DNA of 64,000 bases. Origin: Rhodoligotrophos sp. CJ14. Its GTDB lineage: Bacteria > Pseudomonadota > Alphaproteobacteria > Rhizobiales > Im1. Shown here in pieces: positions 1 through 64,000 of this stretch. The notes beneath the pieces were generated by a model. That model was not told the origin of the DNA. It saw only the letters and a list, made by a program, of their open reading frames with translations, and made no database searches. Each line of letters starts with the position of its first letter. Position 1 is the first letter of the stretch. The position numbers and the translations under genes were made by a program. The stretch lies in NCBI RefSeq assembly GCF_038811545.1, contig NZ_CP133319.1, forward strand, positions 248,001 to 312,000, given 5' to 3'.

Positions 1-2
1 TG

Positions 3-1139
3 GTTGCAGCCATCACCCGCGCACTGCGCCTTGCGGGCCATTTCGACAACTGCGCCGAACCCGAGCTCCTGCGCTGGCTCGACCTCGTGGCACTCGGCAC
101 CATTTGCGACGTGGTGCCGCTCATCGGCCTCAACCGTGCCTATGTCAATCAGGGGCTCAAGGTGATGGCCCGCCGGCACAGCCCGGGGCTTGCTCATCTG
201 GCTGATTGCGCACGGCTCAAGCGCCGGCCTGATACCCATGCCGCAGGCTTCGTGCTTGGCCCGAGGCTCAATGCCGCCGGCAGGCTCGGCCAGGCCATGC
301 TCGGCCTGCAATTGCTCATCACCGATAGTTCCGCCGAAGCCGCCTATCTCTCGCAAATGCTCGAGACCCTCAATCGGCAACGCCAGGAGATGGAGATTCG
401 GGCCTTCGAGGCAGCCGCACTCGATGCCGAGCGGCTGCTTGATTCACAGCCGGATCTCTGCGTGCTGGTGGTTGCCAATCCCGACTGGCATGTGGGCGTG
501 TTGGGCCTGATCGCATCCCGCCTCAAGGAGCGGTTCAACCGGCCGGCCATTGCCATTGCTCACCGTCCGGGCACGATGCTCGCCACCGGATCGGGCCGGT
601 CGGTCGCGGGCATTGATCTCGGCCGGATCGTGCATGCAGCCCATTCGGCGGGCATAATCATCAAGGGCGGCGGCCACGCCATGGCGGCGGGCCTCACCAT
701 TGCTGCCGACCGGATCGAGGCCTTGCGCGAATTCGTCAATTCGGAGAGCAGCCAAATCGGCATGGCCCAGGCCGCGCCTGAGCTGGTGATCGATGGCGCA
801 TTGTCAGCCGGTGCCGCCCAAATGGAGCTGGTCGATCTGCTGGAGCGGGCAGGTCCCTATGGCGCCGGTAATCCCGCCCCAGTCTTTGTCTTTCCCGGCC
901 ATCGCTTTGCCTATGCGGACCTCGCCGGCAAGGATCACGTGCGTTGCAGCCTGCGCTCGCGCGACGGCACGGAGCTTAAGGCGATTGCCTTCCGCTCCCT
1001 CGGGAGCCCCTTGGGCGAAATGATCCTGTCCATGCGCGACCGCCCGGCCCATGTGGCCGGTCGGCTGGTGGTCGATGATTGGAATGGCGGCCGCCGCGCT
1101 CAGCTGCTGATCGAGGATGCCGCCGTCGAGATGGGCTGA
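3..1139 (+). CDS. recJ: Single-stranded-DNA-specific exonuclease RecJ, 3' part
   Basis: This is the C-terminal two-thirds of RecJ, the 5'-to-3' single-strand exonuclease of recombination and mismatch repair. The frame is open from base 3, so the gene begins outside the window and the N-terminal DHH motifs are not visible. The segment LDLVALGTICDVVPL is the typical end of the DHH domain. GGGHAMAAGL around base 670 is the DHHA1 motif, and an OB-fold-like tail follows to the stop. It converges on the malate synthase gene with only 9 bases between the two stop codons. The identification is firm; the missing start is only an edge effect. Confidence 0.93.
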   Translation, partial: VAAITRALRLAGHFDNCAEPELLRWLDLVALGTICDVVPLIGLNRAYVNQGLKVMARRHSPGLAHLADCARLKRRPDTHAAGFVLGPRLNAAGRLGQAMLGLQLLITDSSAEAAYLSQMLETLNRQRQEMEIRAFEAAALDAERLLDSQPDLCVLVVANPDWHVGVLGLIASRLKERFNRPAIAIAHRPGTMLATGSGRSVAGIDLGRIVHAAHSAGIIIKGGGHAMAAGLTIAADRIEALREFVNSESSQIGMAQAAPELVIDGALSAGAAQMELVDLLERAGPYGAGNPAPVFVFPGHRFAYADLAGKDHVRCSLRSRDGTELKAIAFRSLGSPLGEMILSMRDRPAHVAGRLVVDDWNGGRRAQLLIEDAAVEMG

Positions 1140-1148
1140 GGCGCCGAG

Positions 1149-3335
1149 CTAGGCCGCGGCGCGCGTGCCGGCCTTTGCCGCAAGCCGCCAGCGGTGCAGC
1201 AGGGGCTCCGTATAGCCGTTGGGCTGGCTCACCCCCTCGAATATGAGATCGCTCGCCGCTTTGAATGCGATCGATGCCTCAAAGTCGGGCGCCATCGGGC
1301 GGTAAAGCGGATCACCTGCATTCTGCCGGTCCACCACGGAAGCCATGCGCTTCAGCGTCTCCACAACCTGCTCGCGGCTGCAGATGCCGTGATGCAGCCA
1401 ATTGGCGATATGCTGGGATGAGATGCGTAAGGTGGCGCGGTCCTCCATCAGCCCGACATTGTTGATGTCCGGCACCTTGGAGCAGCCGATGCCCTGGTCG
1501 ATCCAGCGCACCACATAGCCGAGGATGCCCTGGACATTATTGTCGAGCTCCTGCTGCACCTCGTCCGGCGACCAATTCGTGTCACTCGCGACGGGTATGG
1601 CAAGGAGATCATCCATGAGGCCCGCCGAAGCGACCTCGCGGGCGAGCTCATCCTGAACCGCTGCCACATCGACCGCGTGATAATGCAGCGCATGGAGCGT
1701 GGCCGCAGTGGGCGAGGGCACCCATGCGGTGGTGGCGCCCGCTCGCGGGTGGGCGATCTTCTGCGCCAGCATGTCGGCCATCAGATCGGGCATCGCCCAC
1801 ATGCCTTTGCCAATCTGAGCGCGGCCCTTGAGCCCGCAGGCAAGCCCCGTCAGCACATTGTTGCGCTCGTAGGCCGCAATCCAGCGGGTGGTCTTCATTG
1901 CGCCCTTGCGCAGCATCGGCCCCGCTTCCATCGAGGTATGGATCTCATCACCCGTACGGTCGAGAAAGCCCGTATTGATGAAGGCCACGCGGTTGCGGGC
2001 AGCGGCGATACAGGCCTTGAGATTGAGGGAGGTGCGCCGCTCCTCGTCCATGATGCCGATTTTCACCGTATGGCGCGGCAAGCCGGCAATATCCTCAGCC
2101 CTTGCAAAGAGCTCGTCGGCAAAGGCCACTTCTTCCGGCCCGTGCATCTTGGGCTTCACGATATAGATGCTGCCGGCCCGGCTGTTGCGAAACCGCCCAT
2201 TGCCGTTGAGATCGTGCCGGCCAATGGCGATGGTGATCACCGCATCCATGATCCCTTCCGGGATCTCGCTGCCATCCGCGAGCAGGATCGCGGGATTGGT
2301 CATGAGGTGCCCGACATTGCGGATGAACATCAGCGATCGGCCGGGCAGGCTGAATGGTTGGCCCGCGGGATCCCTGTAGGAGCGATCCTCATTCATGACG
2401 CGCAGGAATGTCTTGCCGCCCTTGGTGACGGTCTCCGACAGATCGCCCTTCATGAGACCGAGCCAGTGCCGATAGACGATCAGCTTGTCTTCGGCATCGA
2501 CCGCCGCGACCGAATCCTCGCAATCCATGATTGTGCTGATGGCGGCCTCGATGATCAGATCCTTCACGCCTGCCTTGTCGGTCGCGCCGATCGGATGATC
2601 GCGATCGATGGCGATCTCCACATGCAATCCGTTATTGCGCAGGAGAATGCCGGATGGCGAGGCGGCCTCGCCCGCGACACCGACGAATTGTTCGGGACGT
2701 GCGAGGCCGGTTTCAGCACCATCCGCCAGTTTCACCCGGAGCTGTCTCCCGCTTGCCTCATAGGCCTCAGCATGTGCATGGCTGCCTTGGGTGAGGGGAA
2801 AGTTGCGATCGAGGAAATCCTTGGCATAGGCGATCACCCTTGCGCCACGCGCGGGATTATAGCCCCCGGACCGCTCGGCACCGTGATCTTCTGGGATCGC
2901 ATCCGTCCCATACAGCGCATCATAAAGGCTGCCCCAGCGGGCATTGACCGCGTTCAGCGCATAGCGCGCGTTCATGATGGGCACGACGAGCTGCGGGCCG
3001 GCTTGGACCGCCACCTCGTCATCGATATTGCTGGTCTCGATCGTGAAATCCGCAACCGGCCCCGCGAGATAGCCGATCTCCGAGAGCAAATCGCGATAAG
3101 CGGCCGGGCTTGCGGTCGCGCGGTTCTCCCGGTGCCAGGCATCGATTTTTGCCTGCAGCGCGTCGCGCTTGGCGAGCAAGGCGCGATTGCGCGGCCCAAG
3201 CTCATGTGCCAGCCGGTCAAATCCCGACCAGAAGGCCTCCGGCTCGATGCCCGTGCCGGGCAGGGCTTCTTCCTCGATGAACCGTGCAAGATCGGCTTCA
3301 ACTTGAAGCCGGTGACGCGTGACGCGATCAGTCAT
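1149..3335 (-). CDS. glcB: Malate synthase G
   Basis: Condenses glyoxylate with acetyl-CoA to give malate in the cytosol. At 728 aa it has the usual length of the monomeric G isoform. Visible family segments include [17 protein letters not shown], the [17 protein letters not shown] stretch and [17 protein letters not shown]. The ATG at 3335 has an AGGA-type ribosome site just upstream. It lies downstream of, and in the same direction as, an amino-acid-type permease and binding protein. No glycolate oxidase genes are next to it. That context suggests it clears glyoxylate made by the neighbouring acid-degradation cluster; this is inference. Identification by family match is strong. Confidence 0.95.
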
Positions 3336-3445
3336 GGATGTCCTGGACCTCTTCCCCGAATGCTCATTGAGAGTAGCGCAAGTCTCGCCATCCCGAGAAC
3401 CTGCTTTTCTCGCGGAATGCTCGGGGAGATCGACGCGCGCCCCAA

Positions 3446-4162
3446 CTATTGCCGATGCAGTGCCACAGCACCCGCGCGCGGCATCGTCTTGGTCTCCTTC
3501 GCCACCCAGCCTTTGCGCGTTTGGTTCTCAAGGGCGCGCACCGCAAGGCCTGCCGGGTAGCACACCGTGAAATAAAGGATCGCGGTGACAGTATAGACGG
3601 TGAAATACTGAAAATTGCGCGCCGCGATGATCTGACCGCTGAACATGAGCTCCTGGACCGTGACAACCGAGGCCAGCGAGGTGTCCTTGAACAGCGAGAT
3701 CAGATAATTGGCGAGCGTTGGCAGCACCATGCGAGTGGCCTGCGGCAGCACGACCTTGCGGAAGGCGAGCCAGCGCGACAGGCCCAGGCTGAGGGCGGCC
3801 TCCGTCTGGCCGCGGGCAACCGACTGGATGCCGCCGCGGAACACCTCGCTGAGATAGGCGGCATAATGGAGACTGAGCCCGATGATCGCCGCGCTGATCG
3901 GGTTGAGCCGGATGCCGGCGCCCGGTAGCACGTAATAGATATAGATGAGCTGCAGGATCAGCGGTGTTGCCCGCATGAATTCCACGAACACATTCGCCGG
4001 CCAGCGGAAAATGATGACGTCGGACAATCGGGCGAGCGCGAGCGGGATCGCCGCGAGCGTCGCTAGGACCATGACGACCAGCGTGAGGAAGACGGTCAGG
4101 CCCAGGCCGCGCAGGAAGACGTGCCAGAAATCACCGACCACATCAAAATTGAGCAGGGACAT
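3446..4162 (-). CDS. Amino-acid-type ABC transporter permease
   Basis: Inner-membrane permease of the polar amino acid/opine (His/Glu/Gln/Arg) family. About five hydrophobic segments are present, beginning with the one at residues 15-40. The cytoplasmic EAA loop ([20 protein letters not shown]) contacts the ATPase. At 238 aa the length is normal. The substrate-binding protein lies 147 bases upstream on the same strand and malate synthase 110 bases downstream. No ATP-binding subunit and no second permease are present here, so the transporter must be completed from elsewhere or is incomplete. The substrate cannot be read from sequence. No clear ribosome site precedes the ATG. Confidence 0.88.
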
Positions 4163-4309
4163 CGCGCTGCGGTCGCCGGGAGCTCACACTCCCAGCGCTC
4201 CAAATTCGAACGGTCGCGAGCTGGGCGGCCTGATGCGTCATGGTGACCGCTCGCCCTCCATTCACGTTGAACCAGCCTCAGGGCTCGAAAGCCGCATCGC
4301 TGGCCATGC

Positions 4310-5173
4310 TCATTTGAGCGGATAGAAGAACAGGTTCGCCACGCCAAACCCGTATTTCTTGAGCAGCGCCAGGACCTCGCCATTGCCACGCACTTCGGCG
4401 AGCCCTTGCGTGACCGCCATTCGCAGCGAGCAGTCCTCCTTGCGGAAACCCGGGCGCACATAGCCATAGCCATATTTGAAGATCAGCTCGTCCGGCACCT
4501 GTACACCGGCCAGGAGCTCCATGGGCGAATCCTTGTTGGCCGCGAGGAACATGGTGATCTTCGTGTCGTCATCCACCACGGCGCTCACCCGGCCCGTCGC
4601 CACTGCGCTGAACTGCTCGGCATCGGTCTGGAAGGGCACGATCTCCGCGCCGATCTTGCGGAGATACTCATCCGCTGCCGAGCCGGCGATTGCCCCCACC
4701 TGTTTGCCCTTGAGGTCATCGTAAGACTTGATCCCGTCCGGATTGCCCTTCTGCACGAGGATTGCGGGCCCATACCAATAGGCGGGACCGCTGAAGGAGA
4801 TCACCTTCATCCGATCGGGGGTGATGTGCAGAGCCGCCACCATGTCGATGCGCTTGGCGATCAGGGCAGGGATCAGCTGGCCGAAGGGCATCACCTCATA
4901 TTTGAGATTGGTGATCCCAGCCCATTTGAGCGCGGCCTCATCGATCTCGACTTCCAACCCTTCGGCCTTCTGGGTGTCGGGATTGAGCGAGGTGAAGGGC
5001 GGCGAGGGCGAGATGCCGATCACCAGGCCTTCGGTCTTTGCCTTTTCATAGGAGGGGTCGCCGCAATTCTCGATCAGCGGGGAAGCTTCATGCTGAAATT
5101 CTTGAGCGATTGCGCTTGCCGCACCCAATCCGGTCAATAACGCGACCACTGCAACGGAAACGCTCCTTATCAT
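4310..5173 (-). CDS. ABC transporter periplasmic substrate-binding protein (family 3)
   Basis: Periplasmic receptor for the adjacent permease. It opens with a Sec signal peptide (basic start, hydrophobic core VAVVALLTGLGAASAIA, cleavage near AIAQ). A family 3 solute-binding fold follows: GLVIGISPSPPFTSLN, then the EVMPFGQLIPALIAKRIDMV region typical of polar amino acid receptors. It is 287 aa long. A GGGGAG ribosome site precedes the ATG. It is divergent from the enolase-superfamily gene at 5337, and a palindromic operator lies in the shared 163-bp promoter region. That suggests co-regulation with the catabolic genes. The ligand could be an amino acid or a carboxylated compound; sequence does not decide. 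Confidence 0.88.
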   Translation of the reverse strand: MIRSVSVAVVALLTGLGAASAIAQEFQHEASPLIENCGDPSYEKAKTEGLVIGISPSPPFTSLNPDTQKAEGLEVEIDEAALKWAGITNLKYEVMPFGQLIPALIAKRIDMVAALHITPDRMKVISFSGPAYWYGPAILVQKGNPDGIKSYDDLKGKQVGAIAGSAADEYLRKIGAEIVPFQTDAEQFSAVATGRVSAVVDDDTKITMFLAANKDSPMELLAGVQVPDELIFKYGYGYVRPGFRKEDCSLRMAVTQGLAEVRGNGEVLALLKKYGFGVANLFFYPLK

Positions 5174-5260
5174 TTTCGGTCTCCCCTGTTTCTGTCAGTT
5201 CGGTCACTCCGCCGAAAGCAAGTTGCGGCTTGCGAGAGGCCGGTGAAGCCGCTAGCGTGC

Positions 5261-5276
5261 AATGGCCTGACCAATT
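5261..5276. promoter_or_regulatory. Putative GntR/FCD operator, copy 1
   Basis: The sequence AATGGCCTGACCAATT is an imperfect palindrome matching the TTGG-N5-CCAA shape known for FadR-subfamily GntR regulators such as PdhR and LldR. It lies between the divergent binding-protein gene and the first dehydratase gene. Two near-identical copies occur at 7277 and 12121, and an FCD-type GntR gene is in the cluster at 8364. The repeats are seen directly; regulator binding is inferred. Confidence 0.7.
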
Positions 5277-5336
5277 CAGCAGGTTGCCCGGTGGTCTGCA
5301 AGAGGATTGTTGTGCGAGCGGGATGGGGAGCGCTCA

Positions 5337-6473
5337 ATGAGCAGTGACACGATGATCGAGCGGGTGGAGAGCTGGGCCTGCAGCATTCCGCTGGCCAAAC
5401 CTCTGTCCTTCGGCAATTTCACCGTTTCCCAGCGCGGCTATGCGGCCGTGCGGATCACCACGCGAGGCGGGCTGGTCGCCGATTGCCTGGGCCATACGAG
5501 GCGCTCGCCGGTCGATGTGGCGATCACCGATTTGCTCGCACCGCAGCTCGTGGGGCGCGATGCGTTCGAGATGGGCGCGCGTCTTGCCGATATCCGCCGT
5601 GCCGTCTTGGCGATCGAAGCCGATGGCGTCATCGGCCGCGCCCGTTCGTTGGTGGAGATCTGCCTGTGGGATCTCAAGGCGCAGGCGCTTGGGCTTCCCG
5701 TCTGGAAGCTGCTCGGCGGCTATGCGCGCGACATCCGCGTCGCCCTGGTGGAGGGCTATGAGATCGAGGGCGAAAGCCATGGCGATATTGCCCAGCGCCT
5801 CATCGGCCGGACCGAGCAAGGCTATGATTTCTTCAAGATGGAGGCGGCCCATTATGGCGCGCCCGAGCCGATCCGCCGCATTTTGAGTGAAGTTCGGCAA
5901 GCCGCGCCCAAGGCCGAGTTCACCTGTGACCTCGCCTGGTCCTGGCAAACGGCCCGGGAGGGCTTGCGCTCGGCGCATTTGTGGGAAGATCTCGGCATTG
6001 CCTGGATCGAGGATCCCATGCCACGCACCCGCCTCAGTGAGATCGCTTTCCTGCGCCAAAATTCGCGCGTGCCGATCGGGGTGGGGGACGAGACCACGCG
6101 GACACGGGATCTCGAGCAGCTCATGGTGCACGAGGCGATCGATGTGGTGCGGATCGATGCAACCACGGTCGGCGGCTTCGGACCGGCCCTGAGGCTTGCG
6201 GCGGATGCAACCGCGCGCGGCTTCCGCGTCTCCTATCACGTGAACCCCGAGGTGCACCGCCACTGCGTTTTCGCGGACGACGCCTCCGATCACATCGAGA
6301 TCTTCCCGGCGGACCGTCCCTTCGACTGCTCACACATGCTGATTGAGAATGCGGCCTATTTCGATATTCGCAACGCGCGGCTGTCGCCACCGAAGGCGCC
6401 CGGCACGGGGCTCAAGCTCAATGACGAGGCTTTGGCGCGCTATGCCTATCGTCACGGGACGCATCGGGAGTGA
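5337..6473 (+). CDS. Enolase-superfamily acid-sugar dehydratase/racemase (mandelate racemase-like)
   Basis: Member of the mandelate racemase/muconate-lactonising group, which removes a proton next to a carboxylate using a divalent metal in a TIM barrel. Candidate catalytic and metal residues are Lys167 in FFKME, Asp198 in TCDLAWSW, the Glu of WIEDPM, the Asp-Glu of GVGDETT and His301 in YHVNPEVH. The Lys...His pairing suggests the mandelate racemase subgroup, though the usual K-x-K motif reads K-M-E here. The ATG at 5337 follows GGGGAG and gives 378 aa; a longer in-frame start at 5307 lacks a good ribosome site. It overlaps nothing and leads the operon with the SDR gene 5 bases downstream. 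The substrate is unknown; an aldonic or related hydroxy acid is likely. Confidence 0.85.
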   Translation: MSSDTMIERVESWACSIPLAKPLSFGNFTVSQRGYAAVRITTRGGLVADCLGHTRRSPVDVAITDLLAPQLVGRDAFEMGARLADIRRAVLAIEADGVIGRARSLVEICLWDLKAQALGLPVWKLLGGYARDIRVALVEGYEIEGESHGDIAQRLIGRTEQGYDFFKMEAAHYGAPEPIRRILSEVRQAAPKAEFTCDLAWSWQTAREGLRSAHLWEDLGIAWIEDPMPRTRLSEIAFLRQNSRVPIGVGDETTRTRDLEQLMVHEAIDVVRIDATTVGGFGPALRLAADATARGFRVSYHVNPEVHRHCVFADDASDHIEIFPADRPFDCSHMLIENAAYFDIRNARLSPPKAPGTGLKLNDEALARYAYRHGTHRE

Positions 6474-6478
6474 TAGGA

Positions 6479-7255
6479 ATGACTGAGAAGAAGACGGTCC
6501 TGATCACCGGCGGGGCTCGCGGCATCGGCCTTGCCACGGGCCGCGAATTCCTGCGCCGCGGCTGGAATGTCACCATTGGCGATGTCGATAGGGAGGAGGC
6601 TGAGGCTCAGGCCCGCGCGAGCGAAGGCGCGATGCTCGCCTTGGCCATGGACGTTCGCGACCGCACGGCCATCGATGAGGCTTTTGCGCGCTCTCTCGAT
6701 CATTGGGGCAGGCTTGATGCGCTCGTCAACAATGCGGGTATCCAGCGCCACGGGCCCCTTGAGACGATCCCCTTCGCCGACTGGAATGCGGTGCTCGACA
6801 TCAATCTGCACGGCGCATTCCATTGCCTTCAGGTGGCGGGCCGGCACATGCTGGCGCAAGGGTCGGGCGCCATCGTCAATCTCGCGTCGATCGCGGCAAC
6901 CCGGGGCGCCCCCGGCCGTGCGCCCTATGCAGTCTCGAAGGCGGCCATCGTATCGCTGACCAAGACCGCCGCGGTCGAGTGGACCGAACGCGGCGTGCGG
7001 GTCAATGCGGTGGCGCCGGGCTATGTCGAAACCGATCTCGTCACGAGCTTCGTCGCGGCCGGCCGGCTTGATACCGCGCCGATGATCGCGCGCACGCCGG
7101 CACGAAGGCTCGCCCGGCCCGAAGAGATCGCCCGGGCGATCGCGTTCCTCTGTTCTGATGATGCGAGCTATGTCAGCGGGCATGTGCTGCATGTGGATGG
7201 CGGGTTCGAGGCAGATTACGGCGTGCCGTTCTTCCCGCCGAAACAGGGCGCTTGA
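6479..7255 (+). CDS. SDR-family NAD(P)-dependent oxidoreductase
   Basis: Classical short-chain dehydrogenase of 258 aa. The nucleotide-binding TGGARGIG motif is at the N-terminus, then NNAG, then the catalytic Ser and the YAVSK Tyr/Lys pair. The C-terminal half ends with SGHVLHVDGGF as in FabG-like enzymes. The ATG at 6479 follows the dehydratase stop by 5 bases, so the two are probably translated from one message. Enzymes of this kind in acid-sugar pathways oxidise a hydroxyl before or after dehydration. The substrate cannot be assigned. Family assignment is certain, role inferred from neighbours. Confidence 0.88.
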   Translation: MTEKKTVLITGGARGIGLATGREFLRRGWNVTIGDVDREEAEAQARASEGAMLALAMDVRDRTAIDEAFARSLDHWGRLDALVNNAGIQRHGPLETIPFADWNAVLDINLHGAFHCLQVAGRHMLAQGSGAIVNLASIAATRGAPGRAPYAVSKAAIVSLTKTAAVEWTERGVRVNAVAPGYVETDLVTSFVAAGRLDTAPMIARTPARRLARPEEIARAIAFLCSDDASYVSGHVLHVDGGFEADYGVPFFPPKQGA

Positions 7256-7276
7256 CGGGTCCGCCGAGCAAGTCTT

Positions 7277-7292
7277 AATTGGCCAGACCAAT
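7277..7292. promoter_or_regulatory. Putative GntR/FCD operator, copy 2
   Basis: AATTGGCCAGACCAAT is the same palindrome as at 5261 and 12121 with one central change. It ends 22 bases before the preferred ATG of the hydroxyacid dehydrogenase at 7315, so it would overlap or abut that gene's promoter. It also argues against the longer in-frame start at 7279, which would lie inside the operator. Confidence 0.72.
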
Positions 7293-7314
7293 CAGCGCTG
7301 CGATGAGAGAGCCA

Positions 7315-8283
7315 ATGGCGAGGATCGTCATCACCGACAGCAATTTTGGCGATCTTCGGCATGAGCGCGCCGTGGCCGCCCGTCATGGCGCTGAGCTCGA
7401 GGCCTGCCAATGCCGGACGGCGGCGGAGGTTGAGGAGGCAGTCGCCGGGGCGGACGCGGTGCTGGTGCAATTCGCACCGATGACGGAGAAGGCGCTCGCT
7501 GCCTTGGCACCCGGGGCGACCGTGGTCCGCTACGGTGTGGGCTATGACAATATCGACATAGCCGCCGCGCGCCGGACGGCCCATCCCGTGGCCTATGTGC
7601 CGGATTATTGTGTGGATGAGGTTGCCGACCACACGGTCGCCATGCTGCTTGCGCTCTATCGCAAGCTCATCAGCCTCGACCAGCATGTGCGGGTGGGATC
7701 ATGGCGCGTCGTCGAGGCTGCCCAGCCGCTGAAGCCGGCCGCAGACACCGTGATCGGCTTCCTGGGCCTCGGGCGGATCGGCCGCGCGGTACTCGCGCGC
7801 CTGCAGCCCTTCGGTTTTCGCATCATGGCCGCAGACCCAGCACTGGACCAGCCGACGGCTGCTCAACTTGGTCTCACGCTTTCCCCCTTTGAGGAGATGC
7901 TGCCACAGATTGATGCTCTGCTCCTCCATGCCCCGGTGACGGCGGCAAGCCGCCACATCATCAATGCTGACAGCCTCGCCTTGCTGAAGCCTTCAGCCGT
8001 TCTGGTGAACTGCTCGCGTGGCGCGTTGATCGATGAGGCGGCCTTGGCGCAAGCGCTCAACCAGGGCCGCCTTGCCGGCGCAGCGCTGGATGTGTTCGAG
8101 ACAGAGCCGCTCCCCGAGGCATCCCCTTTGCGCACGGCGCCGAACCTGCTGCTCAGCCCGCATGCAGCCTGGTATTCGGATGGGGCAATCGATCGGCTCC
8201 AATTTCTTGCAGCCGATGAGGTGGACCGGGCGCTGAGTGGCCGCCCGCCACGATCGCCAGTGCCCAATCCCGCGTCCGAATGA
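7315..8283 (+). CDS. D-isomer 2-hydroxyacid dehydrogenase (C-terminal-binding-protein-like)
   Basis: NAD-dependent dehydrogenase interconverting a 2-oxoacid and a D-2-hydroxyacid. GFLGLGRIGRAV is the Rossmann motif. The catalytic Arg lies in NCSRGALID, the Glu in FETEPLP and the His in LSPHAAW. With the ATG at 7315 the protein is 322 aa, close to the family norm; a GAGAGA ribosome site precedes this ATG. An operator-like palindrome lies directly upstream. Downstream is the GntR regulator. In a glyoxylate-linked pathway it could act as a glyoxylate/hydroxypyruvate reductase, but the sequence most resembles the CtBP/SerA-like branch, and the substrate is open. Confidence 0.86.
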   Translation: MARIVITDSNFGDLRHERAVAARHGAELEACQCRTAAEVEEAVAGADAVLVQFAPMTEKALAALAPGATVVRYGVGYDNIDIAAARRTAHPVAYVPDYCVDEVADHTVAMLLALYRKLISLDQHVRVGSWRVVEAAQPLKPAADTVIGFLGLGRIGRAVLARLQPFGFRIMAADPALDQPTAAQLGLTLSPFEEMLPQIDALLLHAPVTAASRHIINADSLALLKPSAVLVNCSRGALIDEAALAQALNQGRLAGAALDVFETEPLPEASPLRTAPNLLLSPHAAWYSDGAIDRLQFLAADEVDRALSGRPPRSPVPNPASE

Positions 8284-8363
8284 AACAGCAGACTGGCTTG
8301 CCGGCCGCGCGGCGAACGGGCATAGCCCGCGAGGCAATCTGGGGCGAGGACGCCCGGTAAGGA

Positions 8364-9140
8364 ATGGAACGCGTTATGGGAAAGGGTGCCATGGGCGCCT
8401 CTGAAGCAGCGACCGGCCCGACACAGATCGAGGATCTCGCACCCATCGAGCGGGTGTCGGTCGCCGAGCAGGTCGCGCGCAACCTGCTGGATCTGATCCG
8501 GACGGGCAGCATTCGCCCCGGCCAGCAACTGCCCAGAGAGCGCGATCTGGCGGCCACATTGCAGGTCTCGCGACCCTCCGTGCGGGAGGCGCTCCGCGGG
8601 CTCCAGATTCTCGGTGTGGTCAAGGCCAGACAGGGGGGAGGGCTGTTCGTGACCTCGCTCGAGGCCGCCGAAATCCTCCAGCCGCTGCAGATGCTGATCA
8701 CGCTCACCGAAGAGAATTTCGAGGCTCTGCATGAGTCGCGGGTGGCGGTTGAAGGGGCGATGGGCCGTCTGATTGCGCAGCGCATCGATACGGCGACAAT
8801 CGTCCGCCTGCGCAAGATGGTCGAGGTCCAGAAGGAACTGCTCGCCAATCCTGTGGCGTTCCGCGTTTCCGACATGGAATTTCACCGCACATTGGGGGCG
8901 GTGCTCAACAATCCCTTCCTCGAGCGCATTTCCGAGGCCCTCTATGTGCTCGGCATGGAATATCGCAAGATCGCTTGGGAGACCCGAGGCGTGCTCGCGC
9001 GCTCCGTTGCCGACCACCAGCAGATCATCGATGCGCTGGAAACGCGCGATGGCGCCAAGGTGGAAGCCGCCATGGTGCGGCACATGCGCAGCGTGCACGA
9101 GACGACACGCGAGGCCATGAACAGCAAGGTTCAGGGCTGA
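8364..9140 (+). CDS. GntR-family transcriptional regulator, FadR/FCD type
   Basis: DNA-binding regulator of 258 aa. The winged helix-turn-helix covers roughly residues 30-105 (RPGQQLPRERDLAATL, VSRPSVREALRGL, then the KARQGGGLFV wing). The C-terminal all-helical FCD domain carries likely metal-binding histidines in EFHRTLG, VADHQQI and VRHMRSVH, and usually binds a small organic acid. Three matching palindromes in this cluster fit its expected TTGG-N5-CCAA target, so it probably represses the acid-degradation genes until the substrate or an intermediate appears. The exact start is uncertain; ATGs at 8364, 8376 and 8391 are in frame. Confidence 0.88.
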   Translation: MERVMGKGAMGASEAATGPTQIEDLAPIERVSVAEQVARNLLDLIRTGSIRPGQQLPRERDLAATLQVSRPSVREALRGLQILGVVKARQGGGLFVTSLEAAEILQPLQMLITLTEENFEALHESRVAVEGAMGRLIAQRIDTATIVRLRKMVEVQKELLANPVAFRVSDMEFHRTLGAVLNNPFLERISEALYVLGMEYRKIAWETRGVLARSVADHQQIIDALETRDGAKVEAAMVRHMRSVHETTREAMNSKVQG

Positions 9141-9176
9141 CCGGTCCCGCACCTGTCTGGAAGAAGGGAGGTGGAA

Positions 9177-9977
9177 ATGGCAGAGGAACAATCGGCGCGC
9201 CGGACGAGCCAGGCGGCAAGCCGCATCACCCGCGAGGAGATCATCAAGGGTGGCTTCTCAACCCCATGGGATGCACCGGCTGCACCGGCGTTCCCGTTCA
9301 CCTTCCGCAATGTGGAGGTGCTAACCCTTGCCTGGCGCACCGACGGCGCCGCGATCGAATGCCTTTTGCCGCCGCCGCTCGAGCCGGTCTCGGACTATGT
9401 GCTCGCCCATATCTACAAGATGAATGACACCGACTGGCTCGGACCTTATTTCGAAAGCAACGTCATGGTGGGGTGCCGCTTTCCCGAAACCGGGGAGGTG
9501 GGCGGCTACTCGCCCTATCTGTTCCTCTCATCCGATGGCGGGGTGATTCAGGGCCGCGAGGTGCATGGGCAGCCAAAGAAGGGCGGCCAGCCTCACCTCG
9601 AGACTCGCGGTGATCTCTGGGTTGGAACCATCGCGCGCAATGGCATCGATGTGCTCACCGGCACCATGGCCTATAAGCATGAGACCGCAGATATTGCGCG
9701 TCTTTCCGGCTATTTCGATTTCGCGCTCAACATCAACCTCAAAGCGATCGATCACATCGATGGCAGACCCGCCATTCGCCAGTTGACGGCGCGCAGGCTC
9801 GGCGCCCTCACGGTGCATGAATGCTGGTCAGGACCCTGCACGGTTGAGCTTCGGCCGAATATTCAGGCGCCGATCTACCGCCTGCCCGTTCGAGAGATGC
9901 TGGAAGGCTTCTGGTGGCGTGCCGATTTCACCTTGGTGCCCGGCCGCATTCTTTACGACTATCTCGCCGAAGATTAG
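9177..9977 (+). CDS. Acetoacetate decarboxylase family protein
   Basis: A 266-aa member of the acetoacetate decarboxylase superfamily. The GREVHGQPKKGGQP motif aligns with the family's Schiff-base lysine pair, here Lys134-Lys135. True decarboxylases, and also aldolase-dehydratases that lack decarboxylase activity, share this fold, so the reaction is not fixed. In a cluster of dehydratases and dehydrogenases it may act on a 2-oxo or 3-oxo acid intermediate. The ATG at 9177 follows a strong AGGGAGG site; the GTG at 9171 lies inside that site and is less likely. It follows the GntR gene by 36 bases and is probably co-transcribed. Confidence 0.85.
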   Translation: MAEEQSARRTSQAASRITREEIIKGGFSTPWDAPAAPAFPFTFRNVEVLTLAWRTDGAAIECLLPPPLEPVSDYVLAHIYKMNDTDWLGPYFESNVMVGCRFPETGEVGGYSPYLFLSSDGGVIQGREVHGQPKKGGQPHLETRGDLWVGTIARNGIDVLTGTMAYKHETADIARLSGYFDFALNINLKAIDHIDGRPAIRQLTARRLGALTVHECWSGPCTVELRPNIQAPIYRLPVREMLEGFWWRADFTLVPGRILYDYLAED

Positions 9978-10096
9978 GTCTCGCGCGCGAATGGCGCAGC
10001 CACCACCTGACAATTACGTTGCTTGATCCCGCCAATTGCCGTACCCGAGCGGGCATGCGCAGGCCTGTTCTGCCTGAATGCATGAAGGAGATAGTC

Positions 10097-10693
10097 GTGA
10101 CGGATCTCGCACCCTCGCTGCGGTGGCGGGAAGGCCTGATATGCCTTGCCGCTTTTGCCGCATCGATCCCAGCAGCCAATTGGCTGATCGGCCATGTCGG
10201 CACCACATGCACGCCCGATGGCCTCTGCCTCATTCCCGTAGCCCCCGGCCTGATGGCGCCGAGCGGCGTTCTGATGGCGGGCCTTGCCCTCGTCTTGCGC
10301 GATATCGTGCAGCGGCGGCTCGGATTTGCTTGGGGCCTTGCAGCCATCTTTATTGGCGGCGCAATCTCCTGGGCTGTGTCGCCACCAGCGCTCGTGGCAG
10401 CCTCGGTGCTGGCCTTCGTGCTTTCCGAATTAGCCGATCTCCTGGTCTATACGCCCTTGCAGCGGCGAGGGCTCGTCTTGGCCGTGGTCGCCTCCGGCAT
10501 TGCCGGCATTATTGTCGACACTCTGCTGTTCCTCTATCTGGCCTTTGGTGATGTCAGTTATTTCTGGGGTCAGGCGGTCGGCAAGGGCTGGATGGTGCTA
10601 GTGTCCATTCCATTCATTGCCTGGCTGAGGCAGCGCGACCGCAGGATCGGCCTTGCGCCGCTCGGAGTCCTCGGCCAAGGAGGTTTCAAATGA
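10097..10693 (+). CDS. VUT-family queuosine precursor transporter
   Basis: A 198-aa inner-membrane protein with about six hydrophobic segments. It belongs to the VUT/YhhQ family, whose characterised members import 7-deazaguanine queuosine precursors. The last four bases (ATGA, 10690-10693) overlap the queF start, so the two are translationally coupled and the substrate link to preQ0/preQ1 is well supported by context. The best start is GTG at 10097, with AAGGAG at 10085-10090; earlier in-frame starts lack a site. A small CAGGC/GCCTG hairpin (10060-10076) lies just upstream of the ribosome site, but it does not resemble a preQ1 riboswitch. Confidence 0.82.
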
Positions 10694-11151
10694 CCAACGA
10701 AACCCAGAAGCTCACCCAGCTGGGCCAGGCTGTGGCCGCCGCGACCTCGCCCGAGGGCGCGATCCTCGAGCGCGTGCCGAACCCGCATGCGGACACCGCC
10801 TATGTCACCCGCTTCACGGTGCCGGAATTCACCTCGATCTGCCCCGTGACTGGCCAGCCGGACTTCGCGCATCTGGTGATCGACTATGTCCCCAAGGACT
10901 GGCTGGTTGAATCCAAATCCCTGAAGCTCTTCATGGCCGCCTTTCGCAACCACGGCGCCTTTCACGAGGATTGCACCGTCTATATCGGCAAGCGCTTGGT
11001 GGAGCTGCTCGACCCACATTGGCTCAGGATCGGCGGTTATTGGTATCCGCGTGGCGGCATTCCCATCGACGTGTTCTGGCAATGGGGGAGCCTCCCGGCC
11101 CAGGTCTGGGTGCCGGATCAAGGCGTGCCGCCCTATCGCGGCCGAGGCTGA
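10690..11151 (+). CDS. queF: NADPH-dependent 7-cyano-7-deazaguanine reductase
   Basis: Reduces preQ0 to preQ1 in queuosine biosynthesis, using NADPH. It is the short unimodular form of 153 aa. The catalytic Cys lies in [12 protein letters not shown] and the family QueF motif is ESKSLKLF. The TGTGGTATCC-like C-terminus is present and the protein looks complete. The start overlaps the transporter stop by ATGA. The preceding membrane gene suggests salvage of an imported precursor; no queC, D or E genes are in the window. The pair interrupts the organic-acid cluster and has no obvious metabolic link with it. Confidence 0.95.
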
Positions 11152-11251
11152 CCCGGCGGCCAGGGCAGCACGGCAAGACCGCACCCCGTGACCGTCTGGA
11201 TGCTCTGGTCAAGCCGGAGCACGACGTTTCGCGAGAAGACCAGCAACAACT

Positions 11252-11285
11252 CCCGTCATCACCGGGCTTGACCGGTGATCCAGGG
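11252..11285. repeat. REP-like intergenic palindrome, copy 1
   Basis: A CCCGTCAT start is followed by a stem, ACCGG-GCTTG-ACCGGT, and then GATCCAGGG. The same layout with changed stem bases occurs at 52164-52196. Such CGTCAT...GCTTGAC...TCCAG palindromes are typical extragenic repeats of alphaproteobacteria. It lies in the convergent gap between queF and the minus-strand SDR gene, where it may also end transcription. The rest of that 193-bp gap shows nothing recognisable. Confidence 0.7.
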
Positions 11286-11344
11286 CATCAGGGGAGGCTT
11301 TGCGTCGTCCCGCTCATGCGTGGAGAAAGCGAGCCATCATGATC

Positions 11345-12106
11345 TTAAAGCGCCGGAAGCCCCATCCGCTCGCGCAAGGTGGCATCGCGGATCTCGACTT
11401 CCCGGCCGGCGAGATCATCACCCGATCCGGATAGGAGATAGGTTGCAGCCCGCGCGGGCTCTGATGCCGGCCGCAGCGCCTCACGCGGCAGCCGGCTCAC
11501 CTCATTGATGCCGGAGGCCCTGATCGTGCCTTGCATATCGGTGTCGACCAGCCCCGGAATGAGGCCGAAGCTCAAGATGCCTTGGCTGCCATATTCGAGC
11601 TGGGTTGCGCGCGTCAGCATCGCCAGACCCGCCTTGCCCGCACAATAGGCGCCCCAGCCCTCGATGGGCCGATGTGCGGCACCGCTGGAAATATTGACGA
11701 TGCGCCGCGGGCTTTGATCCGTCACGGCACGGATGAAGCTTGCAATGAACCGATAGGGCGCCACCAGATTGGTGGCGATCGAATAACCCCAATCATCCGG
11801 ATCGACATCGGTCAGCCGCCCGATCGGCGCGATCACGCCGGCATTGTTGACGAGCCCGTCGAGGCGGCCCCACCGGTTGAACGCCATTTCAATAGCAAGA
11901 TCAGCGGCCGGACCATCATTCACATCGCCCAGGACGATCGCCGCCTCCTCGCCAAAGGCTTCTTCGATCGACACCGCCGCGTCCTCGGAACGGACCACAT
12001 GCACCACATGGCCGCCATGGGCCGCGATATCGTCTGCAATCGCACGGCCAAGCCCCTTGCCCGACCCGGTAACGATGACGACCTGCTCAGCTAAGCCCTC
12101 GAGCAT
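11345..12106 (-). CDS. SDR-family oxidoreductase
   Basis: Short-chain dehydrogenase of 253 aa. TGSGKGLGRAIA binds the nucleotide, NNAGV is present, and the catalytic motif is the Ser-Ser of NISSG plus YCAGK (Tyr-x-x-x-Lys). The C-terminal part is more diverged than in the SDR at 6479, and the two are not close copies. It reads away from the operator palindrome at 12121, which lies 15 bases before its ATG. It is downstream of, and in the same direction as, the second enolase-superfamily gene. It is therefore likely part of the same regulated catabolic set. Substrate unknown. Confidence 0.85.
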   Translation of the reverse strand: MLEGLAEQVVIVTGSGKGLGRAIADDIAAHGGHVVHVVRSEDAAVSIEEAFGEEAAIVLGDVNDGPAADLAIEMAFNRWGRLDGLVNNAGVIAPIGRLTDVDPDDWGYSIATNLVAPYRFIASFIRAVTDQSPRRIVNISSGAAHRPIEGWGAYCAGKAGLAMLTRATQLEYGSQGILSFGLIPGLVDTDMQGTIRASGINEVSRLPREALRPASEPARAATYLLSGSGDDLAGREVEIRDATLRERMGLPAL

Positions 12107-12120
12107 CCCTGCAGCTCCCT

Positions 12121-12136
12121 AATTGGCCTGACCAAT
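12121..12136. promoter_or_regulatory. Putative GntR/FCD operator, copy 3
   Basis: AATTGGCCTGACCAAT is the third copy of the palindrome. It sits in the 39-bp gap between the second dehydratase stop and the SDR start on the minus strand, right in front of the SDR gene. It implies that this SDR has its own regulated promoter. No copy was found upstream of the dehydratase gene that starts at 13303. Confidence 0.7.
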
Positions 12137-12145
12137 ATTCCCTCA

Positions 12146-13303
12146 TCAAAACAGCGCTGTCGAGCCGGTTGCATAACGGGCAACCTTATCGGGATCGAGA
12201 ACAACCCCGAGGCCCGGTCCTTCCGGTATGGCAAGGAAGCCCTCCGCATCGAGCACGAAGGGCGCAGCGGTGATGCCGTCCACATAGGCGCTGCCGCCGA
12301 TATATTCGACCAGATCGACGTGGGGCAGGGCCGCGGCGAGCTGCAGATCGGCCGCCACGCCCAAGGCGGTGTTCCAGCCGTGGCCGATATATTTCACGCC
12401 GAAATCATCGGCCATCCAGGCGATGCGCCGCTGCTCGCTCAGTCCCCCCACTTTCGTCACATCTGGCTGCACGATGTCGAAGGCGCCGCGCGCCAGCCAG
12501 GGCAGGAAGGTTTGTCGCCGGGTCAAAACCTCACCGCCGGCAATCGGCACGGGACTGCGGCGCCTAAGTTCACAGAAATCATCGATCGCATCGGGCCGCA
12601 GCGGCTCCTCGAACCAGCCAACCCCGTAATTTGCCAGCATATCCGCCGTGCGGATCGCCCATTTGAGGCCATTGGGCCAATAGGCATCGCTCGCACCCGC
12701 ATCCACCAGCAGCCTGTTGTCGTCCCCCGCAGCATCGCGCGCCGCCGCCACGATCGCCTCGTCCAGCGCAGGGTTATCGCGGCGTCCGAACGGTCCCCAG
12801 CCGATCTTGAACGCCCGGAAGCCGCGCTCGCGGAACCGCGCGACCACTTCGCGCATGGCGCCCGGCTCTTCCATGAGCAGCGAGCAATAGGGCTGCACCT
12901 TGCTCCTGTAGGTGCCGCCGATCAGCCGGCTGACCGGCTGGCCGAGCACCTTGCCCGTAATATCCCAGAGCGCCAAATCTATGCCGCTGATCACATGGGT
13001 GAGCGTGCCGCCACGCCCCATCCAGAACGTGTTCTGGTGCAGTTTTTCGCTCACCCGCTCGGGCTCCAGCGCATTCTCGCCGCGAAACAGGGGCTCGAGC
13101 ACTTTTAATCCGGCCTGCACGAGGCGGCCGTCGGTGAACACGCTGCCATAGCCCGTGACACCCTCTTCGGTTTTGACCGCGATCAGCGCATGGATCGTAT
13201 CTTCCGGTGCGATTTCAGCCGACCAGCCACCTCTGGGGCTTTCCCCGAGAAGCGGCACGGCAATGATTTCGCGAATGGTGAGTTTCTGCGGCATGCTTGA
13301 CAT
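12146..13303 (-). CDS. Enolase-superfamily acid-sugar dehydratase (mandelate racemase group)
   Basis: A second enolase-superfamily enzyme, 385 aa. Barrel motifs are AFKIGWG (lysine), LLVDAGASDAYW (metal Asp), GWFEEPL (metal Glu), AGGEVLTR (metal Glu) and the catalytic His in YIGHGWN. This pattern matches sugar-acid dehydratases of the mandelate racemase group. The ATG at 13303 follows CGGGGAG; the in-frame start at 13363 is unsupported. It is clearly diverged from the enzyme at 5337, so the pathway probably has two dehydration or isomerisation steps, or handles two substrates. A GHGWN histidine motif suggests galactonate- or gluconate-like acids, but specificity cannot be assigned. Confidence 0.86.
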   Translation of the reverse strand: MSSMPQKLTIREIIAVPLLGESPRGGWSAEIAPEDTIHALIAVKTEEGVTGYGSVFTDGRLVQAGLKVLEPLFRGENALEPERVSEKLHQNTFWMGRGGTLTHVISGIDLALWDITGKVLGQPVSRLIGGTYRSKVQPYCSLLMEEPGAMREVVARFRERGFRAFKIGWGPFGRRDNPALDEAIVAAARDAAGDDNRLLVDAGASDAYWPNGLKWAIRTADMLANYGVGWFEEPLRPDAIDDFCELRRRSPVPIAGGEVLTRRQTFLPWLARGAFDIVQPDVTKVGGLSEQRRIAWMADDFGVKYIGHGWNTALGVAADLQLAAALPHVDLVEYIGGSAYVDGITAAPFVLDAEGFLAIPEGPGLGVVLDPDKVARYATGSTALF

Positions 13304-13452
13304 GGAAGCTCCCCGAGGTCGATCGAGCCGCTCGGGCTCAACCGGAGATCCCCGAGGGTACACCGGCTATGATGCCGCTCAAATAGGAGACTGGAACAAA
13401 CCCCTAGAAGAATGGGTTCGCCTATCACGGTAGAGTTCTTCGCGAGGATATC

Positions 13453-14127
13453 ATGGTGCAACGGCATCTGCGAAGCCCGGCTGATCGGCCTCAGCGCCGG
13501 ACCATGCCCCGGGCCCGCTCGGCAGAAGAGGCATGGGCGGTGCTCCGCGACGAGGCGGCAACCTGCCGGGCCTGCGATCTCTGGCGCCAGGCCACGCAGA
13601 CCGTGTTCGGCGAAGGGCCGGTCAAGGCGGATGTGATCTTCGTGGGCGAACAGCCCGGTGATCAGGAAGATCTGGCGGGCAAGCCCTTTGTTGGTCCCGC
13701 GGGGGCCATGTTCGACAAGGCGCTCGCTGAGGCGGGAATCGACCGCGGCCGCACCTATGTCACCAACGCGGTCAAGCACTTCAAGCATGTGCAGCGCGGC
13801 AAGAGGCGCCTGCATCAGAAGCCCAATGCGGGCGAGATCAAGGCCTGTCGCTGGTGGCTGACCCAGGAGATCGGCACCATCCGGCCAAAGCTGGTGGTCG
13901 CCCTTGGCGCGACTGCACTCCAGAGTGTCGCGGGCAAGGCGACGGCCATTTCGAAGCTTCGCGGCGAGGTGGTCCCGCACGGGGTGAAGGATGCCGATCC
14001 CGCAACCGATCTCTTCGTGACGGTCCACCCATCTTATCTTCTGCGCGTGCCGGACCGCGAGGCAAGGCGGGCCGCCTATCAGCAGTTTCTTGAGGATCTC
14101 CGCAAGATCGCAGCTCATATTGAATGA
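13453..14127 (+). CDS. udgX: UdgX-type uracil-DNA glycosylase
   Basis: Iron-sulfur uracil-DNA glycosylase of the UdgX branch, which in the mycobacterial enzyme forms a covalent bond with the abasic site instead of releasing it. Motif I is GEQPGDQEDLAGKPF. The decisive insertion is GKRRLHQKP (residues 116-124), matching the KRRIH loop whose His makes the covalent link; here it is His121. Further marks are the FeS cysteines (CRAC near the start, EIKAC) and the VHPSYLLR motif. At 224 aa from the ATG at 13453 it is a stand-alone domain without the DUF4130 fusion seen elsewhere. A second start at 13504 is possible. It is not near other repair genes. Confidence 0.9.
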   Translation: MVQRHLRSPADRPQRRTMPRARSAEEAWAVLRDEAATCRACDLWRQATQTVFGEGPVKADVIFVGEQPGDQEDLAGKPFVGPAGAMFDKALAEAGIDRGRTYVTNAVKHFKHVQRGKRRLHQKPNAGEIKACRWWLTQEIGTIRPKLVVALGATALQSVAGKATAISKLRGEVVPHGVKDADPATDLFVTVHPSYLLRVPDREARRAAYQQFLEDLRKIAAHIE

Positions 14128-14142
14128 CGGTTCGGCAGCGCT

Positions 14143-14159
14143 CCTCAACCCTGTTGAGG
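14143..14159. terminator. Hairpin downstream of udgX
   Basis: CCTCAAC, loop CCT, GTTGAGG: a perfect 7-bp stem beginning 15 bases after the udgX stop. There is no T-run after it, so it may be an RNA-stabilising or Rho-assisted end rather than a classical terminator. Confidence 0.45.
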
Positions 14160-14308
14160 CCGCCATGCTCCCCCTTGACCAGGTAAGGCCAACCGCTCCA
14201 CACTGGAATTGGTCTAGATCAAGCCGCTGGCTTCGGGGTGGATGCCTCGGGCCTTCGTCGGCTGGTTAGGCGTAAAGCAGCGGTCTCTGTCAGGGAGGAT
14301 TAGACGCC

Positions 14309-14788
14309 GTGCCGAAAGTGTCGATGACCGTGAATGGCAAGCAGGTTTCGGGCGAGGTCGAGGGGCGGACGCTGCTTGTCGACTTTCTGAGGGTCAATCT
14401 CGGGCTGACCGGCACCCATGTGGGCTGCGATACCAGCCAATGCGGCGCCTGTGTCGTCCATGTCGACGGCAAGTCGATCAAATCCTGCACGATGCTCGCG
14501 CTGCAATGCGACGGGACGGAGGTCACCACCATCGAGGGCCTCGCTAAGGACGGCGTCCTCCACCCGATGCAGGAGGCCTTTCGCGAGCATCATGGCCTGC
14601 AATGCGGCTTCTGCACGCCCGGCATGATCATGGCCGCCATCGACATCGTGAACCGCCATCCCAATGGCTTGGACGAGGCGACGATCCGGCACGAGCTCGA
14701 GGGCAATATCTGCCGGTGCACCGGCTATCATAATATCGTCAAGGCCATCAGTTCCGTCGCGAACAAGAGAGCGGCGCAAGCCGCCTGA
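14309..14788 (+). CDS. coxS: Form II CO-dehydrogenase-like small (2Fe-2S) subunit
   Basis: Electron-transfer subunit of a xanthine-oxidase-family molybdenum hydroxylase. The N-terminal plant-type ferredoxin domain shows the cluster [15 protein letters not shown] and a fourth Cys in KSCTML. The C-terminal helical domain holds the second cluster, QCGFCTPGM and ICRCTGY. It is 159 aa long, a normal size. It starts at GTG 14309 behind GGGAGG. It is followed 23 bases later by the large subunit, then the medium subunit, the S-L-M order seen in form II clusters. A TTGGTCTAGATCAA imperfect palindrome at 14209-14222 could be a regulatory site for the cluster. Confidence 0.92.
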
Positions 14789-14811
14789 ACGGCCACCAGG
14801 GAGGGTGTTCG

Positions 14812-17181
14812 ATGAATGTGACCGGCATCGGCCAGCGGGTGCTCCGGAAGGAGGATCGTCGCTTCATCACCGGCAAGGGCAAATATACCGACGATATCAA
14901 CCTGCCACGCCAGACCTATGCCTATTTCCTGCGCTCGCCTCATGCCCATGCCCGGATCAGGGCGATTGACAAGGCCGCGGCTGAGGCTGCACCGGGTGTT
15001 CTGGCCGTGCTCACCGGCGCGGACCTTGCCGAGGACAAGATCGGCGGCCTGATCTGCGGATGGATGATCCACTCCAAGGACGGCTCGCCGATGAAGGCCG
15101 GACCGCACCCGGCCCTCGCGCAGGACAAGGTTCGCTATGTCGGTGATCACGTGGCCGTGGTGATTGCCGAGACGCTCAATCAGGCGAAGGCAGCAGCCGA
15201 GCTGGTCGAGGTCGATTATGAGGCTCTGCCCGCGGTCGTGGAGACCGCCAAGGCGCGAAGCGCATCCGCGCCTCAGATCCATGACATAGCACCGGACAAT
15301 ACGGTCTTCGAATGGTCCCTGGGCGATGCCCAGGCCGTGGAGCAGGCCTTCGCGCGTGCGCATCATGTCACTCGCCTCGATCTCGTCAATAACCGGCTGG
15401 TGCCCAACCCGATCGAGACCCGCGCCGCGATCGGCGATTATGATTCCGGCTCCGACAGCTTCACCCTCTATACGACCAGCCAGAACCCACATGTGGCGCG
15501 CCTGGTGCTATCCGCCTTCATCGGCATCGCGCCCGAGCACAGGCTGCGGGTCATCGCGCCCGATGTGGGCGGCGGATTCGGCTCGAAGATCTTCATCTAT
15601 TCCGAAGAGACGGTATGCGTATGGGCGGCCAAGCGAGTCGGCCGGCCCGTCAAATGGGTGAGCGATCGCTCGGAAGCCTTCCTGGCCGATGCCCATGGCC
15701 GCGATCATGTCACCCACGCGGAACTCGCACTCGACCAGAACGGCCGCTTCCTTGCCCTTCGGGTCAAGACCACCGCAAATCTCGGCGCCTATCTCTCAAC
15801 CTTCTCATCCTGCGTGCCGACCTATCTCTATGCGACCTTGCTTTCGGGCCAATATGATCTGCCGGCGATCTATGCGGAGGTCGATGCGGTCTATACCAAC
15901 ACGGCCCCGGTCGATGCCTATCGCGGCGCCGGCCGGCCCGAGGCAACCTATGTGATCGAGCGGCTGGTCGAGACAGCGGCGCGCGATCTGAACATCGATC
16001 CCGCCGAGATCCGCAGGCGCAACTTCATCAAGAGCTTTCCGCACCAGACGCCGGTCATCCTCACCTATGATGCGGGCGATTATGAAGCATCCCTCAACCG
16101 GGCGCTGGAGCTGATCGATTACCGCAATTTCCCGCAACGGCGCGCCATGTCGGAATCGCGTGGAAGGCTGCGCGGCATCGGCTTTTCGACTTATATCGAG
16201 GCTTGCGGGCTTGCGCCCTCAGCGGCGGTCGGCTCGCTCGGCGCGGGGGTCGGTTTGTGGGAATCAGCCGAGGTGCGGGTCAATCCCACCGGCAATGTGG
16301 AGGTGCTCACCGGCTCACATGCCCACGGCCAAGGACACGAGACCACCTTCGCGCAGCTTGTGTCCGAACGGCTCGGCATTTCCATCGATCAGGTCTCGAT
16401 CGTGCATGGCGATACGGACAAGGTGCAATTCGGCATGGGCACCTATGGCTCGCGCTCGGGCGCCGTGGGCATGTCGGCCATTGCCAAGGCGCTCGATAAG
16501 ATCGAGGCGAAGGCCCGTAAGGTGGCAGCCCATGTGATGGAGGCGTCCGAAGCCGATATCGCCTTCGAGAATGGCGCCTTCACCGTGAAGGGCACGGACA
16601 GGAAAATGGCCTTTGGCGAGGTCGCGCTTGCCGCCTATGTCGCCCACAAGTTTCCGACCAGCGAGATCGAGCCGGGGCTTAAGGAAAGCGCCTTCTATGA
16701 TCCCTCGAACTTCACCTTCCCGGCGGGCTGCCATATCTGCGAGGTGGAGATTGAGCCGGCAACCGGTGAGACCACCATCCTCAATTGGGTGGCGGTCGAT
16801 GATTTCGGCACCATAATCAATCCGATGATCGTCGAGGGGCAGGTCCATGGCGGCATTGCGCAAGGGGTCGGCCAAGCTTTGACTGAGGGCTGCCGCTATG
16901 ATGCGGAAACCGGCCAGCTCATCACCGGCTCCTACATGGATTACTGCATGCCGCGCGCCGAGGATCTGCCGAGCTTCACCCTCGACTACACGGTAACGCC
17001 CGCGCCCTCCAACCCACTCGGGGTCAAAGGGTGCGGTGAGGCCGGCGCGATTGCGGCACCGGCGGCGGTGATCAATGCGGTCACCGACGCCCTCGGCGTG
17101 CGCGACATTCCTATGCCGGCAACGCCTGAGGTGGTCTGGCGGGCCGCCCAAAGTCGCGCGCCACGGCTGGCAGCAGAATAG
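14812..17181 (+). CDS. coxL: Form II CO-dehydrogenase-like large (molybdopterin) subunit
   Basis: Catalytic molybdenum-cytosine-dinucleotide subunit, 789 aa, of the xanthine dehydrogenase family. The active-site loop reads AYRGAGR at residues 369-375, the form II signature. True aerobic CO dehydrogenases (form I) carry AYxCSFR with the catalytic Cys, which is absent here. GGGFGSKI and the C-terminal [10 protein letters not shown] (with the conserved active-site Glu) are present. It is therefore a molybdenum hydroxylase whose substrate may be an aromatic, N-heterocyclic or aldehyde compound, and CO oxidation should not be assumed. It has a strong AGGGAGGG site and normal spacing in the operon. 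Confidence 0.92.
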
Positions 17182-17196
17182 GGGAGAACAGCGCTG

Positions 17197-17991
17197 ATGT
17201 ATGATTTCAACTATCACCGGCCGGCAAGCGTGGATGAGGCGGTGCGGCTGATATCGGAAGCGCCCGATGGCAAGTTCATGTCAGGCGGGATGACGCTGAT
17301 CCCCACCATGAAGCAGCGCTTGGCGCAGCCATCCGACGTCATCGATCTCGGCCCCTTGCGCAACAGCGGCATCGAGCTCGCGGGAAATGCGGTGACCATC
17401 AGGGCCGGCAGCACTCATGAAGAGGTTGCCCTGTCGCCCGATGTCAATCGCGCGATCCCGGCGCTCGCGCGCCTCGCCTCCGTGATCGGTGATCCCCATG
17501 TCCGCCATCGCGGCACGATTGGCGGCTCCATCGCCAATAACGACCCGGCCGCCGATTATCCCGCGGCCTGCTTGGGGCTTGCCGCGACCATCCGCACCAA
17601 TCAGCGGGAGATTTCGGCAGAAGACTTTTTCGTCGATCTGTTCGAAACCGCGCTGGAGCCGGCCGAGATCATCACGTCCGTCTCTTTCCCCGTACCGCAA
17701 AAGGCCGGCTATGCCAAGTTCCGCAACCCCGCCTCTCGCTATGCCATGGTGGGGGTGTTTGTGGCGCTGACCGAGGCTGGGCCCCGGGTTGCGGTGACCG
17801 GCGCAGGTCCTTGCGTCTTCCGCGTGCCCGAGATGGAACAGGCCCTCATCCGAGACTTCTCGGCCAAGGCACTCGAAGGCATCACCATCCCCGCCGACGG
17901 GCTCAATTCCGACATTCACGCCAGTGCCGAATATCGTGCCCATCTGGTGGGCGTGATGGCCCGGCGGGCGACGGATGAGGCCAATCGCTGA
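17197..17991 (+). CDS. coxM: Form II CO-dehydrogenase-like medium (FAD) subunit
   Basis: FAD-binding subunit of the molybdenum hydroxylase, 264 aa. The flavin motifs [14 protein letters not shown] and [18 protein letters not shown] match the family; the latter corresponds to the TIGG loop contacting FAD. The C-terminal CO-deh-flav-C domain follows. It begins 15 bases after the large subunit stop, behind GGGGAGAA. With coxS and coxL it completes one LMS heterotrimer. The 123 bases that follow before the AAA gene contain no recognisable feature. Confidence 0.92.
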
Positions 17992-18114
17992 GGGCTGCAC
18001 CGTCACCACGACTGATCGGCGAAGGGCGCTCATGGCAGGCAGCAGGGGCCATCATGCGCTTTGGCGCCGTCCTGGCTTTCGTATCCGGCGTGCAGCGTGC
18101 TAAACAGCTGACCC

Positions 18115-19035
18115 ATGACCACGCTGCCCGCGACCATTGACGAGACCCTGACACGGCTTTCCGCATCGGGCTATGTGGCCGACCGGCCGCTCGCCACCGT
18201 GCTGTACCTGGCGCTGCGCATGGGCCGCCCGCTGTTCCTCGAAGGCGAAGCGGGGGTGGGCAAGACCGAGATTGCCAAGGTGCTTGCCGCCATGCTCGGG
18301 CGAAGTCTGATCCGGCTGCAATGCTATGAGGGTTTGGACGTCGCCGCCGCGGTTTACGAATGGAACTATCCAGCCCAGATGATCGAGATCAGGCTCGCCG
18401 AGGCGGCCGGCACCATCGATCGTGAGCGTCTGGCCACGGATATTTTTGCAGAACGCTTCCTCATCCGGCGGCCGCTGCTCCAGGCGCTCGATGGCCCACT
18501 GGGCGCGGCACCGGTGCTGTTGATCGACGAGCTCGACCGGACGGATGAGGCCTTCGAAGCCTATCTCCTGGAGATCCTATCCGATTTTCAGGTGACCATC
18601 CCCGAGCTCGGCACTATTCGGGCAAACACACCGCCCATCGTGATCATCACCTCCAATCGCACCCGCGAGATTCACGACGCCTTGAAGCGGCGCTGTCTCT
18701 ATCATTGGGTCGACTATCCCGATGCTGAGCGGGAACGCGCGATCATTGCAGCGCGGGCACCGCAGGCGGCGGCAGTTCTGGCGGATGAGGTGGTGGCCTT
18801 CGTCCAGGCGCTGCGCCGCGAAGATCTCTACAAGCGCCCCGGCATCGCCGAGACCATCGACTGGGTCTCGGCCCTGCATGCCCTTGACCGCATCGCCCTT
18901 GATCCGGAGACGATCAATGATACGCTCGGCGTGCTTCTGAAATATCAGGACGATATCGCGCGTATGGAAGGTCCGGCCGCCCAGCGGCTTCTCGCCGAGG
19001 TGCAGGCGGAACTTGCTGCACGGGGGCGCCTGTGA
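18115..19035 (+). CDS. coxD: MoxR-type AAA+ ATPase, CoxD-like
   Basis: AAA+ chaperone-type ATPase of 306 aa. Walker A is GEAGVGKTE, Walker B is VLLIDELDR, and the sensor I Asn lies in TSNRTREIHDALKRR. In carboxydotrophs CoxD works with CoxE to mature the molybdenum active site of the large subunit; here the same role on the form II enzyme is inferred from position. Its TGA overlaps the GTG of the next gene by GTGA, so the two are translationally coupled. Confidence 0.88.
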   Translation: MTTLPATIDETLTRLSASGYVADRPLATVLYLALRMGRPLFLEGEAGVGKTEIAKVLAAMLGRSLIRLQCYEGLDVAAAVYEWNYPAQMIEIRLAEAAGTIDRERLATDIFAERFLIRRPLLQALDGPLGAAPVLLIDELDRTDEAFEAYLLEILSDFQVTIPELGTIRANTPPIVIITSNRTREIHDALKRRCLYHWVDYPDAERERAIIAARAPQAAAVLADEVVAFVQALRREDLYKRPGIAETIDWVSALHALDRIALDPETINDTLGVLLKYQDDIARMEGPAAQRLLAEVQAELAARGRL

Positions 19036-20273
19036 CGGGGGCAGAGCCCGTTGCCGCCACGCCCGAAGGGGGCAAGCTTGCCGAGAATATCATGCATTTC
19101 GCCCGGATCCTGCGCGGTGCCGGCGTGCCGGTCGGGCCGGGAAGGGTGATCGCCGCGCTGGAGGCCTTGCATCTGAACTGCATGGCACGGCGCGAGGATC
19201 TCTACTGGACCCTGCATGCCCTGTTCGTGAGCAGGCGTGACCAGCATGCGATCTTCGATCAGGCCTTCGAGGCATTCTGGCGAGCGCCCAAGATGCGCGA
19301 GCAGCTGCTCTCGCTGCTCTTGGCCGAGATCGCCCGCAGCGGTCCGCAGGACGAAAAGCGCGCAGCCGCCCGAAGGCTTGCCGAAGCGATGTTCGATGCC
19401 GATCAGCACCGGCCCAGGCTCCGCGAGGACCAGCCGGACATCGAGGTCGATGCCCAATTCTCAGCCTCGCTCGATGAAGTGCTGCGCCGCAAGGATTTCG
19501 AGCAGATGAGCCTTGAGGAACAGGCGCAGGCGCGCGCGGCAATCGCGCGGTTGCGCGTGCTTCGGCGCAAGGTGCCGATCCGCCGCTTCGAGGCCGCCCA
19601 TGCAGGCTCGAAGCTCGATCCCCGCCGGACCATGCGCCGAAGCATGCGGGCGGGCGGCGAGCTTGTGGATTTCGCCTGGCGCAGACGGAGCGAGCGCCTG
19701 CCACCGCTCGTGGTGCTCTGCGACATTTCCGGTTCCATGTCCGGCTATAGCCGGATGTTTCTTCATTTTCTGCATGCGCTGATGACCGATCGCGACCGGG
19801 TGCATGTGTTCCTGTTCGGCACCCGGCTCACCAATGTGACCCGTGAATTGCAGCGCCGGGACGTGGACGAGGCACTCGAACGGGTCGCCGGTGCGGTGGC
19901 CGACTGGTCCGGAGGTACCCGCATCGGGGCTGCTCTGCACGCGTTCAATTTTCAGTGGGCACGGCGCGTGCTCGGTCAAGGCGCCACGCTGATCCTGATC
20001 ACCGACGGGCTCGATCGCGAGGATGCAAGCCTTGTCGCAACCGAGATGGCCCGGTTGAGGCGCAGTGCCAAGCGGCTGATCTGGCTCAATCCATTGCTCC
20101 GATTCGAAGGTTTTGAAGCGCGCGCTGACGGCATACGCGCCATGCTGCCCCATGTGGATGAGTTTCGCCCGGCACACAGTCTCGCGAGCCTTGAGGATCT
20201 TGCAGAGGCTCTTTTCAAGCCGCCCTCAGGGGCGCATGATCCCCGTCACTGGCTGTCTTCGGCGGCAGCCTGA
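19032..20273 (+). CDS. coxE: VWA-domain protein, CoxE-like
   Basis: A 413-aa partner of the MoxR-type ATPase. The N-terminal half is helical and charged. The C-terminal von Willebrand A domain has the metal-site motif CDISGSMSGYSR (D-x-S-x-S) around base 19720 and a downstream GGTRIG segment. MoxR-ATPase/VWA pairs act as metal-cofactor insertion chaperones. It starts at GTG 19032, overlapping the ATPase stop by four bases. 23 bases separate it from the XdhC-like genes. Confidence 0.86.
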   Translation: MTGAEPVAATPEGGKLAENIMHFARILRGAGVPVGPGRVIAALEALHLNCMARREDLYWTLHALFVSRRDQHAIFDQAFEAFWRAPKMREQLLSLLLAEIARSGPQDEKRAAARRLAEAMFDADQHRPRLREDQPDIEVDAQFSASLDEVLRRKDFEQMSLEEQAQARAAIARLRVLRRKVPIRRFEAAHAGSKLDPRRTMRRSMRAGGELVDFAWRRRSERLPPLVVLCDISGSMSGYSRMFLHFLHALMTDRDRVHVFLFGTRLTNVTRELQRRDVDEALERVAGAVADWSGGTRIGAALHAFNFQWARRVLGQGATLILITDGLDREDASLVATEMARLRRSAKRLIWLNPLLRFEGFEARADGIRAMLPHVDEFRPAHSLASLEDLAEALFKPPSGAHDPRHWLSSAAA

Positions 20274-20296
20274 GTGGTGTTGAGGACGAGGTTGGA

Positions 20297-20620
20297 ATGT
20301 CGGATGCAAGCCTGTTGAGGGATGCGGCCCGTTGGGTGGACGAGGGTCGAAAGGTGGCGATCGCCACGGTGATCGAAACCTGGGGCTCGGCCCCGCAGCC
20401 CGTCGGCAGTCAGTTGATCGTGGACGAGAACGGAAATTTCCTGGGGTCGGTCTCCGGCGGTTGCGTTGAAGGCGAGGTGATCACCGAGGCGATGGACGTC
20501 ATCGAGCATGGCGGCCTGAGGGTGCTCGAATATGGCGTTGCCGACGAGACAGCCTGGCAGGTCGGGCTTGCCTGTGGCGGCCGCATTCGCATCTCCGTCG
20601 AGCCGTTGCAGGTGGGCTGA
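20297..20620 (+). CDS. XdhC/CoxI family protein, N-terminal domain only
   Basis: A 107-aa protein equal to the N-terminal domain of XdhC/CoxI, which binds the molybdenum cofactor and delivers it, after sulfuration, to xanthine-oxidase-type enzymes. VIETWGSAPQPVGSQL and the GSVSGGCVEGEV motif with its conserved Cys are visible. The stop overlaps the start of the next gene by one base (TGATG). That gene carries the other half of XdhC, so this is a genuinely split pair and not a frameshift; both parts look intact. Confidence 0.87.
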   Translation: MSDASLLRDAARWVDEGRKVAIATVIETWGSAPQPVGSQLIVDENGNFLGSVSGGCVEGEVITEAMDVIEHGGLRVLEYGVADETAWQVGLACGGRIRISVEPLQVG

Positions 20621-21324
20621 TGGACAAGGCCACACTGGATCGGATCCTCGCCGCGCGTGAGGCGCGTGAGCCCCTCGCTCTCGTCACATATCTGCGCTCG
20701 GGCCGGCAGGAATTGGTGACCCGCGACGAGGCCGAGCACCACCCGCTGGCCGGAGAGCTCGAGCATGGCTTCCGCTTCGATCGTTCCGGCATCACCGCGG
20801 GCGCTGACACCGAGATCTTCATCAATATCTTCAACCCGCCGCTCAGGCTGGTGATCATCGGGGCGGTCCATGTGGCCCAGCATGTGATCCCCATCGCGCA
20901 AAGCCTCGGCTATGACGTGATGGTCATCGATCCGCGCCAGGCTTTTGCAACCTCCGAGCGCTTTCCGAACGTGACCCTGCGCCATGAGTGGCCCGATGAG
21001 GTCTTCGCATCCTTCAGCCTCGATAGCCGCACGGCCCTGGTCGCGCTCACCCATGACCCGCGCATCGATGATCCGGCCCTGCACGCAGCGCTCGGCAGCC
21101 CGTGCTTCTATATCGGCGCGCTCGGCTCGCGCAAAACCCATGCGGGCCGGATCGAGCGCCTGGAGGCGGCTGGCTTTACGCCTGAGGCACTGCATCGGAT
21201 CCATGCACCGATCGGGCTTGATATCGGCGCCCGTGGCGCTGCGGAAATCGCCGTCTCGATCATGGCAGAGATCACGATGACCCTGAGGCTTGGCAGAGCC
21301 CGCCCCGAGCGTAACGCCCAATGA
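20620..21324 (+). CDS. XdhC family protein, Rossmann domain
   Basis: A 234-aa protein carrying the XdhC C-terminal Rossmann-like domain (IIGAVHVAQHVIPIAQSLGYDVMVIDPR, read as the usual G-A-x-H-V-A-x motif; LTHDPRIDDPAL; YIGALGSRKTHA). It complements the separate N-terminal domain just upstream. It also has about 80 residues before the Rossmann fold. Its last bases overlap the next gene (ATGA, 21321-21324), placing the fused MoeA/MobA-like protein in the same operon. The likely role is cofactor handling for the molybdenum hydroxylase. Confidence 0.86.
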   Translation: MDKATLDRILAAREAREPLALVTYLRSGRQELVTRDEAEHHPLAGELEHGFRFDRSGITAGADTEIFINIFNPPLRLVIIGAVHVAQHVIPIAQSLGYDVMVIDPRQAFATSERFPNVTLRHEWPDEVFASFSLDSRTALVALTHDPRIDDPALHAALGSPCFYIGALGSRKTHAGRIERLEAAGFTPEALHRIHAPIGLDIGARGAAEIAVSIMAEITMTLRLGRARPERNAQ

Positions 21325-23021
21325 TCTTCGCTGAAGTCCCCGTTGCCCAAGCGGAAGGTGCGATTCTCGCCCATTCGGTCCGCCATGAGCAGGGCACCTT
21401 CAAGAAGGGCCGCCTGCTGACCGCTGCCGATGTCGCCCTTTTGCGGGAAAGCGGGATAGAACGGGTGTTCGCAGCCCGTCTTGAGCCCGATGACGTGCAT
21501 GAGGATGAGGCCGCGGGCCGCTTGGCCAGGGCCATGGCCGGCTCAGAGGTCAGCCTGTCGGAAGCCTTCACCGGCCGCGCCAATCTCTATGCGGCAAGCC
21601 CAGGCCTTGCCCGGCTCGATGTGGAACGTATCCGCCGCATCAACCATCTTCACGAGAGCCTTACCATCGCGACCGTTGCTGATTACAGCCAGGCAGAAGC
21701 GCGGCAGATGCTGGCAACGGTGAAGATCATCCCCTTTGCCGCGCCCCGGGCAGTGGTTGAGGCAGCTCTTACGATTGCCGCAGAAGGGGAGCCCCTGGTC
21801 CAGCTTGCGCCCTTTAAGGCCCATGAGGCGGGCCTGATCGTCACCACCCTCGCCCAGACCAAGCCCTCGATTATCGACAAGAGCATCGCCGCCATTGCCG
21901 AGCGGTTAGGCGCTCTGGGCTCAAGGCTTAAGGCCGCCGAAGTCGTGCCCCATGAGATTGAGGCGGTTGCCGCCGCAGTGAAGCGTCTGGAAGCGGCCGG
22001 TGCCAGCCCGATTCTGCTGTTCGGCGCCTCCGCAATCGTTGATCGCGGCGATATCATTCCAACCGGACTGACCGTGGCCGGCGGGCATGTCACCCATCTC
22101 GGCATGCCGGTTGATCCCGGCAATCTGATGATGCTCGGCGAATTGGGCGAAATCCCGGTGCTCGGGGTACCGAGCTGCGCCCGCTCGCCCAAGCTCAATG
22201 GCTTTGACTGGGTGCTCCAGCGGGTGCTTGCCGGGATGAGGGTGACGGCCGGCGATATCATGGATATGGGCGCGGGCGGCTTGCTGACGGAGATCCCGTC
22301 ACGGCCGCAACCGCGCGATCGAGCGGCAGGCCGGCAGACGGCGGGAGAGAAGACCGGCGAGGGTCAGTCATCTCGCGAACAGGGCAGGGCAGCGGCTGTC
22401 CCGAAGGCGCCGCGCATTGCCTGTCTTATTCTTGCAGCCGGCCGATCGACCCGCATGGGCCCCGAAAACAAGCTGCTCATGCCGCTTGAGGGCAAGCCGA
22501 TGGTGCGCCACGTCGCAGAGGCTGCCCTCGCGAGCCAAGCTGCCGCTGTCTTGGTGGTGACCGGCCATGATGGGGATGCGGTGCGAAAGGTGCTCGCCGG
22601 GCTTGATCTGCGTTTCATCGACAACCCCGATTATCGTCTCGGGCTCTCGACCTCCCTCAAGGCTGGTCTTGCTGCAATTCCCGCCGATCTGGATGGGGTG
22701 GTGATCTGCCTGGGCGACATGCCGCTCATCACCCCCCGCCATATCGATCGGTTGATCGCGGCCTTCAACCCGGTGGAAGGCCGGGCGATCTGTGTTGCAA
22801 CCTTTGCCGGCAAGCGCGGCAATCCGGTGCTCTGGGGTGCGGATTTCCTGCCGGCCATGCAAAGCCTGGCGGGCGACGTCGGCGCCAAGCATCTGATGGC
22901 AGACTACGCGGAGGCGGTCTGCGAGGTGGCGATGGATGATGACGCGGTTCTGACCGATCTCGACACGCCCGAAGCGGTTGCAGCCATTGGCGGCCGGTTC
23001 ACTGCTCGTGGCGAACGATAG
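21321..23021 (+). CDS. Fused molybdopterin-binding / MobA-like nucleotidyltransferase
   Basis: A 566-aa two-domain protein. Residues about 1-330 resemble the MoeA/MogA-type molybdopterin-binding fold, with VPHEIEAV and the LFGASAIVDRGDIIP stretch. A Gln/Arg/Gly-rich linker follows at about 335-365. Residues about 368-566 are a MobA/MocA-type transferase: LILAAGRSTRMGPENKL is the nucleotide-binding signature, and VICLGDMPLI holds the metal Asp. The transferase probably adds CMP to molybdopterin to form the cytosine dinucleotide required by coxL-type enzymes. It is translationally coupled to the XdhC-like gene. Confidence 0.85.
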   Translation: MIFAEVPVAQAEGAILAHSVRHEQGTFKKGRLLTAADVALLRESGIERVFAARLEPDDVHEDEAAGRLARAMAGSEVSLSEAFTGRANLYAASPGLARLDVERIRRINHLHESLTIATVADYSQAEARQMLATVKIIPFAAPRAVVEAALTIAAEGEPLVQLAPFKAHEAGLIVTTLAQTKPSIIDKSIAAIAERLGALGSRLKAAEVVPHEIEAVAAAVKRLEAAGASPILLFGASAIVDRGDIIPTGLTVAGGHVTHLGMPVDPGNLMMLGELGEIPVLGVPSCARSPKLNGFDWVLQRVLAGMRVTAGDIMDMGAGGLLTEIPSRPQPRDRAAGRQTAGEKTGEGQSSREQGRAAAVPKAPRIACLILAAGRSTRMGPENKLLMPLEGKPMVRHVAEAALASQAAAVLVVTGHDGDAVRKVLAGLDLRFIDNPDYRLGLSTSLKAGLAAIPADLDGVVICLGDMPLITPRHIDRLIAAFNPVEGRAICVATFAGKRGNPVLWGADFLPAMQSLAGDVGAKHLMADYAEAVCEVAMDDDAVLTDLDTPEAVAAIGGRFTARGER

Positions 23022-23022
23022 G

Positions 23023-23718
23023 TCAGATCAGCCCGAGCGCCCGGAAGCTTGCATGTCCGTCGCGGCCGACGATGATGTGGTCATGCACGGTGATGCCGAG
23101 CTTGCTTGCCGCTTCCACGATGAACTTGGTCATGTCGATATCGGCCCGTGACGGTGTCGGATCACCGGATGGGTGGTTGTGCACGAGAATGATGCCGCTC
23201 GCGCCGAGATCGAGCGCACGCTTGATCACCTCGCGTGGATAGACGGGGGTATGGTCGACCGTCCCGCGCTGCTGCACTTCATCGGCGATGAGTCGGTTCT
23301 TCTTGTCGAGGAACAGGATACGGAACTGCTCCTGGTCATCGAAGGCCATGGCGGCACGGCAATATTTGATGACCGCGGACCACGCCCCGAGAACCGGCCG
23401 CTGGCGCGCATCGCTGAGCGATAATCTGAGTGCTGCGGCCTGCAGCACCTTCAGATCGAAGGCGATGCTTTCGCCAACCCCCTTGACCTCGATCAGGCGT
23501 TCGGGCCTGGCGCTCAGCACTTCGGCGAAGCTGCCGAATTTTTCAATGAGCGCCTTGGCGACGGGCTTGGTGTCGCGCCGCGGCATCGAGCGAAAGAGGA
23601 TGAGCTCGAGGAGCTCGTAATCCGCAAGACTATCCGCTCCCTTCGCCCGGAACCGTTCCCTGAGCCGCTCCCGATGCCCGAGATAATGGGCCTGCGCCTC
23701 GCGCAGTTCCGTCGCCAT
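23023..23718 (-). CDS. radC: RadC family JAB-domain protein
   Basis: A 231-aa RadC-like protein. A helix-hairpin-helix region is followed by a JAB/MPN metalloprotease-like domain. The metal motif is [17 protein letters not shown] (H-x-H-x(10)-D). Despite the name, its link with DNA repair is poorly established, and the biochemical activity is not known. It converges on the molybdenum fusion gene with one base between stops, and lies downstream of map on the same strand. Confidence 0.93.
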
Positions 23719-23757
23719 GTCTCATGCCCCCAAAGCACCCCGTTGCGCTCAGGGGTC

Positions 23758-24591
23758 TCAGCTCCCGAGCGTATAGGGAGGACAATGCAGGCCTTTGGGG
23801 GAGAGTGTAAAGATCTCGCAGCCGGTTTCGGTAACGCCGATCGAATGTTCGAATTGCGCCGACAGCGACCGGTCGCGGGTGACCGCGGTCCAGCCATCCG
23901 CCAGAATCTTCACATGAGGCCGGCCGAGATTGATCATGGGCTCGATAGTGAAGAACATACCGGGCTTTAGCGTGACACCCTCGCCAGGACGGCCGTAATG
24001 CAGGATGTTGGGCGTATCATGGAACACCCGCCCTAACCCATGGCCACAGAAATCGCGCACGACGCTGCAGCGCTCGGCCTCGGCAAAGGTCTGGATGGCA
24101 TAGCCGATATCACCCGTGGTCGCACCCGGCCGCACCGCCGCGATGCCCCGCATGAGCGATTCGTACGTGACCTCCATCAGCCGCTCAGCTTTGCGCGAGA
24201 CCCGGCCGACCCCGTACATGCGGCTGGTATCGCCATGCCAGCCATCGACGATCAGGGTGACGTCGATATTGAGGATATCGCCCTCCTTAAGCGGCCTCTC
24301 GCTCGGAATCCCGTGGCAGACCACATGATTGATCGAGGTGCAGATCGACTTGGTGAAGCCGCGATATTGCAGCGAGGCGGAGGTCGCCTTGTTGTCCAGG
24401 GTGAATTCCAGCGCCAGCCGGTCGAGAAAGGCGGTGGTGACCCCGGGCTGCACATGTTCGGTGAGCATGTCCAAGGCTTCGGCCGCCAGCCTGCCCGCTT
24501 TGTGCATGCCGGCGAAGTCCTCGGGCCGATAGAGCTTGATTTCTCCCGTGTTGAGGGGAGGGGCAATGGTGGCGTCAACGTAGCTGACCAT
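23758..24591 (-). CDS. map: Methionine aminopeptidase, type I
   Basis: Removes the initiator methionine from nascent proteins. The five metal ligands are recognisable: Asp in NIDVTLIVDGWHGD (two), His in FCGHGLGRVFH, and Glu in TIEPM and FEHSIGV. From the ATG at 24591 it is 277 aa; an in-frame ATG at 24648 would overlap sfsA and is less likely. An AGGA site lies just before 24591. The start is 4 bases after the sfsA stop, so the two probably share a message. Confidence 0.94.
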   Translation of the reverse strand: MVSYVDATIAPPLNTGEIKLYRPEDFAGMHKAGRLAAEALDMLTEHVQPGVTTAFLDRLALEFTLDNKATSASLQYRGFTKSICTSINHVVCHGIPSERPLKEGDILNIDVTLIVDGWHGDTSRMYGVGRVSRKAERLMEVTYESLMRGIAAVRPGATTGDIGYAIQTFAEAERCSVVRDFCGHGLGRVFHDTPNILHYGRPGEGVTLKPGMFFTIEPMINLGRPHVKILADGWTAVTRDRSLSAQFEHSIGVTETGCEIFTLSPKGLHCPPYTLGS

Positions 24592-24595
24592 AGAA

Positions 24596-25348
24596 CTATC
24601 CTGGTGCGGGTGCCTCGGCGTTTGCAGAAATGATGATTTCGTCCGCAAAAGGCAACCGCGTGTCGATCACAATTTCATCCAACCCGATCTTGCACGCATA
24701 GATCAGGCACTCAACGCCGGCAGCCTGAGCGGCGCCGAACTGGCGTGCATAGGCGGGGTCGAGATCGGCTGCGAGCGCAAAGCGATCACAGTAGTCAGGC
24801 TGCACGATGAACAGCATGACGGCCCTGTCGCCTTCAGCCACCCGATCCGCCAATTCGGCCAAATGTTTAGCCCCGCGGGCGGTCACGCAATCAGGAAATT
24901 CCGCAAGCCCCGCTTGACGCGAAAGGTGAACATTCTTCACCTCTACATAGCATGGCGGAAGTTGCCTACCCGTCAACAGGAGATCGACGCGGCTATTGCG
25001 GCCATACCTGACTTCCCGGCGGATGGTGTCATAGCCCCCAAGCTCCGGGATGAGCCCGGCAGCGATGGCCTCGAACGCGATCTGGTTGGGGCTGGCTGTA
25101 TTGATGCCAACCCTTGCGGTGAACTGGCCCTCAAGCTCGAGTAAATGCCAGGAATAGGCCAACTTGCGGCGCGGATCCTCTGACTTGGCAAGCCAAACCA
25201 CCGCGCCGGGTTCGACCAGGCCCATCATCGAGCCCGGATTGGCGCAATGGGCGGTGACGATCTCGCCCGTATCCAGCGCGACATCGGCGAGAAAACGTTT
25301 GTAGCGGCGGATCAGACGGCCACGCAGAAGCGGCGAGGGGAGTTTCAT
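24596..25348 (-). CDS. sfsA: Sugar fermentation stimulation protein SfsA homologue
   Basis: A 250-aa SfsA family protein. The OB-fold segment near the N-terminus (RFLADVALDTGEIVTAHCANPGSM, key part AHCANPGSM) precedes a nuclease-like core with VDLLLTG and YVEVKNVHL, which suggests an ancient PD-(D/E)xK nuclease. The molecular function is not settled. The ATG at 25348 (MKLPSPLLRG) fits family starts; the longer frame to 25408 is unsupported. It is upstream of map on the same strand and divergent from the CinA-like gene. Confidence 0.92.
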   Translation of the reverse strand: MKLPSPLLRGRLIRRYKRFLADVALDTGEIVTAHCANPGSMMGLVEPGAVVWLAKSEDPRRKLAYSWHLLELEGQFTARVGINTASPNQIAFEAIAAGLIPELGGYDTIRREVRYGRNSRVDLLLTGRQLPPCYVEVKNVHLSRQAGLAEFPDCVTARGAKHLAELADRVAEGDRAVMLFIVQPDYCDRFALAADLDPAYARQFGAAQAAGVECLIYACKIGLDEIVIDTRLPFADEIIISANAEAPAPG

Positions 25349-25477
25349 CGCGGCGAAATTAGAACCCTTGCCGCTGACCCGCAAGCCAGGGATAAGGCAA
25401 TCGAGCACTCGCTCGCGAGGACTTGCCCATCAGTTCAGGATCTGCTTCCCATGAGCTGTCAAATGGAGGCGCAAGGC

Positions 25478-26239
25478 ATGACCAAGCCGGACAGAGTCAC
25501 CGCGGCGGTGCTGGTGATCGGGGACGAGATCCTGTCGGGGCGAACCAAGGATAAGAATCTCGGCTATATCGCGGAATATCTCACCCATATAGGCATCGAT
25601 GTCTGCGAGGCGCGGGTGGTGCCTGATATCGAGGACGAGATCATCACCGCCTTGAACGCCTTGCGCAACCGCTACACCTATGTGTTCACCACCGGCGGCA
25701 TTGGGCCGACCCATGATGATATCACTGCCGATGCGGTTGCCCGGGCCTTCGGCGTCGGCATCTCCGTTAACGAAGAAGCGGTCGCCATGCTGCTCGAGCG
25801 CATTCCGCGCCAAGAGCTGAACGACGCGCGATTGCGTATGGCCCGCATCCCCCATGGCGCGAACCTCATTGCCAATCCCGTCAGCAAGGCCCCTGGATTT
25901 CGCATGGAGAACGTGATCGTCATGGCGGGAGTGCCAGCCATCATGCAGGCCATGCTCGATGAGGTCGCACCAACGCTCGAAACAGCGGTCCCGCTCACCT
26001 CGCAAACGGTTGAAGTGCGCGAGAAGGAGGGTGATGTGGCAGCACCGCTACGGGCGATCCAGGAAGCGATGCCCTCTGTCCAGATCGGCTCCTATCCCTT
26101 CTTCGAAGACGGGGTGTACGGCACGCGCATCGTGGCGCGCGGTCGTGATCCGGAAGCGGTGAGGCGTGCTGCTGAAATGATCGGGGCCATGGCTGCCGAG
26201 CTTGCGGCAGCCGCCAAATCTGCGGATAAGTCTGCCTAA
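25478..26239 (+). CDS. Competence/damage-inducible protein A-like (molybdopterin-binding domain)
   Basis: A 253-aa protein consisting of the CinA N-terminal COG1058 domain alone; the C-terminal nicotinamide-amidase domain is absent. GDEILSGRTKDKN and FTTGGIGPTHDDIT are the MoaB/MogA-type ligand motifs. Stand-alone versions are annotated as competence/damage-inducible protein A-like; COG1058 domains of CinA act as ADP-ribose pyrophosphatases in some bacteria. The ATG at 25478 is set by GGAGG about nine bases upstream; the frame is open back to 25247, but that region overlaps sfsA. Confidence 0.88.
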   Translation: MTKPDRVTAAVLVIGDEILSGRTKDKNLGYIAEYLTHIGIDVCEARVVPDIEDEIITALNALRNRYTYVFTTGGIGPTHDDITADAVARAFGVGISVNEEAVAMLLERIPRQELNDARLRMARIPHGANLIANPVSKAPGFRMENVIVMAGVPAIMQAMLDEVAPTLETAVPLTSQTVEVREKEGDVAAPLRAIQEAMPSVQIGSYPFFEDGVYGTRIVARGRDPEAVRRAAEMIGAMAAELAAAAKSADKSA

Positions 26240-26342
26240 GCCTTTGATGCGAACCCATCAGGGGTGGCGCGAATGACCTTGCTGACAGTCAAACTGGCGG
26301 AGGCGGCTTGACCGCCGCCGCAGCCAGAGTTACCCCTGGCTT

Positions 26343-26360
26343 GCACTGTTCTCACAGTGC
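26343..26360. other. Perfect short hairpin between cinA-like gene and tRNA-Leu
   Basis: GCACTGT, loop TCTC, ACAGTGC: a perfect 7-bp stem 40 bases upstream of the tRNA. A second imperfect GGCGG/CCGCC stem lies at about 26297-26316. Neither is followed by a T-run. They may end the upstream transcript or shape the tRNA promoter; no clear -35/-10 pair is visible. Confidence 0.5.
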
Positions 26361-26399
26361 CTGAGTGATCTGGGCGCGCCACGCCTCAGTCACAGGAAG

Positions 26400-26486
26400 G
26401 CGGACGTGGCGAAACCGGTAGACGCACCGGACTTAAAATCCGTTCCTCGCAAGAGGGTGGGGGTTCGAGTCCCCCCGTCCGCACCA
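26400..26486 (+). tRNA. tRNA-Leu (anticodon UAA)
   Basis: Acceptor stems GCGGACG (26400-26406) and CGTCCGC (26476-26482) pair fully. The anticodon loop CTTAAAA gives TAA, reading UUA codons. A long variable arm, as expected for leucine, and the T-loop GTTCGAGTC are present. The discriminator A is at 26483 and CCA is encoded at 26484-26486. The outermost anticodon-stem pair is C-T, a minor mismatch. Confidence 0.95.
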
Positions 26487-26530
26487 AGGCCTGGACAGCC
26501 GGCTTTGGTGCGTCATGCTTCCACTCGCAG

Positions 26531-27868
26531 CTAGGCGGCTCTTGAGCCGCGCCCGATCCACCAGTCATGCAAGTCGAAATATTTCATGGCCAAGGGCACG
26601 AACCAGGGATTTCCCGTATAGAGTGGCATGGTGCGGAAGGGTTGCTTCTCAAAGACTGAGCTTCCCTCCGGCCAGCCCAGCACCTTGTAGGCAAGCTTGC
26701 GCCCGAAATAGGTGCCCATGGGAATGCCGGCGAAATTGTATCCTACGCCGTAATAATGCCCGTCCGCACCGCCGATATGGGGCATGAAATCGAAGGTGCC
26801 AGCGCACTGCCCCGTCCAGGCATGCGAGAGCCGCACATCCCCGATATCGGGGAGGATGCGCCGCAGAATGGCCCTGAGATCGCTTGCGATATGGCGCAGG
26901 CTTGGCGTGCGACTGCCGGTCAGTCCCCCCATCAGCAGCCGTTCCGTATCGGGCGCGGTGCGGATGAAGTTGATATTCATATTGGTATCGAGATAGGTCC
27001 GCCGATGCGGCAGCAGGTGGTCGATCAGCGATGTGGGCAGAACCTCGGTTGCGATCATATAGGCTTGGAACGGGATCACCCGGCGGGCCATCCATTTCAA
27101 CCGGCGCTGGGTATAGCCGTTGGTTGCCTCAATGACATTGGCACAAGCGATTGCCCCGCGTTCTGTCTCGACACGGAAGCGTTTCGGTCCCGCGGATGCG
27201 GTTCTGACAATGGCAGTGACCGGTGTCTGCGGTATAAGCCTGGCCCCGGCGGCCAGCGCCCGCTCGAGCAACCCTTTGTGATAGAGACCGGGATGGATCG
27301 AGCCGAGATCGGGGATGACCGCCCCGCCGAAATAGACATCGGACGCGATTTCGGTGTGCTGCTCGGCGCGCGGCACCATGTGGTAGTCTATCCCGAGCTT
27401 ACGCTTGTTGGTTTCGAGATCGGCCGCCAGGATCTTGTAATGGGCAGGTGAGGTTGCCCCGATGAAGCGCCCACACATGCGAAGATAGGCATCGATGTTC
27501 TCGGAGGCGACGATCTCCTTCACCGTTTCGAGCGCATCATTGAGCTCGCGGTAGACGGCAAGCGCATAATCCTCGCCATAGTGCTTTTCGAGCCAGGCAA
27601 CATCGCGCTTGAGCACCCGGCCGAGATAGCCCGCATTGCGCCGCGATGCCCCGAAGCCTGCTTGCTCTGCGTCGATCACTGCGACATTGGCGCCGCTGCG
27701 GGCGAGGTGGAGAGCAGCGGTGATGCCGGTATAGCCGGATCCGATGACGACCACATCCGCCTCATCTGGGAGCGGCGCTCGTGCGGGTTCTGGGGCATCG
27801 AGCGGCGCGCGGTCCCACCAGTAGGGTTGTTCCTTGAAATCGGCACTAAAAATCGCCTGCGGATCCAT
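26531..27868 (-). CDS. FAD-dependent oxidoreductase, DAO family (gamma-glutamylputrescine oxidase-like)
   Basis: Flavoenzyme of 445 aa that oxidises amines or amino acids. The ADP-binding motif VVVIGSGYTGITAALHLA is at residues 38-55, GFGASRRNAGYLG matches the substrate-flavin region, and YYGVGYNFAGIPMGTY near the C-terminus contacts FAD. The closest recognisable family is PuuB/OrdL, acting on gamma-glutamylated polyamines, but substrate prediction at this level is weak. It is divergent from a CurA-like reductase; the 134 bases between them carry repeated CTTGATC half-sites. It is not followed by other polyamine genes. Confidence 0.83.
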   Translation of the reverse strand: MDPQAIFSADFKEQPYWWDRAPLDAPEPARAPLPDEADVVVIGSGYTGITAALHLARSGANVAVIDAEQAGFGASRRNAGYLGRVLKRDVAWLEKHYGEDYALAVYRELNDALETVKEIVASENIDAYLRMCGRFIGATSPAHYKILAADLETNKRKLGIDYHMVPRAEQHTEIASDVYFGGAVIPDLGSIHPGLYHKGLLERALAAGARLIPQTPVTAIVRTASAGPKRFRVETERGAIACANVIEATNGYTQRRLKWMARRVIPFQAYMIATEVLPTSLIDHLLPHRRTYLDTNMNINFIRTAPDTERLLMGGLTGSRTPSLRHIASDLRAILRRILPDIGDVRLSHAWTGQCAGTFDFMPHIGGADGHYYGVGYNFAGIPMGTYFGRKLAYKVLGWPEGSSVFEKQPFRTMPLYTGNPWFVPLAMKYFDLHDWWIGRGSRAA

Positions 27869-27896
27869 TGATGGATGCTCCCTCTGCCCCTTGTGC

Positions 27897-27970
27897 CTTG
27901 ATCCGAGACAATCTTCCTAATCCTGTCAACAGGCCCCACGCAGACTTGATCCGCCTTTGCTATGATCAAG
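27897..27970. promoter_or_regulatory. Divergent promoter with repeated CTTGATC half-sites
   Basis: CTTGATCCG occurs at 27897-27905 and 27945-27953, and the reverse, GATCAAG, at 27964-27970. The last two form a perfect 7-bp inverted repeat with a 12-base spacer. The three half-sites fill the gap between the FAD oxidase and the CurA-like reductase, and may bind a dimeric regulator controlling both. Confidence 0.5.
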
Positions 27971-28002
27971 GATCGAAGCAGACGCGCCAAAGGATTATGC
28001 AA

Positions 28003-29007
28003 ATGGACAAGAACCGTCAGTTTCTGCTGAGGAAGCGGCCGGAAGGGCTGCCCACGCCAGACCATTTCGAGCTGATCGAGGCGCCGGTCCCCGAGCCTCG
28101 CTCGGGCGAGGTCGTTACACGCACCTTATATCTTTCCCTCGATCCCTATATGCGCGGCCGGATGAATGCGGGCAAATCCTACGCGCGGCCCGTCGAGCTC
28201 GGCGCGCCGATGGAAGCAGGCGTGGTGGGCCGGGTGGTTGCCTCGGCTGATCCCGGTTTCAAGATTGGCGATATCGTCAATGGTCCAGGCTACTGGGCCG
28301 ATTACAGCGTTCATAAGGCGGCAAGCCTGCGCAAGCTTGATCCGAGCCTGGCGCCTCCATCGACCGCTCTGGGGATTTTAGGCATGCCTGGCCATACGGC
28401 CTATGTGGGCACGATCGATATCGGCAAGCCCAAACCCGGGGAAACCTTCGTCGTTTCGGCAGCTGCGGGACCCGTGGGATCTCTTGCCGGGCAAATCGCC
28501 AAGATCAAGGGCGCGCGCGTGATCGGCATTGCCGGAGGACCGGACAAATGCCGATATGTCGTTGATGAATGCGGCTTCGATGATTGCATCGATCACCGTA
28601 TGGCCGACTTTGCCGAAGCTCTGGCTGCAGCCTGTCCCGATGGGATCGATATCTACTATGAGAATGTCGGCGGCGCGGTTCTACAGGCGGTCTGGCCGCT
28701 CCTCAACCGACATGCAAGGGTTCCGGTCTGCGGCCTCATCGCGGAATATAATGACGTCGCACCGCGGCCTGGCCCAAATCTGCGCAATCTTCTCTCCAAC
28801 CGGATCCTGATGCAGGGCTTCATCGTCGGCGATCACGCCGAACGATTTGCGGCATTCTTCGCAGACGTTTCGAACTGGCTGCGCACCGACCGCATCAAGT
28901 ATCGGGAGCATACCGTCGAAGGGCTGGAGAATGCACCCGAGGCATTTCTGGGGCTCTTCAGCGGATCAAATTTCGGCAAGCTCGTGGTCCGAGTCGCGGC
29001 GGAATAA
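28003..29007 (+). CDS. NADP-dependent oxidoreductase, CurA/MDR type
   Basis: Zinc-free medium-chain reductase of 334 aa, related to curcumin reductase CurA and leukotriene B4 12-hydroxydehydrogenase. LSLDPYMRGRM is the family N-terminal signature, and AAAGPVGSLAGQIAKIKGA the cofactor-binding loop. These enzymes reduce the C=C bond of enones with NADPH. The start was taken at ATG 28003, nine bases after AAAGGA; ATG 27997 is too close to that site. The physiological substrate is unknown. Confidence 0.87.
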   Translation: MDKNRQFLLRKRPEGLPTPDHFELIEAPVPEPRSGEVVTRTLYLSLDPYMRGRMNAGKSYARPVELGAPMEAGVVGRVVASADPGFKIGDIVNGPGYWADYSVHKAASLRKLDPSLAPPSTALGILGMPGHTAYVGTIDIGKPKPGETFVVSAAAGPVGSLAGQIAKIKGARVIGIAGGPDKCRYVVDECGFDDCIDHRMADFAEALAAACPDGIDIYYENVGGAVLQAVWPLLNRHARVPVCGLIAEYNDVAPRPGPNLRNLLSNRILMQGFIVGDHAERFAAFFADVSNWLRTDRIKYREHTVEGLENAPEAFLGLFSGSNFGKLVVRVAAE

Positions 29008-29029
29008 GTACTCATTAGTATAGTAACGC

Positions 29030-29069
29030 CAACGCATCGAGATGAGAGTGAGTTCGTCACGATGCGTTG
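29030..29069. terminator. 10-bp perfect inverted repeat after the CurA-like gene
   Basis: CAACGCATCG (29030-29039) and CGATGCGTTG (29060-29069) pair perfectly around a 20-base loop, starting 22 bases after the reductase stop. It may terminate that gene. The 240-base stretch before the autotransporter is noticeably A+T-richer than its surroundings and holds no other gene. Confidence 0.55.
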
Positions 29070-29248
29070 CATAAAACCAACTCAGCCTCAACTCATTGCT
29101 TCTTCTAGAAAATTGGTATGAGCACGATTGTGGTGTAGTCATCTCTCGCCGTCCCGACGTTCTCCGTCACGTCTACAACCATTGAGTGAGAAAAAACACT
29201 TGTGATAGGAATGGTTGCAGCACACTTCGGCGGCCTAACGGGGGAAAA

Positions 29249-31624
29249 ATGCGACCATTGATGCACTCTACCGCCTTATCGGCTTTGCTCGTTCTAGGAG
29301 GGGCTTCTTTAGCGCCCTTGGCGGCCCAATCCACCGCGCCCGAGCAGTTCACCTACATAAACAGGCCATGGATCGTCGGCCGATACAAGCCGCACTCACA
29401 GGATGTCCTGGATCAGTATCAGGGACGCAAGAGTGTTCTAAAGATCGGGGTGGGTGAGAGCGGCTTTGCTCATAATCGGGAAGAGGATGAGCAGGGCACT
29501 TTTCACGACTACCAAGGCTATAGCGCCCAAACAAATCTGACGGCGGATGGCAAAGACCATTTCATCTCAGGCAATCTCTACGTCCCCCAAGAATGGCAAA
29601 CCGCGCCGGGTGCCGGCGAAGACGACAGGACGGGCGTTTATCAGGCACCTGCCCTGTGGGGTAATCTTTCCCATACTCAATTCGGCAATGTTGCCTGGCC
29701 GGTTATCGGCTTCAGCAATAAGGATGGTGTCGGTAAGGTCATGGTCTGGGACGACCAAGCCGGCGTCTGGAATGAGACCGACGCGACGGTCCGCTATGGC
29801 GAATGGAATAATATGCGTGTCGTCTATGCAGGCGACCAAGTCTATCTGATGGTGAACGATCAGCTGGTCAGTCAGATCGATCTATCGCCCTATGCCTGTG
29901 GCGAAGGTGTCGAAGCCTGTATTGACCACTCAAATACCACGTTCACACAGATCATCCTCACCAGCTACAACAACGGGACAGAAGAGTACGACGCCTATTG
30001 GGCGAACATCCTCGAGGGCGAGGCTGTGCTGACCAATGACATCGCGGCGGGTAGCTCCTTTAGCAAAAGCGTTCTTTTGGATGGCAACGGCGCTTTCGAG
30101 GGCGGGGATGGTGTCATCGCTATCGGAGACAATACCCATTTCCGCGAAGCCCTGCAGGTGGTCGACGATATCGTCGTCAATTTTGGAAAGAACGTGGCCA
30201 TTGACCAGGATCTCTTTCTGACCGATGGGGCGACCACGGTTGGCGGCGAAGGCGGCGCCGTTACGACCCAAGGCGACGTTTACGTCGATAATACCTCTAC
30301 TTTAGGTGGTGAGCACAATATCACTGGCGATCTCATGGTCGACGGCACGGTCAGCCCGGGAGGTACCATCGATAAGGCGCGGGACGCGGGCATCATCAAT
30401 ACGAACGGCAACTATGTCGCAAACACCGCCACTGCCGTGATGGATGTCGATTTCGGGGCGACCCAGCACGTTGCTGGCACCACCTACGATCAGATCAATA
30501 TCACCGGTGATGTTTCAGGCACGACGGTCATTAAGCTCGAAGCCCTGAATGACTCGGAGGCAGGCCCGGTCGGCGACCTCAGTTCGGTCGAGTTGATCAC
30601 GGTCGGCGGCGACCTCCCTGCTAATGCCTTCACTCTCGACGGCCGCTATTTCGTGGGTGCGCGGGAAATTTTCCTCGATCCACGCGCCGGGGATGATGGT
30701 CTTGTGATCGGGCTCGATGCCGTCGTCGCCAATGAAAGCTATGTCTTCAGTTCTTTGCCGGCGACGATTGCCATGGCCGGTGATCTGATGCTCGGCCGGT
30801 TCGTGGACCGCCGCGGATATGATTGGGCCAATGCACCACGCGGTTGGGCGAGAACCTTCGGCGGTGGCTTCAACATTGACCGCACCACAGGGGTCGGGAT
30901 CGATTCGTCTGTAGTCGGTGTCTTGACCGGCCTCGATATCGTTGCTCTTCCCGGCTTCGGCAATGCGCGCGTTGGTATTCAGGCGGGCTATGGCTATGTC
31001 AGCTCGGATGTCAAACGGCGCTCGGGTGCTGCGGGCAGCGACGATCTCGGCAGCACGGCAAACATGACGGCGGTCGGCGCCTACTTTACTCAAGCTGACC
31101 ACAATTACTTCGCCGATCTGACGGTACAGTACCGCTTCATCGATATGGATAGCTCGCTGGGTGCCTCCCCAAGCGCCTCGATTGATGGTCATGCCGTCGA
31201 TGTCGCAGGCGAGGTCGGCTATATTTATCCCTTCTATCCCGGCGTTGCCGTGGTTCCGACCGCCCAATTGGTCTATCAGAATGTCCACTTCGACAAATAT
31301 TCCGATCCGAATTTCGACGTGAGGTTTGGGGGCAATGACGCGCTGGTCGGGCGGGTGAACGTGGCAGCCATCACCAATCTTGATGGGATCACGGCCTATG
31401 GCGGCTTCGGCGTGGCGGGTAATCTGCTCGGCGCGATGGAGACCCGGATCAACGGCGAAGTCATGAAGCACAAGATCGGCAGCGCTCGGGCGGAGCTCTC
31501 GGCCGGCTTGCAGGCGGATCTTGCCTCCGGCGTATCCTTCCTGGTGAGTGGCGAATACGGAATAGGCTTCAGCGGCAATGTGGAGACTTATCTGGGCAAG
31601 GCGGCGCTGCAGGTAAGCTTCTGA
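29249..31624 (+). CDS. Autotransporter (type Va) with jelly-roll-like N-terminal passenger
   Basis: A 791-aa outer-membrane autotransporter. It starts with a Sec signal peptide (MRPLMHSTALSALLVLGG, cleavage near AAQS). Residues about 25-260 form an aromatic-rich beta domain with an internal CGEGVEAC pair; it resembles a concanavalin-like lectin/glucanase fold. Residues 270-480 are Gly/Asp/Thr-rich beta-helix-like repeats with SVLLDGNGAFEGGDG. The last 270 residues are the 12-strand barrel and end in Phe (KAALQVSF), as required for BAM insertion. The ATG follows GGGGGA; the upstream in-frame start at 29186 would disrupt the signal peptide. Passenger function is unknown; adhesion or glycan binding is plausible. 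Confidence 0.85.
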   Translation: MRPLMHSTALSALLVLGGASLAPLAAQSTAPEQFTYINRPWIVGRYKPHSQDVLDQYQGRKSVLKIGVGESGFAHNREEDEQGTFHDYQGYSAQTNLTADGKDHFISGNLYVPQEWQTAPGAGEDDRTGVYQAPALWGNLSHTQFGNVAWPVIGFSNKDGVGKVMVWDDQAGVWNETDATVRYGEWNNMRVVYAGDQVYLMVNDQLVSQIDLSPYACGEGVEACIDHSNTTFTQIILTSYNNGTEEYDAYWANILEGEAVLTNDIAAGSSFSKSVLLDGNGAFEGGDGVIAIGDNTHFREALQVVDDIVVNFGKNVAIDQDLFLTDGATTVGGEGGAVTTQGDVYVDNTSTLGGEHNITGDLMVDGTVSPGGTIDKARDAGIINTNGNYVANTATAVMDVDFGATQHVAGTTYDQINITGDVSGTTVIKLEALNDSEAGPVGDLSSVELITVGGDLPANAFTLDGRYFVGAREIFLDPRAGDDGLVIGLDAVVANESYVFSSLPATIAMAGDLMLGRFVDRRGYDWANAPRGWARTFGGGFNIDRTTGVGIDSSVVGVLTGLDIVALPGFGNARVGIQAGYGYVSSDVKRRSGAAGSDDLGSTANMTAVGAYFTQADHNYFADLTVQYRFIDMDSSLGASPSASIDGHAVDVAGEVGYIYPFYPGVAVVPTAQLVYQNVHFDKYSDPNFDVRFGGNDALVGRVNVAAITNLDGITAYGGFGVAGNLLGAMETRINGEVMKHKIGSARAELSAGLQADLASGVSFLVSGEYGIGFSGNVETYLGKAALQVSF

Positions 31625-31703
31625 GTTGCAGTCCTCGGGCGTGCGTAGCGATCTTCAGCATCGCCGCCCCAGGTCGGTCGTGGGGCACAAGCATACATGA
31701 TGT

Positions 31704-31738
31704 GATCGCGGTGGACTGATATGCTTCCTGCCGCGATC
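31704..31738. terminator. Inverted repeat in the convergent gap
   Basis: GATCGCGG (31704-31711) and CCGCGATC (31731-31738) pair perfectly around 19 bases. It lies between the autotransporter and the convergent oxidase-fold gene, so it could serve as a bidirectional terminator. No T-run is seen. The rest of the 194-bp gap shows nothing. Confidence 0.4.
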
Positions 31739-31818
31739 ATCACGTTTCGGACGGGCTTACTTGGCCGCTTCGAGACGGGCGACCAGCACCGACCTGTTGG
31801 GCACGGCCAATGGGGCCG

Positions 31819-32406
31819 TTATGATTCAACCGCCAGCTTAGCCTTTGTCATCGCCGCATGGATGCCAACGATCTCATTGAGGCTGGGGAGTTCGGAACGC
31901 ACCACATGGCGAGCGGGGTCCCACAAGGCCGAGGCCAGAAGCGCGCGGCCACAATGCAGAAATGCCTCCTCGACATGCACCGTCAGGACGGTGCTGGGCA
32001 GCCGGCCATCCTTCTCGAAGCGCTGGAGAAGATCCGGATCAGCGCTGATGGTCGCCCGGCCATTCACCCGCAGCGTCTCATTCATCCCCGGAATGAGGAA
32101 GATGAGGCCGACGACCGGATCGTATAGCACATTGCGCAAACCATCGACGCGGTTGTTCCCTGGCCTATCAGGAAGGGCGATGGTCTTGTCATCGATCACC
32201 TTGACGAAGCCCGGCTCATCCCCCTTCGGCGAGCAATCGAGACCATCCTCGCTCCGGGTTGCCAGCACCAGGAAGGGCGAGTGAGCAATGAGCAGACGGC
32301 AATAGCTGTCGATGTGATCGATCTTCTTATAGCGCGCGCGCTCGCTTGGGTGACCATATCGCGCGAGAAGCTCATCTTCCGTGGTAATGGTGAAATCGCG
32401 GGACAT
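31819..32406 (-). CDS. Pyridoxamine 5'-phosphate oxidase-fold protein (MSMEG_1061-type)
   Basis: A 195-aa split-beta-barrel flavoprotein of the PNPOx-like superfamily, closest in pattern to the MSMEG_1061/FMN-dependent subgroup. FLVLATRSEDGLDCSPKGDEPGF is the N-terminal strand pair that binds FMN phosphate (key part CSPKGD). GLIFLIPGMNETLRVNGRATI and the C-terminal HCGRALLASALWDP follow, the latter typical of that subgroup. Reaction unknown. It is convergent with the autotransporter and divergent from the metal exporter gene; the 225-bp gap to the latter shows no gene or clear promoter. Confidence 0.83.
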   Translation of the reverse strand: MSRDFTITTEDELLARYGHPSERARYKKIDHIDSYCRLLIAHSPFLVLATRSEDGLDCSPKGDEPGFVKVIDDKTIALPDRPGNNRVDGLRNVLYDPVVGLIFLIPGMNETLRVNGRATISADPDLLQRFEKDGRLPSTVLTVHVEEAFLHCGRALLASALWDPARHVVRSELPSLNEIVGIHAAMTKAKLAVES

Positions 32407-32631
32407 TGGGGCGCCTGTTCATCGACATGGTGCTGCAGCTCATGCCACGAGGGCATATGACGCGCCGGATCATGCCCTACCGGCTCTGGCTATGGCAACA
32501 CGACAGGAGAGCTGCCGCTCAGCCATTGCTTGTGTCCAGCCTGTACTCTTGCCTCCGCGGTCCGATCAGGGTAGCGCTGCATGCCGGGAAGTGGCACGCC
32601 CTCCCGACGAGAGAGGGCGAAATGAGGGTTC

Positions 32632-33522
32632 ATGAAAGCGTCCGTCAGGCTTGCAATCGGCAGCATCGCGATCGGCGTTCTCGTCTTCGCGCTCAAGCTG
32701 GCCGCCTGGTGGCTCACCGGTTCGGTGGCCCTCTATTCGGACGCGCTGGAAAGCCTGATCAATATCGCCGCAGCCGGCGCTGCCGCCCTGGCCCTCAATC
32801 TCAGCGCGCAGCCTGCCGATCGCAACCACCCCTTCGGTCATCACAAGGCGGAATATCTATCCTCCGTGTTGGAAGGCGTGCTTGTGGTCATCGCGGCCTT
32901 TTCCATCCTGCGGGAATCCTACCTCAGCCTGAATGCACCGCGCGCCATTGACCTGAGCGTGACGGGTCTTTCCCTGAATGGTGTGGCAACCCTCATCAAT
33001 GCCATCTGGTGCATCGTCCTCGTCCGCGCGGGCCGCCGACGCAGATCACCGGCTCTGCTGGCCGATGGCAAGCATCTCGCAGCCGATGTGATCACCTCAC
33101 TTGGCGTTCTGGTCGGCCTCATCCTTGCCCGGCTGACTGGCTTGCAGTGGCTCGACCCGCTGCTTGCGGCACTCGTTGCCCTGAACATCCTGTGGATGGG
33201 ATATGGTCTGGTGCGGGAATCGGTCGGCGGCTTGATGGATCAGGCGGTCGATGGGGAAACCTTGTCCCGGATCCGCGCCGTGATCTCCGAGAACGCGCAA
33301 GGCGCGATCGAGGTCCATGACCTCAAGACACGCCAGGCCGCGCGTGCAACCTTCGTGGAATTCCATCTGGTGGTGCCCGGAGACATGACGGTTGCCGCCT
33401 CGCATCGGATTTGCGACCGCATCGAGCAGGCGCTCAATGCCGAATTCGACAATGTCGATGCGATCATTCATGTTGAACCGGAAAACGAGGCGAAGCTGAA
33501 AGGGGTGGTCGTTCTCCATTGA
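32632..33522 (+). CDS. Cation diffusion facilitator family metal exporter
   Basis: Inner-membrane proton-coupled divalent-metal exporter, 296 aa, with six hydrophobic segments. Transport-site residues appear in TM2 (YSDALESLIN, Asp and Glu) and TM5 (ADGKHLAADVITSLG, His and Asp). HPFGHHKAEYLS links TM2 and TM3. The C-terminal cytoplasmic domain with FVEFHLVVPGDMTV and HVEPE is typical of the dimer interface. Metal preference cannot be fixed, but this pattern is common in Zn/Fe/Mn exporters. The ATG at 32632 follows GAGGG. Confidence 0.9.
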   Translation: MKASVRLAIGSIAIGVLVFALKLAAWWLTGSVALYSDALESLINIAAAGAAALALNLSAQPADRNHPFGHHKAEYLSSVLEGVLVVIAAFSILRESYLSLNAPRAIDLSVTGLSLNGVATLINAIWCIVLVRAGRRRRSPALLADGKHLAADVITSLGVLVGLILARLTGLQWLDPLLAALVALNILWMGYGLVRESVGGLMDQAVDGETLSRIRAVISENAQGAIEVHDLKTRQAARATFVEFHLVVPGDMTVAASHRICDRIEQALNAEFDNVDAIIHVEPENEAKLKGVVVLH

Positions 33523-33630
33523 GGCGAGCCAGCCGTCGCGGTCGGAAGGTTTTGCTGCGCGTGCTCTCCCATGTGATAGAAAGCCTCCTGCGAGGATCGA
33601 CTGCCGTGATGTGAAGCCATAAGAGGCGAA

Positions 33631-34305
33631 ATGACCCGGAAACTCCTGCTCGTTATCGCGATTGGTCTATGGACCTCCCTGACCTCGGCATCGGCCCAGT
33701 CCGTGCCACCGGCTGCGGCGAGTTGGCTGCGCTGCGCCGCATTGGGCGCCCTGGCAGGCAAGGGCGCGCCCGACAAGGTGAGCAAGGAGGCCTCCACCAA
33801 GCTCGAGGCCAACTACAAGGAGCTGTTCACCGCCTACCTGGTGGCGCTTGAGGGCAAGGGTGCTGATCCGCGGGTGGTCAGAACCCGGGTGGCGGGCCTC
33901 ATTCACGCCATGATCGAGAAGCGCCGCATGCTGAACCGCGAGGAGCAGCCGGCACTTCTTGCTTGCCTCCGCGATATGGACAGGCTGACCGCCGACATCC
34001 CCGAGACGGTGCGAAAAATGGTTACCGCAACCCCACGGCCGACCGAGTCGACCATGCGCCGCGATATGTGGGCGACCTGTTCCGTTGCTTTGGCTTGGGC
34101 GGTCGAATCCGGCCTCACCGGTGACCCGGAAGTGCGCAATGCCGCACGCCGCTACCGCCAGCTCTTCCAGATCGATGCCCGCCGGCAAGGCCTGAGCGAT
34201 GCCGAAATCGACAAAGGCCTGAACGAGCTGAAGGCAGTCGCATCGAAGAAATCGGTCAATGAGCTTAAGTCGGCGATCGCCAGCTGCGTGCGTGAGAAGC
34301 CCTGA
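33631..34305 (+). CDS. Secreted hypothetical protein
   Basis: A 224-aa protein of unknown function. A clear signal peptide ([20 protein letters not shown]) directs it to the periplasm. The rest is helical and charged, and four Cys residues (in [21 protein letters not shown] and ASCVREK) could form two disulfides. No domain is recognised. It stands alone between the metal exporter and the aminotransferase, with 108 and 79 bases of spacing. Codon use is like its neighbours. Confidence 0.7.
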
Positions 34306-34384
34306 TGCGCGAGACCACGCGGGCTTGTCCTTGAGCAGCGCTTCGGGCACGATCCCCACGCAATCGCGCGAGGGGAAGAGGCAT

Positions 34385-35788
34385 ATGAATTTCCGTGGAC
34401 ATAACCATATCGATGCCGAGGACGTCTGGCGCAAGGATCGCGATCATTTCCTCCATCCCTGGCAGCATTTCGAGAGCTTCCGCGAGACCGGAGCGACCAT
34501 CATCCGCAAGGCGGAAGGCTGCTACATCTATGATGCTGATGGCCATCGCTATCTCGATGGCATTGCCGGCCTATGGTGCGTCAATGTCGGCTATGGCCGT
34601 GATGAGATCGCCGAGACCATGGCGGACCAGGCACGCGAGCTTGCCTATTTCTCTGCATTCGGCGACGTGACCAATGCGCCTGCGGCTGAACTGGCCGCGC
34701 AGCTTGCGGCCTATGCGCCAGGCGATCTCAACCATGTCGCGTACGCGACCTCCGGTTCCTCCGGCAACGACACGGCCATCAGGCTTGCCCATTACTACTG
34801 GAGCCGGCGCGGCCAGCCGCAGCGCCACCACATCATATCGCGCCGCGACAGCTATCACGGCTCGACCATGTTGGCCATGTCGCTCGGCAATCGCGCCGGC
34901 GACCGCTCGCCTTACTTTCACTATCTGACCGATTTCATTCACCACATCTCTTCGCCCAATCCCTATCGGCGGCCCGAGGGCATGGACGAGCAGGCGTTCT
35001 GTGATGTCCTCGTGCAGGAATTCGAGGCCAAGATCGCCGAGATCGGGGCCGATCGCATCGCCGCCTTCATCGCCGAGCCGATCCTCGGTTCAGGTGGGGT
35101 GATCGTCCCGCCGGCCGACTATAACCGGCGCATGGCGGAGCTGTGCCGCCGCCACGGCATCCTCTTCATTGCGGACGAGGTGGTGACCGCCTTCGGCCGC
35201 GTCGGCCACATGTTCGCAAGCCATGATGTCTTTGGCATCGAGCCGGATATGATCGTAACCGCCAAGGGCATCACCTCCGGCTATTTTCCGCTTGCGGCTG
35301 TTATCTATTCCGACGCCATCCATGACGTGATCTCCAATGGCGACCCATCCGCCATGTTCACCCATGGCTTTACCTATAGCGGGCACCCCATCGGCTGCGC
35401 GGTCGCCCTGAAGAATATCGAGATCATCGAGCGCGAGGACTTGCTCGCCCACGTGCGTAATCTCGGCACCTATCTCGAACAGCGGCTTGATGAGCTGCGG
35501 GATCTGCCGCTGGTGGGCGATGTGCGCGGAAAGCGCTTCATGATGTGCGTCGAGTATGTTGCTGATAAGAACACGCGGGAGCCTCTGCCCGCTGCCGTTG
35601 ACATTGGAAAGCGCATCGCCACCGTCTGCGGCCGGCACGGCCTCATGGTGCGCCCGCTTGGCGCGCTCAACATCATCTCACCGCCTCTGGTCTTGAACCG
35701 CAGTGAGGTCGATTTTCTGGCCGATACCCTGGCCTCCTCCGTTCAGGAGGTCGCGGACGATCTTGCGCGCGAGGGGCTGATGCGTTGA
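34385..35788 (+). CDS. Class III PLP-dependent aminotransferase (omega-amino acid type)
   Basis: A 467-aa aminotransferase of the ornithine/omega-transaminase group. [26 protein letters not shown] (phosphate-binding), RRDSYHGST and the PLP-lysine motif [13 protein letters not shown] are visible. [11 protein letters not shown] and [12 protein letters not shown] hold the cofactor-stacking and Asp residues. These enzymes move amino groups from terminal amines, beta-alanine, taurine or putrescine to pyruvate. The ATG at 34385 follows AGGGGAAGAGG. Downstream, 40 bases away, is methylcrotonyl-CoA carboxylase alpha; whether they form an operon is not certain. Confidence 0.86.
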
Positions 35789-35828
35789 TTTGCCTTGGGC
35801 AAATGTCGCGGATAACGGAGTGCGGGTC

Positions 35829-37850
35829 ATGTTTTCATCCGTTCTGATTGCCAATCGCGGTGAGATTGCCGTGCGTGTGATACGAACGGCAAAGACCCTT
35901 GGCCTGCGCACCATCGCCGTCTATTCGGATGAGGATGCGGCGTCCCTTCATGTCCGCCTCGCCGATGAGGCCTACCGGCTTGGCCCAGCGGAAGTTGCCC
36001 AGAGCTATCTGCGCGGTGATCGCATCCTCGAGATTGCGCGCGAGGCGGCGGCCGAGTGCATCCATCCGGGCTATGGCTTTCTGTCTGAGAATGCCGAATT
36101 CGCTGAAGCCTGTGCCGATGCCGGCATCACCTTTGTTGGCCCGCCCCCGGCAGCGATCCGCGCGATGGGTCTCAAAGATGCCGCCAAAGCCATCATGGAG
36201 AAGGCCGGTGTGCCGGTCGTGCCCGGCTATCACGGTGATCTGCAGGATGACAGCTTCCTCAAGCAGAAGGCCTATGAACTCGGCTATCCCCTGATCATCA
36301 AGGCGGTGGCGGGCGGTGGCGGCAAAGGGATGCGGCGGGTCGACCGGCATCAGGACTTTGCCGATGCGCTCGCTGCCTGCCGCCGCGAGGCGCGCTCGGC
36401 CTTTGGCGACGACCGGGTGCTGCTCGAGCGCTATGTGGCGAAGCCCCGCCACATAGAGATCCAGGTCTTCGGCGACAGCCATGGTAATGTCGTGCATCTG
36501 TTCGAGCGTGATTGCTCGCTGCAGCGTCGCCACCAGAAGGTGATCGAAGAGGCACCAGCACCCGGCATGAGCGAGACCATGCGCCGCCGGATGGGAGAGG
36601 CGGCGCTCGCAGCAGCCAGGGCCGTGGGCTATGAGGGGGCGGGAACCGTTGAATTCATCGTCGATGCAAGCGAGGGCCTCAACGAGGACGCCTTCTATTT
36701 CATGGAGATGAACACCCGTCTCCAGGTCGAGCACCCGGTCACTGAAGCCATCACCGGCCTTGATTTGGTCGCGCTGCAATTGCGGGTGGCGGCCGGTGAG
36801 CCCTTGCCATTCACTGAAGCCGATCTCGGCGCCCCCGTGGGCCACGCGGTCGAGGCGCGTCTCTATGCGGAGGATCCGGCGCATGGTTTCCTGCCGCAAA
36901 GCGGAACCCTGGCGCGGCTGACCTGGCCTGAAGACCAGGAGGGGCTCAGGATCGATACGGGTGTCGAGCAGGGGGCGCGGATCAGCCCTTATTACGACCC
37001 GATGATCGCAAAGCTGATCGTCTGGGGCAGGGATCGCGAGGAAGCCATGGCAAGGCTCAGCCGAGCGCTCCGCGAAACATCTATCCTCGGCCTAAGGACC
37101 AATCTCGGCTTTCTCGAGCGGCTGCTCGAGTTCAAGCCCTTTCTCGACGGGAATTTCGACACCGGGCTGATCGATGCCAGGATCAGCGCCTTGGTGCCTG
37201 ACCTTTCACTCACCTTGCGCGACAGCCTCGCCGCCGGCCTCTGGCTCACTCATCTCAAGCGTGTGAATGCGGCAAGGGCTCCGCTGCTGACGAACGAGCC
37301 TCGTTCGCCCTGGTCGCTCATGAATGGCTGGAGCCTGGGCGGGGACGCGAGAACCCATCTTTCTCTGCTGATCAATGGTGACCCTGTCGAGCTTGATCTC
37401 ACGTGGCGGCGCGATGGCACCATTCTTGTGGGCAGCAGTGAAACGGAACTTGCCGATTTCGCGCGCGAGGGATCCCATTTCCGCGCGACCCTCGCGGGAC
37501 AATCCGAGACAGCAATCGTGTTCGATGAGGCTGATGTGGTCTATGCCCAATGGTATGGCCATCACCTGGAGCTCCGCGCTCAGGATATGCTGGAACGCGA
37601 TATCGATGCGATTGATGGCGGCGCTGTGATCCGTGCCCCCATGTCCGGCAAGCTGATCCGTATTCTGGTGAGCGAAGGCGAAATGGTCGAGCGCGGCACG
37701 AAGCTTGCTGTGCTGGAGGCCATGAAGATGGAACATGCGCTGGTCGCCCCCGGGCCCGCGCTGGTGAAGACGATCGGGGCACGGGAGGGCGAGCAATTGG
37801 CGGAAGGACATGTGGTCGCCGTGCTGGAGCGTCCCAGCGATGCCGCATGA
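35829..37850 (+). CDS. mccA: Methylcrotonyl-CoA carboxylase alpha (biotin) subunit
   Basis: Biotin carboxylase and biotin-carrier subunit, 673 aa, of an acyl-CoA carboxylase. The carboxylase domain has GGGGKGMR (ATP-binding) and EMNTRLQVEHPVTE. The carrier domain ends with EAMKMEH, biotinylated at Lys633. The partner beta subunit at 52322 matches methylcrotonyl-CoA carboxylase closely, so this is probably its alpha subunit in leucine breakdown; a role in a propionyl- or geranyl-CoA enzyme is less likely. The ATG at 35829 was chosen over 35790 because family proteins start at MFSSVLIANRGEIAVR. Confidence 0.85.
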   Translation: MFSSVLIANRGEIAVRVIRTAKTLGLRTIAVYSDEDAASLHVRLADEAYRLGPAEVAQSYLRGDRILEIAREAAAECIHPGYGFLSENAEFAEACADAGITFVGPPPAAIRAMGLKDAAKAIMEKAGVPVVPGYHGDLQDDSFLKQKAYELGYPLIIKAVAGGGGKGMRRVDRHQDFADALAACRREARSAFGDDRVLLERYVAKPRHIEIQVFGDSHGNVVHLFERDCSLQRRHQKVIEEAPAPGMSETMRRRMGEAALAAARAVGYEGAGTVEFIVDASEGLNEDAFYFMEMNTRLQVEHPVTEAITGLDLVALQLRVAAGEPLPFTEADLGAPVGHAVEARLYAEDPAHGFLPQSGTLARLTWPEDQEGLRIDTGVEQGARISPYYDPMIAKLIVWGRDREEAMARLSRALRETSILGLRTNLGFLERLLEFKPFLDGNFDTGLIDARISALVPDLSLTLRDSLAAGLWLTHLKRVNAARAPLLTNEPRSPWSLMNGWSLGGDARTHLSLLINGDPVELDLTWRRDGTILVGSSETELADFAREGSHFRATLAGQSETAIVFDEADVVYAQWYGHHLELRAQDMLERDIDAIDGGAVIRAPMSGKLIRILVSEGEMVERGTKLAVLEAMKMEHALVAPGPALVKTIGAREGEQLAEGHVVAVLERPSDAA

Positions 37851-37991
37851 TTCGGACCGGCTGCTGTGACAATTCGGACACAGCCTGCCCCTTGCGCCTG
37901 AACCGCATTCTGGTTGATAACTGGTTAACCCTTGTCGCGGCCATGGGGAACGGTCGCGGTCGCATGGGCCGGGGGAACAGTGGGGTTCTTT

Positions 37992-38210
37992 ATGGTGCAA
38001 TCCATCGCTGCGGCCAGGGCCGCACGCACCGGGCTGCGGCGCGCGCTGATCGGCGGCGTCCTGCTCGGATTGGTTACGGGAGCAGCGCTCGCCGCAGTCT
38101 CGTCCCTTGATCTCTTTTCAGGCACACAGAACGTGCTCTCGATCGAGAAAAAGCCGGAGATGATCATCATCGACCCGCGCAGCCGCTATAGCTCGACGCG
38201 GATCGTCTGA
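37992..38210 (+). CDS. Possible small membrane protein
   Basis: A 72-aa frame with a basic N-terminus (AAARAARTGLRRA) followed by one hydrophobic segment (LIGGVLLGLVTGAALAAVS) and a short hydrophilic tail ending in RYSSTRIV. This topology is typical of small inner-membrane proteins. No family is recognised. Start codon choice is uncertain, the ribosome site is poor, and the gene is supported only by composition and the open frame. The tail after the membrane segment is probably periplasmic by the positive-inside rule. Confidence 0.4.
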   Translation: MVQSIAAARAARTGLRRALIGGVLLGLVTGAALAAVSSLDLFSGTQNVLSIEKKPEMIIIDPRSRYSSTRIV

Positions 38211-38286
38211 TCAGCACGGGGCAGGCAGCCATAACGGCGGCAAGAGGGCAGGGAAACGATTTCGCAAATCCGATCAAACGGCCCAA

Positions 38287-38931
38287 TCACGCGCTGATCG
38301 TCCGGTCGATCATGTCTGCCATCAGCTCCGGTGGCTGCGCGCCTGAGACCGCATAGCGCTGGCCAAAAATGAAACAGGGCACACCGCGGATGCCGGCATT
38401 CTGAGCCGCGCTGATCTCCTGGCGCACGGCGTTGAGCCCATCATCCCCGGCAATCAATTGCGCAGCAGCCGCACGCTCAAGCCCCGCATCCGCGGCCGCG
38501 TCCGCCAGCACGATCGCATTGCCAATGTCGCGGCCTTCGGTGAAATACAGCGCGAACAGCCGCTCGACCAGGCGGTCCTGGATATCAGCGGTGGGGGCGG
38601 CGTGAATGAGGCGATGGGCGCTCAGTGTATTGGGTGAGCGGGCAATCAGGTCAAAGGCGAAGCTTATGCCGACGCTCTCGCCGGCCGCCTTGATCTGCTC
38701 GTGTATTTCCGCAACGCGCTCTTCGCTGCCGAATTTGCGCGCGAGATAGGCCTTGCGATCAACGCCCTCCGCCGGGATCGTGGGATCAAGCTGGAACGGA
38801 TGCCAGCGCACCGCAATCTGAACATCCGGGCGCAAGGCGATAGCCGCGCTGAGCCGGCGCTTGCCCACATAGCACCAGGGGCAGACCACATCCGAGACCA
38901 CATCGATGGTCGTGCTGGGCCGGGTTGTCAT
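38287..38931 (-). CDS. DsbA-family FrnE-like oxidoreductase
   Basis: A 214-aa cytosolic member of the DsbA-like thioredoxin superfamily. The active motif is CPWC (SDVVCPWCYVGKRRL), and the helical insertion is characteristic of FrnE and hydroxychromene-carboxylate isomerase proteins. The cis-Pro loop is GVPCFIFG. It has no signal peptide, so it does not work in periplasmic disulfide formation. It overlaps the acyl-CoA ligase stop by ATGA (38928-38931) and is thus translationally coupled to it. Function likely concerns polyketide or thiol oxidation; unproven. Confidence 0.88.
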   Translation of the reverse strand: MTTRPSTTIDVVSDVVCPWCYVGKRRLSAAIALRPDVQIAVRWHPFQLDPTIPAEGVDRKAYLARKFGSEERVAEIHEQIKAAGESVGISFAFDLIARSPNTLSAHRLIHAAPTADIQDRLVERLFALYFTEGRDIGNAIVLADAAADAGLERAAAAQLIAGDDGLNAVRQEISAAQNAGIRGVPCFIFGQRYAVSGAQPPELMADMIDRTISA

Positions 38932-40496
38932 GACATCGCTCCTTCCGCCGGCTCTGCGGGCATCAAGGACGCGAGTGCCGAGCGTTTAACTTTGCCATTG
39001 GGCGTGCGGGGCAGCTCCGCGATGGCGAACGCGGCCCGCGGCAGCTTATAGGCTGCCAGCTCCTGACCGGCGAAATCAATGAGCGCCTTGGGCGCGATGC
39101 TCTGGCCATCGCGCGGCACGAAGAATGCGGCGATCAGCGAGACATCATTGCGCATGCGCACCTCCGCCACCGCCACATCGGCCACCGCCGGATGGCGGGC
39201 CAGCACGGCTTCCACTTCCAGCGGCGATACCCGATAGCCGAACGCATTCATGATGTCGTCCGCCCGGCCCTCGAACCAGAGATAGCCATCCTCGTCCAAC
39301 CGGCCAAGGTCACCGCCGATGAACCATTGGCCGCGATAGACTTGCGCCTCCTCTTCAGGCCGGTTCCAGTAGCCGAGCATGAGCCCGGGATCGCTGCGAT
39401 GCACGGCGATGAGGCCGGTGCTGTTCACGGGCAGGGGTGTTTCGTCCTGTGTTTCCGGGTCGAGAATGGCAACCGCACGCCCGGCCTGGGGCTTGCCCAC
39501 CGCGCCTGGTTTGGGAGGCACGCTTGGGGAGCACGAGATATAGGTCGAGATCTCGCTCATCCCCAGCGCCTCATAAAGCGTGAGGCCAGTGTGCTCCCGC
39601 CAGGCGCTGCGCAATGTCTCCGGCAGAGCTTCACCAGCGGTGAGGCCATGACGCAAGGGCGCAAGGGCGCCCCGCTCCAGCGCGCAATATTTGAGCATCT
39701 GGCGATAGACCGTCGGCACCGCCGCCATGATGGTGGCGCCATGACGCTGGATCAGCTTGGGCCAGACCGCGATGTCCTTCTGGCCGACATAGACGATGCT
39801 GGTGAGCCCATTGGCCCAGGGATCGAACAGACCGCTGCCCAAAGTATAGGTCCAGTTGAAGGCGCCCGCATGCAGCACCACGTCCCCCGGCTCATAGCCA
39901 TACCAGCCCTGATACATCGGCCGGCGGCCCCAGACCGCGCGCTGGGCATGCAACACCCCCTTTGGTGACCGCTGGGTGCCGGACGTATAGATCAGAAAGC
40001 CTGGATCATCAGCCTTGGTGTCAGCGTAATCACCGCGCGGCGAGGTCTTGAGCGCCGCGATCCCATCCGGGCCGATCACCCTCACATCCTCGGGAAGGGA
40101 GGGCATGGGCAGGGTCCCGTCGGTGACGACAGCACGCGCCTGCGCATCGGCGATAAGGAAGCTCGCCTCGGCCGTCGACAACATGGATGATGCAGGGATC
40201 GGCACCAGACCAGCCGCATTGGCCCCGAAGAACAGGAAGGCATAATCCGCGCTATTGCCCATGCGCAGGAAGACGCGCTCGCCCCGCTTGAAACCGCAGC
40301 GTCGGAACCCCTCGGCGATGCGCAGGACCACGTCTTCGAGCGCGCCATAGCGCCAATAGGTTGCCCCCTGATCGGACGATGCATCGCGGCTCACGATCAG
40401 CGCCAGGGCTTCGGGCTTGGCCGTGGCGCTTTCCGCAAGGCAATAGCGGGCGAGATTGAACGAGCGCGGGGGCAGGGGAGCGGAATAGGACAGCAT
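38928..40496 (-). CDS. AMP-forming acyl-CoA synthetase
   Basis: A 522-aa ANL-family adenylate-forming ligase that activates a carboxylic acid to its CoA ester. The ATP loop reads IYTSGTQRSPKGVLHA (usual TSGTTGxPKG, here TSGTQRSPKG). YEALGMSEISTY and GDLGRLDEDGYLWFEGRADD follow, and the C-terminal catalytic Lys lies in RTPNGKVKR. The pattern suggests benzoate- or medium/short-acyl-CoA ligases. It is the first gene of a two-gene unit with the DsbA-like protein. A YejA-like binding protein precedes it on the same strand with a 44-base gap. Confidence 0.86.
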   Translation of the reverse strand: MLSYSAPLPPRSFNLARYCLAESATAKPEALALIVSRDASSDQGATYWRYGALEDVVLRIAEGFRRCGFKRGERVFLRMGNSADYAFLFFGANAAGLVPIPASSMLSTAEASFLIADAQARAVVTDGTLPMPSLPEDVRVIGPDGIAALKTSPRGDYADTKADDPGFLIYTSGTQRSPKGVLHAQRAVWGRRPMYQGWYGYEPGDVVLHAGAFNWTYTLGSGLFDPWANGLTSIVYVGQKDIAVWPKLIQRHGATIMAAVPTVYRQMLKYCALERGALAPLRHGLTAGEALPETLRSAWREHTGLTLYEALGMSEISTYISCSPSVPPKPGAVGKPQAGRAVAILDPETQDETPLPVNSTGLIAVHRSDPGLMLGYWNRPEEEAQVYRGQWFIGGDLGRLDEDGYLWFEGRADDIMNAFGYRVSPLEVEAVLARHPAVADVAVAEVRMRNDVSLIAAFFVPRDGQSIAPKALIDFAGQELAAYKLPRAAFAIAELPRTPNGKVKRSALASLMPAEPAEGAMS

Positions 40497-40540
40497 GGGC
40501 GGAGATTACGGCATCTCTGCCCAGTCGCGCAGCGGAAAAA

Positions 40541-42394
40541 TCACAATCCCGGCATGCGCCACCAGCTATCCAGCTGATAGCCGAACAGCGGGGTGGTTTT
40601 GGGATGCGCGATCCGCGTCCAGCGGGCAACCCACTGCCCCGGAGCATGGAATAGCGGCACCACATAGATGCCCGACATCAGCACCCGATCGAGTGCCCGC
40701 GTGGCGCTGATGAGCTCGTCCCGGCTCGTGGCCGCGACCATCCTGGCGATCAACGCATCGATGGCGCGCTCGTTCGCCCCCATGTAATTGCGCGTGCCGG
40801 GATGGTCGACCCCGTAGGAGCCCCAGTAGAACTCCTGCTCATTGCCGGGCGATAAGGAATTCTGCCAGACATTATGCGCGACATCGAAGTCGTAAGATTG
40901 CAGCCGCGTCTGAAACTGGCTCGAATCGACCTGCCGGATGCGAGCGGTGATCCCAAGGCTTGCGAGATTGCGGCTATAGGCCAGCGCGAGCCGCTCCATC
41001 TCCTGGGTGGTGGTGAGGAGCTCGAAGCTGAAGGGAAGGCCGGTTGCTCCATTCACCAGCTGTGAGTTGCGGATCGTGAAGCCAGCCGCTTCGAGCAGAT
41101 CGAGTGCTGCCTTGCGGCTTTCCCGATCGCGCCCGCTTTCAGATCCATCCGGCAATCGGTAGCTGCCATCGAGAATGTCCGAGCGGACGGCAGAGGGAAA
41201 TGGCGCAAGCAGGGCACGTTCCGCCGCACCAGCGGGACGTCCTGCGGCGGAAAGCTCCGAGCCCGCAAAATAGCTGTCGGTGCGCACGAATTGGTCGAAA
41301 TAGAAGTTCCGGTTGATCCAGGCGCCATTGAACAGCTTGAGCAGCGCCTCCCTGACCCGGATATCGGAAAAAGGCGCCCGACGCGTATTGAATACAAAGG
41401 CAGTCAGCGGCGCAGGAAGGCCTGTTGCGAAGCTTTCCTTGAGCACATCGCCGCGATTGGCCGCCGGGAAATTGAAGCCGCGCATCCAGCGGGTGGGATC
41501 ATTCTCGAACAGGATATCCACCAGTCCCTTCTTGAAGCTCTCGAAGGCGGCATTACTGTCGCGAAAATAGACAATCCGGATCTGATCGAAATTGAACCGG
41601 CCGAGATTGACCGCGAGGTCGCGTCCCCAATAATCCGGGTTGCGGGCATAGGTGATCTCGGCGCCCGGTCGAATGCTGGCAACCACATAGGGACCGGAGC
41701 CGAGCGGCAGCTCAAGCGAGGTAACCTCGAAGCGGCCATTATCATAGCGATGCTTGGGCAGGATCGGCATCAGCGCCAGAACGAGCGGCAATTCGCGATC
41801 ATCCCCATCTTCAAGGATGAAGCGGACGCGATCCGGGCTCGGCTGCTCGACCCGCTCGACCTTCCGATAATAGATCCTGAGGTTGGGGCGTCCTTGATCG
41901 CGCTGCACCTCCCAGGAAAAGGCCACATCCTCAGGGGTGATCCGTTGCCCATCGGCAAAGCGCGCCCTGGGATCGAGCGTAAACGTGACCGCACGGCCGT
42001 CTTCTGAGAGGTCGATGGTCTTGGCGATCAGGCCATAAAGGGTAAAAGGCTCGTCCCGGCTCCGCGCCATGAGGCTTTCGAATACATAATCCCGCAATCC
42101 GCTCGGTGCCTGGCCGCGAATGATGAAGGGATTGAGGCTGTCGAAGGTGCCGACCATGGGGAGGGTCAGGCTGCCACCCTTGGGCGCCTCCGGGTTTACA
42201 TAGTCGAATGCTTGAAAATCAGCGGGATATTTGGGTGCACCATGCATGGCGATGCCATGCACCGGTTCGGCATCAGCACGTGTGGTAAGCCCCGGGCCGA
42301 AGGCGAGCAGCGCAGGAAGGCTCATCAAGATGAACGCGCGGCGGCGGAAGAGGCGCGCGCGCTGGAGCTGTCGCTCAATGCGCCTTGCGGGCAC
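40541..42394 (-). CDS. YejA-like family 5 solute-binding protein with Tat-type signal
   Basis: Periplasmic receptor of the oligopeptide/YejA group. YPADFQAFDYVNPEAPKGG and NPDYWGRDLAVNLGRFNFD are characteristic. The GTG at 42394 would place RRRAFIL (a twin-arginine motif) before the hydrophobic segment MSLPALLAFGPG, giving 617 aa; it has AAGGAG 12 bases upstream. The ATG at 42325 would leave almost no charged n-region, so the GTG is preferred. With it the gene overlaps the end of hspQ by 20 bases. No permease genes are in the window. Ligands of homologues include peptides such as microcin C. Confidence 0.82.
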   Translation of the reverse strand: MPARRIERQLQRARLFRRRAFILMSLPALLAFGPGLTTRADAEPVHGIAMHGAPKYPADFQAFDYVNPEAPKGGSLTLPMVGTFDSLNPFIIRGQAPSGLRDYVFESLMARSRDEPFTLYGLIAKTIDLSEDGRAVTFTLDPRARFADGQRITPEDVAFSWEVQRDQGRPNLRIYYRKVERVEQPSPDRVRFILEDGDDRELPLVLALMPILPKHRYDNGRFEVTSLELPLGSGPYVVASIRPGAEITYARNPDYWGRDLAVNLGRFNFDQIRIVYFRDSNAAFESFKKGLVDILFENDPTRWMRGFNFPAANRGDVLKESFATGLPAPLTAFVFNTRRAPFSDIRVREALLKLFNGAWINRNFYFDQFVRTDSYFAGSELSAAGRPAGAAERALLAPFPSAVRSDILDGSYRLPDGSESGRDRESRKAALDLLEAAGFTIRNSQLVNGATGLPFSFELLTTTQEMERLALAYSRNLASLGITARIRQVDSSQFQTRLQSYDFDVAHNVWQNSLSPGNEQEFYWGSYGVDHPGTRNYMGANERAIDALIARMVAATSRDELISATRALDRVLMSGIYVVPLFHAPGQWVARWTRIAHPKTTPLFGYQLDSWWRMPGL

Positions 42395-42716
42395 GCAGGC
42401 GGTAGACTCCTTGCTGCTCGTCGAAGCGCTCGAACATTTCCTGGACCTGCGGATGGCGGACGGGCTCACCGCTCTCATCGGTGAGGAGATTCTGTTCGGA
42501 GACATAAGCGATATACTCGCTCTCGTCATTCTCGGCGAGCAAGTGGTAAAAAGGCTGATCCTTGCTGGGCCTGATCTCCTCGGGGATCGAAAGCCACCAT
42601 TCCTCGCTATTGGAGAAGGTGGGGTCGACATCGAAGATGACGCCGCGGAAGGGATAAACGCGGTGCTTGACGACCTGTCCGATCTGAAACTTAGCGGTTC
42701 GATTGATCTCAGCCAT
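42375..42716 (-). CDS. hspQ: Heat-shock protein HspQ
   Basis: A 113-aa hemimethylated-DNA-binding-domain protein. KFQIGQVVKHRVYPFRGVIFDVDP is the family start, then YHLLAENDESEYIAYVSEQNLL. HspQ promotes degradation of denatured proteins and is a specificity-enhancing Lon substrate in enterobacteria. The ATG at 42716 fits the family (MAEINRTAKFQIG). The 3' end overlaps the binding-protein gene. Upstream, 236 bases separate it from the UbiH-like gene's stop, with no other feature found. Confidence 0.92.
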   Translation of the reverse strand: MAEINRTAKFQIGQVVKHRVYPFRGVIFDVDPTFSNSEEWWLSIPEEIRPSKDQPFYHLLAENDESEYIAYVSEQNLLTDESGEPVRHPQVQEMFERFDEQQGVYRLRARKAH

Positions 42717-42952
42717 AGTGCCGTTCGCCACGATCCTGCTTTGCATCCTGCCATGCCCATTACCATCCCACCGATGGCGCCCACGCGGCGCCCGGCCAAA
42801 CGGGAATGTGCAATACGGCAGGATGAGCAACGGAATAAGGATATTCCTGTGCCAACGCAAGAGCCGCCTTGTGGCGGACTCAAGGCATCGTCCTGCAATT
42901 ACGAGCAAAGCAAGGACCGGGCCAGTCCTGTGGCACACGAACGAGTGAACGG

Positions 42953-44140
42953 TTAATGCCCGATCCCGAGGCCGCCCCGCATCACCGCCCTGCGCAGGGG
43001 CGCGATCTGGGCGAGGGCGCCAACCGCGAGTACACGGCCGGCCTGAGCCGGCAGCAGACGGGAAAGCAGCGAGCGGTTCATCAGATCAATGCCAATGCCC
43101 CGTGGCACGACATCCCGTTGCCGGGCCTGATCATAGGCGGTCAGCGGCTCGGCCCCGCCGGGATCCTCTCCATAGGCCAGGGCATCGGCGATGAGCCAAG
43201 CGGCGGCCTTGGCATCACGCAAGCCCAAATTGAGACCCTGCGCCCCGATGGGCGGCAGGACATGGCCGGCTTCCCCGACCAGGAAGGTGCGTTTTGCCGC
43301 AAATTGCCGCGCAATCATGGTTCTGGCGGGAAACGCACGGCGCGGGCCAATGTCGCTGACCGCGCCGAGTTCGCCGCCCACATATCGTTCAAGCTCGGCA
43401 GCGAAGGTGCGATCATCGAGCGCCATCAGGCGTTTGATCTCATCAGGACGGTCCATCCAGACAAGGCTTGAGCGATTGCCGGGCAGGGGCACCGTCGTCA
43501 GGGGACCGTTTTCACGGTGCCGTTCCGTTGAGCAGTCATGATGCGGCAGGGAATGGCCAAAGCTCGTCGCGATGGCCTGCTGGCGATAATCTGCGCCATA
43601 CGTCTTGATCCCCGCCGAGCCGCGGCAGCGGGACTCCCCTCCATCGGCGGCGATCACCGCGCGCACGCGCAGGATGCGCCCATCGGAGAGATGAAGCTTG
43701 ATCAAGGTATCGCGGGGCTCGGTCCAGGTGACGGAAAGCCCCTCATATGTGGCTACCGCATCATCCGGGATGATCTCACGCAGGGCATCCGCCAAGGTTG
43801 CATTGGGAATATTCCAGCCGAAGGGCTCGTCTCCAAGCTCACGGGCATCGAATGTGATGCTGGGCGCGCGGATCAGGTGCCGCGTCTCGTCAATCAGGCG
43901 TAGCGTCCAGAGGGGAGCGGACTGCGCCTTCAGCAATCCCGGCCAAAGTCCCAAAGTGTCGAGAATGGGCAAGGTGCCCTGCATCAATGCGGCCGTGCGC
44001 GGATCGCGCATCTCGCGCTTCACCCCCGTGACATGCGCCGGTCTGATGCCGCGCGAAACAAGCAGGGCGCAGGCGGCAAGCCCCGCCGGCCCACCGCCGA
44101 CGACGGCCACATCATGCTGGACAATCTCCTCACGCATCAT
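42953..44140 (-). CDS. UbiH/UbiF-family FAD-dependent monooxygenase
   Basis: A 395-aa flavin hydroxylase of the ubiquinone-biosynthesis group. The FAD motif DVAVVGGGPAGLAACALL is at the start, and the second motif with VLPPIGAQGLNLGLRDA near the C-terminus is typical of UbiH/COQ6. It probably hydroxylates the benzoquinone ring during ubiquinone synthesis. ATGs at positions 1 and 2 are both possible starts. It is on the same strand as hspQ and the orphan cluster at 44338-48058; a strong hairpin lies between it and that cluster. Confidence 0.86.
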   Translation of the reverse strand: MMREEIVQHDVAVVGGGPAGLAACALLVSRGIRPAHVTGVKREMRDPRTAALMQGTLPILDTLGLWPGLLKAQSAPLWTLRLIDETRHLIRAPSITFDARELGDEPFGWNIPNATLADALREIIPDDAVATYEGLSVTWTEPRDTLIKLHLSDGRILRVRAVIAADGGESRCRGSAGIKTYGADYRQQAIATSFGHSLPHHDCSTERHRENGPLTTVPLPGNRSSLVWMDRPDEIKRLMALDDRTFAAELERYVGGELGAVSDIGPRRAFPARTMIARQFAAKRTFLVGEAGHVLPPIGAQGLNLGLRDAKAAAWLIADALAYGEDPGGAEPLTAYDQARQRDVVPRGIGIDLMNRSLLSRLLPAQAGRVLAVGALAQIAPLRRAVMRGGLGIGH

Positions 44141-44300
44141 TCAAGGACCCCTGACAAGTCTCTACTGTCAGTAGGTGCCCCGGCGCTCTGTTCCATGCAA
44201 GAGCAAATACCCGCAGAGGGGAAGATCCCCGATCCGCAAGAGGCATGGTGGGCCATCCCCAAGCTCGAGGTCTCGGTAATCACTTCGCGATAGCGCTAAT

Positions 44301-44330
44301 CGGCCCTGTGCAGGGACACGCACAGGGCCG
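44301..44330 (-). terminator. Hairpin ending the orphan operon
   Basis: CGGCCCTGTGC and GCACAGGGCCG form a perfect 11-bp stem around AGGGACAC. It lies 8 bases downstream of the last gene of the 44.3-48.1 kb cluster, and its minus-strand side is followed by ATTAG. Its stability and location suggest a transcription terminator separating this cluster from the UbiH-like gene. Confidence 0.7.
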
Positions 44331-44337
44331 AAATAGA

Positions 44338-44964
44338 CTAGGCCAAGCTAAGGCTCCAGTCCGGTGATTGCAGGACCTGAGGGGCTTCCTCTGAAGCTAT
44401 TTCGGGCATCTGATTGGAAGCGGAAAACTTGAGCATCTTGAGGAGAGCGTTTTCCGCTTCGGTGCTCGTTTGATGCTTGTCCTGGAGAGGCTCCCAGATG
44501 GTCTTCTGCGTTTCGACCGAGGTAATGACCCGAGTTTTTCCTTGACCATGCAGGATTACATTAAGGGTTGGTACCCGCGGTTTTGCCAACTCTGGGTCGG
44601 TATATGGGTCCTGATCGACACTGAAACGGAACTCGAGAAAGGACTTGGTCGGATCTGCACTATCCGGCACACGCTGACCGGGTTGGGGAATGACGGTTCC
44701 GTCAGGAACGACAAAGTTCAGATGGTGATCAGTTGGATTGAACTTAAAGAATGAATGGGGAATGGCGCTTTCGGACACCCCATCCACAATGATGTTCTTG
44801 CCGCCCCCAGGGTTCAACCAGATGCCGCAATACATATTTTTCTCGTCCTGCTCTTCCGCACAGAGCGTCTTGGAACTGGAGTAGTGCTGATAGGCACGAC
44901 CATAGGCGGAAGCAAGCTCGGCCGTCACAACGGACGGTGTGCTGGAGGCTTTGTGGTCTTCCAT
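44338..44964 (-). CDS. Uncharacterised protein, family A of the orphan cluster
   Basis: A 208-aa protein matching no family I know. It is acidic and hydrophilic, with no signal peptide or membrane segment. It shares several features with the 198-aa protein at 46144: C-x-[IV]-W-L-x-P (residues 46-52), FNP at 75-77 with a following VVPDG, the EFRF strand at 111-114, and a hydrophobic segment ending in IWEPL at 156-160. The C-terminus (DWSLSLA) resembles that of the 198-aa protein (DWSVLS). AAAGGA precedes the ATG, and the copy A element lies 290 bp upstream. Secretion by a type I system is one possibility, based only on the C-termini. Confidence 0.7.
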   Translation of the reverse strand: MEDHKASSTPSVVTAELASAYGRAYQHYSSSKTLCAEEQDEKNMYCGIWLNPGGGKNIIVDGVSESAIPHSFFKFNPTDHHLNFVVPDGTVIPQPGQRVPDSADPTKSFLEFRFSVDQDPYTDPELAKPRVPTLNVILHGQGKTRVITSVETQKTIWEPLQDKHQTSTEAENALLKMLKFSASNQMPEIASEEAPQVLQSPDWSLSLA

Positions 44965-45972
44965 GACACTGATCCTTTAGAGGTTCGAAGGGTCCGGCGA
45001 AGCCATTGAAGCCTGCCCCCTGAGTGCACCCCGCCTATGCTCGCGGCCATGAACGGCTTGAGGAGAGCGCACCCTCCTTCGTCGATCCGCCCCCAAAAGC
45101 CATTCGCGCAGCCATGCGGCATGCGTAGTCATCCCAATCCGGTCTGAGACACCAGACATCCGGGGATCGCGCGTGGCCGAGATTCGGCCACAATAGTCAA
45201 GGGCTGTTGGCTCAGGCGACAGCTTCAATTGCTTGCCTGGCTGTAATAACTCGCGAGAAGCCGGCAAAAACCGGTCACCACTGTGACATACTCCGCCCAG
45301 CGAAAGCGCGTTCGCATTCCAAACCGATCAGGACGCCGGGTTGATCCGCGCTATCTTATTGAATTCTCGAATGCTATTAATTCACGTCTGCTCGAAAATA
45401 GGTCTTTGTACACAAGAAATGGACTCTAAAACTAATGATCTATGGATCATCAGTCGTAGTTTTACTTCGTGGTTATTGAATCCTCCATCATTGAATCTAT
45501 AGTATTCGTGACGGGCCGTATGCTCTCCCATGCAGGTCCGCACGATCTGAAACGTCAGCGCAATATGGACAGGCTCATTGGGGCGTGCGGACTGGCCGGT
45601 GCAGCGGCTCGATCCATCTGTCGCAAGCTCTGCGAGGAGACCAACATTGACGAGGCCGCCAGGGGTTTGCGGCCGCCGGGGGGGGGTGGAGAGCCCCCTC
45701 AAGAAGTCCGAGTGGTTTCAGCTCCCGGCGAGCGCGTCCTGGGCGGTGGCGGCAAGTCCTGCCAGCCCACCGCCGGGGCGACCAGATCTGCTGTATTGGA
45801 TTGTCATGCGCCTGGCTCTGCAGGGCACGTTTCCCCAAGACGGGTAAGGTGATGCCTTGCCTCTGACCGTCGCGCAACCCGTTCCCTGCCGGAATGAATA
45901 GCATCGGCGGCCGATTGCGCCCGGTCCTCAGCTTCAAGGCTGGACCGGCCTGTCAGGTGGCGATCATGCCAC
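44965..45972. other. One-kilobase stretch without a convincing gene
   Basis: Several short frames exist on both strands, but none has a convincing ribosome site and codon use together. The region contains the copy A regulatory element (45253), an A+T-rich segment at roughly 45340-45500 with an ATGATC/GATCAT mini-palindrome at 45435-45450, and a run of nine G at 45678-45686. A minus-strand frame of 65 codons (44925-45122) has some protein-like composition and could be a small leader. Decayed gene remnants or an untranslated RNA are possible. No IS or transposase pieces were recognised. Confidence 0.4.
45253..45302 (-). promoter_or_regulatory. Shared upstream element, copy A
   Basis: A ~50-bp segment whose closest counterpart in the window is at 48174-48220. 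Both carry GCG...AAGC, an A-run, a C-rich block, the octamer TGTGACAT (45282-45289 here) and CAGCG in the same order and nearly the same spacing. The GTCAC/GTGAC inverted repeat within this copy is not preserved in the other. It lies upstream of the 208-aa gene, suggesting common regulation with the start of the cluster. Confidence 0.6.
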
Positions 45973-46137
45973 TCACGGCGTATCGACCAGTGGTGGACCT
46001 TCGGACTTGTAATTCACTTCCACCTGCCTGAGCACCTTGGCATCTGCCTCATCGGGATCTTGGCTCCGGGCGCGCATGAGGCGGCGCGTCCAACCTCTGT
46101 TCCACCATTCTCGCCCTACATGGGGATGCCTTGACAC
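45973..46137 (-). CDS. Possible 54-aa protein downstream of the 198-aa gene
   Basis: A short frame starting with GTG at 46137, six bases after the stop of the 198-aa gene, behind GAGGGA. The start is basic with many Trp/Arg residues (REWWNRGWTRRLMRAR), and an acidic stretch (DPDEADAKVL) follows. No family is recognised. It could be a real small gene translated from the same message, or chance. Its composition differs from the acidic proteins around it. Confidence 0.35.
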   Translation of the reverse strand: MSRHPHVGREWWNRGWTRRLMRARSQDPDEADAKVLRQVEVNYKSEGPPLVDTP

Positions 46138-46143
46138 TGTCCC

Positions 46144-46740
46144 TCAGGAGAGCACAGACCAATCCGCATCCGAGCACGGTGAACGATCCTCGGACGTGAA
46201 TTCGTCACCCCTGTCGGAAGGTAGAGCAGCCTCCGTTCCTGCCGAGGGCGTTGCGGTCAGGTTAAGCTTCGATGCAAGCCGCTCCTTCGCGGCATGCAGT
46301 GGCAGATCCTGACGCAAATCCGCCCAAGAACTCGGCTCAAGCGTTATCGACCCGAGATACTGGTCAGTATCCTTGAACCAGAAATGCAGGGCCACGGTCT
46401 CCAATCCCTCAACTGGGGTGTCATCGAACCTGAAGCTCAAGATTGGCGCGGATGGAGGATCACCTGATGATTTGTCCGAGTCTGCTGAACGGACTTCCAA
46501 TACGTGCCGGTCCGGGTTGAAGCGCGGAAAATGATGCCGGACATTGGCTTCGTCAACCAGGTCAAACCGGGCGGCACCGGGCTGATCGGGCGTGAGCCAC
46601 ACGTGACAGTCGATCAAGCCTTCAGAGGAACTCGCTAAGCTCGTCTGTCCGGATGCTTTGTGTTTCTCCGTGTGCTCCGCCGCCGCCGCTTCGGAGGAGG
46701 TCGTTGAATCCCGTCTGTTCGTACACCCGTCCTCAGTCAT
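46144..46740 (-). CDS. Uncharacterised protein, family A of the orphan cluster
   Basis: A 198-aa acidic protein with no signal peptide or membrane segment. The first 40 residues are Ser/Thr/Ala-rich and probably disordered. The core shares C-x-[IV]-W-L-x-P (45-51), FNP (74-76), SFRF (102-105) and the LGSITL segment ending in SSW at 139 with the 208- and 180-aa proteins. The final 30 residues are acidic and end in DWSVLS. A strong AGGAGGAG site precedes the ATG. It follows the 180-aa gene by 22 bases and is surely co-transcribed. Function unknown; the shared core suggests a beta-rich binding domain. Confidence 0.72.
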   Translation of the reverse strand: MTEDGCTNRRDSTTSSEAAAAEHTEKHKASGQTSLASSSEGLIDCHVWLTPDQPGAARFDLVDEANVRHHFPRFNPDRHVLEVRSADSDKSSGDPPSAPILSFRFDDTPVEGLETVALHFWFKDTDQYLGSITLEPSSWADLRQDLPLHAAKERLASKLNLTATPSAGTEAALPSDRGDEFTSEDRSPCSDADWSVLS

Positions 46741-46762
46741 CTTGATCTCCTCCTGTTGAATG

Positions 46763-47305
46763 CTAAGCCATAGTCAGCGCGTCCTGATGATCGCCGAAGT
46801 CGTGATCGAAGGCTTCCAGATCCGGGCGCTTCGTGCAGTCGTGCAGTTCACCGAAACCGACAATACCGTCAGAGGCGCCTTCATTTTGCTCGGTGGATCG
46901 AGTGGCGCGGGAAGTGCCCTTCTGATAAAGCATCGCCGACTCAAAGAGCTTTGCTTCCTCCTCCACCTGGAGCATTTCGGGTGTCCTCCCTGACAGGTGG
47001 TTCTGGTGGTCCCGTGGGCCCCACCACCAATCCCGAGCCAAGGTGACGGAGCCCAGAGGAACTGCCTCGTTTTCCCGATGCCATGTAAAGTTCACGACCG
47101 ATCGATTGCCCTCCGTTCTAGCGAGCTTGGACTCGATCTGCGTCACCACATCTAGAAGAGACCACCCGTTTGGCGGGATGATGTAAAATGTTTGCCTTTT
47201 TGGGTTGAAATCGTCATACGCGACGGTCGTGATGGACGTCGGATCGGAGAGATCGAAGATGGCGTTGGTGGGGCTAGCTGGTCGAGCTGAAGGTTCATGG
47301 CTCAC
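46763..47305 (-). CDS. Uncharacterised protein, diverged member of the orphan cluster
   Basis: A 180-aa protein with the FNP motif at 33-35 followed by PPNG at 44-47, then a VVNFTWH strand (70-76) and PLGSVTLARDWW (84-95). These align with the core of the 198- and 208-aa proteins, but the C-x-[IV]-W-L-x-P block is missing, so it is a shorter version. The C-terminal half is acidic and His/Asp-rich, ending in DALTMA. It starts at GTG 47305, which overlaps the stop of a 20-codon leader frame by GTGA. It has no other ribosome site, so translation probably depends on the leader. Function unknown. Confidence 0.7.
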   Translation of the reverse strand: MSHEPSARPASPTNAIFDLSDPTSITTVAYDDFNPKRQTFYIIPPNGWSLLDVVTQIESKLARTEGNRSVVNFTWHRENEAVPLGSVTLARDWWWGPRDHQNHLSGRTPEMLQVEEEAKLFESAMLYQKGTSRATRSTEQNEGASDGIVGFGELHDCTKRPDLEAFDHDFGDHQDALTMA

Positions 47306-47364
47306 AGCAGTCGGTCCCGAGCTGTTTTGCTGCGAATGATTTGAAGATTGTAGTACTTAGACAT
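47302..47364 (-). CDS. 20-aa coupled leader ORF
   Basis: ATG at 47364 begins MSKYYNLQIIRSKTARDRLL and ends at a TGA overlapping the GTG of the 180-aa gene (GTGA). An AAAGGAG site lies upstream. The arrangement is typical of translational coupling, either to set the level of the next protein or for attenuation. The small frame could also be the fragment of a longer lost N-terminus, but the coupling geometry argues against that. Confidence 0.5.
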   Translation of the reverse strand: MSKYYNLQIIRSKTARDRLL

Positions 47365-47417
47365 CCATTTATTCTCCTTTTGCCGCTTTTGTTTTTGTTC
47401 TGTGGCCCGTTTTCGGC

Positions 47418-47771
47418 TCAGGCAAGAGTGCCCAGATCCTGAGCGGCTTGCGTGGTGTCATGAGGCGTGGGAGAGGCGTCCTCCCACAGCGCCGTATTTC
47501 CCTGCAATCGCCGCTCGAGCGTTTCCACCGCCAACTGGACCATTGCTGGATCCAGCTTTGGCCGGTGATCGGCTTTGCTGGTCCCATCGTCGCAGCCACC
47601 ATCGAGGGTCGTTGCGATCCCTGTCCGAACCAGATCTCCCTGGTTCACGACATGTATGAGCTGAGTGATCGCAGCCTCGCCCGCCTCGTCGCGATCGAGG
47701 TTGTGGCTTCCAGCTGCTTGCGTCGGCTGTGTGGTCGGCACTTGGTGATGTTGGTCTTGCATGACAGTCAT
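47418..47771 (-). CDS. Uncharacterised small protein of the orphan cluster
   Basis: A 117-aa hydrophilic protein, rich in Thr, Gln, Asp and Ala. A Gln/Thr-rich N-terminus precedes a helical segment (EAAITQLIHVVNQGDLV) and another (AMVQLAVETLERRLQG). It ends in DLGTLA, similar in form to the C-termini of the larger proteins. No family is recognised. The ATG at 47771 overlaps the stop of the preceding 96-aa gene (ATGA), so the two are co-translated. The next gene follows after a 53-base gap to the leader. Confidence 0.6.
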   Translation of the reverse strand: MTVMQDQHHQVPTTQPTQAAGSHNLDRDEAGEAAITQLIHVVNQGDLVRTGIATTLDGGCDDGTSKADHRPKLDPAMVQLAVETLERRLQGNTALWEDASPTPHDTTQAAQDLGTLA

Positions 47772-48058
47772 TTACCTTTTCTGGGGCAAACAAAGGGCTC
47801 ATATTCGGGCTGCTCGGCGGCTGACGGGCCGGCAGGAGGCAGCGTCTCCGGCGACAGTGTCACGGGGGACAATGCTGAGGTTTTCCGGAGCGCCCAGACC
47901 TGTTCACCGCCACCGGCGCGCGGCGCCTGCGAATGAACATCGCCAGTTGCGGTCATATTGCCCGGTGTATCGTGATCAGCATCGCGCCCGGCCGTGTCCT
48001 CAACCGAACAGGATTGAGGATCCAACTGAACAAACGAAGGGGTTTCTTCACAAACCAT
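47768..48058 (-). CDS. Uncharacterised small protein, first gene of the orphan cluster
   Basis: A 96-aa protein, Pro/Glu/Ser-rich and probably disordered, with Cys residues near the start (MVCEE, QSCSVED) and end (FVCPRKGK). No family or localisation signal is recognised. Its ATG at 48058 follows a weak AAAGG site. The stop overlaps the start of the 117-aa gene. The copy B element lies 116 bases upstream, making this the likely first gene of the operon. Confidence 0.55.
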   Translation of the reverse strand: MVCEETPSFVQLDPQSCSVEDTAGRDADHDTPGNMTATGDVHSQAPRAGGGEQVWALRKTSALSPVTLSPETLPPAGPSAAEQPEYEPFVCPRKGK

Positions 48059-48173
48059 CGCCTTTATGGATTAAGTTCATAAGGTGTTTCTTTTCGCTAT
48101 TGCTTGGTCTTGCAGCCCGGACCGTTTGATTTTATTCACGGCTGACCGGTGCTAAGTCTCGGACAATTGCGCC

Positions 48174-48220
48174 GCGAAGCTGGAAAAAGCGCGGCCCCAA
48201 TGTGACATGCCGGGACAGCG
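48174..48220 (-). promoter_or_regulatory. Shared upstream element, copy B
   Basis: The counterpart of the element at 45253-45302, containing TGTGACAT at 48201-48208 and the same flanking blocks. It is 116 bases before the first gene of the orphan cluster. The remainder of the 309-base gap between that gene and gatC (48059-48367) contains nothing else recognisable; the gatC promoter presumably lies in it. Confidence 0.6.
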
Positions 48221-48367
48221 TTTAGACCTTGCCTGGACTTGCGCGCATCGCGCGTGCAATCTGTGACGCACGCCGCTTATGACCTCGAGCGTTGCCGCTC
48301 ATTCCCACTGATGCTATGCAGCATCCCGTCTGGATGCCCCCGGGCATCGCTTCAGTTTGGATCCGCA

Positions 48368-48655
48368 ATGAGCGTCGACGAGAAGACGGTCCGCCATATC
48401 GCGCGTCTGGCACGCATCGCCGTGACCGAGGAGGAAGCCCACGCGCTCCAAGGAGAACTCAACGCCATCCTGGACTGGGTCGAGCAACTGGACGAGGTCG
48501 ACACCAGCGGCATCGAGCCCATGACGAGCATCGTTGCCATGGCCATGAAGATGCGCGAGGACAAGGTGACCGACGGCGATGATCCTGATGCGGTCGTTCG
48601 CAATGCCCCTGTCTCTGACGACAATTATTTCGTCGTGCCCAAGGTCGTCGAATAA
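48368..48655 (+). CDS. gatC: Glutamyl-tRNA(Gln)/aspartyl-tRNA(Asn) amidotransferase subunit C
   Basis: The 95-aa small subunit that wraps around and stabilises GatA in the GatCAB complex, which converts Glu-tRNA(Gln) to Gln-tRNA(Gln). [17 protein letters not shown] is the N-terminal helix, and [10 protein letters not shown] and [17 protein letters not shown] at the end are family hallmarks. ATG 48368 is the family start. Downstream, 32 bases later, is gatA. Its presence implies that this organism makes Gln-tRNA (and possibly Asn-tRNA) by the indirect route. Confidence 0.95.
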
Positions 48656-48687
48656 CCCGCGAACCGGCGAGTGAAGGAAGAAGAAGC

Positions 48688-50160
48688 GTGACCGATCTCA
48701 CCCGGCTGACCATTGCCGAGGCCCGCGCCGGGCTGAAAGCGAAGACATTCACCGCAACCGAGCTCACATCGGCCTATCTCGAGGCCATGGAGCAAGGCAG
48801 GGCGCTCAATGCCTATGTGGCGGAGACGCCGGACAGAGCGCTGGCCATGGCGCATGCATCGGATGAGCGCCTCGCCGCCGGCAATGCCGGCCCGCTCGAA
48901 GGCATTCCGCTCGGCATCAAAGACCTGTTCTGCACGCGCGATGTGCACAGTCAGGCTTGCTCCCACATTCTGGACGGCTTCAAGCCTGCCTATGAATCGA
49001 CCGTCACCGCCAATCTCTGGGCCGATGGCGCGGTGATGCTGGGCAAGCTCAATATGGACGAATTCGCCATGGGCTCGTCCAACGAGACCTCCTATTACGG
49101 CCCGGTGGTCAACCCCTGGCGGGCAAAGGAAAGCAACACGACCCTCGTGCCGGGCGGCTCCTCCGGCGGGTCGGCTGCAGCGGTCGCCGCCTGGCTTTGT
49201 GCCGGGGCCACCGCCACCGACACGGGCGGGTCGATCCGCCAGCCTGCGGCCTTTACCGGCACCGTCGGCATCAAGCCCACCTATGGTCGCTGCTCGCGCT
49301 GGGGCATCGTTGCCTTCGCCTCATCCCTCGACCAGGCCGGCCCGATTGCACGCGATGTGCGCGATGCGGCCATCCTGCTCAAATCCATGGCGAGCGTTGA
49401 TCCCAAGGACACGACCAGCGTCGACCGCCCCGTGCCGGATTACGAGGCGGTGCTTGGCCAGAGCATCAAGGGCCTCAAAGTGGGAGTTCCCAAGGAATAT
49501 CGCGTGGATGGCATGCCGGCCGAGATCGAGCAGCTATGGCACGAGGGCGTCGAGTGGCTGAAAGCGGCCGGCGCCGAGATCCGCGAGGTTTCACTGCCCC
49601 ATACCAAATATGCACTGGCTGCTTACTACATTGTCGCGCCCGCCGAGGCCTCGTCCAACCTCGCCCGTTACGATGGAGTGCGTTATGGGCTCAGGGTCAA
49701 CGGCGATGACATCATCGACATGTATGAGAAGACCCGCGCGGCCGGCTTCGGCGCGGAAGTGAAGCGGCGCGTGCTGATCGGCACCTATGTGCTCTCGGCG
49801 GGCTATTACGATGCCTATTATCTCAAGGCCCAGAAAGTGCGCAGCCTGATCGCCCGCGATTTCGCACAGGCATTCACGGATGTGGACGTGCTCTTGACCC
49901 CAACGACGCCGAGCGCCGCCTTCGCCCCCGGCGCAATCACCGATCCTTTGAGCATGTATCTGAATGACGTGTTCACGGTGACCGTGAACATGGCAGGCCT
50001 GCCCGGCATTTCCGTTCCCGCCGGTCTCTCCGGCGAGGGCTTGCCGCTGGGGCTGCAGCTCATCGGCAGGCCCTTTGACGAGGAGACCCTGTTCCGCACC
50101 GCGCATGTGATGGAGCAGGCGGCCGGCTTCAAGGCGCAACCCGAACGCTGGTGGGCCTGA
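48688..50160 (+). CDS. gatA: Glutamyl-tRNA(Gln) amidotransferase subunit A
   Basis: The glutaminase subunit, 490 aa, of the amidase-signature family. The Ser-cisSer-Lys triad is seen in GIKDLFCT (Lys) and the glycine/serine-rich [18 protein letters not shown] and [10 protein letters not shown] segments. The ammonia is channelled to GatB. GTG at 48688 follows a GAAGGAAG-rich site. It is full length. Confidence 0.96.
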
Positions 50161-50163
50161 GCC

Positions 50164-50460
50164 ATGAGCAAGAGTCCGGCCGACTGCCATGACATGACCG
50201 ATCTTCGCGCCGAGATCGACCGGATCGATGCAGCGCTGGTCGCGCTTCTGGCCGAGCGCACCCGCTATGTGGATCGTGTGGTCGAGGTCAAGACGGCGCT
50301 CGGCCTGCCGGCGCTGATCGAAGCGCGCGTCGAACAGGTCGCTGAGCGGGTGCGTGGGCTTGCCGATCAATCGGGTGTTGATGCGGATTTCGCCGAGCGC
50401 CTGTGGCGGATGATGATGAACCATTTCATCGCCTATGAAGAGGCGAGGCTGAAGCGATAG
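50164..50460 (+). CDS. Chorismate mutase, AroQ type
   Basis: A 98-aa all-helical AroQ-class chorismate mutase domain, converting chorismate to prephenate. LRAEIDRIDAALVALLAER is the first helix with the active-site Arg position, and RLWRMMMNHFIAYEE the last. It starts three bases after the gatA stop (ATG 50164, or 50194 internally). Its place between gatA and gatB is known in other alphaproteobacteria but has no clear functional meaning; it may simply share the message. Pyruvate-lyase side activity is known for related small proteins. Confidence 0.87.
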   Translation: MSKSPADCHDMTDLRAEIDRIDAALVALLAERTRYVDRVVEVKTALGLPALIEARVEQVAERVRGLADQSGVDADFAERLWRMMMNHFIAYEEARLKR

Positions 50461-50529
50461 GGGTGTGCGGACCAGAGCCGGAACGGGCCTTCTATCCCAT
50501 GCTGCCGATAGCGAGAAGCGGATGCGAGA

Positions 50530-52011
50530 ATGATCGAGGATACAAGAACGCCAGACAAGTCGCGGCTCATTCCCGGCGCGACCGGTGATTGGGAGATCAT
50601 CATCGGGCTTGAAGTCCATGCCCAGGTGACCTCCAACGCCAAGCTGTTCTCCGGCGCATCCACCGCCTTCGGTGCCGAGCCCAATGCGAATGTGTCATTG
50701 GTTGATGCGGCCATGCCGGGCATGCTGCCGGTGATCAACCGCTTCTGCGTGGAGCAGGCGGTGAAGACCGGCCTCGGCCTCAAAGCGCAGATCAACCGGC
50801 GCTCCGTTTTCGATCGCAAGAATTATTTCTATCCCGACCTGCCGCAGGGCTACCAGATCTCCCAGTACAAGCAGCCGGTGGTAGGAGAGGGCTATATCCT
50901 TCTCGACATGCCCGATGGCGAGGTGGTCAAGGTCGGCATCGAGCGATTGCATCTGGAGCAGGATGCGGGCAAGTCCCTGCATGATCAGCATCCCACCATG
51001 TCCTTTGTGGACTTGAACCGCTCGGGTGTGGCGCTCATGGAGATCGTCTCCAAGCCCGACATGCGCTCGGCCGAGGAGGCCAAGGCCTATGTGACCAAGC
51101 TGCGCACCATCCTGCGCTATCTCGGCACCTGCGATGGCGATATGGAGAAGGGCAACCTGCGCGCCGATGTGAATGTCTCCGTGCGCCGGCCGGGTGAGCC
51201 CTTCGGCACCCGTTGCGAGATCAAGAACGTGAACTCGATCCGCTTCATGGGCCAGGCGATCGAGTATGAGGCGCGCCGGCAGATCGGCATCATCGAGGAT
51301 GGCGGCATTATCGACCAGGAGACCCGCCTCTTTGATGCCCGCAAGGGCGAGACCCGCTCCATGCGCTCCAAGGAGGAGGCGCATGATTATCGCTATTTCC
51401 CCGACCCCGATCTTTTGCCGCTCGAGGTGGACGAGGCCTGGATTGCCGAGATCAAGGCAAGCCTGCCGGAGCTGCCGGACGAGAAGAAAGCCCGGTTCAT
51501 GAGCGATTACGGCCTCAACGCCTATGACGCGGGCGTGCTGGTGGGCGATCGCGATATGGCCGATTATTTCGAGGCGGTGGCCAAGGGGCGCGATGCGAAG
51601 CTCGCCGTCAACTGGGTGACGGGTGATCTTGCGGGCCATGCCAATGCCCGCAACAAGGGCGTTCTCGAGCTCGGCATCTCGGCCGATCATCTCGGTGAGC
51701 TGATCGATCTGATCCAGGATGGCACCATTTCCGGCAAGATCGCCAAGGATGTCCTGACCATCATGGTGGACGAGGGCGGCGCGCCGAAGGCGATCGTGGA
51801 GCAGCGCGGCCTTGTTCAGGTCACTGATATCAGCGCGCTCGAAGCGATCATCGACGAGGTGATCGCCGCCAATCCTGCCCAGGTCGAACAGATCAAGACC
51901 AAGCCCAAGACCATCGGCTGGTTCGTGGGCCAGGTGATGAAGCAGAGCGGCGGCAAAGCCAATCCGCAGGCGGTCAACGATTTGCTGAAGACCAAGCTGG
52001 GGGTGGAGTAG
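50530..52011 (+). CDS. gatB: Aspartyl/glutamyl-tRNA amidotransferase subunit B
   Basis: The kinase-transamidase subunit, 493 aa, which phosphorylates Glu on Glu-tRNA(Gln) and replaces it with ammonia from GatA. The start [30 protein letters not shown], and [12 protein letters not shown] are characteristic. The C-terminal YqeY-like domain binds the tRNA. It is full length. The 310-base gap downstream, up to mccB, holds two repeat elements. Confidence 0.96.
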
Positions 52012-52163
52012 GCCATTCGCGCGACTGCCGGCCGGTTTTCACGGGAGGGGAATGGCAGGAAGGCTCTTGCCAAATAGCGTCCCTACCGGTTCGCGTGAAG
52101 AAAATCAGTCTGGATGCCCGATCAAGCCGAGGCGTGACCAATGAGGCTTCGGCACCCGACTGT

Positions 52164-52196
52164 CCCGTCATTGCCGCGCTTGACGCGGTAGTCCAG
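52164..52196. repeat. REP-like intergenic palindrome, copy 2
   Basis: CCCGTCAT, then TGCCGCG-CTTGA-CGCGGTA, then GTCCAG. It has the same architecture as the element at 11252-11285, with different but compensating stem bases, which argues for a mobile REP family rather than chance. It lies in the gatB-mccB gap. Confidence 0.65.
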
Positions 52197-52230
52197 AATC
52201 GCGAGGAACGGTTCTGCCCAGCTGAGATAA

Positions 52231-52250
52231 CCTCCCCTGAACCAGGGAGG
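52231..52250. repeat. Inverted repeat upstream of mccB
   Basis: CCTCCC and GGGAGG flank CTGAACCA. A CCGC/GCGG mini-stem follows at 52259-52269. The block as a whole looks like a second kind of intergenic repeat, and lies 70 bases before the mccB start. No other copy was noticed in this window. Confidence 0.4.
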
Positions 52251-52321
52251 GTGGCAGCCGCAAGGCGGCCGGGTGAGGGAACGCGCCGGCATATGAGGCC
52301 AGCGGCAGAGGAGGAGACTTG

Positions 52322-53929
52322 ATGGCGACGCTTCGCTCGGGCCTGTCCACCAGCTCACCGGAATTCAAGGCCAATGCCGCGGCCATGGCCGAACTGGTGG
52401 CCGATCTTGCCGCCAAGCGGGCGGAGGCCGCACAAGGTGGCCCTCAGAAGGCGCGCGACCGACACGTCGCCCGCGGCAAGCTCCTGCCGCGCGACCGGGT
52501 GATGCAGCTGATCGACCCCGGCTCGCCCTTTCTGGAGCTGTCGAGCCTTGCCGCTTACGGCCTCTACGGCGGTGATATTCATGGCGCTGGCCTCATCACC
52601 GGCATCGGCCGCATCGAGGGCCGCGAATGCATGATCGTCTGCAATGACGCGACGATCAAGGGCGGCACCTACTATCCCATCACGGTCAAGAAGCATCTGC
52701 GCGCCCAGGAAATTGCCCTGCAAAATCGGCTACCCTGCATCTATCTCGTGGATTCCGGCGGCGCCAACCTGCCCAATCAGACCGATGTCTTCCCCGATCG
52801 CGAGCATTTCGGCCGCATCTTCTATAACCAGGCCAATATGTCGGCCGCGGGCATCCCGCAGATCGCCTGCGTGATGGGCTCCTGCACTGCGGGCGGGGCC
52901 TATGTGCCCGCCATGTCGGACGAAACGGTCATCGTCCGGCGCCAGGGCACCATTTTCCTCGGCGGCCCGCCTTTGGTGAAGGCCGCAACCGGCGAAGTGG
53001 TCTCGGCCGAAGAGCTGGGGGGTGCCGATATCCATGCTCGTCAATCCGGGGTTGCCGATCATTATGCCCTTGATGACCGCCACGCGCTGGCCATCGTGCG
53101 CTCGATCGTCGCCGGCCTCAACCGCCGCAAGCAGGTCGATATCGCTCTGCGTGAACCCATCGAGCCCCTCTATAACCCGGAAGAGATCGACGGCATCGTC
53201 CCGCAGAACCTCTCCGTTCAATATGACATTCGCGAGGTGATCGCGCGCCTGGTCGATGGGTCCGTCTTCGATGAATGGAAGGCGCTCTTCGGCACCACTC
53301 TCGTCACCGGCTTTGCCCATATCTGGGGGATCCCGGTGGGCATCATCGGCAATAACGGCATCCTCTATTCCGAGTCGGCGCAGAAGGGGGCGCATTTCAT
53401 CGAGCTCTGCTGCCAACGGCGCATTCCCTTGCTGTTCCTGCAGAATATCTCGGGCTTCATGGTGGGCCAACGCTATGAGGCCGGCGGCATTGCCAAGGAC
53501 GGCGCCAAGCTCGTCACGGCGGTCGCCTGTGCGCAAGTGCCCAAGATCACCGTGATCGTTGGCGGATCCTTCGGCGCTGGCAATTATGGCATGTGCGGCA
53601 GAGCCTATTCGCCCCGGTTTTTGTTCATGTGGCCCAATGCGCGGATCTCTGTGATGGGCGGCGAGCAGGCAGCCTCCGTGCTCGCCCAAGTGCGGCGCGA
53701 TAATCTGGAAGCGGAGGGCAAGACCTGGTCACCGGAGGAAGAGGACTTATTCAAGCAGCCCATCCGCGATCAATATGAGCGCGAGGGGCATCCTTACCAC
53801 GCCACGGCGCATCTCTGGGATGACGGCATCATCGCGCCGGCGGAAACCCGTATGGTCTTGGGCCTTGCCTTATCGGCGACACTCAATGCGCCTATTCTAG
53901 AGACGCGATTCGGTGTGTTTAGGATGTAA
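52322..53929 (+). CDS. mccB: Methylcrotonyl-CoA carboxylase beta subunit
   Basis: Carboxyltransferase subunit, 535 aa, transferring CO2 from biotin to 3-methylcrotonyl-CoA in leucine breakdown. [48 protein letters not shown] and [15 protein letters not shown] follow the methylcrotonyl enzyme pattern more closely than propionyl ones. The ATG at 52322 follows GAGGAGGAG. The alpha subunit is 14 kb upstream and other leucine genes (isovaleryl-CoA dehydrogenase, HMG-CoA lyase) are absent nearby. It is full length and intact. Confidence 0.92.
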
Positions 53930-53935
53930 AGCCCA

Positions 53936-54349
53936 ATGCGTTTGGATTTGCTGATGATGACGATCGCCGGCTTGCTCATTCTGCCGGCCGGGGCACAGGG
54001 GCAGGGGGCGGGAAACGATTGCGCCAATGCCTCGAGCCAGATGGAGATGAACCAGTGCGCAGCCAAGCAGCTCTCCGCTGCCGATGCCGAACTCAACACG
54101 ATCTATAAGGAGCTCGTGCACAAGCTCGATTCCGCCGGGCAGGGCTATGTGCGCGACGCCCAGCGCGCTTGGGTCACCTTCCGCGACAAGGAATGCATTG
54201 CCCGGGCCGGCGGCCCGCAGGACCAAGGCGGTTCGATCTGGCCGATGGTCGTCGCCATGTGCCGAACCGAACTGACCAAGGACCGTATCGTGCAGCTCGA
54301 ACGACAGCGCAAATGTCCGGGCGGCGATCTCTCCTGCCCCGATCAGTAG
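53936..54349 (+). CDS. LprI-family lysozyme inhibitor-like protein
   Basis: A 137-aa exported protein of the DUF1311/LprI family. A signal peptide (LLMMTIAGLLILPAGAQG) precedes the domain, with Cys pairs in DCANASSQMEMNQCAAKQL and DKECIARAG/AMCRTEL. The mycobacterial relative inhibits lysozyme; other members have unknown roles. The start follows mccB by 6 bases, so co-transcription is likely but probably incidental. It converges on the YaiI-like gene with a single base between stops. Confidence 0.82.
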   Translation: MRLDLLMMTIAGLLILPAGAQGQGAGNDCANASSQMEMNQCAAKQLSAADAELNTIYKELVHKLDSAGQGYVRDAQRAWVTFRDKECIARAGGPQDQGGSIWPMVVAMCRTELTKDRIVQLERQRKCPGGDLSCPDQ

Positions 54350-54350
54350 A

Positions 54351-54803
54351 TCATCGGCTGCGTTTGATCGCCTGGATCTCGTTTTCCAGCACGTTGAGGA
54401 AGTTGGACCGATCGCGCGGGCCAAACCCGGCATTGAAGGTCTGCGTGCCTTCGGCCTCCCGGTGATGCTGCAGGAGGGCACGGGTTGCGAGCGCCATGCC
54501 GATATTCTGCGCGGTGAATGTCTTTCCCTTGGGTCCGATCACCCGCGCGCCTTTATCGAGACTGCGGGAGGCGAGGGGAATATCGGCTGTGATCACGAGA
54601 TCCCCCGGGCCCACATGCTGGGCGATCCAATCATCGGCCGCATCCGCGCCGTCACTGACCACCACATTGTGAACGAGCGGATTGCCGGTCGGGCGCATGC
54701 CGCTATTGCTGACCAGATGAATCTTGAGCCCATGCCTGGTCGCGACGCGCTCGACCTCGGCTTTCACCGGGCATGCGTCCGCATCCACGAAGATTTCAAG
54801 CAC
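54351..54803 (-). CDS. YaiI/YqxD family protein (UPF0178)
   Basis: A 150-aa protein of the DUF188 family, a PIN/NYN-like domain possibly with nuclease activity. VDADACPVKAEVERVA and VSDGADAADDWIAQH contain the acidic residues of the putative active site, and DLVITADIPLASR and GARVIGPKGKTFT are family signatures. Function is not established. It lies downstream of erpA on the same strand, 13 bases from its stop. Confidence 0.88.
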   Translation of the reverse strand: MLEIFVDADACPVKAEVERVATRHGLKIHLVSNSGMRPTGNPLVHNVVVSDGADAADDWIAQHVGPGDLVITADIPLASRSLDKGARVIGPKGKTFTAQNIGMALATRALLQHHREAEGTQTFNAGFGPRDRSNFLNVLENEIQAIKRSR

Positions 54804-54816
54804 GAGTCAGGCCGTT

Positions 54817-55146
54817 TCAGATGGAAAAGCTCGTCCCGCAGCCGCACGAGGAGGTGGCCTGAGGGTTATTGATTTTGAACGTCGCGCCGATCAGATCATC
54901 GACATAGTCGATTTCGGACCCGATCATATAAAGTATCGAGGTCGAATCGACCCGAACCGTGGCACCATTGCGCACCACCTCTATGTCATCGTCCTGTTTC
55001 GTGTCGTCGAGGGCGAATTCATACTGGAAGCCGGAGCAGCCTCCGCCCGAGACACTGACCCTGAGGGCCTTAGGGTGATCCTCTGCCGCCACGATCTCGT
55101 TGATCCGGTTGGCGGCGCGTTCGGTGACAGTGATCGGCTCAGCCAT
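54817..55146 (-). CDS. erpA: Iron-sulfur cluster insertion protein, ErpA/IscA type
   Basis: A 109-aa A-type carrier that delivers Fe-S clusters to apoproteins. The three cysteines are in GGGCSGFQY and SSCGCGTSFSI. TVTERAANRINEIV starts the domain. ATG 55146 gives the family length; the long in-frame extension toward 55455 is on the dgt coding region and is not real. It is divergent from dgt, a pairing common in alphaproteobacteria. Confidence 0.93.
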   Translation of the reverse strand: MAEPITVTERAANRINEIVAAEDHPKALRVSVSGGGCSGFQYEFALDDTKQDDDIEVVRNGATVRVDSTSILYMIGSEIDYVDDLIGATFKINNPQATSSCGCGTSFSI

Positions 55147-55251
55147 GCAGTTCCACTCGATCATTCTTGGATTCGTATCCGGTGACCGATATTTAGGGGC
55201 GGGAGGAGTTGCGGTCAATCGCCCCGCTATGTCAGCAAGGGAGGCTGGTTC

Positions 55252-56448
55252 CTGAGAGACAATCTTGCGCCTTTCGCATGCCGGGCGGATCAAAGCCGCG
55301 GCCGCTTCGTGGCGGAACCCGAACAGCCGCACCGGACGCCGTTCCAACGGGACCGGGACAGGGTCCTGCACTCGACCGCCTTTCGCCGGCTGAAGGACAA
55401 GACCCAGGTCTTTGTTTATCACGAGGGTGATCATTTTCGCACCAGGCTCACCCACAGCCTTGAAGTCGCGCAGATTGCCCGCTCGATCGCCCGCCGGCTG
55501 GCCCTAGACGAGGATCTCACCGAGGCGCTGGCACTCGCTCATGATCTCGGCCACACCCCTTTTGGGCATGCGGGCGAGCGCGCCCTCGATGCGTGCATGG
55601 CGCAATTCGGGGGGTTCGATCACAATGCGCAAGCCTTGCGCATCGTCACCCGGCTCGAGCGGCATTATGCCGAGTTCGATGGGCTCAACCTCACCTGGGA
55701 ATCACTTGAAGGCCTGATCAAGCATAATGGGCCGCTGCTCGGGCGCGACGGTGCACCGATCGGTCCTTATCGAGACAAGCGACTGCCCCAGGCGATTCTC
55801 GACTTTGCCGGTGCTCACGCTCTGGCGCTTGACACCTATGCCTCGGCGGAAGCGCAGGTTGCGGCGATCGCCGATGACATCGCCTATAACGCCCATGACA
55901 TTGACGACGGCCTGCGGGCACGGCTGTTCGATATCATCGATCTCGGGGATATTCCCCTCGTGGGCGAGGTGCTCTCGAAGGTGGTCGCGCAATATCCCAA
56001 TCTCGAGCGGCCCCGTCTCATCCACGAGACGGTGCGGCGCGTGATCTCGATCATGATCGAGGATGTCACCACCTGTTCTCTGAAGCGGGCCAAGCGCCTG
56101 GCCCCGGCATCCGCCGACGAGGTGCGCCTGCTCGGTGAGCCGCTGATCAGCCTCTCTGCGCAACTTGCCGAGCATAACCGCATTCTTCAGGCATTCCTTT
56201 TCAGGCGCATGTATCGCCACGAGAAGGTGATGCGCATCATGGAGCGTGCCCAGCGGGTGATGCGTGAGCTGTTCGACAGTTACAGGCAGGATCCGAGCCT
56301 CATGCCCAAGGAATGGCGCGCCGACTTCGCCGATCTGGCTGAAGATAAGAAGGCGCGCCGCATTTGTGACTTCATCGCCGGGATGACCGACCGTTTTGCT
56401 CTGGATCAGCACCGCAGGCTGTTTGACCTCGACCCGCTTTTCCGTTAG
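55252..56448 (+). CDS. dgt: dGTP triphosphohydrolase-like protein, unusual start
   Basis: Hydrolyses dGTP or other dNTPs to the nucleoside and triphosphate. The HD motif is seen in HSLEVAQIAR (His), AHDLGHTPFGHAGE (His-Asp) and further downstream in AIADDIAYNAHDIDDG. The homologous N-terminus LAPFACRADQSRGR (similar to APYACxPxxSRGR in relatives) is encoded upstream of the first standard start, GTG 55309. Between the in-frame stop at 55183 and 55309 there is no ATG, GTG or TTG. An AAGGGAGG site (55237-55244) precedes CTG at 55252 by seven bases, so CTG is the likely start, giving 398 aa. A sequencing error cannot be excluded. Confidence 0.85.
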   Translation: MRDNLAPFACRADQSRGRFVAEPEQPHRTPFQRDRDRVLHSTAFRRLKDKTQVFVYHEGDHFRTRLTHSLEVAQIARSIARRLALDEDLTEALALAHDLGHTPFGHAGERALDACMAQFGGFDHNAQALRIVTRLERHYAEFDGLNLTWESLEGLIKHNGPLLGRDGAPIGPYRDKRLPQAILDFAGAHALALDTYASAEAQVAAIADDIAYNAHDIDDGLRARLFDIIDLGDIPLVGEVLSKVVAQYPNLERPRLIHETVRRVISIMIEDVTTCSLKRAKRLAPASADEVRLLGEPLISLSAQLAEHNRILQAFLFRRMYRHEKVMRIMERAQRVMRELFDSYRQDPSLMPKEWRADFADLAEDKKARRICDFIAGMTDRFALDQHRRLFDLDPLFR

Positions 56449-56536
56449 TCGGCGGTTTCCATTGTTAAGTGCTTAATGCTTCGGGAATGTCCCGTCTGTT
56501 AAACACTGGCTTGGTTGTTCAGGAGCACATTGCGGG

Positions 56537-58285
56537 ATGAATGTCTTCGCGCATTTCGAGCAGGTCATCGGCGCCGCCATCGGTCGGCTGACGCAGCGCG
56601 GTCGCTTGCCCGAGGGCATGGATCTGTCCCGGATCGTGGTGGAGCCGCCGCGCGATCCTTCCCATGGCGATGTGTCGACCAACGCCGCACTGATTCTGGC
56701 CAAGCCTACTGGACGAAAACCCCGCGAGATCGCCACTGATCTTGCCCTTGAGCTGCAGGGCGAGGATGGCGTCGCCAGCGCTGAGGTGGCAGGCCCCGGA
56801 TTCGTCAATCTGCGCCTTAAGCCCTCCTTTTGGCCGGTTGTCATCAAAGCCATTCTGGAGGACGGCACGCGCTTTGGTGCCGGCAATCTCGGCCGCGGCG
56901 AAAAGGTCAATGTCGAATATGTCTCGGCCAATCCGACGGGGCCCCTGCATGTGGGCCATTGCCGCGGTGCGGTCTTCGGCGATGCCCTCGCCAATCTCCT
57001 GGCGGCCGCAGGCTACGACGTCACCCGCGAATATTACATCAACGATGCCGGCGCGCAGGTCGATGTGCTCGCGCGGTCAGCTTTCTTGCGCTACCAGGAG
57101 GCGCTTGGCGAAGATATCGGCGAGATCCCGGCCGGGCTCTATCCCGGCAGCTATCTCAAGCCGGTCGGCACGGCCTTGGCTGAGAAATATGGCCGCACGC
57201 TGCTTCAGAAGTCGGAAGCAGATGCGCTCGCCATTATCCGCCCCTTCACCATCAATGCCATGATGGACATGATCCGGGATGATCTCGCGGCGCTCAATAT
57301 ACGCCATGAGGAATTTTTCTCGGAAGCATCCCTCCATGACGGCGATATCGCCGAAATGATCGCGGAACTGGGCGCGCGGGGCCTTGTCTATGAGGGCCGC
57401 CTGCCGCCGCCGAAGGGCCAGCCGCCCGAGGATTGGGAAGATCGCGAGCAGCTCTTGTTCCGCGCCTCAGACTTCGGCGATGATATCGACCGGCCACTGC
57501 AGAAATCCGATGGCAGCTACACCTATTTCGCAGCGGACGTTGCTTATTTTCGCTCGAAATTCAGGCGCGGCTTCAAGGAGATGGTCTATGTGCTCGGCGC
57601 AGATCACAGCGGCTATGTGAAGCGCCTCGAAGCGGTCGGGCGGGCAATTGCCGGGGATCAGGCCCGGGTGGTGGTGCGGCTTTGCCAGCTCGTCAAGCTG
57701 TTCCGCGGCGGCGAGCCGGTGCGCATGTCGAAGCGTTCTGGAGAATTCGTGACCTTGCGCGATGTGGTGGACGAGGTCGGACCAGATGTCGTGCGCTTTA
57801 TGATGCTCTATCGCAAGAATGACGCACCGCTCGATTTCGATTTCGAGAAGGTCACGGAGCAATCCCGGGATAATCCGGTTTTCTATGTTCAGTATGCCCA
57901 TGCGCGCATTTGCTCCGTGTTTCGCAACGCGGAGGCCGATCTCGGAGGCGCGGATCTGAGCGACGAAAAACTCGCGCAAAGTGACCTTTCCGTGTTGACC
58001 GACGAGGCTGAACTGGCAATCATTAAGCGGCTTGCTGAATATCCGCGGATCTTCCAGGGGGCGGTGTCCGCGCATGAGCCGCACCGAATCGCACATTATC
58101 TGTATGATCTCGCGAGCGATTTTCATGGATTATGGAATCGCGGCAAAGAGTTGCCGCAATTGCGGTTCATTATTGTACAAAATACCCACGCTACTTACGC
58201 GCGGCTCGCAATGCTTCGCGCGATTAGGTATGTTCTGCAGAACGGTTTGAGTGTCATCGGTGTCAAACCGGTGATGGAGATGTGA
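56537..58285 (+). CDS. argS: Arginyl-tRNA synthetase
   Basis: Class I synthetase of 582 aa, charging tRNA-Arg. The HIGH-type motif is [16 protein letters not shown], and the KMSKS-type region is RMSKRSGEF. The N-terminal Add-1 domain and the C-terminal DALR anticodon-binding domain are present. ATG 56537 is 89 bases after dgt. It is followed by the SPOR gene 17 bases later, part of the conserved block. Confidence 0.96.
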
Positions 58286-58301
58286 CGGGCGGACGTCCCT
58301 T

Positions 58302-61300
58302 ATGGATGACAACGACAATAGGAATGATGCAACGCGCCGAGATCGGCCGAGTTGGCGGGAGCGTCTTGGTTTGAATTCGGACACGGTGCGCTCGGGTCAG
58401 TCTGACCCGCACACACCGCCGCGGATTACGCGTGATTTTCCCGTGCGGGGGACAGGTGGAGAGGAAGAAGCGGCTGCACCGTCGCGGCCAACGCCACCTC
58501 TGGAGCCCCTAACGCGCAGGTTTGAACCACGCCCGCCTTTGGCAGAGCCGCGCGATCCTCGGCTCTCGGTCCGTCCGCAAACCAATGTGCCACGCCCGGC
58601 TCCGGCTGATCCGGCTCATGGTGCCGAGCGCGCAGGATTGCGGCCAGAGCGGCCGGAACTGTCGCCTCCCCGGGCCCCCTCTCTCGCGAGGGGGGATATC
58701 AATCCGAGCGCGCCGCGGCCTCCGGCACTCGATAGGACGGCACCACAACTGCAGACTGGACAGGTGCCCGGTGGGCCGCCCGTGCCCGGGCGCCCGGCTG
58801 TGGGCGATGCCGTTCCGTCTTTGCGCCCATCCTTCGGACAATCGAGCGAAGGCCCGCAAACACCTCCATCCGGATTTGCCCCTGCGACCTCCTCGGAAGC
58901 TGGCGATGAGATCCGGCGCGAGCCGCAGATGTCACCACCTGCACCGCCCAGTGCGTCCGCAGCCCGCCAATTGCGTGAACCGTTGCAGCCGCGTGTTGCG
59001 CGGCCGGCGGAGCCTCACCACAACGAGCCCGAAATGCCAGCGCCCGCTGCGGCTCAGCCACCGCGTCCCGCGGCAGTTTCGCGCCCGGTCTCGCCCATGC
59101 CGCGCCTTGAGCCCATGTTGCGGGGTTCGCTCTCGCGGCTCGGCTCCAATGTGGAGGCTGCACCGGAGGGCAGGGGCGTCGCACACTCAACGCCCGACAA
59201 GGCGAATGAGACCCCGAACCACCAGGGCATGAAGGATGACCCCGCGGAGCATGCAAGGGATGCTGCAGACGAGGGCATGAGGCCGGGTGCGAAAGAGGGC
59301 ACCCCTCCGCCTCGTCTTCATCCCGAATTGCGGCCACCCGTGGCAAGTCGTGAGCCTTCCCAACCCGTCCGTGAGGAGGCGCGGCCCATGCCACGCCCTG
59401 ACATTTCACGTCTGGTCGGTGCGCGGTCGGCTCAGGATGCCCCTCCCGCGGCCAAGCCGCCGGAGCCCGCATTGCGGGTCAATGCGATCGACGAGAAGGC
59501 AGGCGATCCATCTGGCCGCGCTGTGAGCTTTGGCCGGTCGGATTTCCTGCGCTTCCAGCGGCCGAGCCCCGCACCTGTCGATCAATATTCCGCCACCTTG
59601 TCGGATGCGACGGAGGATGAGGCAGCTGATGTGTCCCTGACGGATGTCTCGGCGGTCGTTGCAGATGGGCCGGAAATCGTCCGCAGCACGAAGGCCGGAG
59701 CCGGCCTCGGGGCAGGAGAGAATAGCGTTGCCCCACGTCTTGGCGCGCCAGGCGAGCAGCTTGCGGGTCGCGGCGAAGGGCCTCGAGCCGAAGCGCCGAT
59801 CGCCGATCTGTCGAGGCGTGAGCCGCGAATATCAAGCCAGCCGGATGCGCGCGTTCCCTCGAGCGCGCCTTCAGGGCCGAATGCGCCTTCAGGCCTGAAC
59901 GCGCCTGCCGGAAGGCAGGCTCCTGGCCCTAGCAGCATTCCCGGAGCTTCGGTTGATCCGCGCCTCGCCCGGCCCAGTCAGCCGCGCCAGGCCGCACCTG
60001 CAAATTTTGATGAGCTCGCAGATCGCAACCGCAAGCCGCAAGTTTCGCCCGTGGCGCGCCGCCAGACGGGTGAAGGGCCGGTCGAATGGCCGGCGGTGAG
60101 CCGTGGACCCGCCGCGCGGCTCATGCAGCGTGAGAAGGACGAAGCCGATCCGGCTGCTCCGTCACGGTCAAATGACAGTGCGAGGCGCACTGCATTCGAC
60201 GGCGATGCGGAGCTGAATGGTTACGGCGCACGAGCGGCCACGCGGGATGGAGCCTATCAGGGCGCCCATGCGCGCGAGCTGCGCTATGCCGATGGCGAGG
60301 AGGATGAAACCCCATCGGTCCGCTCAGGTGGCCGGCGGCCGAGTGCTGCGGAATATCAGGAAGCCTACCGGGATTATGAGGGACGGCTGGAGAAGCCGTC
60401 TTTTCTGGAAGGGCGCATGCCCATCTATCTCGGCGCAACGGCGTTGGGCGCCATTGCGGTGATCGGCCTTGCGCTCTATCTCCTGCGCAGCCCGAGCACA
60501 CTGAGCATTTCCGATACACCGCCAGTGATCGCGGCGCCGACCGAGCCGGCGAAGATTCAGCCGGAAGAGGGTGCCCAGCAGCCAGTCGTGCCCCGTCAGA
60601 CCAAGCTGATCTATGATCGGATCCTCGGGGATGAGCAGGGCGGTGGCGAGGAGCGACTGGTTCCCCGCCAAGAGGAGCCGTTGACCCCGGGCATACCCAA
60701 TGAGCCGGCACCTGTCGCGCCCGATACCCAGGGCGGTCTTCCACCAGCGGTTCCACCGCCGCCGGGTAATCAGTCCTCGCTAGAGGGTGAGAACCCGGTT
60801 GTGGCCGAAGCCACGGGCATTGGCGAGGGAGGCATAGCCCCTGACATATCAGAGGCGGGCTTGCGCATCCCTGGACAGGGGGCAAATCCTTCGGGCTCGT
60901 CCGATCCTCCCGACGCTGATGTCTCAGCCAGCGGCGCCCCTGATCAGGAAACAGGCGCTCTTGGCGCGGCTTCCGGACAGCGCACGGCCACGGCCCCGCT
61001 GCCGAAGCCCAAACCTGCAGCGCAGCGGCGGGTTGCCTCGGCACAGAATACGCCAGCCGAGACATCGCCCACACAAGGCGCGACCGTCGTGCCATCCGGC
61101 CAATCAGGCCCGCAGCTTGCCTCGGTGGGCCCCACGCCCACGGCGCTATCCTCTGGCCAATATCTGATCCAACTCGCGTCATTTCGCACCCAGCAGGATG
61201 CAGCGACCGAATTCAACAGGCTCAAGCGGAGCTTTCCACAACTGCTCGGCAATCTCTCGCCTTTCATCCAGGAGGCTGATCTTGGAGATCGCGGCAAGTT

Positions 61301-61409
61301 CTATAGGCTGCGCATGGGACCGATCGCCTCGCAGGACGGTGCATCCCAGCTTTGCAATTCTCTGATCGCCTCCGGTGAGAAGGATTGCCTGGTGCGCCGC
61401 CAGCAATAG
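58302..61409 (+). CDS. Long SPOR-domain cell-envelope protein
   Basis: A 1035-aa single-span inner-membrane protein. Residues 1-700 are very rich in Pro/Arg/Glu/Ala and predicted disordered, with short NAPSGLNAP-type repeats near 525. A hydrophobic anchor (IYLGATALGAIAVIGLALYLL) is at about residue 707, so the long part is cytoplasmic. A Pro-rich linker leads to the C-terminal SPOR domain (GQYLIQLASFRTQQDA...RLRMGPI), which binds denuded peptidoglycan at the septum. Its place between argS and nagZ is conserved, but homologues are usually far shorter. The extended cytoplasmic tail may bind division proteins. Confidence 0.88.
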   Translation: MDDNDNRNDATRRDRPSWRERLGLNSDTVRSGQSDPHTPPRITRDFPVRGTGGEEEAAAPSRPTPPLEPLTRRFEPRPPLAEPRDPRLSVRPQTNVPRPAPADPAHGAERAGLRPERPELSPPRAPSLARGDINPSAPRPPALDRTAPQLQTGQVPGGPPVPGRPAVGDAVPSLRPSFGQSSEGPQTPPSGFAPATSSEAGDEIRREPQMSPPAPPSASAARQLREPLQPRVARPAEPHHNEPEMPAPAAAQPPRPAAVSRPVSPMPRLEPMLRGSLSRLGSNVEAAPEGRGVAHSTPDKANETPNHQGMKDDPAEHARDAADEGMRPGAKEGTPPPRLHPELRPPVASREPSQPVREEARPMPRPDISRLVGARSAQDAPPAAKPPEPALRVNAIDEKAGDPSGRAVSFGRSDFLRFQRPSPAPVDQYSATLSDATEDEAADVSLTDVSAVVADGPEIVRSTKAGAGLGAGENSVAPRLGAPGEQLAGRGEGPRAEAPIADLSRREPRISSQPDARVPSSAPSGPNAPSGLNAPAGRQAPGPSSIPGASVDPRLARPSQPRQAAPANFDELADRNRKPQVSPVARRQTGEGPVEWPAVSRGPAARLMQREKDEADPAAPSRSNDSARRTAFDGDAELNGYGARAATRDGAYQGAHARELRYADGEEDETPSVRSGGRRPSAAEYQEAYRDYEGRLEKPSFLEGRMPIYLGATALGAIAVIGLALYLLRSPSTLSISDTPPVIAAPTEPAKIQPEEGAQQPVVPRQTKLIYDRILGDEQGGGEERLVPRQEEPLTPGIPNEPAPVAPDTQGGLPPAVPPPPGNQSSLEGENPVVAEATGIGEGGIAPDISEAGLRIPGQGANPSGSSDPPDADVSASGAPDQETGALGAASGQRTATAPLPKPKPAAQRRVASAQNTPAETSPTQGATVVPSGQSGPQLASVGPTPTALSSGQYLIQLASFRTQQDAATEFNRLKRSFPQLLGNLSPFIQEADLGDRGKFYRLRMGPIASQDGASQLCNSLIASGEKDCLVRRQQ

Positions 61410-61469
61410 ACGATAGCGATCATTGACAATACAGCTTCTATTCAATTGGTCACTTTGTAAGCCCCTGAA

Positions 61470-62486
61470 ATGACAGCATCTGCCCTCATCCTCGGCTGCT
61501 CGGGATTGGTCTTGACCCCAGAGGAGAAGGGATTTTTTCGCGATGTGGATCCCTGGGGTTTTATTCTCTTCAAGCGAAATTGCGATGAGCCAGAACAGGT
61601 GCGCGCGCTGGTATCAAGCTTGCGCGATGCGGTCGGCCGTGCCGACGCGCCTGTGCTGATCGACCAGGAAGGTGGCCGGGTGCAGCGGCTGAAGCCGCCC
61701 TACTGGCCGAGTTATCCCGCGGGCAGGCCATTTGGCGCAGTCTTCAGCCATGACCCGGATCGCGCCCGTCGTTGCCTCTTCAATGTGACCCGCCTGATCG
61801 CTAAGGATCTTCATGATCTCGGCATTACGGTCGACTGCATGCCGGTTCTCGATGTGCCGGTGCCCGGCGCGCATGATGTCATCGGCGACAGAGCCTATGC
61901 AAGCGATCCAGAGACGGTGGCCATACTCGGCCGCGTCGTCTGTGAAGCCCTTCTGGCCGGCGGCGTCTTGCCGGTCATCAAACATGTGCCAGGTCACGGC
62001 CGGGCAGGGGTCGACAGCCATCTGAGCCTGCCGCGCGTGGATGCCGCGCGTGAGCGGCTTGCAAGCAGCGATTTTGCGCCATTCAAAGCGCTTGCCGACA
62101 TGCCACTGGCCATGACGGCCCATGTGGTCTATTCCGCACTTGATCCGGACCGTCCTGCGACGACCTCGCCCACCATGATCGGCGATATCATCCGGGGCGA
62201 GCTTGCCTATGACGGTCTGTTGATGACCGATGATCTCAGCATGCAGGCCCTTGATGGCCCGCTTGGCAAGCGCATCTCGCAGAGCATCGCGGCCGGCTGC
62301 GACGTCGGGCTTCACTGCAACGGGTCCATGGCAGAAATGGTCGAGCTTGCTGCTGTTGCACCGAAGCTTGACGGCGATGCGCTCCGGCGGGCCCGGGCAG
62401 CTCTTGCACGGCTTGAGCCCCCGGCGCCCTTTGATCAGGACCAAGCCTTTGCGGATCTCGCGGCGATGATGGGCGAATCGGTTTAA
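61470..62486 (+). CDS. nagZ: Beta-N-acetylhexosaminidase
   Basis: Cytosolic family 3 glycosidase of 338 aa, which removes N-acetylglucosamine from anhydromuropeptides in cell-wall recycling. IDQEGGRVQRLKPP and the catalytic KHVPGHGRAGVDSHLSLP loop (general acid His and Asp pair), with the nucleophile Asp in LLMTDDLSMQAL, are visible. ATG 61470 is 60 bases after the SPOR gene. The product can also induce AmpC-type responses in other bacteria. Confidence 0.95.
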   Translation: MTASALILGCSGLVLTPEEKGFFRDVDPWGFILFKRNCDEPEQVRALVSSLRDAVGRADAPVLIDQEGGRVQRLKPPYWPSYPAGRPFGAVFSHDPDRARRCLFNVTRLIAKDLHDLGITVDCMPVLDVPVPGAHDVIGDRAYASDPETVAILGRVVCEALLAGGVLPVIKHVPGHGRAGVDSHLSLPRVDAARERLASSDFAPFKALADMPLAMTAHVVYSALDPDRPATTSPTMIGDIIRGELAYDGLLMTDDLSMQALDGPLGKRISQSIAAGCDVGLHCNGSMAEMVELAAVAPKLDGDALRRARAALARLEPPAPFDQDQAFADLAAMMGESV

Positions 62487-62521
62487 GCTGGTGCGATTCG
62501 CATGAGCAGCGACGATCTGCG

Positions 62522-63415
62522 TTGGCGTGGAGTGACAGGCTTGGGGTAGATAGGCTTCGGCAAGACGATAGGGCGCTGGAGTGGCCCGATGGCGAGGGCC
62601 CGCTGCGCCATCAGCCCTCTGCGGTTGAGCCGGTCAATTCCCACGCACAGGAGCCGCAGCTCATCATCGACGTCGATGGCTTCGAGGGCCCGCTCGATCT
62701 GCTGCTCACGCTGGCGCGCAATCAGAAGGTGGACCTGTCGCGCATCTCGGTTCTCCATCTTGCGGAACAGTATCTGGAATTCATCGGCCAGGCTCGCCGT
62801 ATGCGCTTGGAGCTCGCCGCCGATTACCTGGTGATGGCCGCTTGGCTTGCCTATCTCAAGTCGCGGCTGCTTTTGCCCGACCCTGAGCCCGACGAAGAGC
62901 TGCCAGCCGAGGAAATGGCCGCGCGTCTCGCCTTCCGTCTGCGCCGTCTGCAGGGGGTGCGCGAGGCAACCGCAGCGCTCTTTGCCCGCGACAAACTGGG
63001 GGAAGAGGTGTTCGGCCGGCCTGCCGCCGCGGATGCGACCCTGAGTGGCGCAGCGCGAGTGATCCACGAGGACACCTTATTCGATCTCTTGCAGGCCTAT
63101 GCCACCCGCCGGCAGAAATCGGCATCCTTCCGCTCCTACAGCATCAAGCAGCCGGCCATTATTCCGCTCAAGGAAGCGCGCGACCTGCTCGAGCGCCTTG
63201 TCGGCGGACTTGCCGATTGGGCAAGGCTCGACGCGCTGCTCCTGCGCTATTTGGCCCGCCCGGGCCAGGAGCGCAGCGCGCTGGCCTCGAGCTTCAGCGC
63301 CAGCCTCGAAATGGCCCGCGACGGCCACATCGACATGCGCCAGGATGGGCATTTCGCGCCGATCTATATGCGCGCCCGCCCCACCACCATGGGTCCAGGA
63401 GTCGTTCGGACATGA
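62522..63415 (+). CDS. scpA: Segregation and condensation protein A
   Basis: Kleisin partner of SMC and ScpB in chromosome segregation, 297 aa. The N-terminal domain has VDGFEGPLDLLLTLARNQKVDLSRI, and the C-terminal winged helix contains VRTF-like and HFAPIYM segments. The start is uncertain: TTG 62522 is the only plausible codon before the conserved part, though with a weak ribosome site; upstream residues to about 40 are poorly conserved. Stop overlaps scpB start by ATGA (63412-63415). Confidence 0.92.
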   Translation: MAWSDRLGVDRLRQDDRALEWPDGEGPLRHQPSAVEPVNSHAQEPQLIIDVDGFEGPLDLLLTLARNQKVDLSRISVLHLAEQYLEFIGQARRMRLELAADYLVMAAWLAYLKSRLLLPDPEPDEELPAEEMAARLAFRLRRLQGVREATAALFARDKLGEEVFGRPAAADATLSGAARVIHEDTLFDLLQAYATRRQKSASFRSYSIKQPAIIPLKEARDLLERLVGGLADWARLDALLLRYLARPGQERSALASSFSASLEMARDGHIDMRQDGHFAPIYMRARPTTMGPGVVRT

Positions 63416-64000
63416 TCCTGTCTCGCTGCAAACCGGATCTGCCCCTTGAGCAAGCCGGCGATCACGACAATGTCACCCATCTTCGCCACGCCGATCGCAC
63501 GCGGCATCTGCGCATTCTGGAAGCCTTGATCTTCACCAGCACCGAACCGGTCTCAGCGGCCGATCTTGGCCGCAGCCTGCCCGAGGGGTGTAATGTCCAG
63601 GGCTTGCTCGGTGAATTGCAGGGACTTTATGCGGGCCGAGGCATCAATCTTGTCCAGGTCGCGGGCAAGTGGACATTCCGCTCAGCGCCGGATCTTGCCG
63701 ACGTCTTGCGGACGGAGAGCGTCGAGCGGCGCAAGCTGTCGCGCGCGGCCATGGAAACTCTTGGCATCATTGCCTATCACCAGCCAGTGACGCGCGGCGA
63801 GATCGAGGACATCCGCGGCGTTTCCCTCTCGAAGGGCACCCTCGATACCCTGATGGAGCTTGGCTGGGTGCGCATGCGCGGGCGCCGGCGCACACCCGGG
63901 CGCCCGGTCACCTATGGCACCACCGAAACGTTCCTCATTCATTTCGGGCTAAACTCACTCAGCGATCTGCCGGGACTTGCGGAGCTCAAGGGCGCGGGCT
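63412..64000 (+). CDS. scpB: Segregation and condensation protein B, 5' part
   Basis: The first 196 residues of ScpB, which runs off the end of the window. Winged-helix features RHLRILEALIFTSTEPVSAADL and AMETLGIIAYHQPVTRGEIEDIRG and the second-domain YGTTETFLIHFGLNSLSDLP are clear. ATG 63412 overlaps the scpA stop by four bases, so the two are translationally coupled, as expected for subunits of one complex. Completeness cannot be judged. Confidence 0.93.
   Translation, partial: MILSRCKPDLPLEQAGDHDNVTHLRHADRTRHLRILEALIFTSTEPVSAADLGRSLPEGCNVQGLLGELQGLYAGRGINLVQVAGKWTFRSAPDLADVLRTESVERRKLSRAAMETLGIIAYHQPVTRGEIEDIRGVSLSKGTLDTLMELGWVRMRGRRRTPGRPVTYGTTETFLIHFGLNSLSDLPGLAELKGAG

Follow-up and report, generated by a model that had tools for sequence, protein, structure and literature searches.

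In Rhodoligotrophos sp. CJ14 and a congener, a cluster of genes for small acidic proteins encodes a C-terminal tail that is common to members of a paralogous core family and to two kinds of protein with no detectable relation to that core; this combination is new here, and in sequence the tail resembles those of type I secretion system (T1SS) cargo. The best explanation is a multi-protein secreted assembly exported by a T1SS, a tentative reading to which we give less than an even chance. What the data support directly is that the proteins are homologous and have common tails, that the genes keep their position, are restricted in distribution and diverge fast, and that both carriers have T1SS genes with no type III or type VI marker found.

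The cluster lies in a window of 64,000 nucleotides, the whole stretch of DNA that was analysed, and its features are outlined in table 1. The sequence-only reading had described an operon of five acidic minus-strand proteins of 96, 117, 180, 198 and 208 aa, and both the sizes and the acidity (pI 4.55–5.09 for all five) were verified. Of the gene couplings claimed, ATGA does link the 96- and 117-aa ORFs; GTGA is present but joins a leader ORF to the start of the 180-aa gene, and the 117-aa gene ends 112 bp upstream of that gene. Linkage of the genes is retained in a congener. A single five-gene operon is unproven, given the 1,179 bp that separate the 198-aa gene from the 208-aa gene downstream. 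The space corresponding to the gap between these two genes is 103 bp in the congener G003. A candidate remnant adjoining the 3′ side of the 198-aa gene is possibly, though unproven, what is left of a further core copy. The gap was also considered as a known insertion sequence, a candidate dropped with no plasmid DNA match. The run ends, as described, in a perfect 11-bp hairpin, the sole one with a 3–8 nt loop in the 64 kb. No T-run was found after this hairpin, so a terminator role is unproven, and it is absent from the window's list of predicted terminators. Common flanking DNA elements were not borne out: a repeat search turned up nothing beyond diverged arms and weak families of two or three copies.

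Table 1. Features of the cluster, with positions in the window.
Feature	Position	Strand	Remarks
Hairpin, perfect 11-bp stem, 8-nt loop	44301..44330	-	Directly 3′ of 208-aa gene
208-aa core-family gene	44338..44964	-	Tail SPDWSLSLA; 40% identity, E 1.3e-45, to G003 213-aa protein
1.18-kb gap, without confirmed gene	44965..46143	-	Separates 198- from 208-aa gene
Candidate remnant, C-terminal half of another core copy	45976..46143	-	Profile match E 1.9, not significant
198-aa core-family gene	46144..46740	-	Tail SDADWSVLS; BLASTP E 2e-7 to 208-aa and 3e-8 to G003 227-aa protein
180-aa short core-family gene	46763..47305	-	Ends QDALTMA; BLASTP E 6e-17 to G003 227-aa protein
20-codon leader ORF	47302..47364	-	Overlaps GTG of 180-aa gene (GTGA); sequence reading
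117-aa gene	47418..47771	-	Tail QDLGTLA; G003 119-aa homologue, BLASTP E 5e-5, shuffle z 5.0
96-aa ORF, doubtful gene	47768..48058	-	Ends CPRKGK, without tail; doubted on codon-position GC and no G003 similarity

The 180-, 198- and 208-aa proteins belong to one family. The pairwise match of the 198- and 208-aa proteins (table 1) recurs at E 1.6e-6 in an all-against-all comparison and at 9.5e-4 in a search of their own genome. The motifs attributed to these two are present on reading: CHVWLTP/CGIWLNP, SFRF/EFRF, the terminal SSW/IW, and FNP at near-equal positions (residues 74–76 and 75–77). The 180-aa protein is a short core form without the N-terminal Cys arm, and FNP...PPNG and LGSVTL..WWW can be read in it as described. 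Its direct similarity to the 198-aa protein is weak (E 0.14, all-against-all); the bridge is the G003 227-aa protein, to which both are related (table 1). Judged on these scores, the paralogy that had been proposed, with a common core and C-termini, exceeds chance. The 117/119-aa pair and a G003 96-aa protein show no detectable relation to the core in the all-against-all comparison.

The orphan status of the proteins also held, with no significant match to a known family in Pfam, NCBIfam, PHROGs, PADLOC or PDB. Pfam gave one weak match for the eight window ORFs at E up to 5: DUF2436 on the 208-aa protein (E 0.008; at 16.4 bits short of the cut-off, which is 25), rejected as chance, with one of the seven members of set A1 matching. 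Those seven members, searched at E up to 1, added only zf-UBP (E 0.23). The five window proteins had no match in NCBIfam and a single, non-significant one in PHROGs (E 0.29). Nine proteins (all but the G003 213-aa protein and a lone G003 member) matched 0 families of PADLOC (anti-phage defence; E up to 1), and the best hit of a PDB profile search was not significant (E 0.67). PF00353 is absent from the five window ORFs and the seven members of set A1, and the GG.G.D repeat from all 11 cluster proteins. Two AlphaFold2 models are of low confidence (pLDDT 38.7 and 42.4; best Foldseek E 0.25), and in these models the core is possibly beta-rich.

A search for the gene set in related genomes found a diverged version at the matching place in G003, between gatC and a UbiH-like gene. 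It consists of three core-family genes and the 119-aa homologue of the 117-aa protein, and the 208-aa gene and the G003 213-aa gene occupy matching places. Homologues are not scattered without conserved linkage; they are linked in this congener, with one member elsewhere, a seventh core protein whose gene stands by itself in G003, following those for nitrile hydratase. The site is empty in the congener G002, and the cluster is absent from G001 and G002, both of which have a T1SS. In sampled genomes of the order (397), the class (385) and the phylum (398), matches occur only in G003 and in the genome of the window (G000), and no relatives were found in viral contigs (three queries), plasmids (two), phages (one) or genome contigs. 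Between G000 and G003 the cluster genes are 28–41% identical and their neighbours 69–93%; the cluster genes diverge much faster than the flanking genes. Within this sampling, the gene set is genus-restricted and fast-evolving. The 96-aa ORF is doubtful as a gene: its codon-position GC (0.66/0.57/0.57) is not coding-like, and it shows no likeness to its positional counterpart in G003 (z 0.15).

The most informative clue, missed by the sequence-only reading, is that a like C-terminus is found on proteins outside the core family. A terminus of the form Asp-(Leu/Trp/Phe)-x2-5-Ala/Ser is carried by eight of the 11 proteins, among them both members of the 117/119-aa pair and, in G003, the 96-aa protein; it is missing from the window's 96-aa ORF, from the 180-aa protein and from a G003 145-aa protein. 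The pattern D[LFW].{2,5}[AS]N?$, chosen after the tails were seen, fits 8/11 cluster proteins and one of 200 background ORFs (RTX proteins included), the sole fit being a G000 RTX protein encoded near a PrtD-type T1SS. Leaving out three RTX proteins and the ORFs that look only weakly coding gave a second background of 184 genes, and D[FLW] falls within the last nine residues of 2/25 of its small acidic genes. Six short features are given, in the available part of PMC8861453, for the last 20 residues of RTX tails. Four of these are enriched in the cluster over the 184 genes: D[FL] (7/11 vs 31/184, p 0.001), AxD (6/11 vs 13/184, p 1e-4), Dxx[FI] (4/11 vs 17/184, p 0.02) and TxxD (2/11 vs 3/184, p 0.03). 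TL/LT (3/11 vs 25/184, p 0.20) and Tx[LT] (0/11 vs 22/184) are not. The composition score from the same excerpt has a median of 4 in the cluster vs 1 in the background (p 0.003); it is 6–10 in the three G000 RTX proteins and only 2 in the 208-aa protein, which has Glu and Pro among its last 20 residues. A feature of our own choosing, the last 10 residues without Lys or Arg, holds for 10/11 vs 42/184. The published terminal pair [FLI][VAI] ends only 2/11 (vs 4/184, p 0.04), and the HlyA-like pair [LS][AV] likewise 2/11 (vs 9/184, p 0.12).

Tail likeness among core members is partly by descent. When each homologous group is counted once, D[FL] is found in 3–4 of seven groups (p 0.02–0.10) and AxD in 2–4 (p 0.0007–0.08), in a grouping that still divides the core family into four. 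The comparison covered 9–20 terminal residues, and the T1SS signals of RTX proteins are given as about 60 residues in the part of PMC3034196 at hand. An excerpt of PMC2642768 describes an extreme C-terminal motif in which an acidic residue is followed by hydrophobic residues, and also one lipase in which the acidic residue of this motif was moved with export unimpaired. Published T1SS tail features are present in part only.

Genes of the PrtD family (T1SS) score above the cut-off in all four genomes (G000–G003). The type III marker HrcV was not found in G000, G002 or G003, nor the type VI sheath protein VipA in any of the four; effector readings for both systems were dropped with the markers absent from both carriers. 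Three RTX proteins of G000 were found by Pfam and their tails read, with no link to the cluster, and G003 has a T1SS though no PF00353 match. None of the ORFs that surround the cluster was recognised as an ABC exporter gene, and no RTX cargo was recognised inside the five of eight exporter places read with a simple ORF caller. According to the available text of PMC2275737, the rhizobial T1SS PrsDE exports no fewer than 13 dissimilar proteins, whose genes are spread over the genome, and linkage of exporter and substrate genes is not required in rhizobia. An N-terminal signal-like stretch is absent from 10/11 proteins (maximum over the first 40 residues 0.84, vs 2.5–2.7 for two controls); the G003 213-aa protein scores 1.92 and may start at a GTG nine codons later.

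On the export reading, the small acidic proteins would leave the cytoplasm through a T1SS, an ABC-type system, encoded elsewhere in the genome. The exporter would recognise the uncleaved extreme C-terminal tail found on most of them, in which an acidic residue precedes a large hydrophobic one and a small residue comes last. Once exported, the core domains, which are paralogous, and the companion proteins would probably come together in a single complex at the surface or in the matrix. Export, the identity of the exporter and assembly are what we infer; any extracellular role is a guess. A fuller version of this model is doubtful: a new extracellular assembly in which a single genus-specific paralogous fold and unrelated partners would use one stand-alone T1SS and a minimal non-RTX tail, which unrelated proteins would have gained as a portable signal. 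Several observations count against export by a T1SS: the cluster has no adjoining exporter gene, the cluster-less G001 and G002 also have the system, TL/LT and Tx[LT] fail and terminal pairs are rare, and a Cys pair is found in four of five long-core members. Such a pair is unusual in T1SS cargo.

It is somewhat unlikely that the proteins remain cytoplasmic, with the tail as a docking or sorting tag for a protease, partner or protein shell in an intracellular complex. Short C-terminal partner-binding tags are known, which counts for this view together with the lack of signal peptides, the lack of an exporter in the cluster and the partial fit to published T1SS tails. Against it, the full tail pattern occurs in a single background gene, which encodes an RTX protein close to a T1SS, and several RTX-tail features as excerpted are enriched. 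An antagonism system is unlikely; exported or surface proteins would inhibit neighbours and evolve by an arms race, functionally like Cdz. Divergence much above that of flanking genes and presence or absence among congeners would fit, as would the precedent of Cdz as a two-protein, T1SS-dependent system (PMC5380434, in its available part). Yet no membrane-spanning immunity candidate exists among the 11 proteins (highest 19-residue hydropathy mean 1.01), no exporter is linked, and, as 8/11 have the tail, few resemble an immunity protein that would be retained. Also improbable is cargo of an island derived from a mobile element or phage, with no fixed cellular role and now decaying. It would account for the empty site in G002, the GC3 of the cluster genes (0.57–0.65, vs 0.70–0.82 for neighbours within the window), the gap with its possible remnant and the lone G003 member away from the cluster, but the plasmid (two), phage (one) and viral-contig (three) queries drew no match, and ORFs that are still open at such low identity at the matching place in two species argue for selection. 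Chance ORFs with look-alike motifs would fit the 96-aa ORF alone and are very improbable, being contradicted for the other four of the five ORFs by homology between two genomes.

If the tails are export signals, the cluster encodes non-RTX type I cargo in which a core family and unrelated proteins have alike, very short terminal signals, and small proteins would offer a direct test of what a T1SS reads, which is still an open question. The cluster would then also point to a lineage-specific secreted structure not described by the family libraries searched.

The cadherin-like domains suggested earlier may have beta-richness in common with the core, going by the low-confidence models, and the idea is without sequence support, as no cadherin-like or Ig-like Pfam match was found (window ORFs at E up to 5, set A1 at E up to 1). 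The gene of the HasA hemophore adjoins its own exporter genes, and no Pfam match relates the cluster proteins to HasA. HasA is nonetheless similar as T1SS cargo without RTX repeats, as the excerpt of PMC8277102 has it. The Cdz bacteriocin of Caulobacter is likewise alphaproteobacterial, multi-protein and T1SS-dependent (the last proposed here for the cluster), but in the available part of PMC5380434 it relies on proteins with glycine zippers and on a small transmembrane immunity protein, whereas no membrane protein was seen in the cluster. RTX proteins of the T1SS (PF00353; one in this genome at G000:C1:2773610-2779210) share the C-terminal tail with Asp and hydrophobic residues (ISSLSADDFRYA); the cluster proteins differ in having no GGxGxD repeat (11/11), in their small size (96–244 aa), in a terminal pair that is mostly another and in not being linked to an exporter. 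The rhizobial PrsDE substrates, among them RapA2, PlyB and NodO, were compared by description rather than sequence, and the cluster has no significant Pfam match; the likeness, as far as the excerpt of PMC2275737 goes, is that one T1SS serves many dissimilar cargos from scattered genes.

The minus-strand genes studied in the window encode a family that is real, paralogous, taxonomically restricted and arranged in a syntenic cluster. The five open reading frames (ORFs) described by the sequence-only reading are all found at the lengths it gave (96, 117, 180, 198 and 208 aa), and alignment agrees with its description of their shared motifs. The common core that it proposed also holds: homology of the 198-aa to the 208-aa protein is seen both by BLASTP (E 2e-7) and in an own-genome search (E 9.5e-4), and the 180-aa protein joins the core family via a 227-aa protein of the congener G003 (E 6e-17), to which the 198-aa protein is likewise related (E 3e-8).

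The gene cluster that was to be sought in related genomes is present in G003 at the same position, between gatC and a UbiH-like gene. Of its ORFs (96, 145, 119, 227 and 213 aa), three encode core-family proteins, namely the 145-, 227- and 213-aa ones; the 119-aa protein matches the 117-aa protein of the window (E 5e-5; shuffle z 5.0), and the two 96-aa ORFs have no likeness to one another (z 0.15). A lone G003 core member lies apart from the cluster, following nitrile hydratase genes (alpha, beta and accessory) at a distance of ~45 bp; these gene names and the member's start codon are as read from sequence. By tblastn in four genomes, homologues are confined to the genome carrying the window (G000) and G003. 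A second congener, G002, has no cluster, and its UbiH and gatC genes are ~0.4 kb apart; in G001, from a sister genus of the same family, neither tblastn nor the profile finds a member, and the surroundings of the UbiH gene, by sequence reading, differ from those in the window. The seven-member core profile, whose scores are circular for the members from which it was built, matches 2/397 genomes of the order, 1/385 of the class and 1/398 of the phylum (overlapping draws), each match being G000 or G003; no relatives are found in plasmids, phages, viral contigs or genome contigs.

Identity between window and G003 is 93.3% for GatA, 86.3% for GatC, 88.8% for an HspQ-like protein and 69.5% for UbiH in the flanks; within the cluster it is 41.3% (208/213 aa), 27.6% (198/227), 28.1% (180/227) and 27.8% (117/119). 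Third-position GC is 0.57–0.65 in the window's cluster genes, compared with 0.70–0.82 in four neighbours.

The genes run in the order 117-aa gene, 112 bp, 180-aa gene, 22 bp, 198-aa gene, 1,179 bp, 208-aa gene, with a good AGGAGG preceding the 198-aa gene. The proposed coupling stands for the 96-aa ORF and 117-aa gene, which overlap (ATGA), but the GTGA of the 180-aa gene belongs to an overlap with a leader ORF and not with the 117-aa gene; translational coupling or attenuation of the 180-aa gene by this leader is possible. The G003 cluster has a GTGA overlap between its 145- and 119-aa genes and a spacing of 103 bp between the 227- and 213-aa ones. The long gap in the window may contain the remnant of a further core copy, judging by a fragment faintly like the core C-terminal half (profile E 1.9, not significant). 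Codon-position GC of the 96-aa ORF is not coding-like. A 162-aa plus-strand ORF (third-position GC 0.69) lies opposite the 117-aa gene and a portion of the 96-aa ORF, in antisense, and probably just mirrors the coding strand. The terminal hairpin has a perfect 11-bp stem and no second example in the window, but no T-run follows it; the flanking elements said to be shared are not confirmed, since repeats near the genes, whether direct or inverted, are weak.

Features of the cluster, the lone family member and PrtD-type type I secretion (T1SS) sites
Feature	Sequence	Position	Strand	Remark
Hairpin	window	44301-44330		
Gap between 198- and 208-aa genes	window	44965-46143		1.18 kb, without confirmed gene; G003 equivalent 103 bp
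Core-like fragment	window	45976-46143	-	in gap
Leader ORF	window	47302-47364		20 codons; overlaps GTG start of 180-aa gene
162-aa ORF	window	47448-47936	+	
Lone core-family member	G003, L011	8523-9257	+	
PrtD-type T1SS site	L044	5153-8675	-	
PrtD-type T1SS site	L045	near 9372-10991		
PrtD-type T1SS site	L046	6596-8362	-	

The extreme C-termini (tails) of 11 proteins, namely those of the five ORFs of the window, the five of the G003 cluster and the lone G003 member, were compared with background ORFs from the examined loci, picked by length and codon-position GC. The last ten residues are without Lys or Arg in 10/11 proteins (42/184 in the background). By a pattern devised post hoc from these same tails, Asp is followed by Phe, Leu or Trp within the last nine residues in 8/11 (DWSLSLA, DADWSVLS, QDLGTLA, ADLHALS, DDLSIS, EDLSDLAN, PDWDFPLPA and SDFITA), compared with 15/184 in the background and 2/25 among small acidic genes; it is lacking in the 96-aa ORF of the window, the 180-aa protein (QDALTMA) and the 145-aa protein of G003 (FSFMDMA). 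The full pattern, D[LFW].{2,5}[AS]N?$, occurs in 1/200 background genes, a G000 RTX (PF00353) protein whose gene and one for a PrtD-type T1SS are ~2.5 kb apart. Because this pattern was formed after the tails were seen, published features of RTX tails (six short features, a composition score and a terminal pair [FLI][VAI]; PMC8861453) were also applied. With nominal p values that count homologues as independent across several features, enrichment is found for D[FL] (p 0.001), AxD (p 1e-4), Dxx[FI] (p 0.02), TxxD (p 0.03) and the composition score (median 4 versus 1, p 0.003); the terminal pair occurs in just 2/11 (4/184 in the background, p 0.04). Support is weaker per homology group (seven groups, four within the core family): D[FL] p 0.02–0.10, AxD p 0.0007–0.08.

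The shared tail, carried by most of the proteins and similar to those of T1SS cargo, suggests type I export. This reading draws also on the N-termini, which are not signal-like in 10/11 proteins, on the acidity of all 11 (pI 4.1–5.3), on PrtD-type T1SS genes in both cluster-bearing genomes, and on the lack there of any match to HrcV or VipA, markers of T3SS and T6SS; G003 has a T1SS yet no PF00353 match. That the exporter is unlinked to the cluster is no bar, since one T1SS of Rhizobium leguminosarum reportedly exports at least 13 proteins that are unlike one another and whose genes are scattered (PMC2275737). Against export, two of the six short features fail (TL/LT, p 0.20; Tx[LT], 0/11 versus 22/184), and the terminal pair is mostly Leu, Ile or Met plus Ala or Ser rather than the published one. 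Signals of RTX proteins are described as ~60 residues long (PMC3034196), and one lipase is reported not to need the terminal acidic residue (PMC2642768). Moreover, G001 and G002 have T1SS without the cluster, and 4/5 long-core members have a Cys pair. On balance, export of the cluster proteins by T1SS is the favoured reading, though tentative and at somewhat below an even chance; once outside the cell, they would form a surface or matrix assembly.

PrtD-type T1SS genes lie by tadA- and mutL-like genes in G000 and G002, with no adjoining cargo gene recognised; the sole PrtD match in G003 is also by a tadA-like ORF, close to a contig end. G001 (L033, L034) encodes an HrcV-type protein together with another one related to it; since G000, G002 and G003, the three congeneric genomes, match neither, they may be without flagella and T3SS.

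A limited literature search, judged by titles and abstract openings, found no paper describing such an operon, and no Pfam match ties the family to TliA, AprA, HasA or Cdz. Among these known systems, the lipase TliA and AprA are reported to have, at the extreme C-terminus, a motif in which hydrophobic residues come after an acidic one (PMC2642768), HasA is described as T1SS cargo free of RTX (PMC8277102), and Cdz as a two-protein, T1SS-dependent contact killer (PMC5380434).
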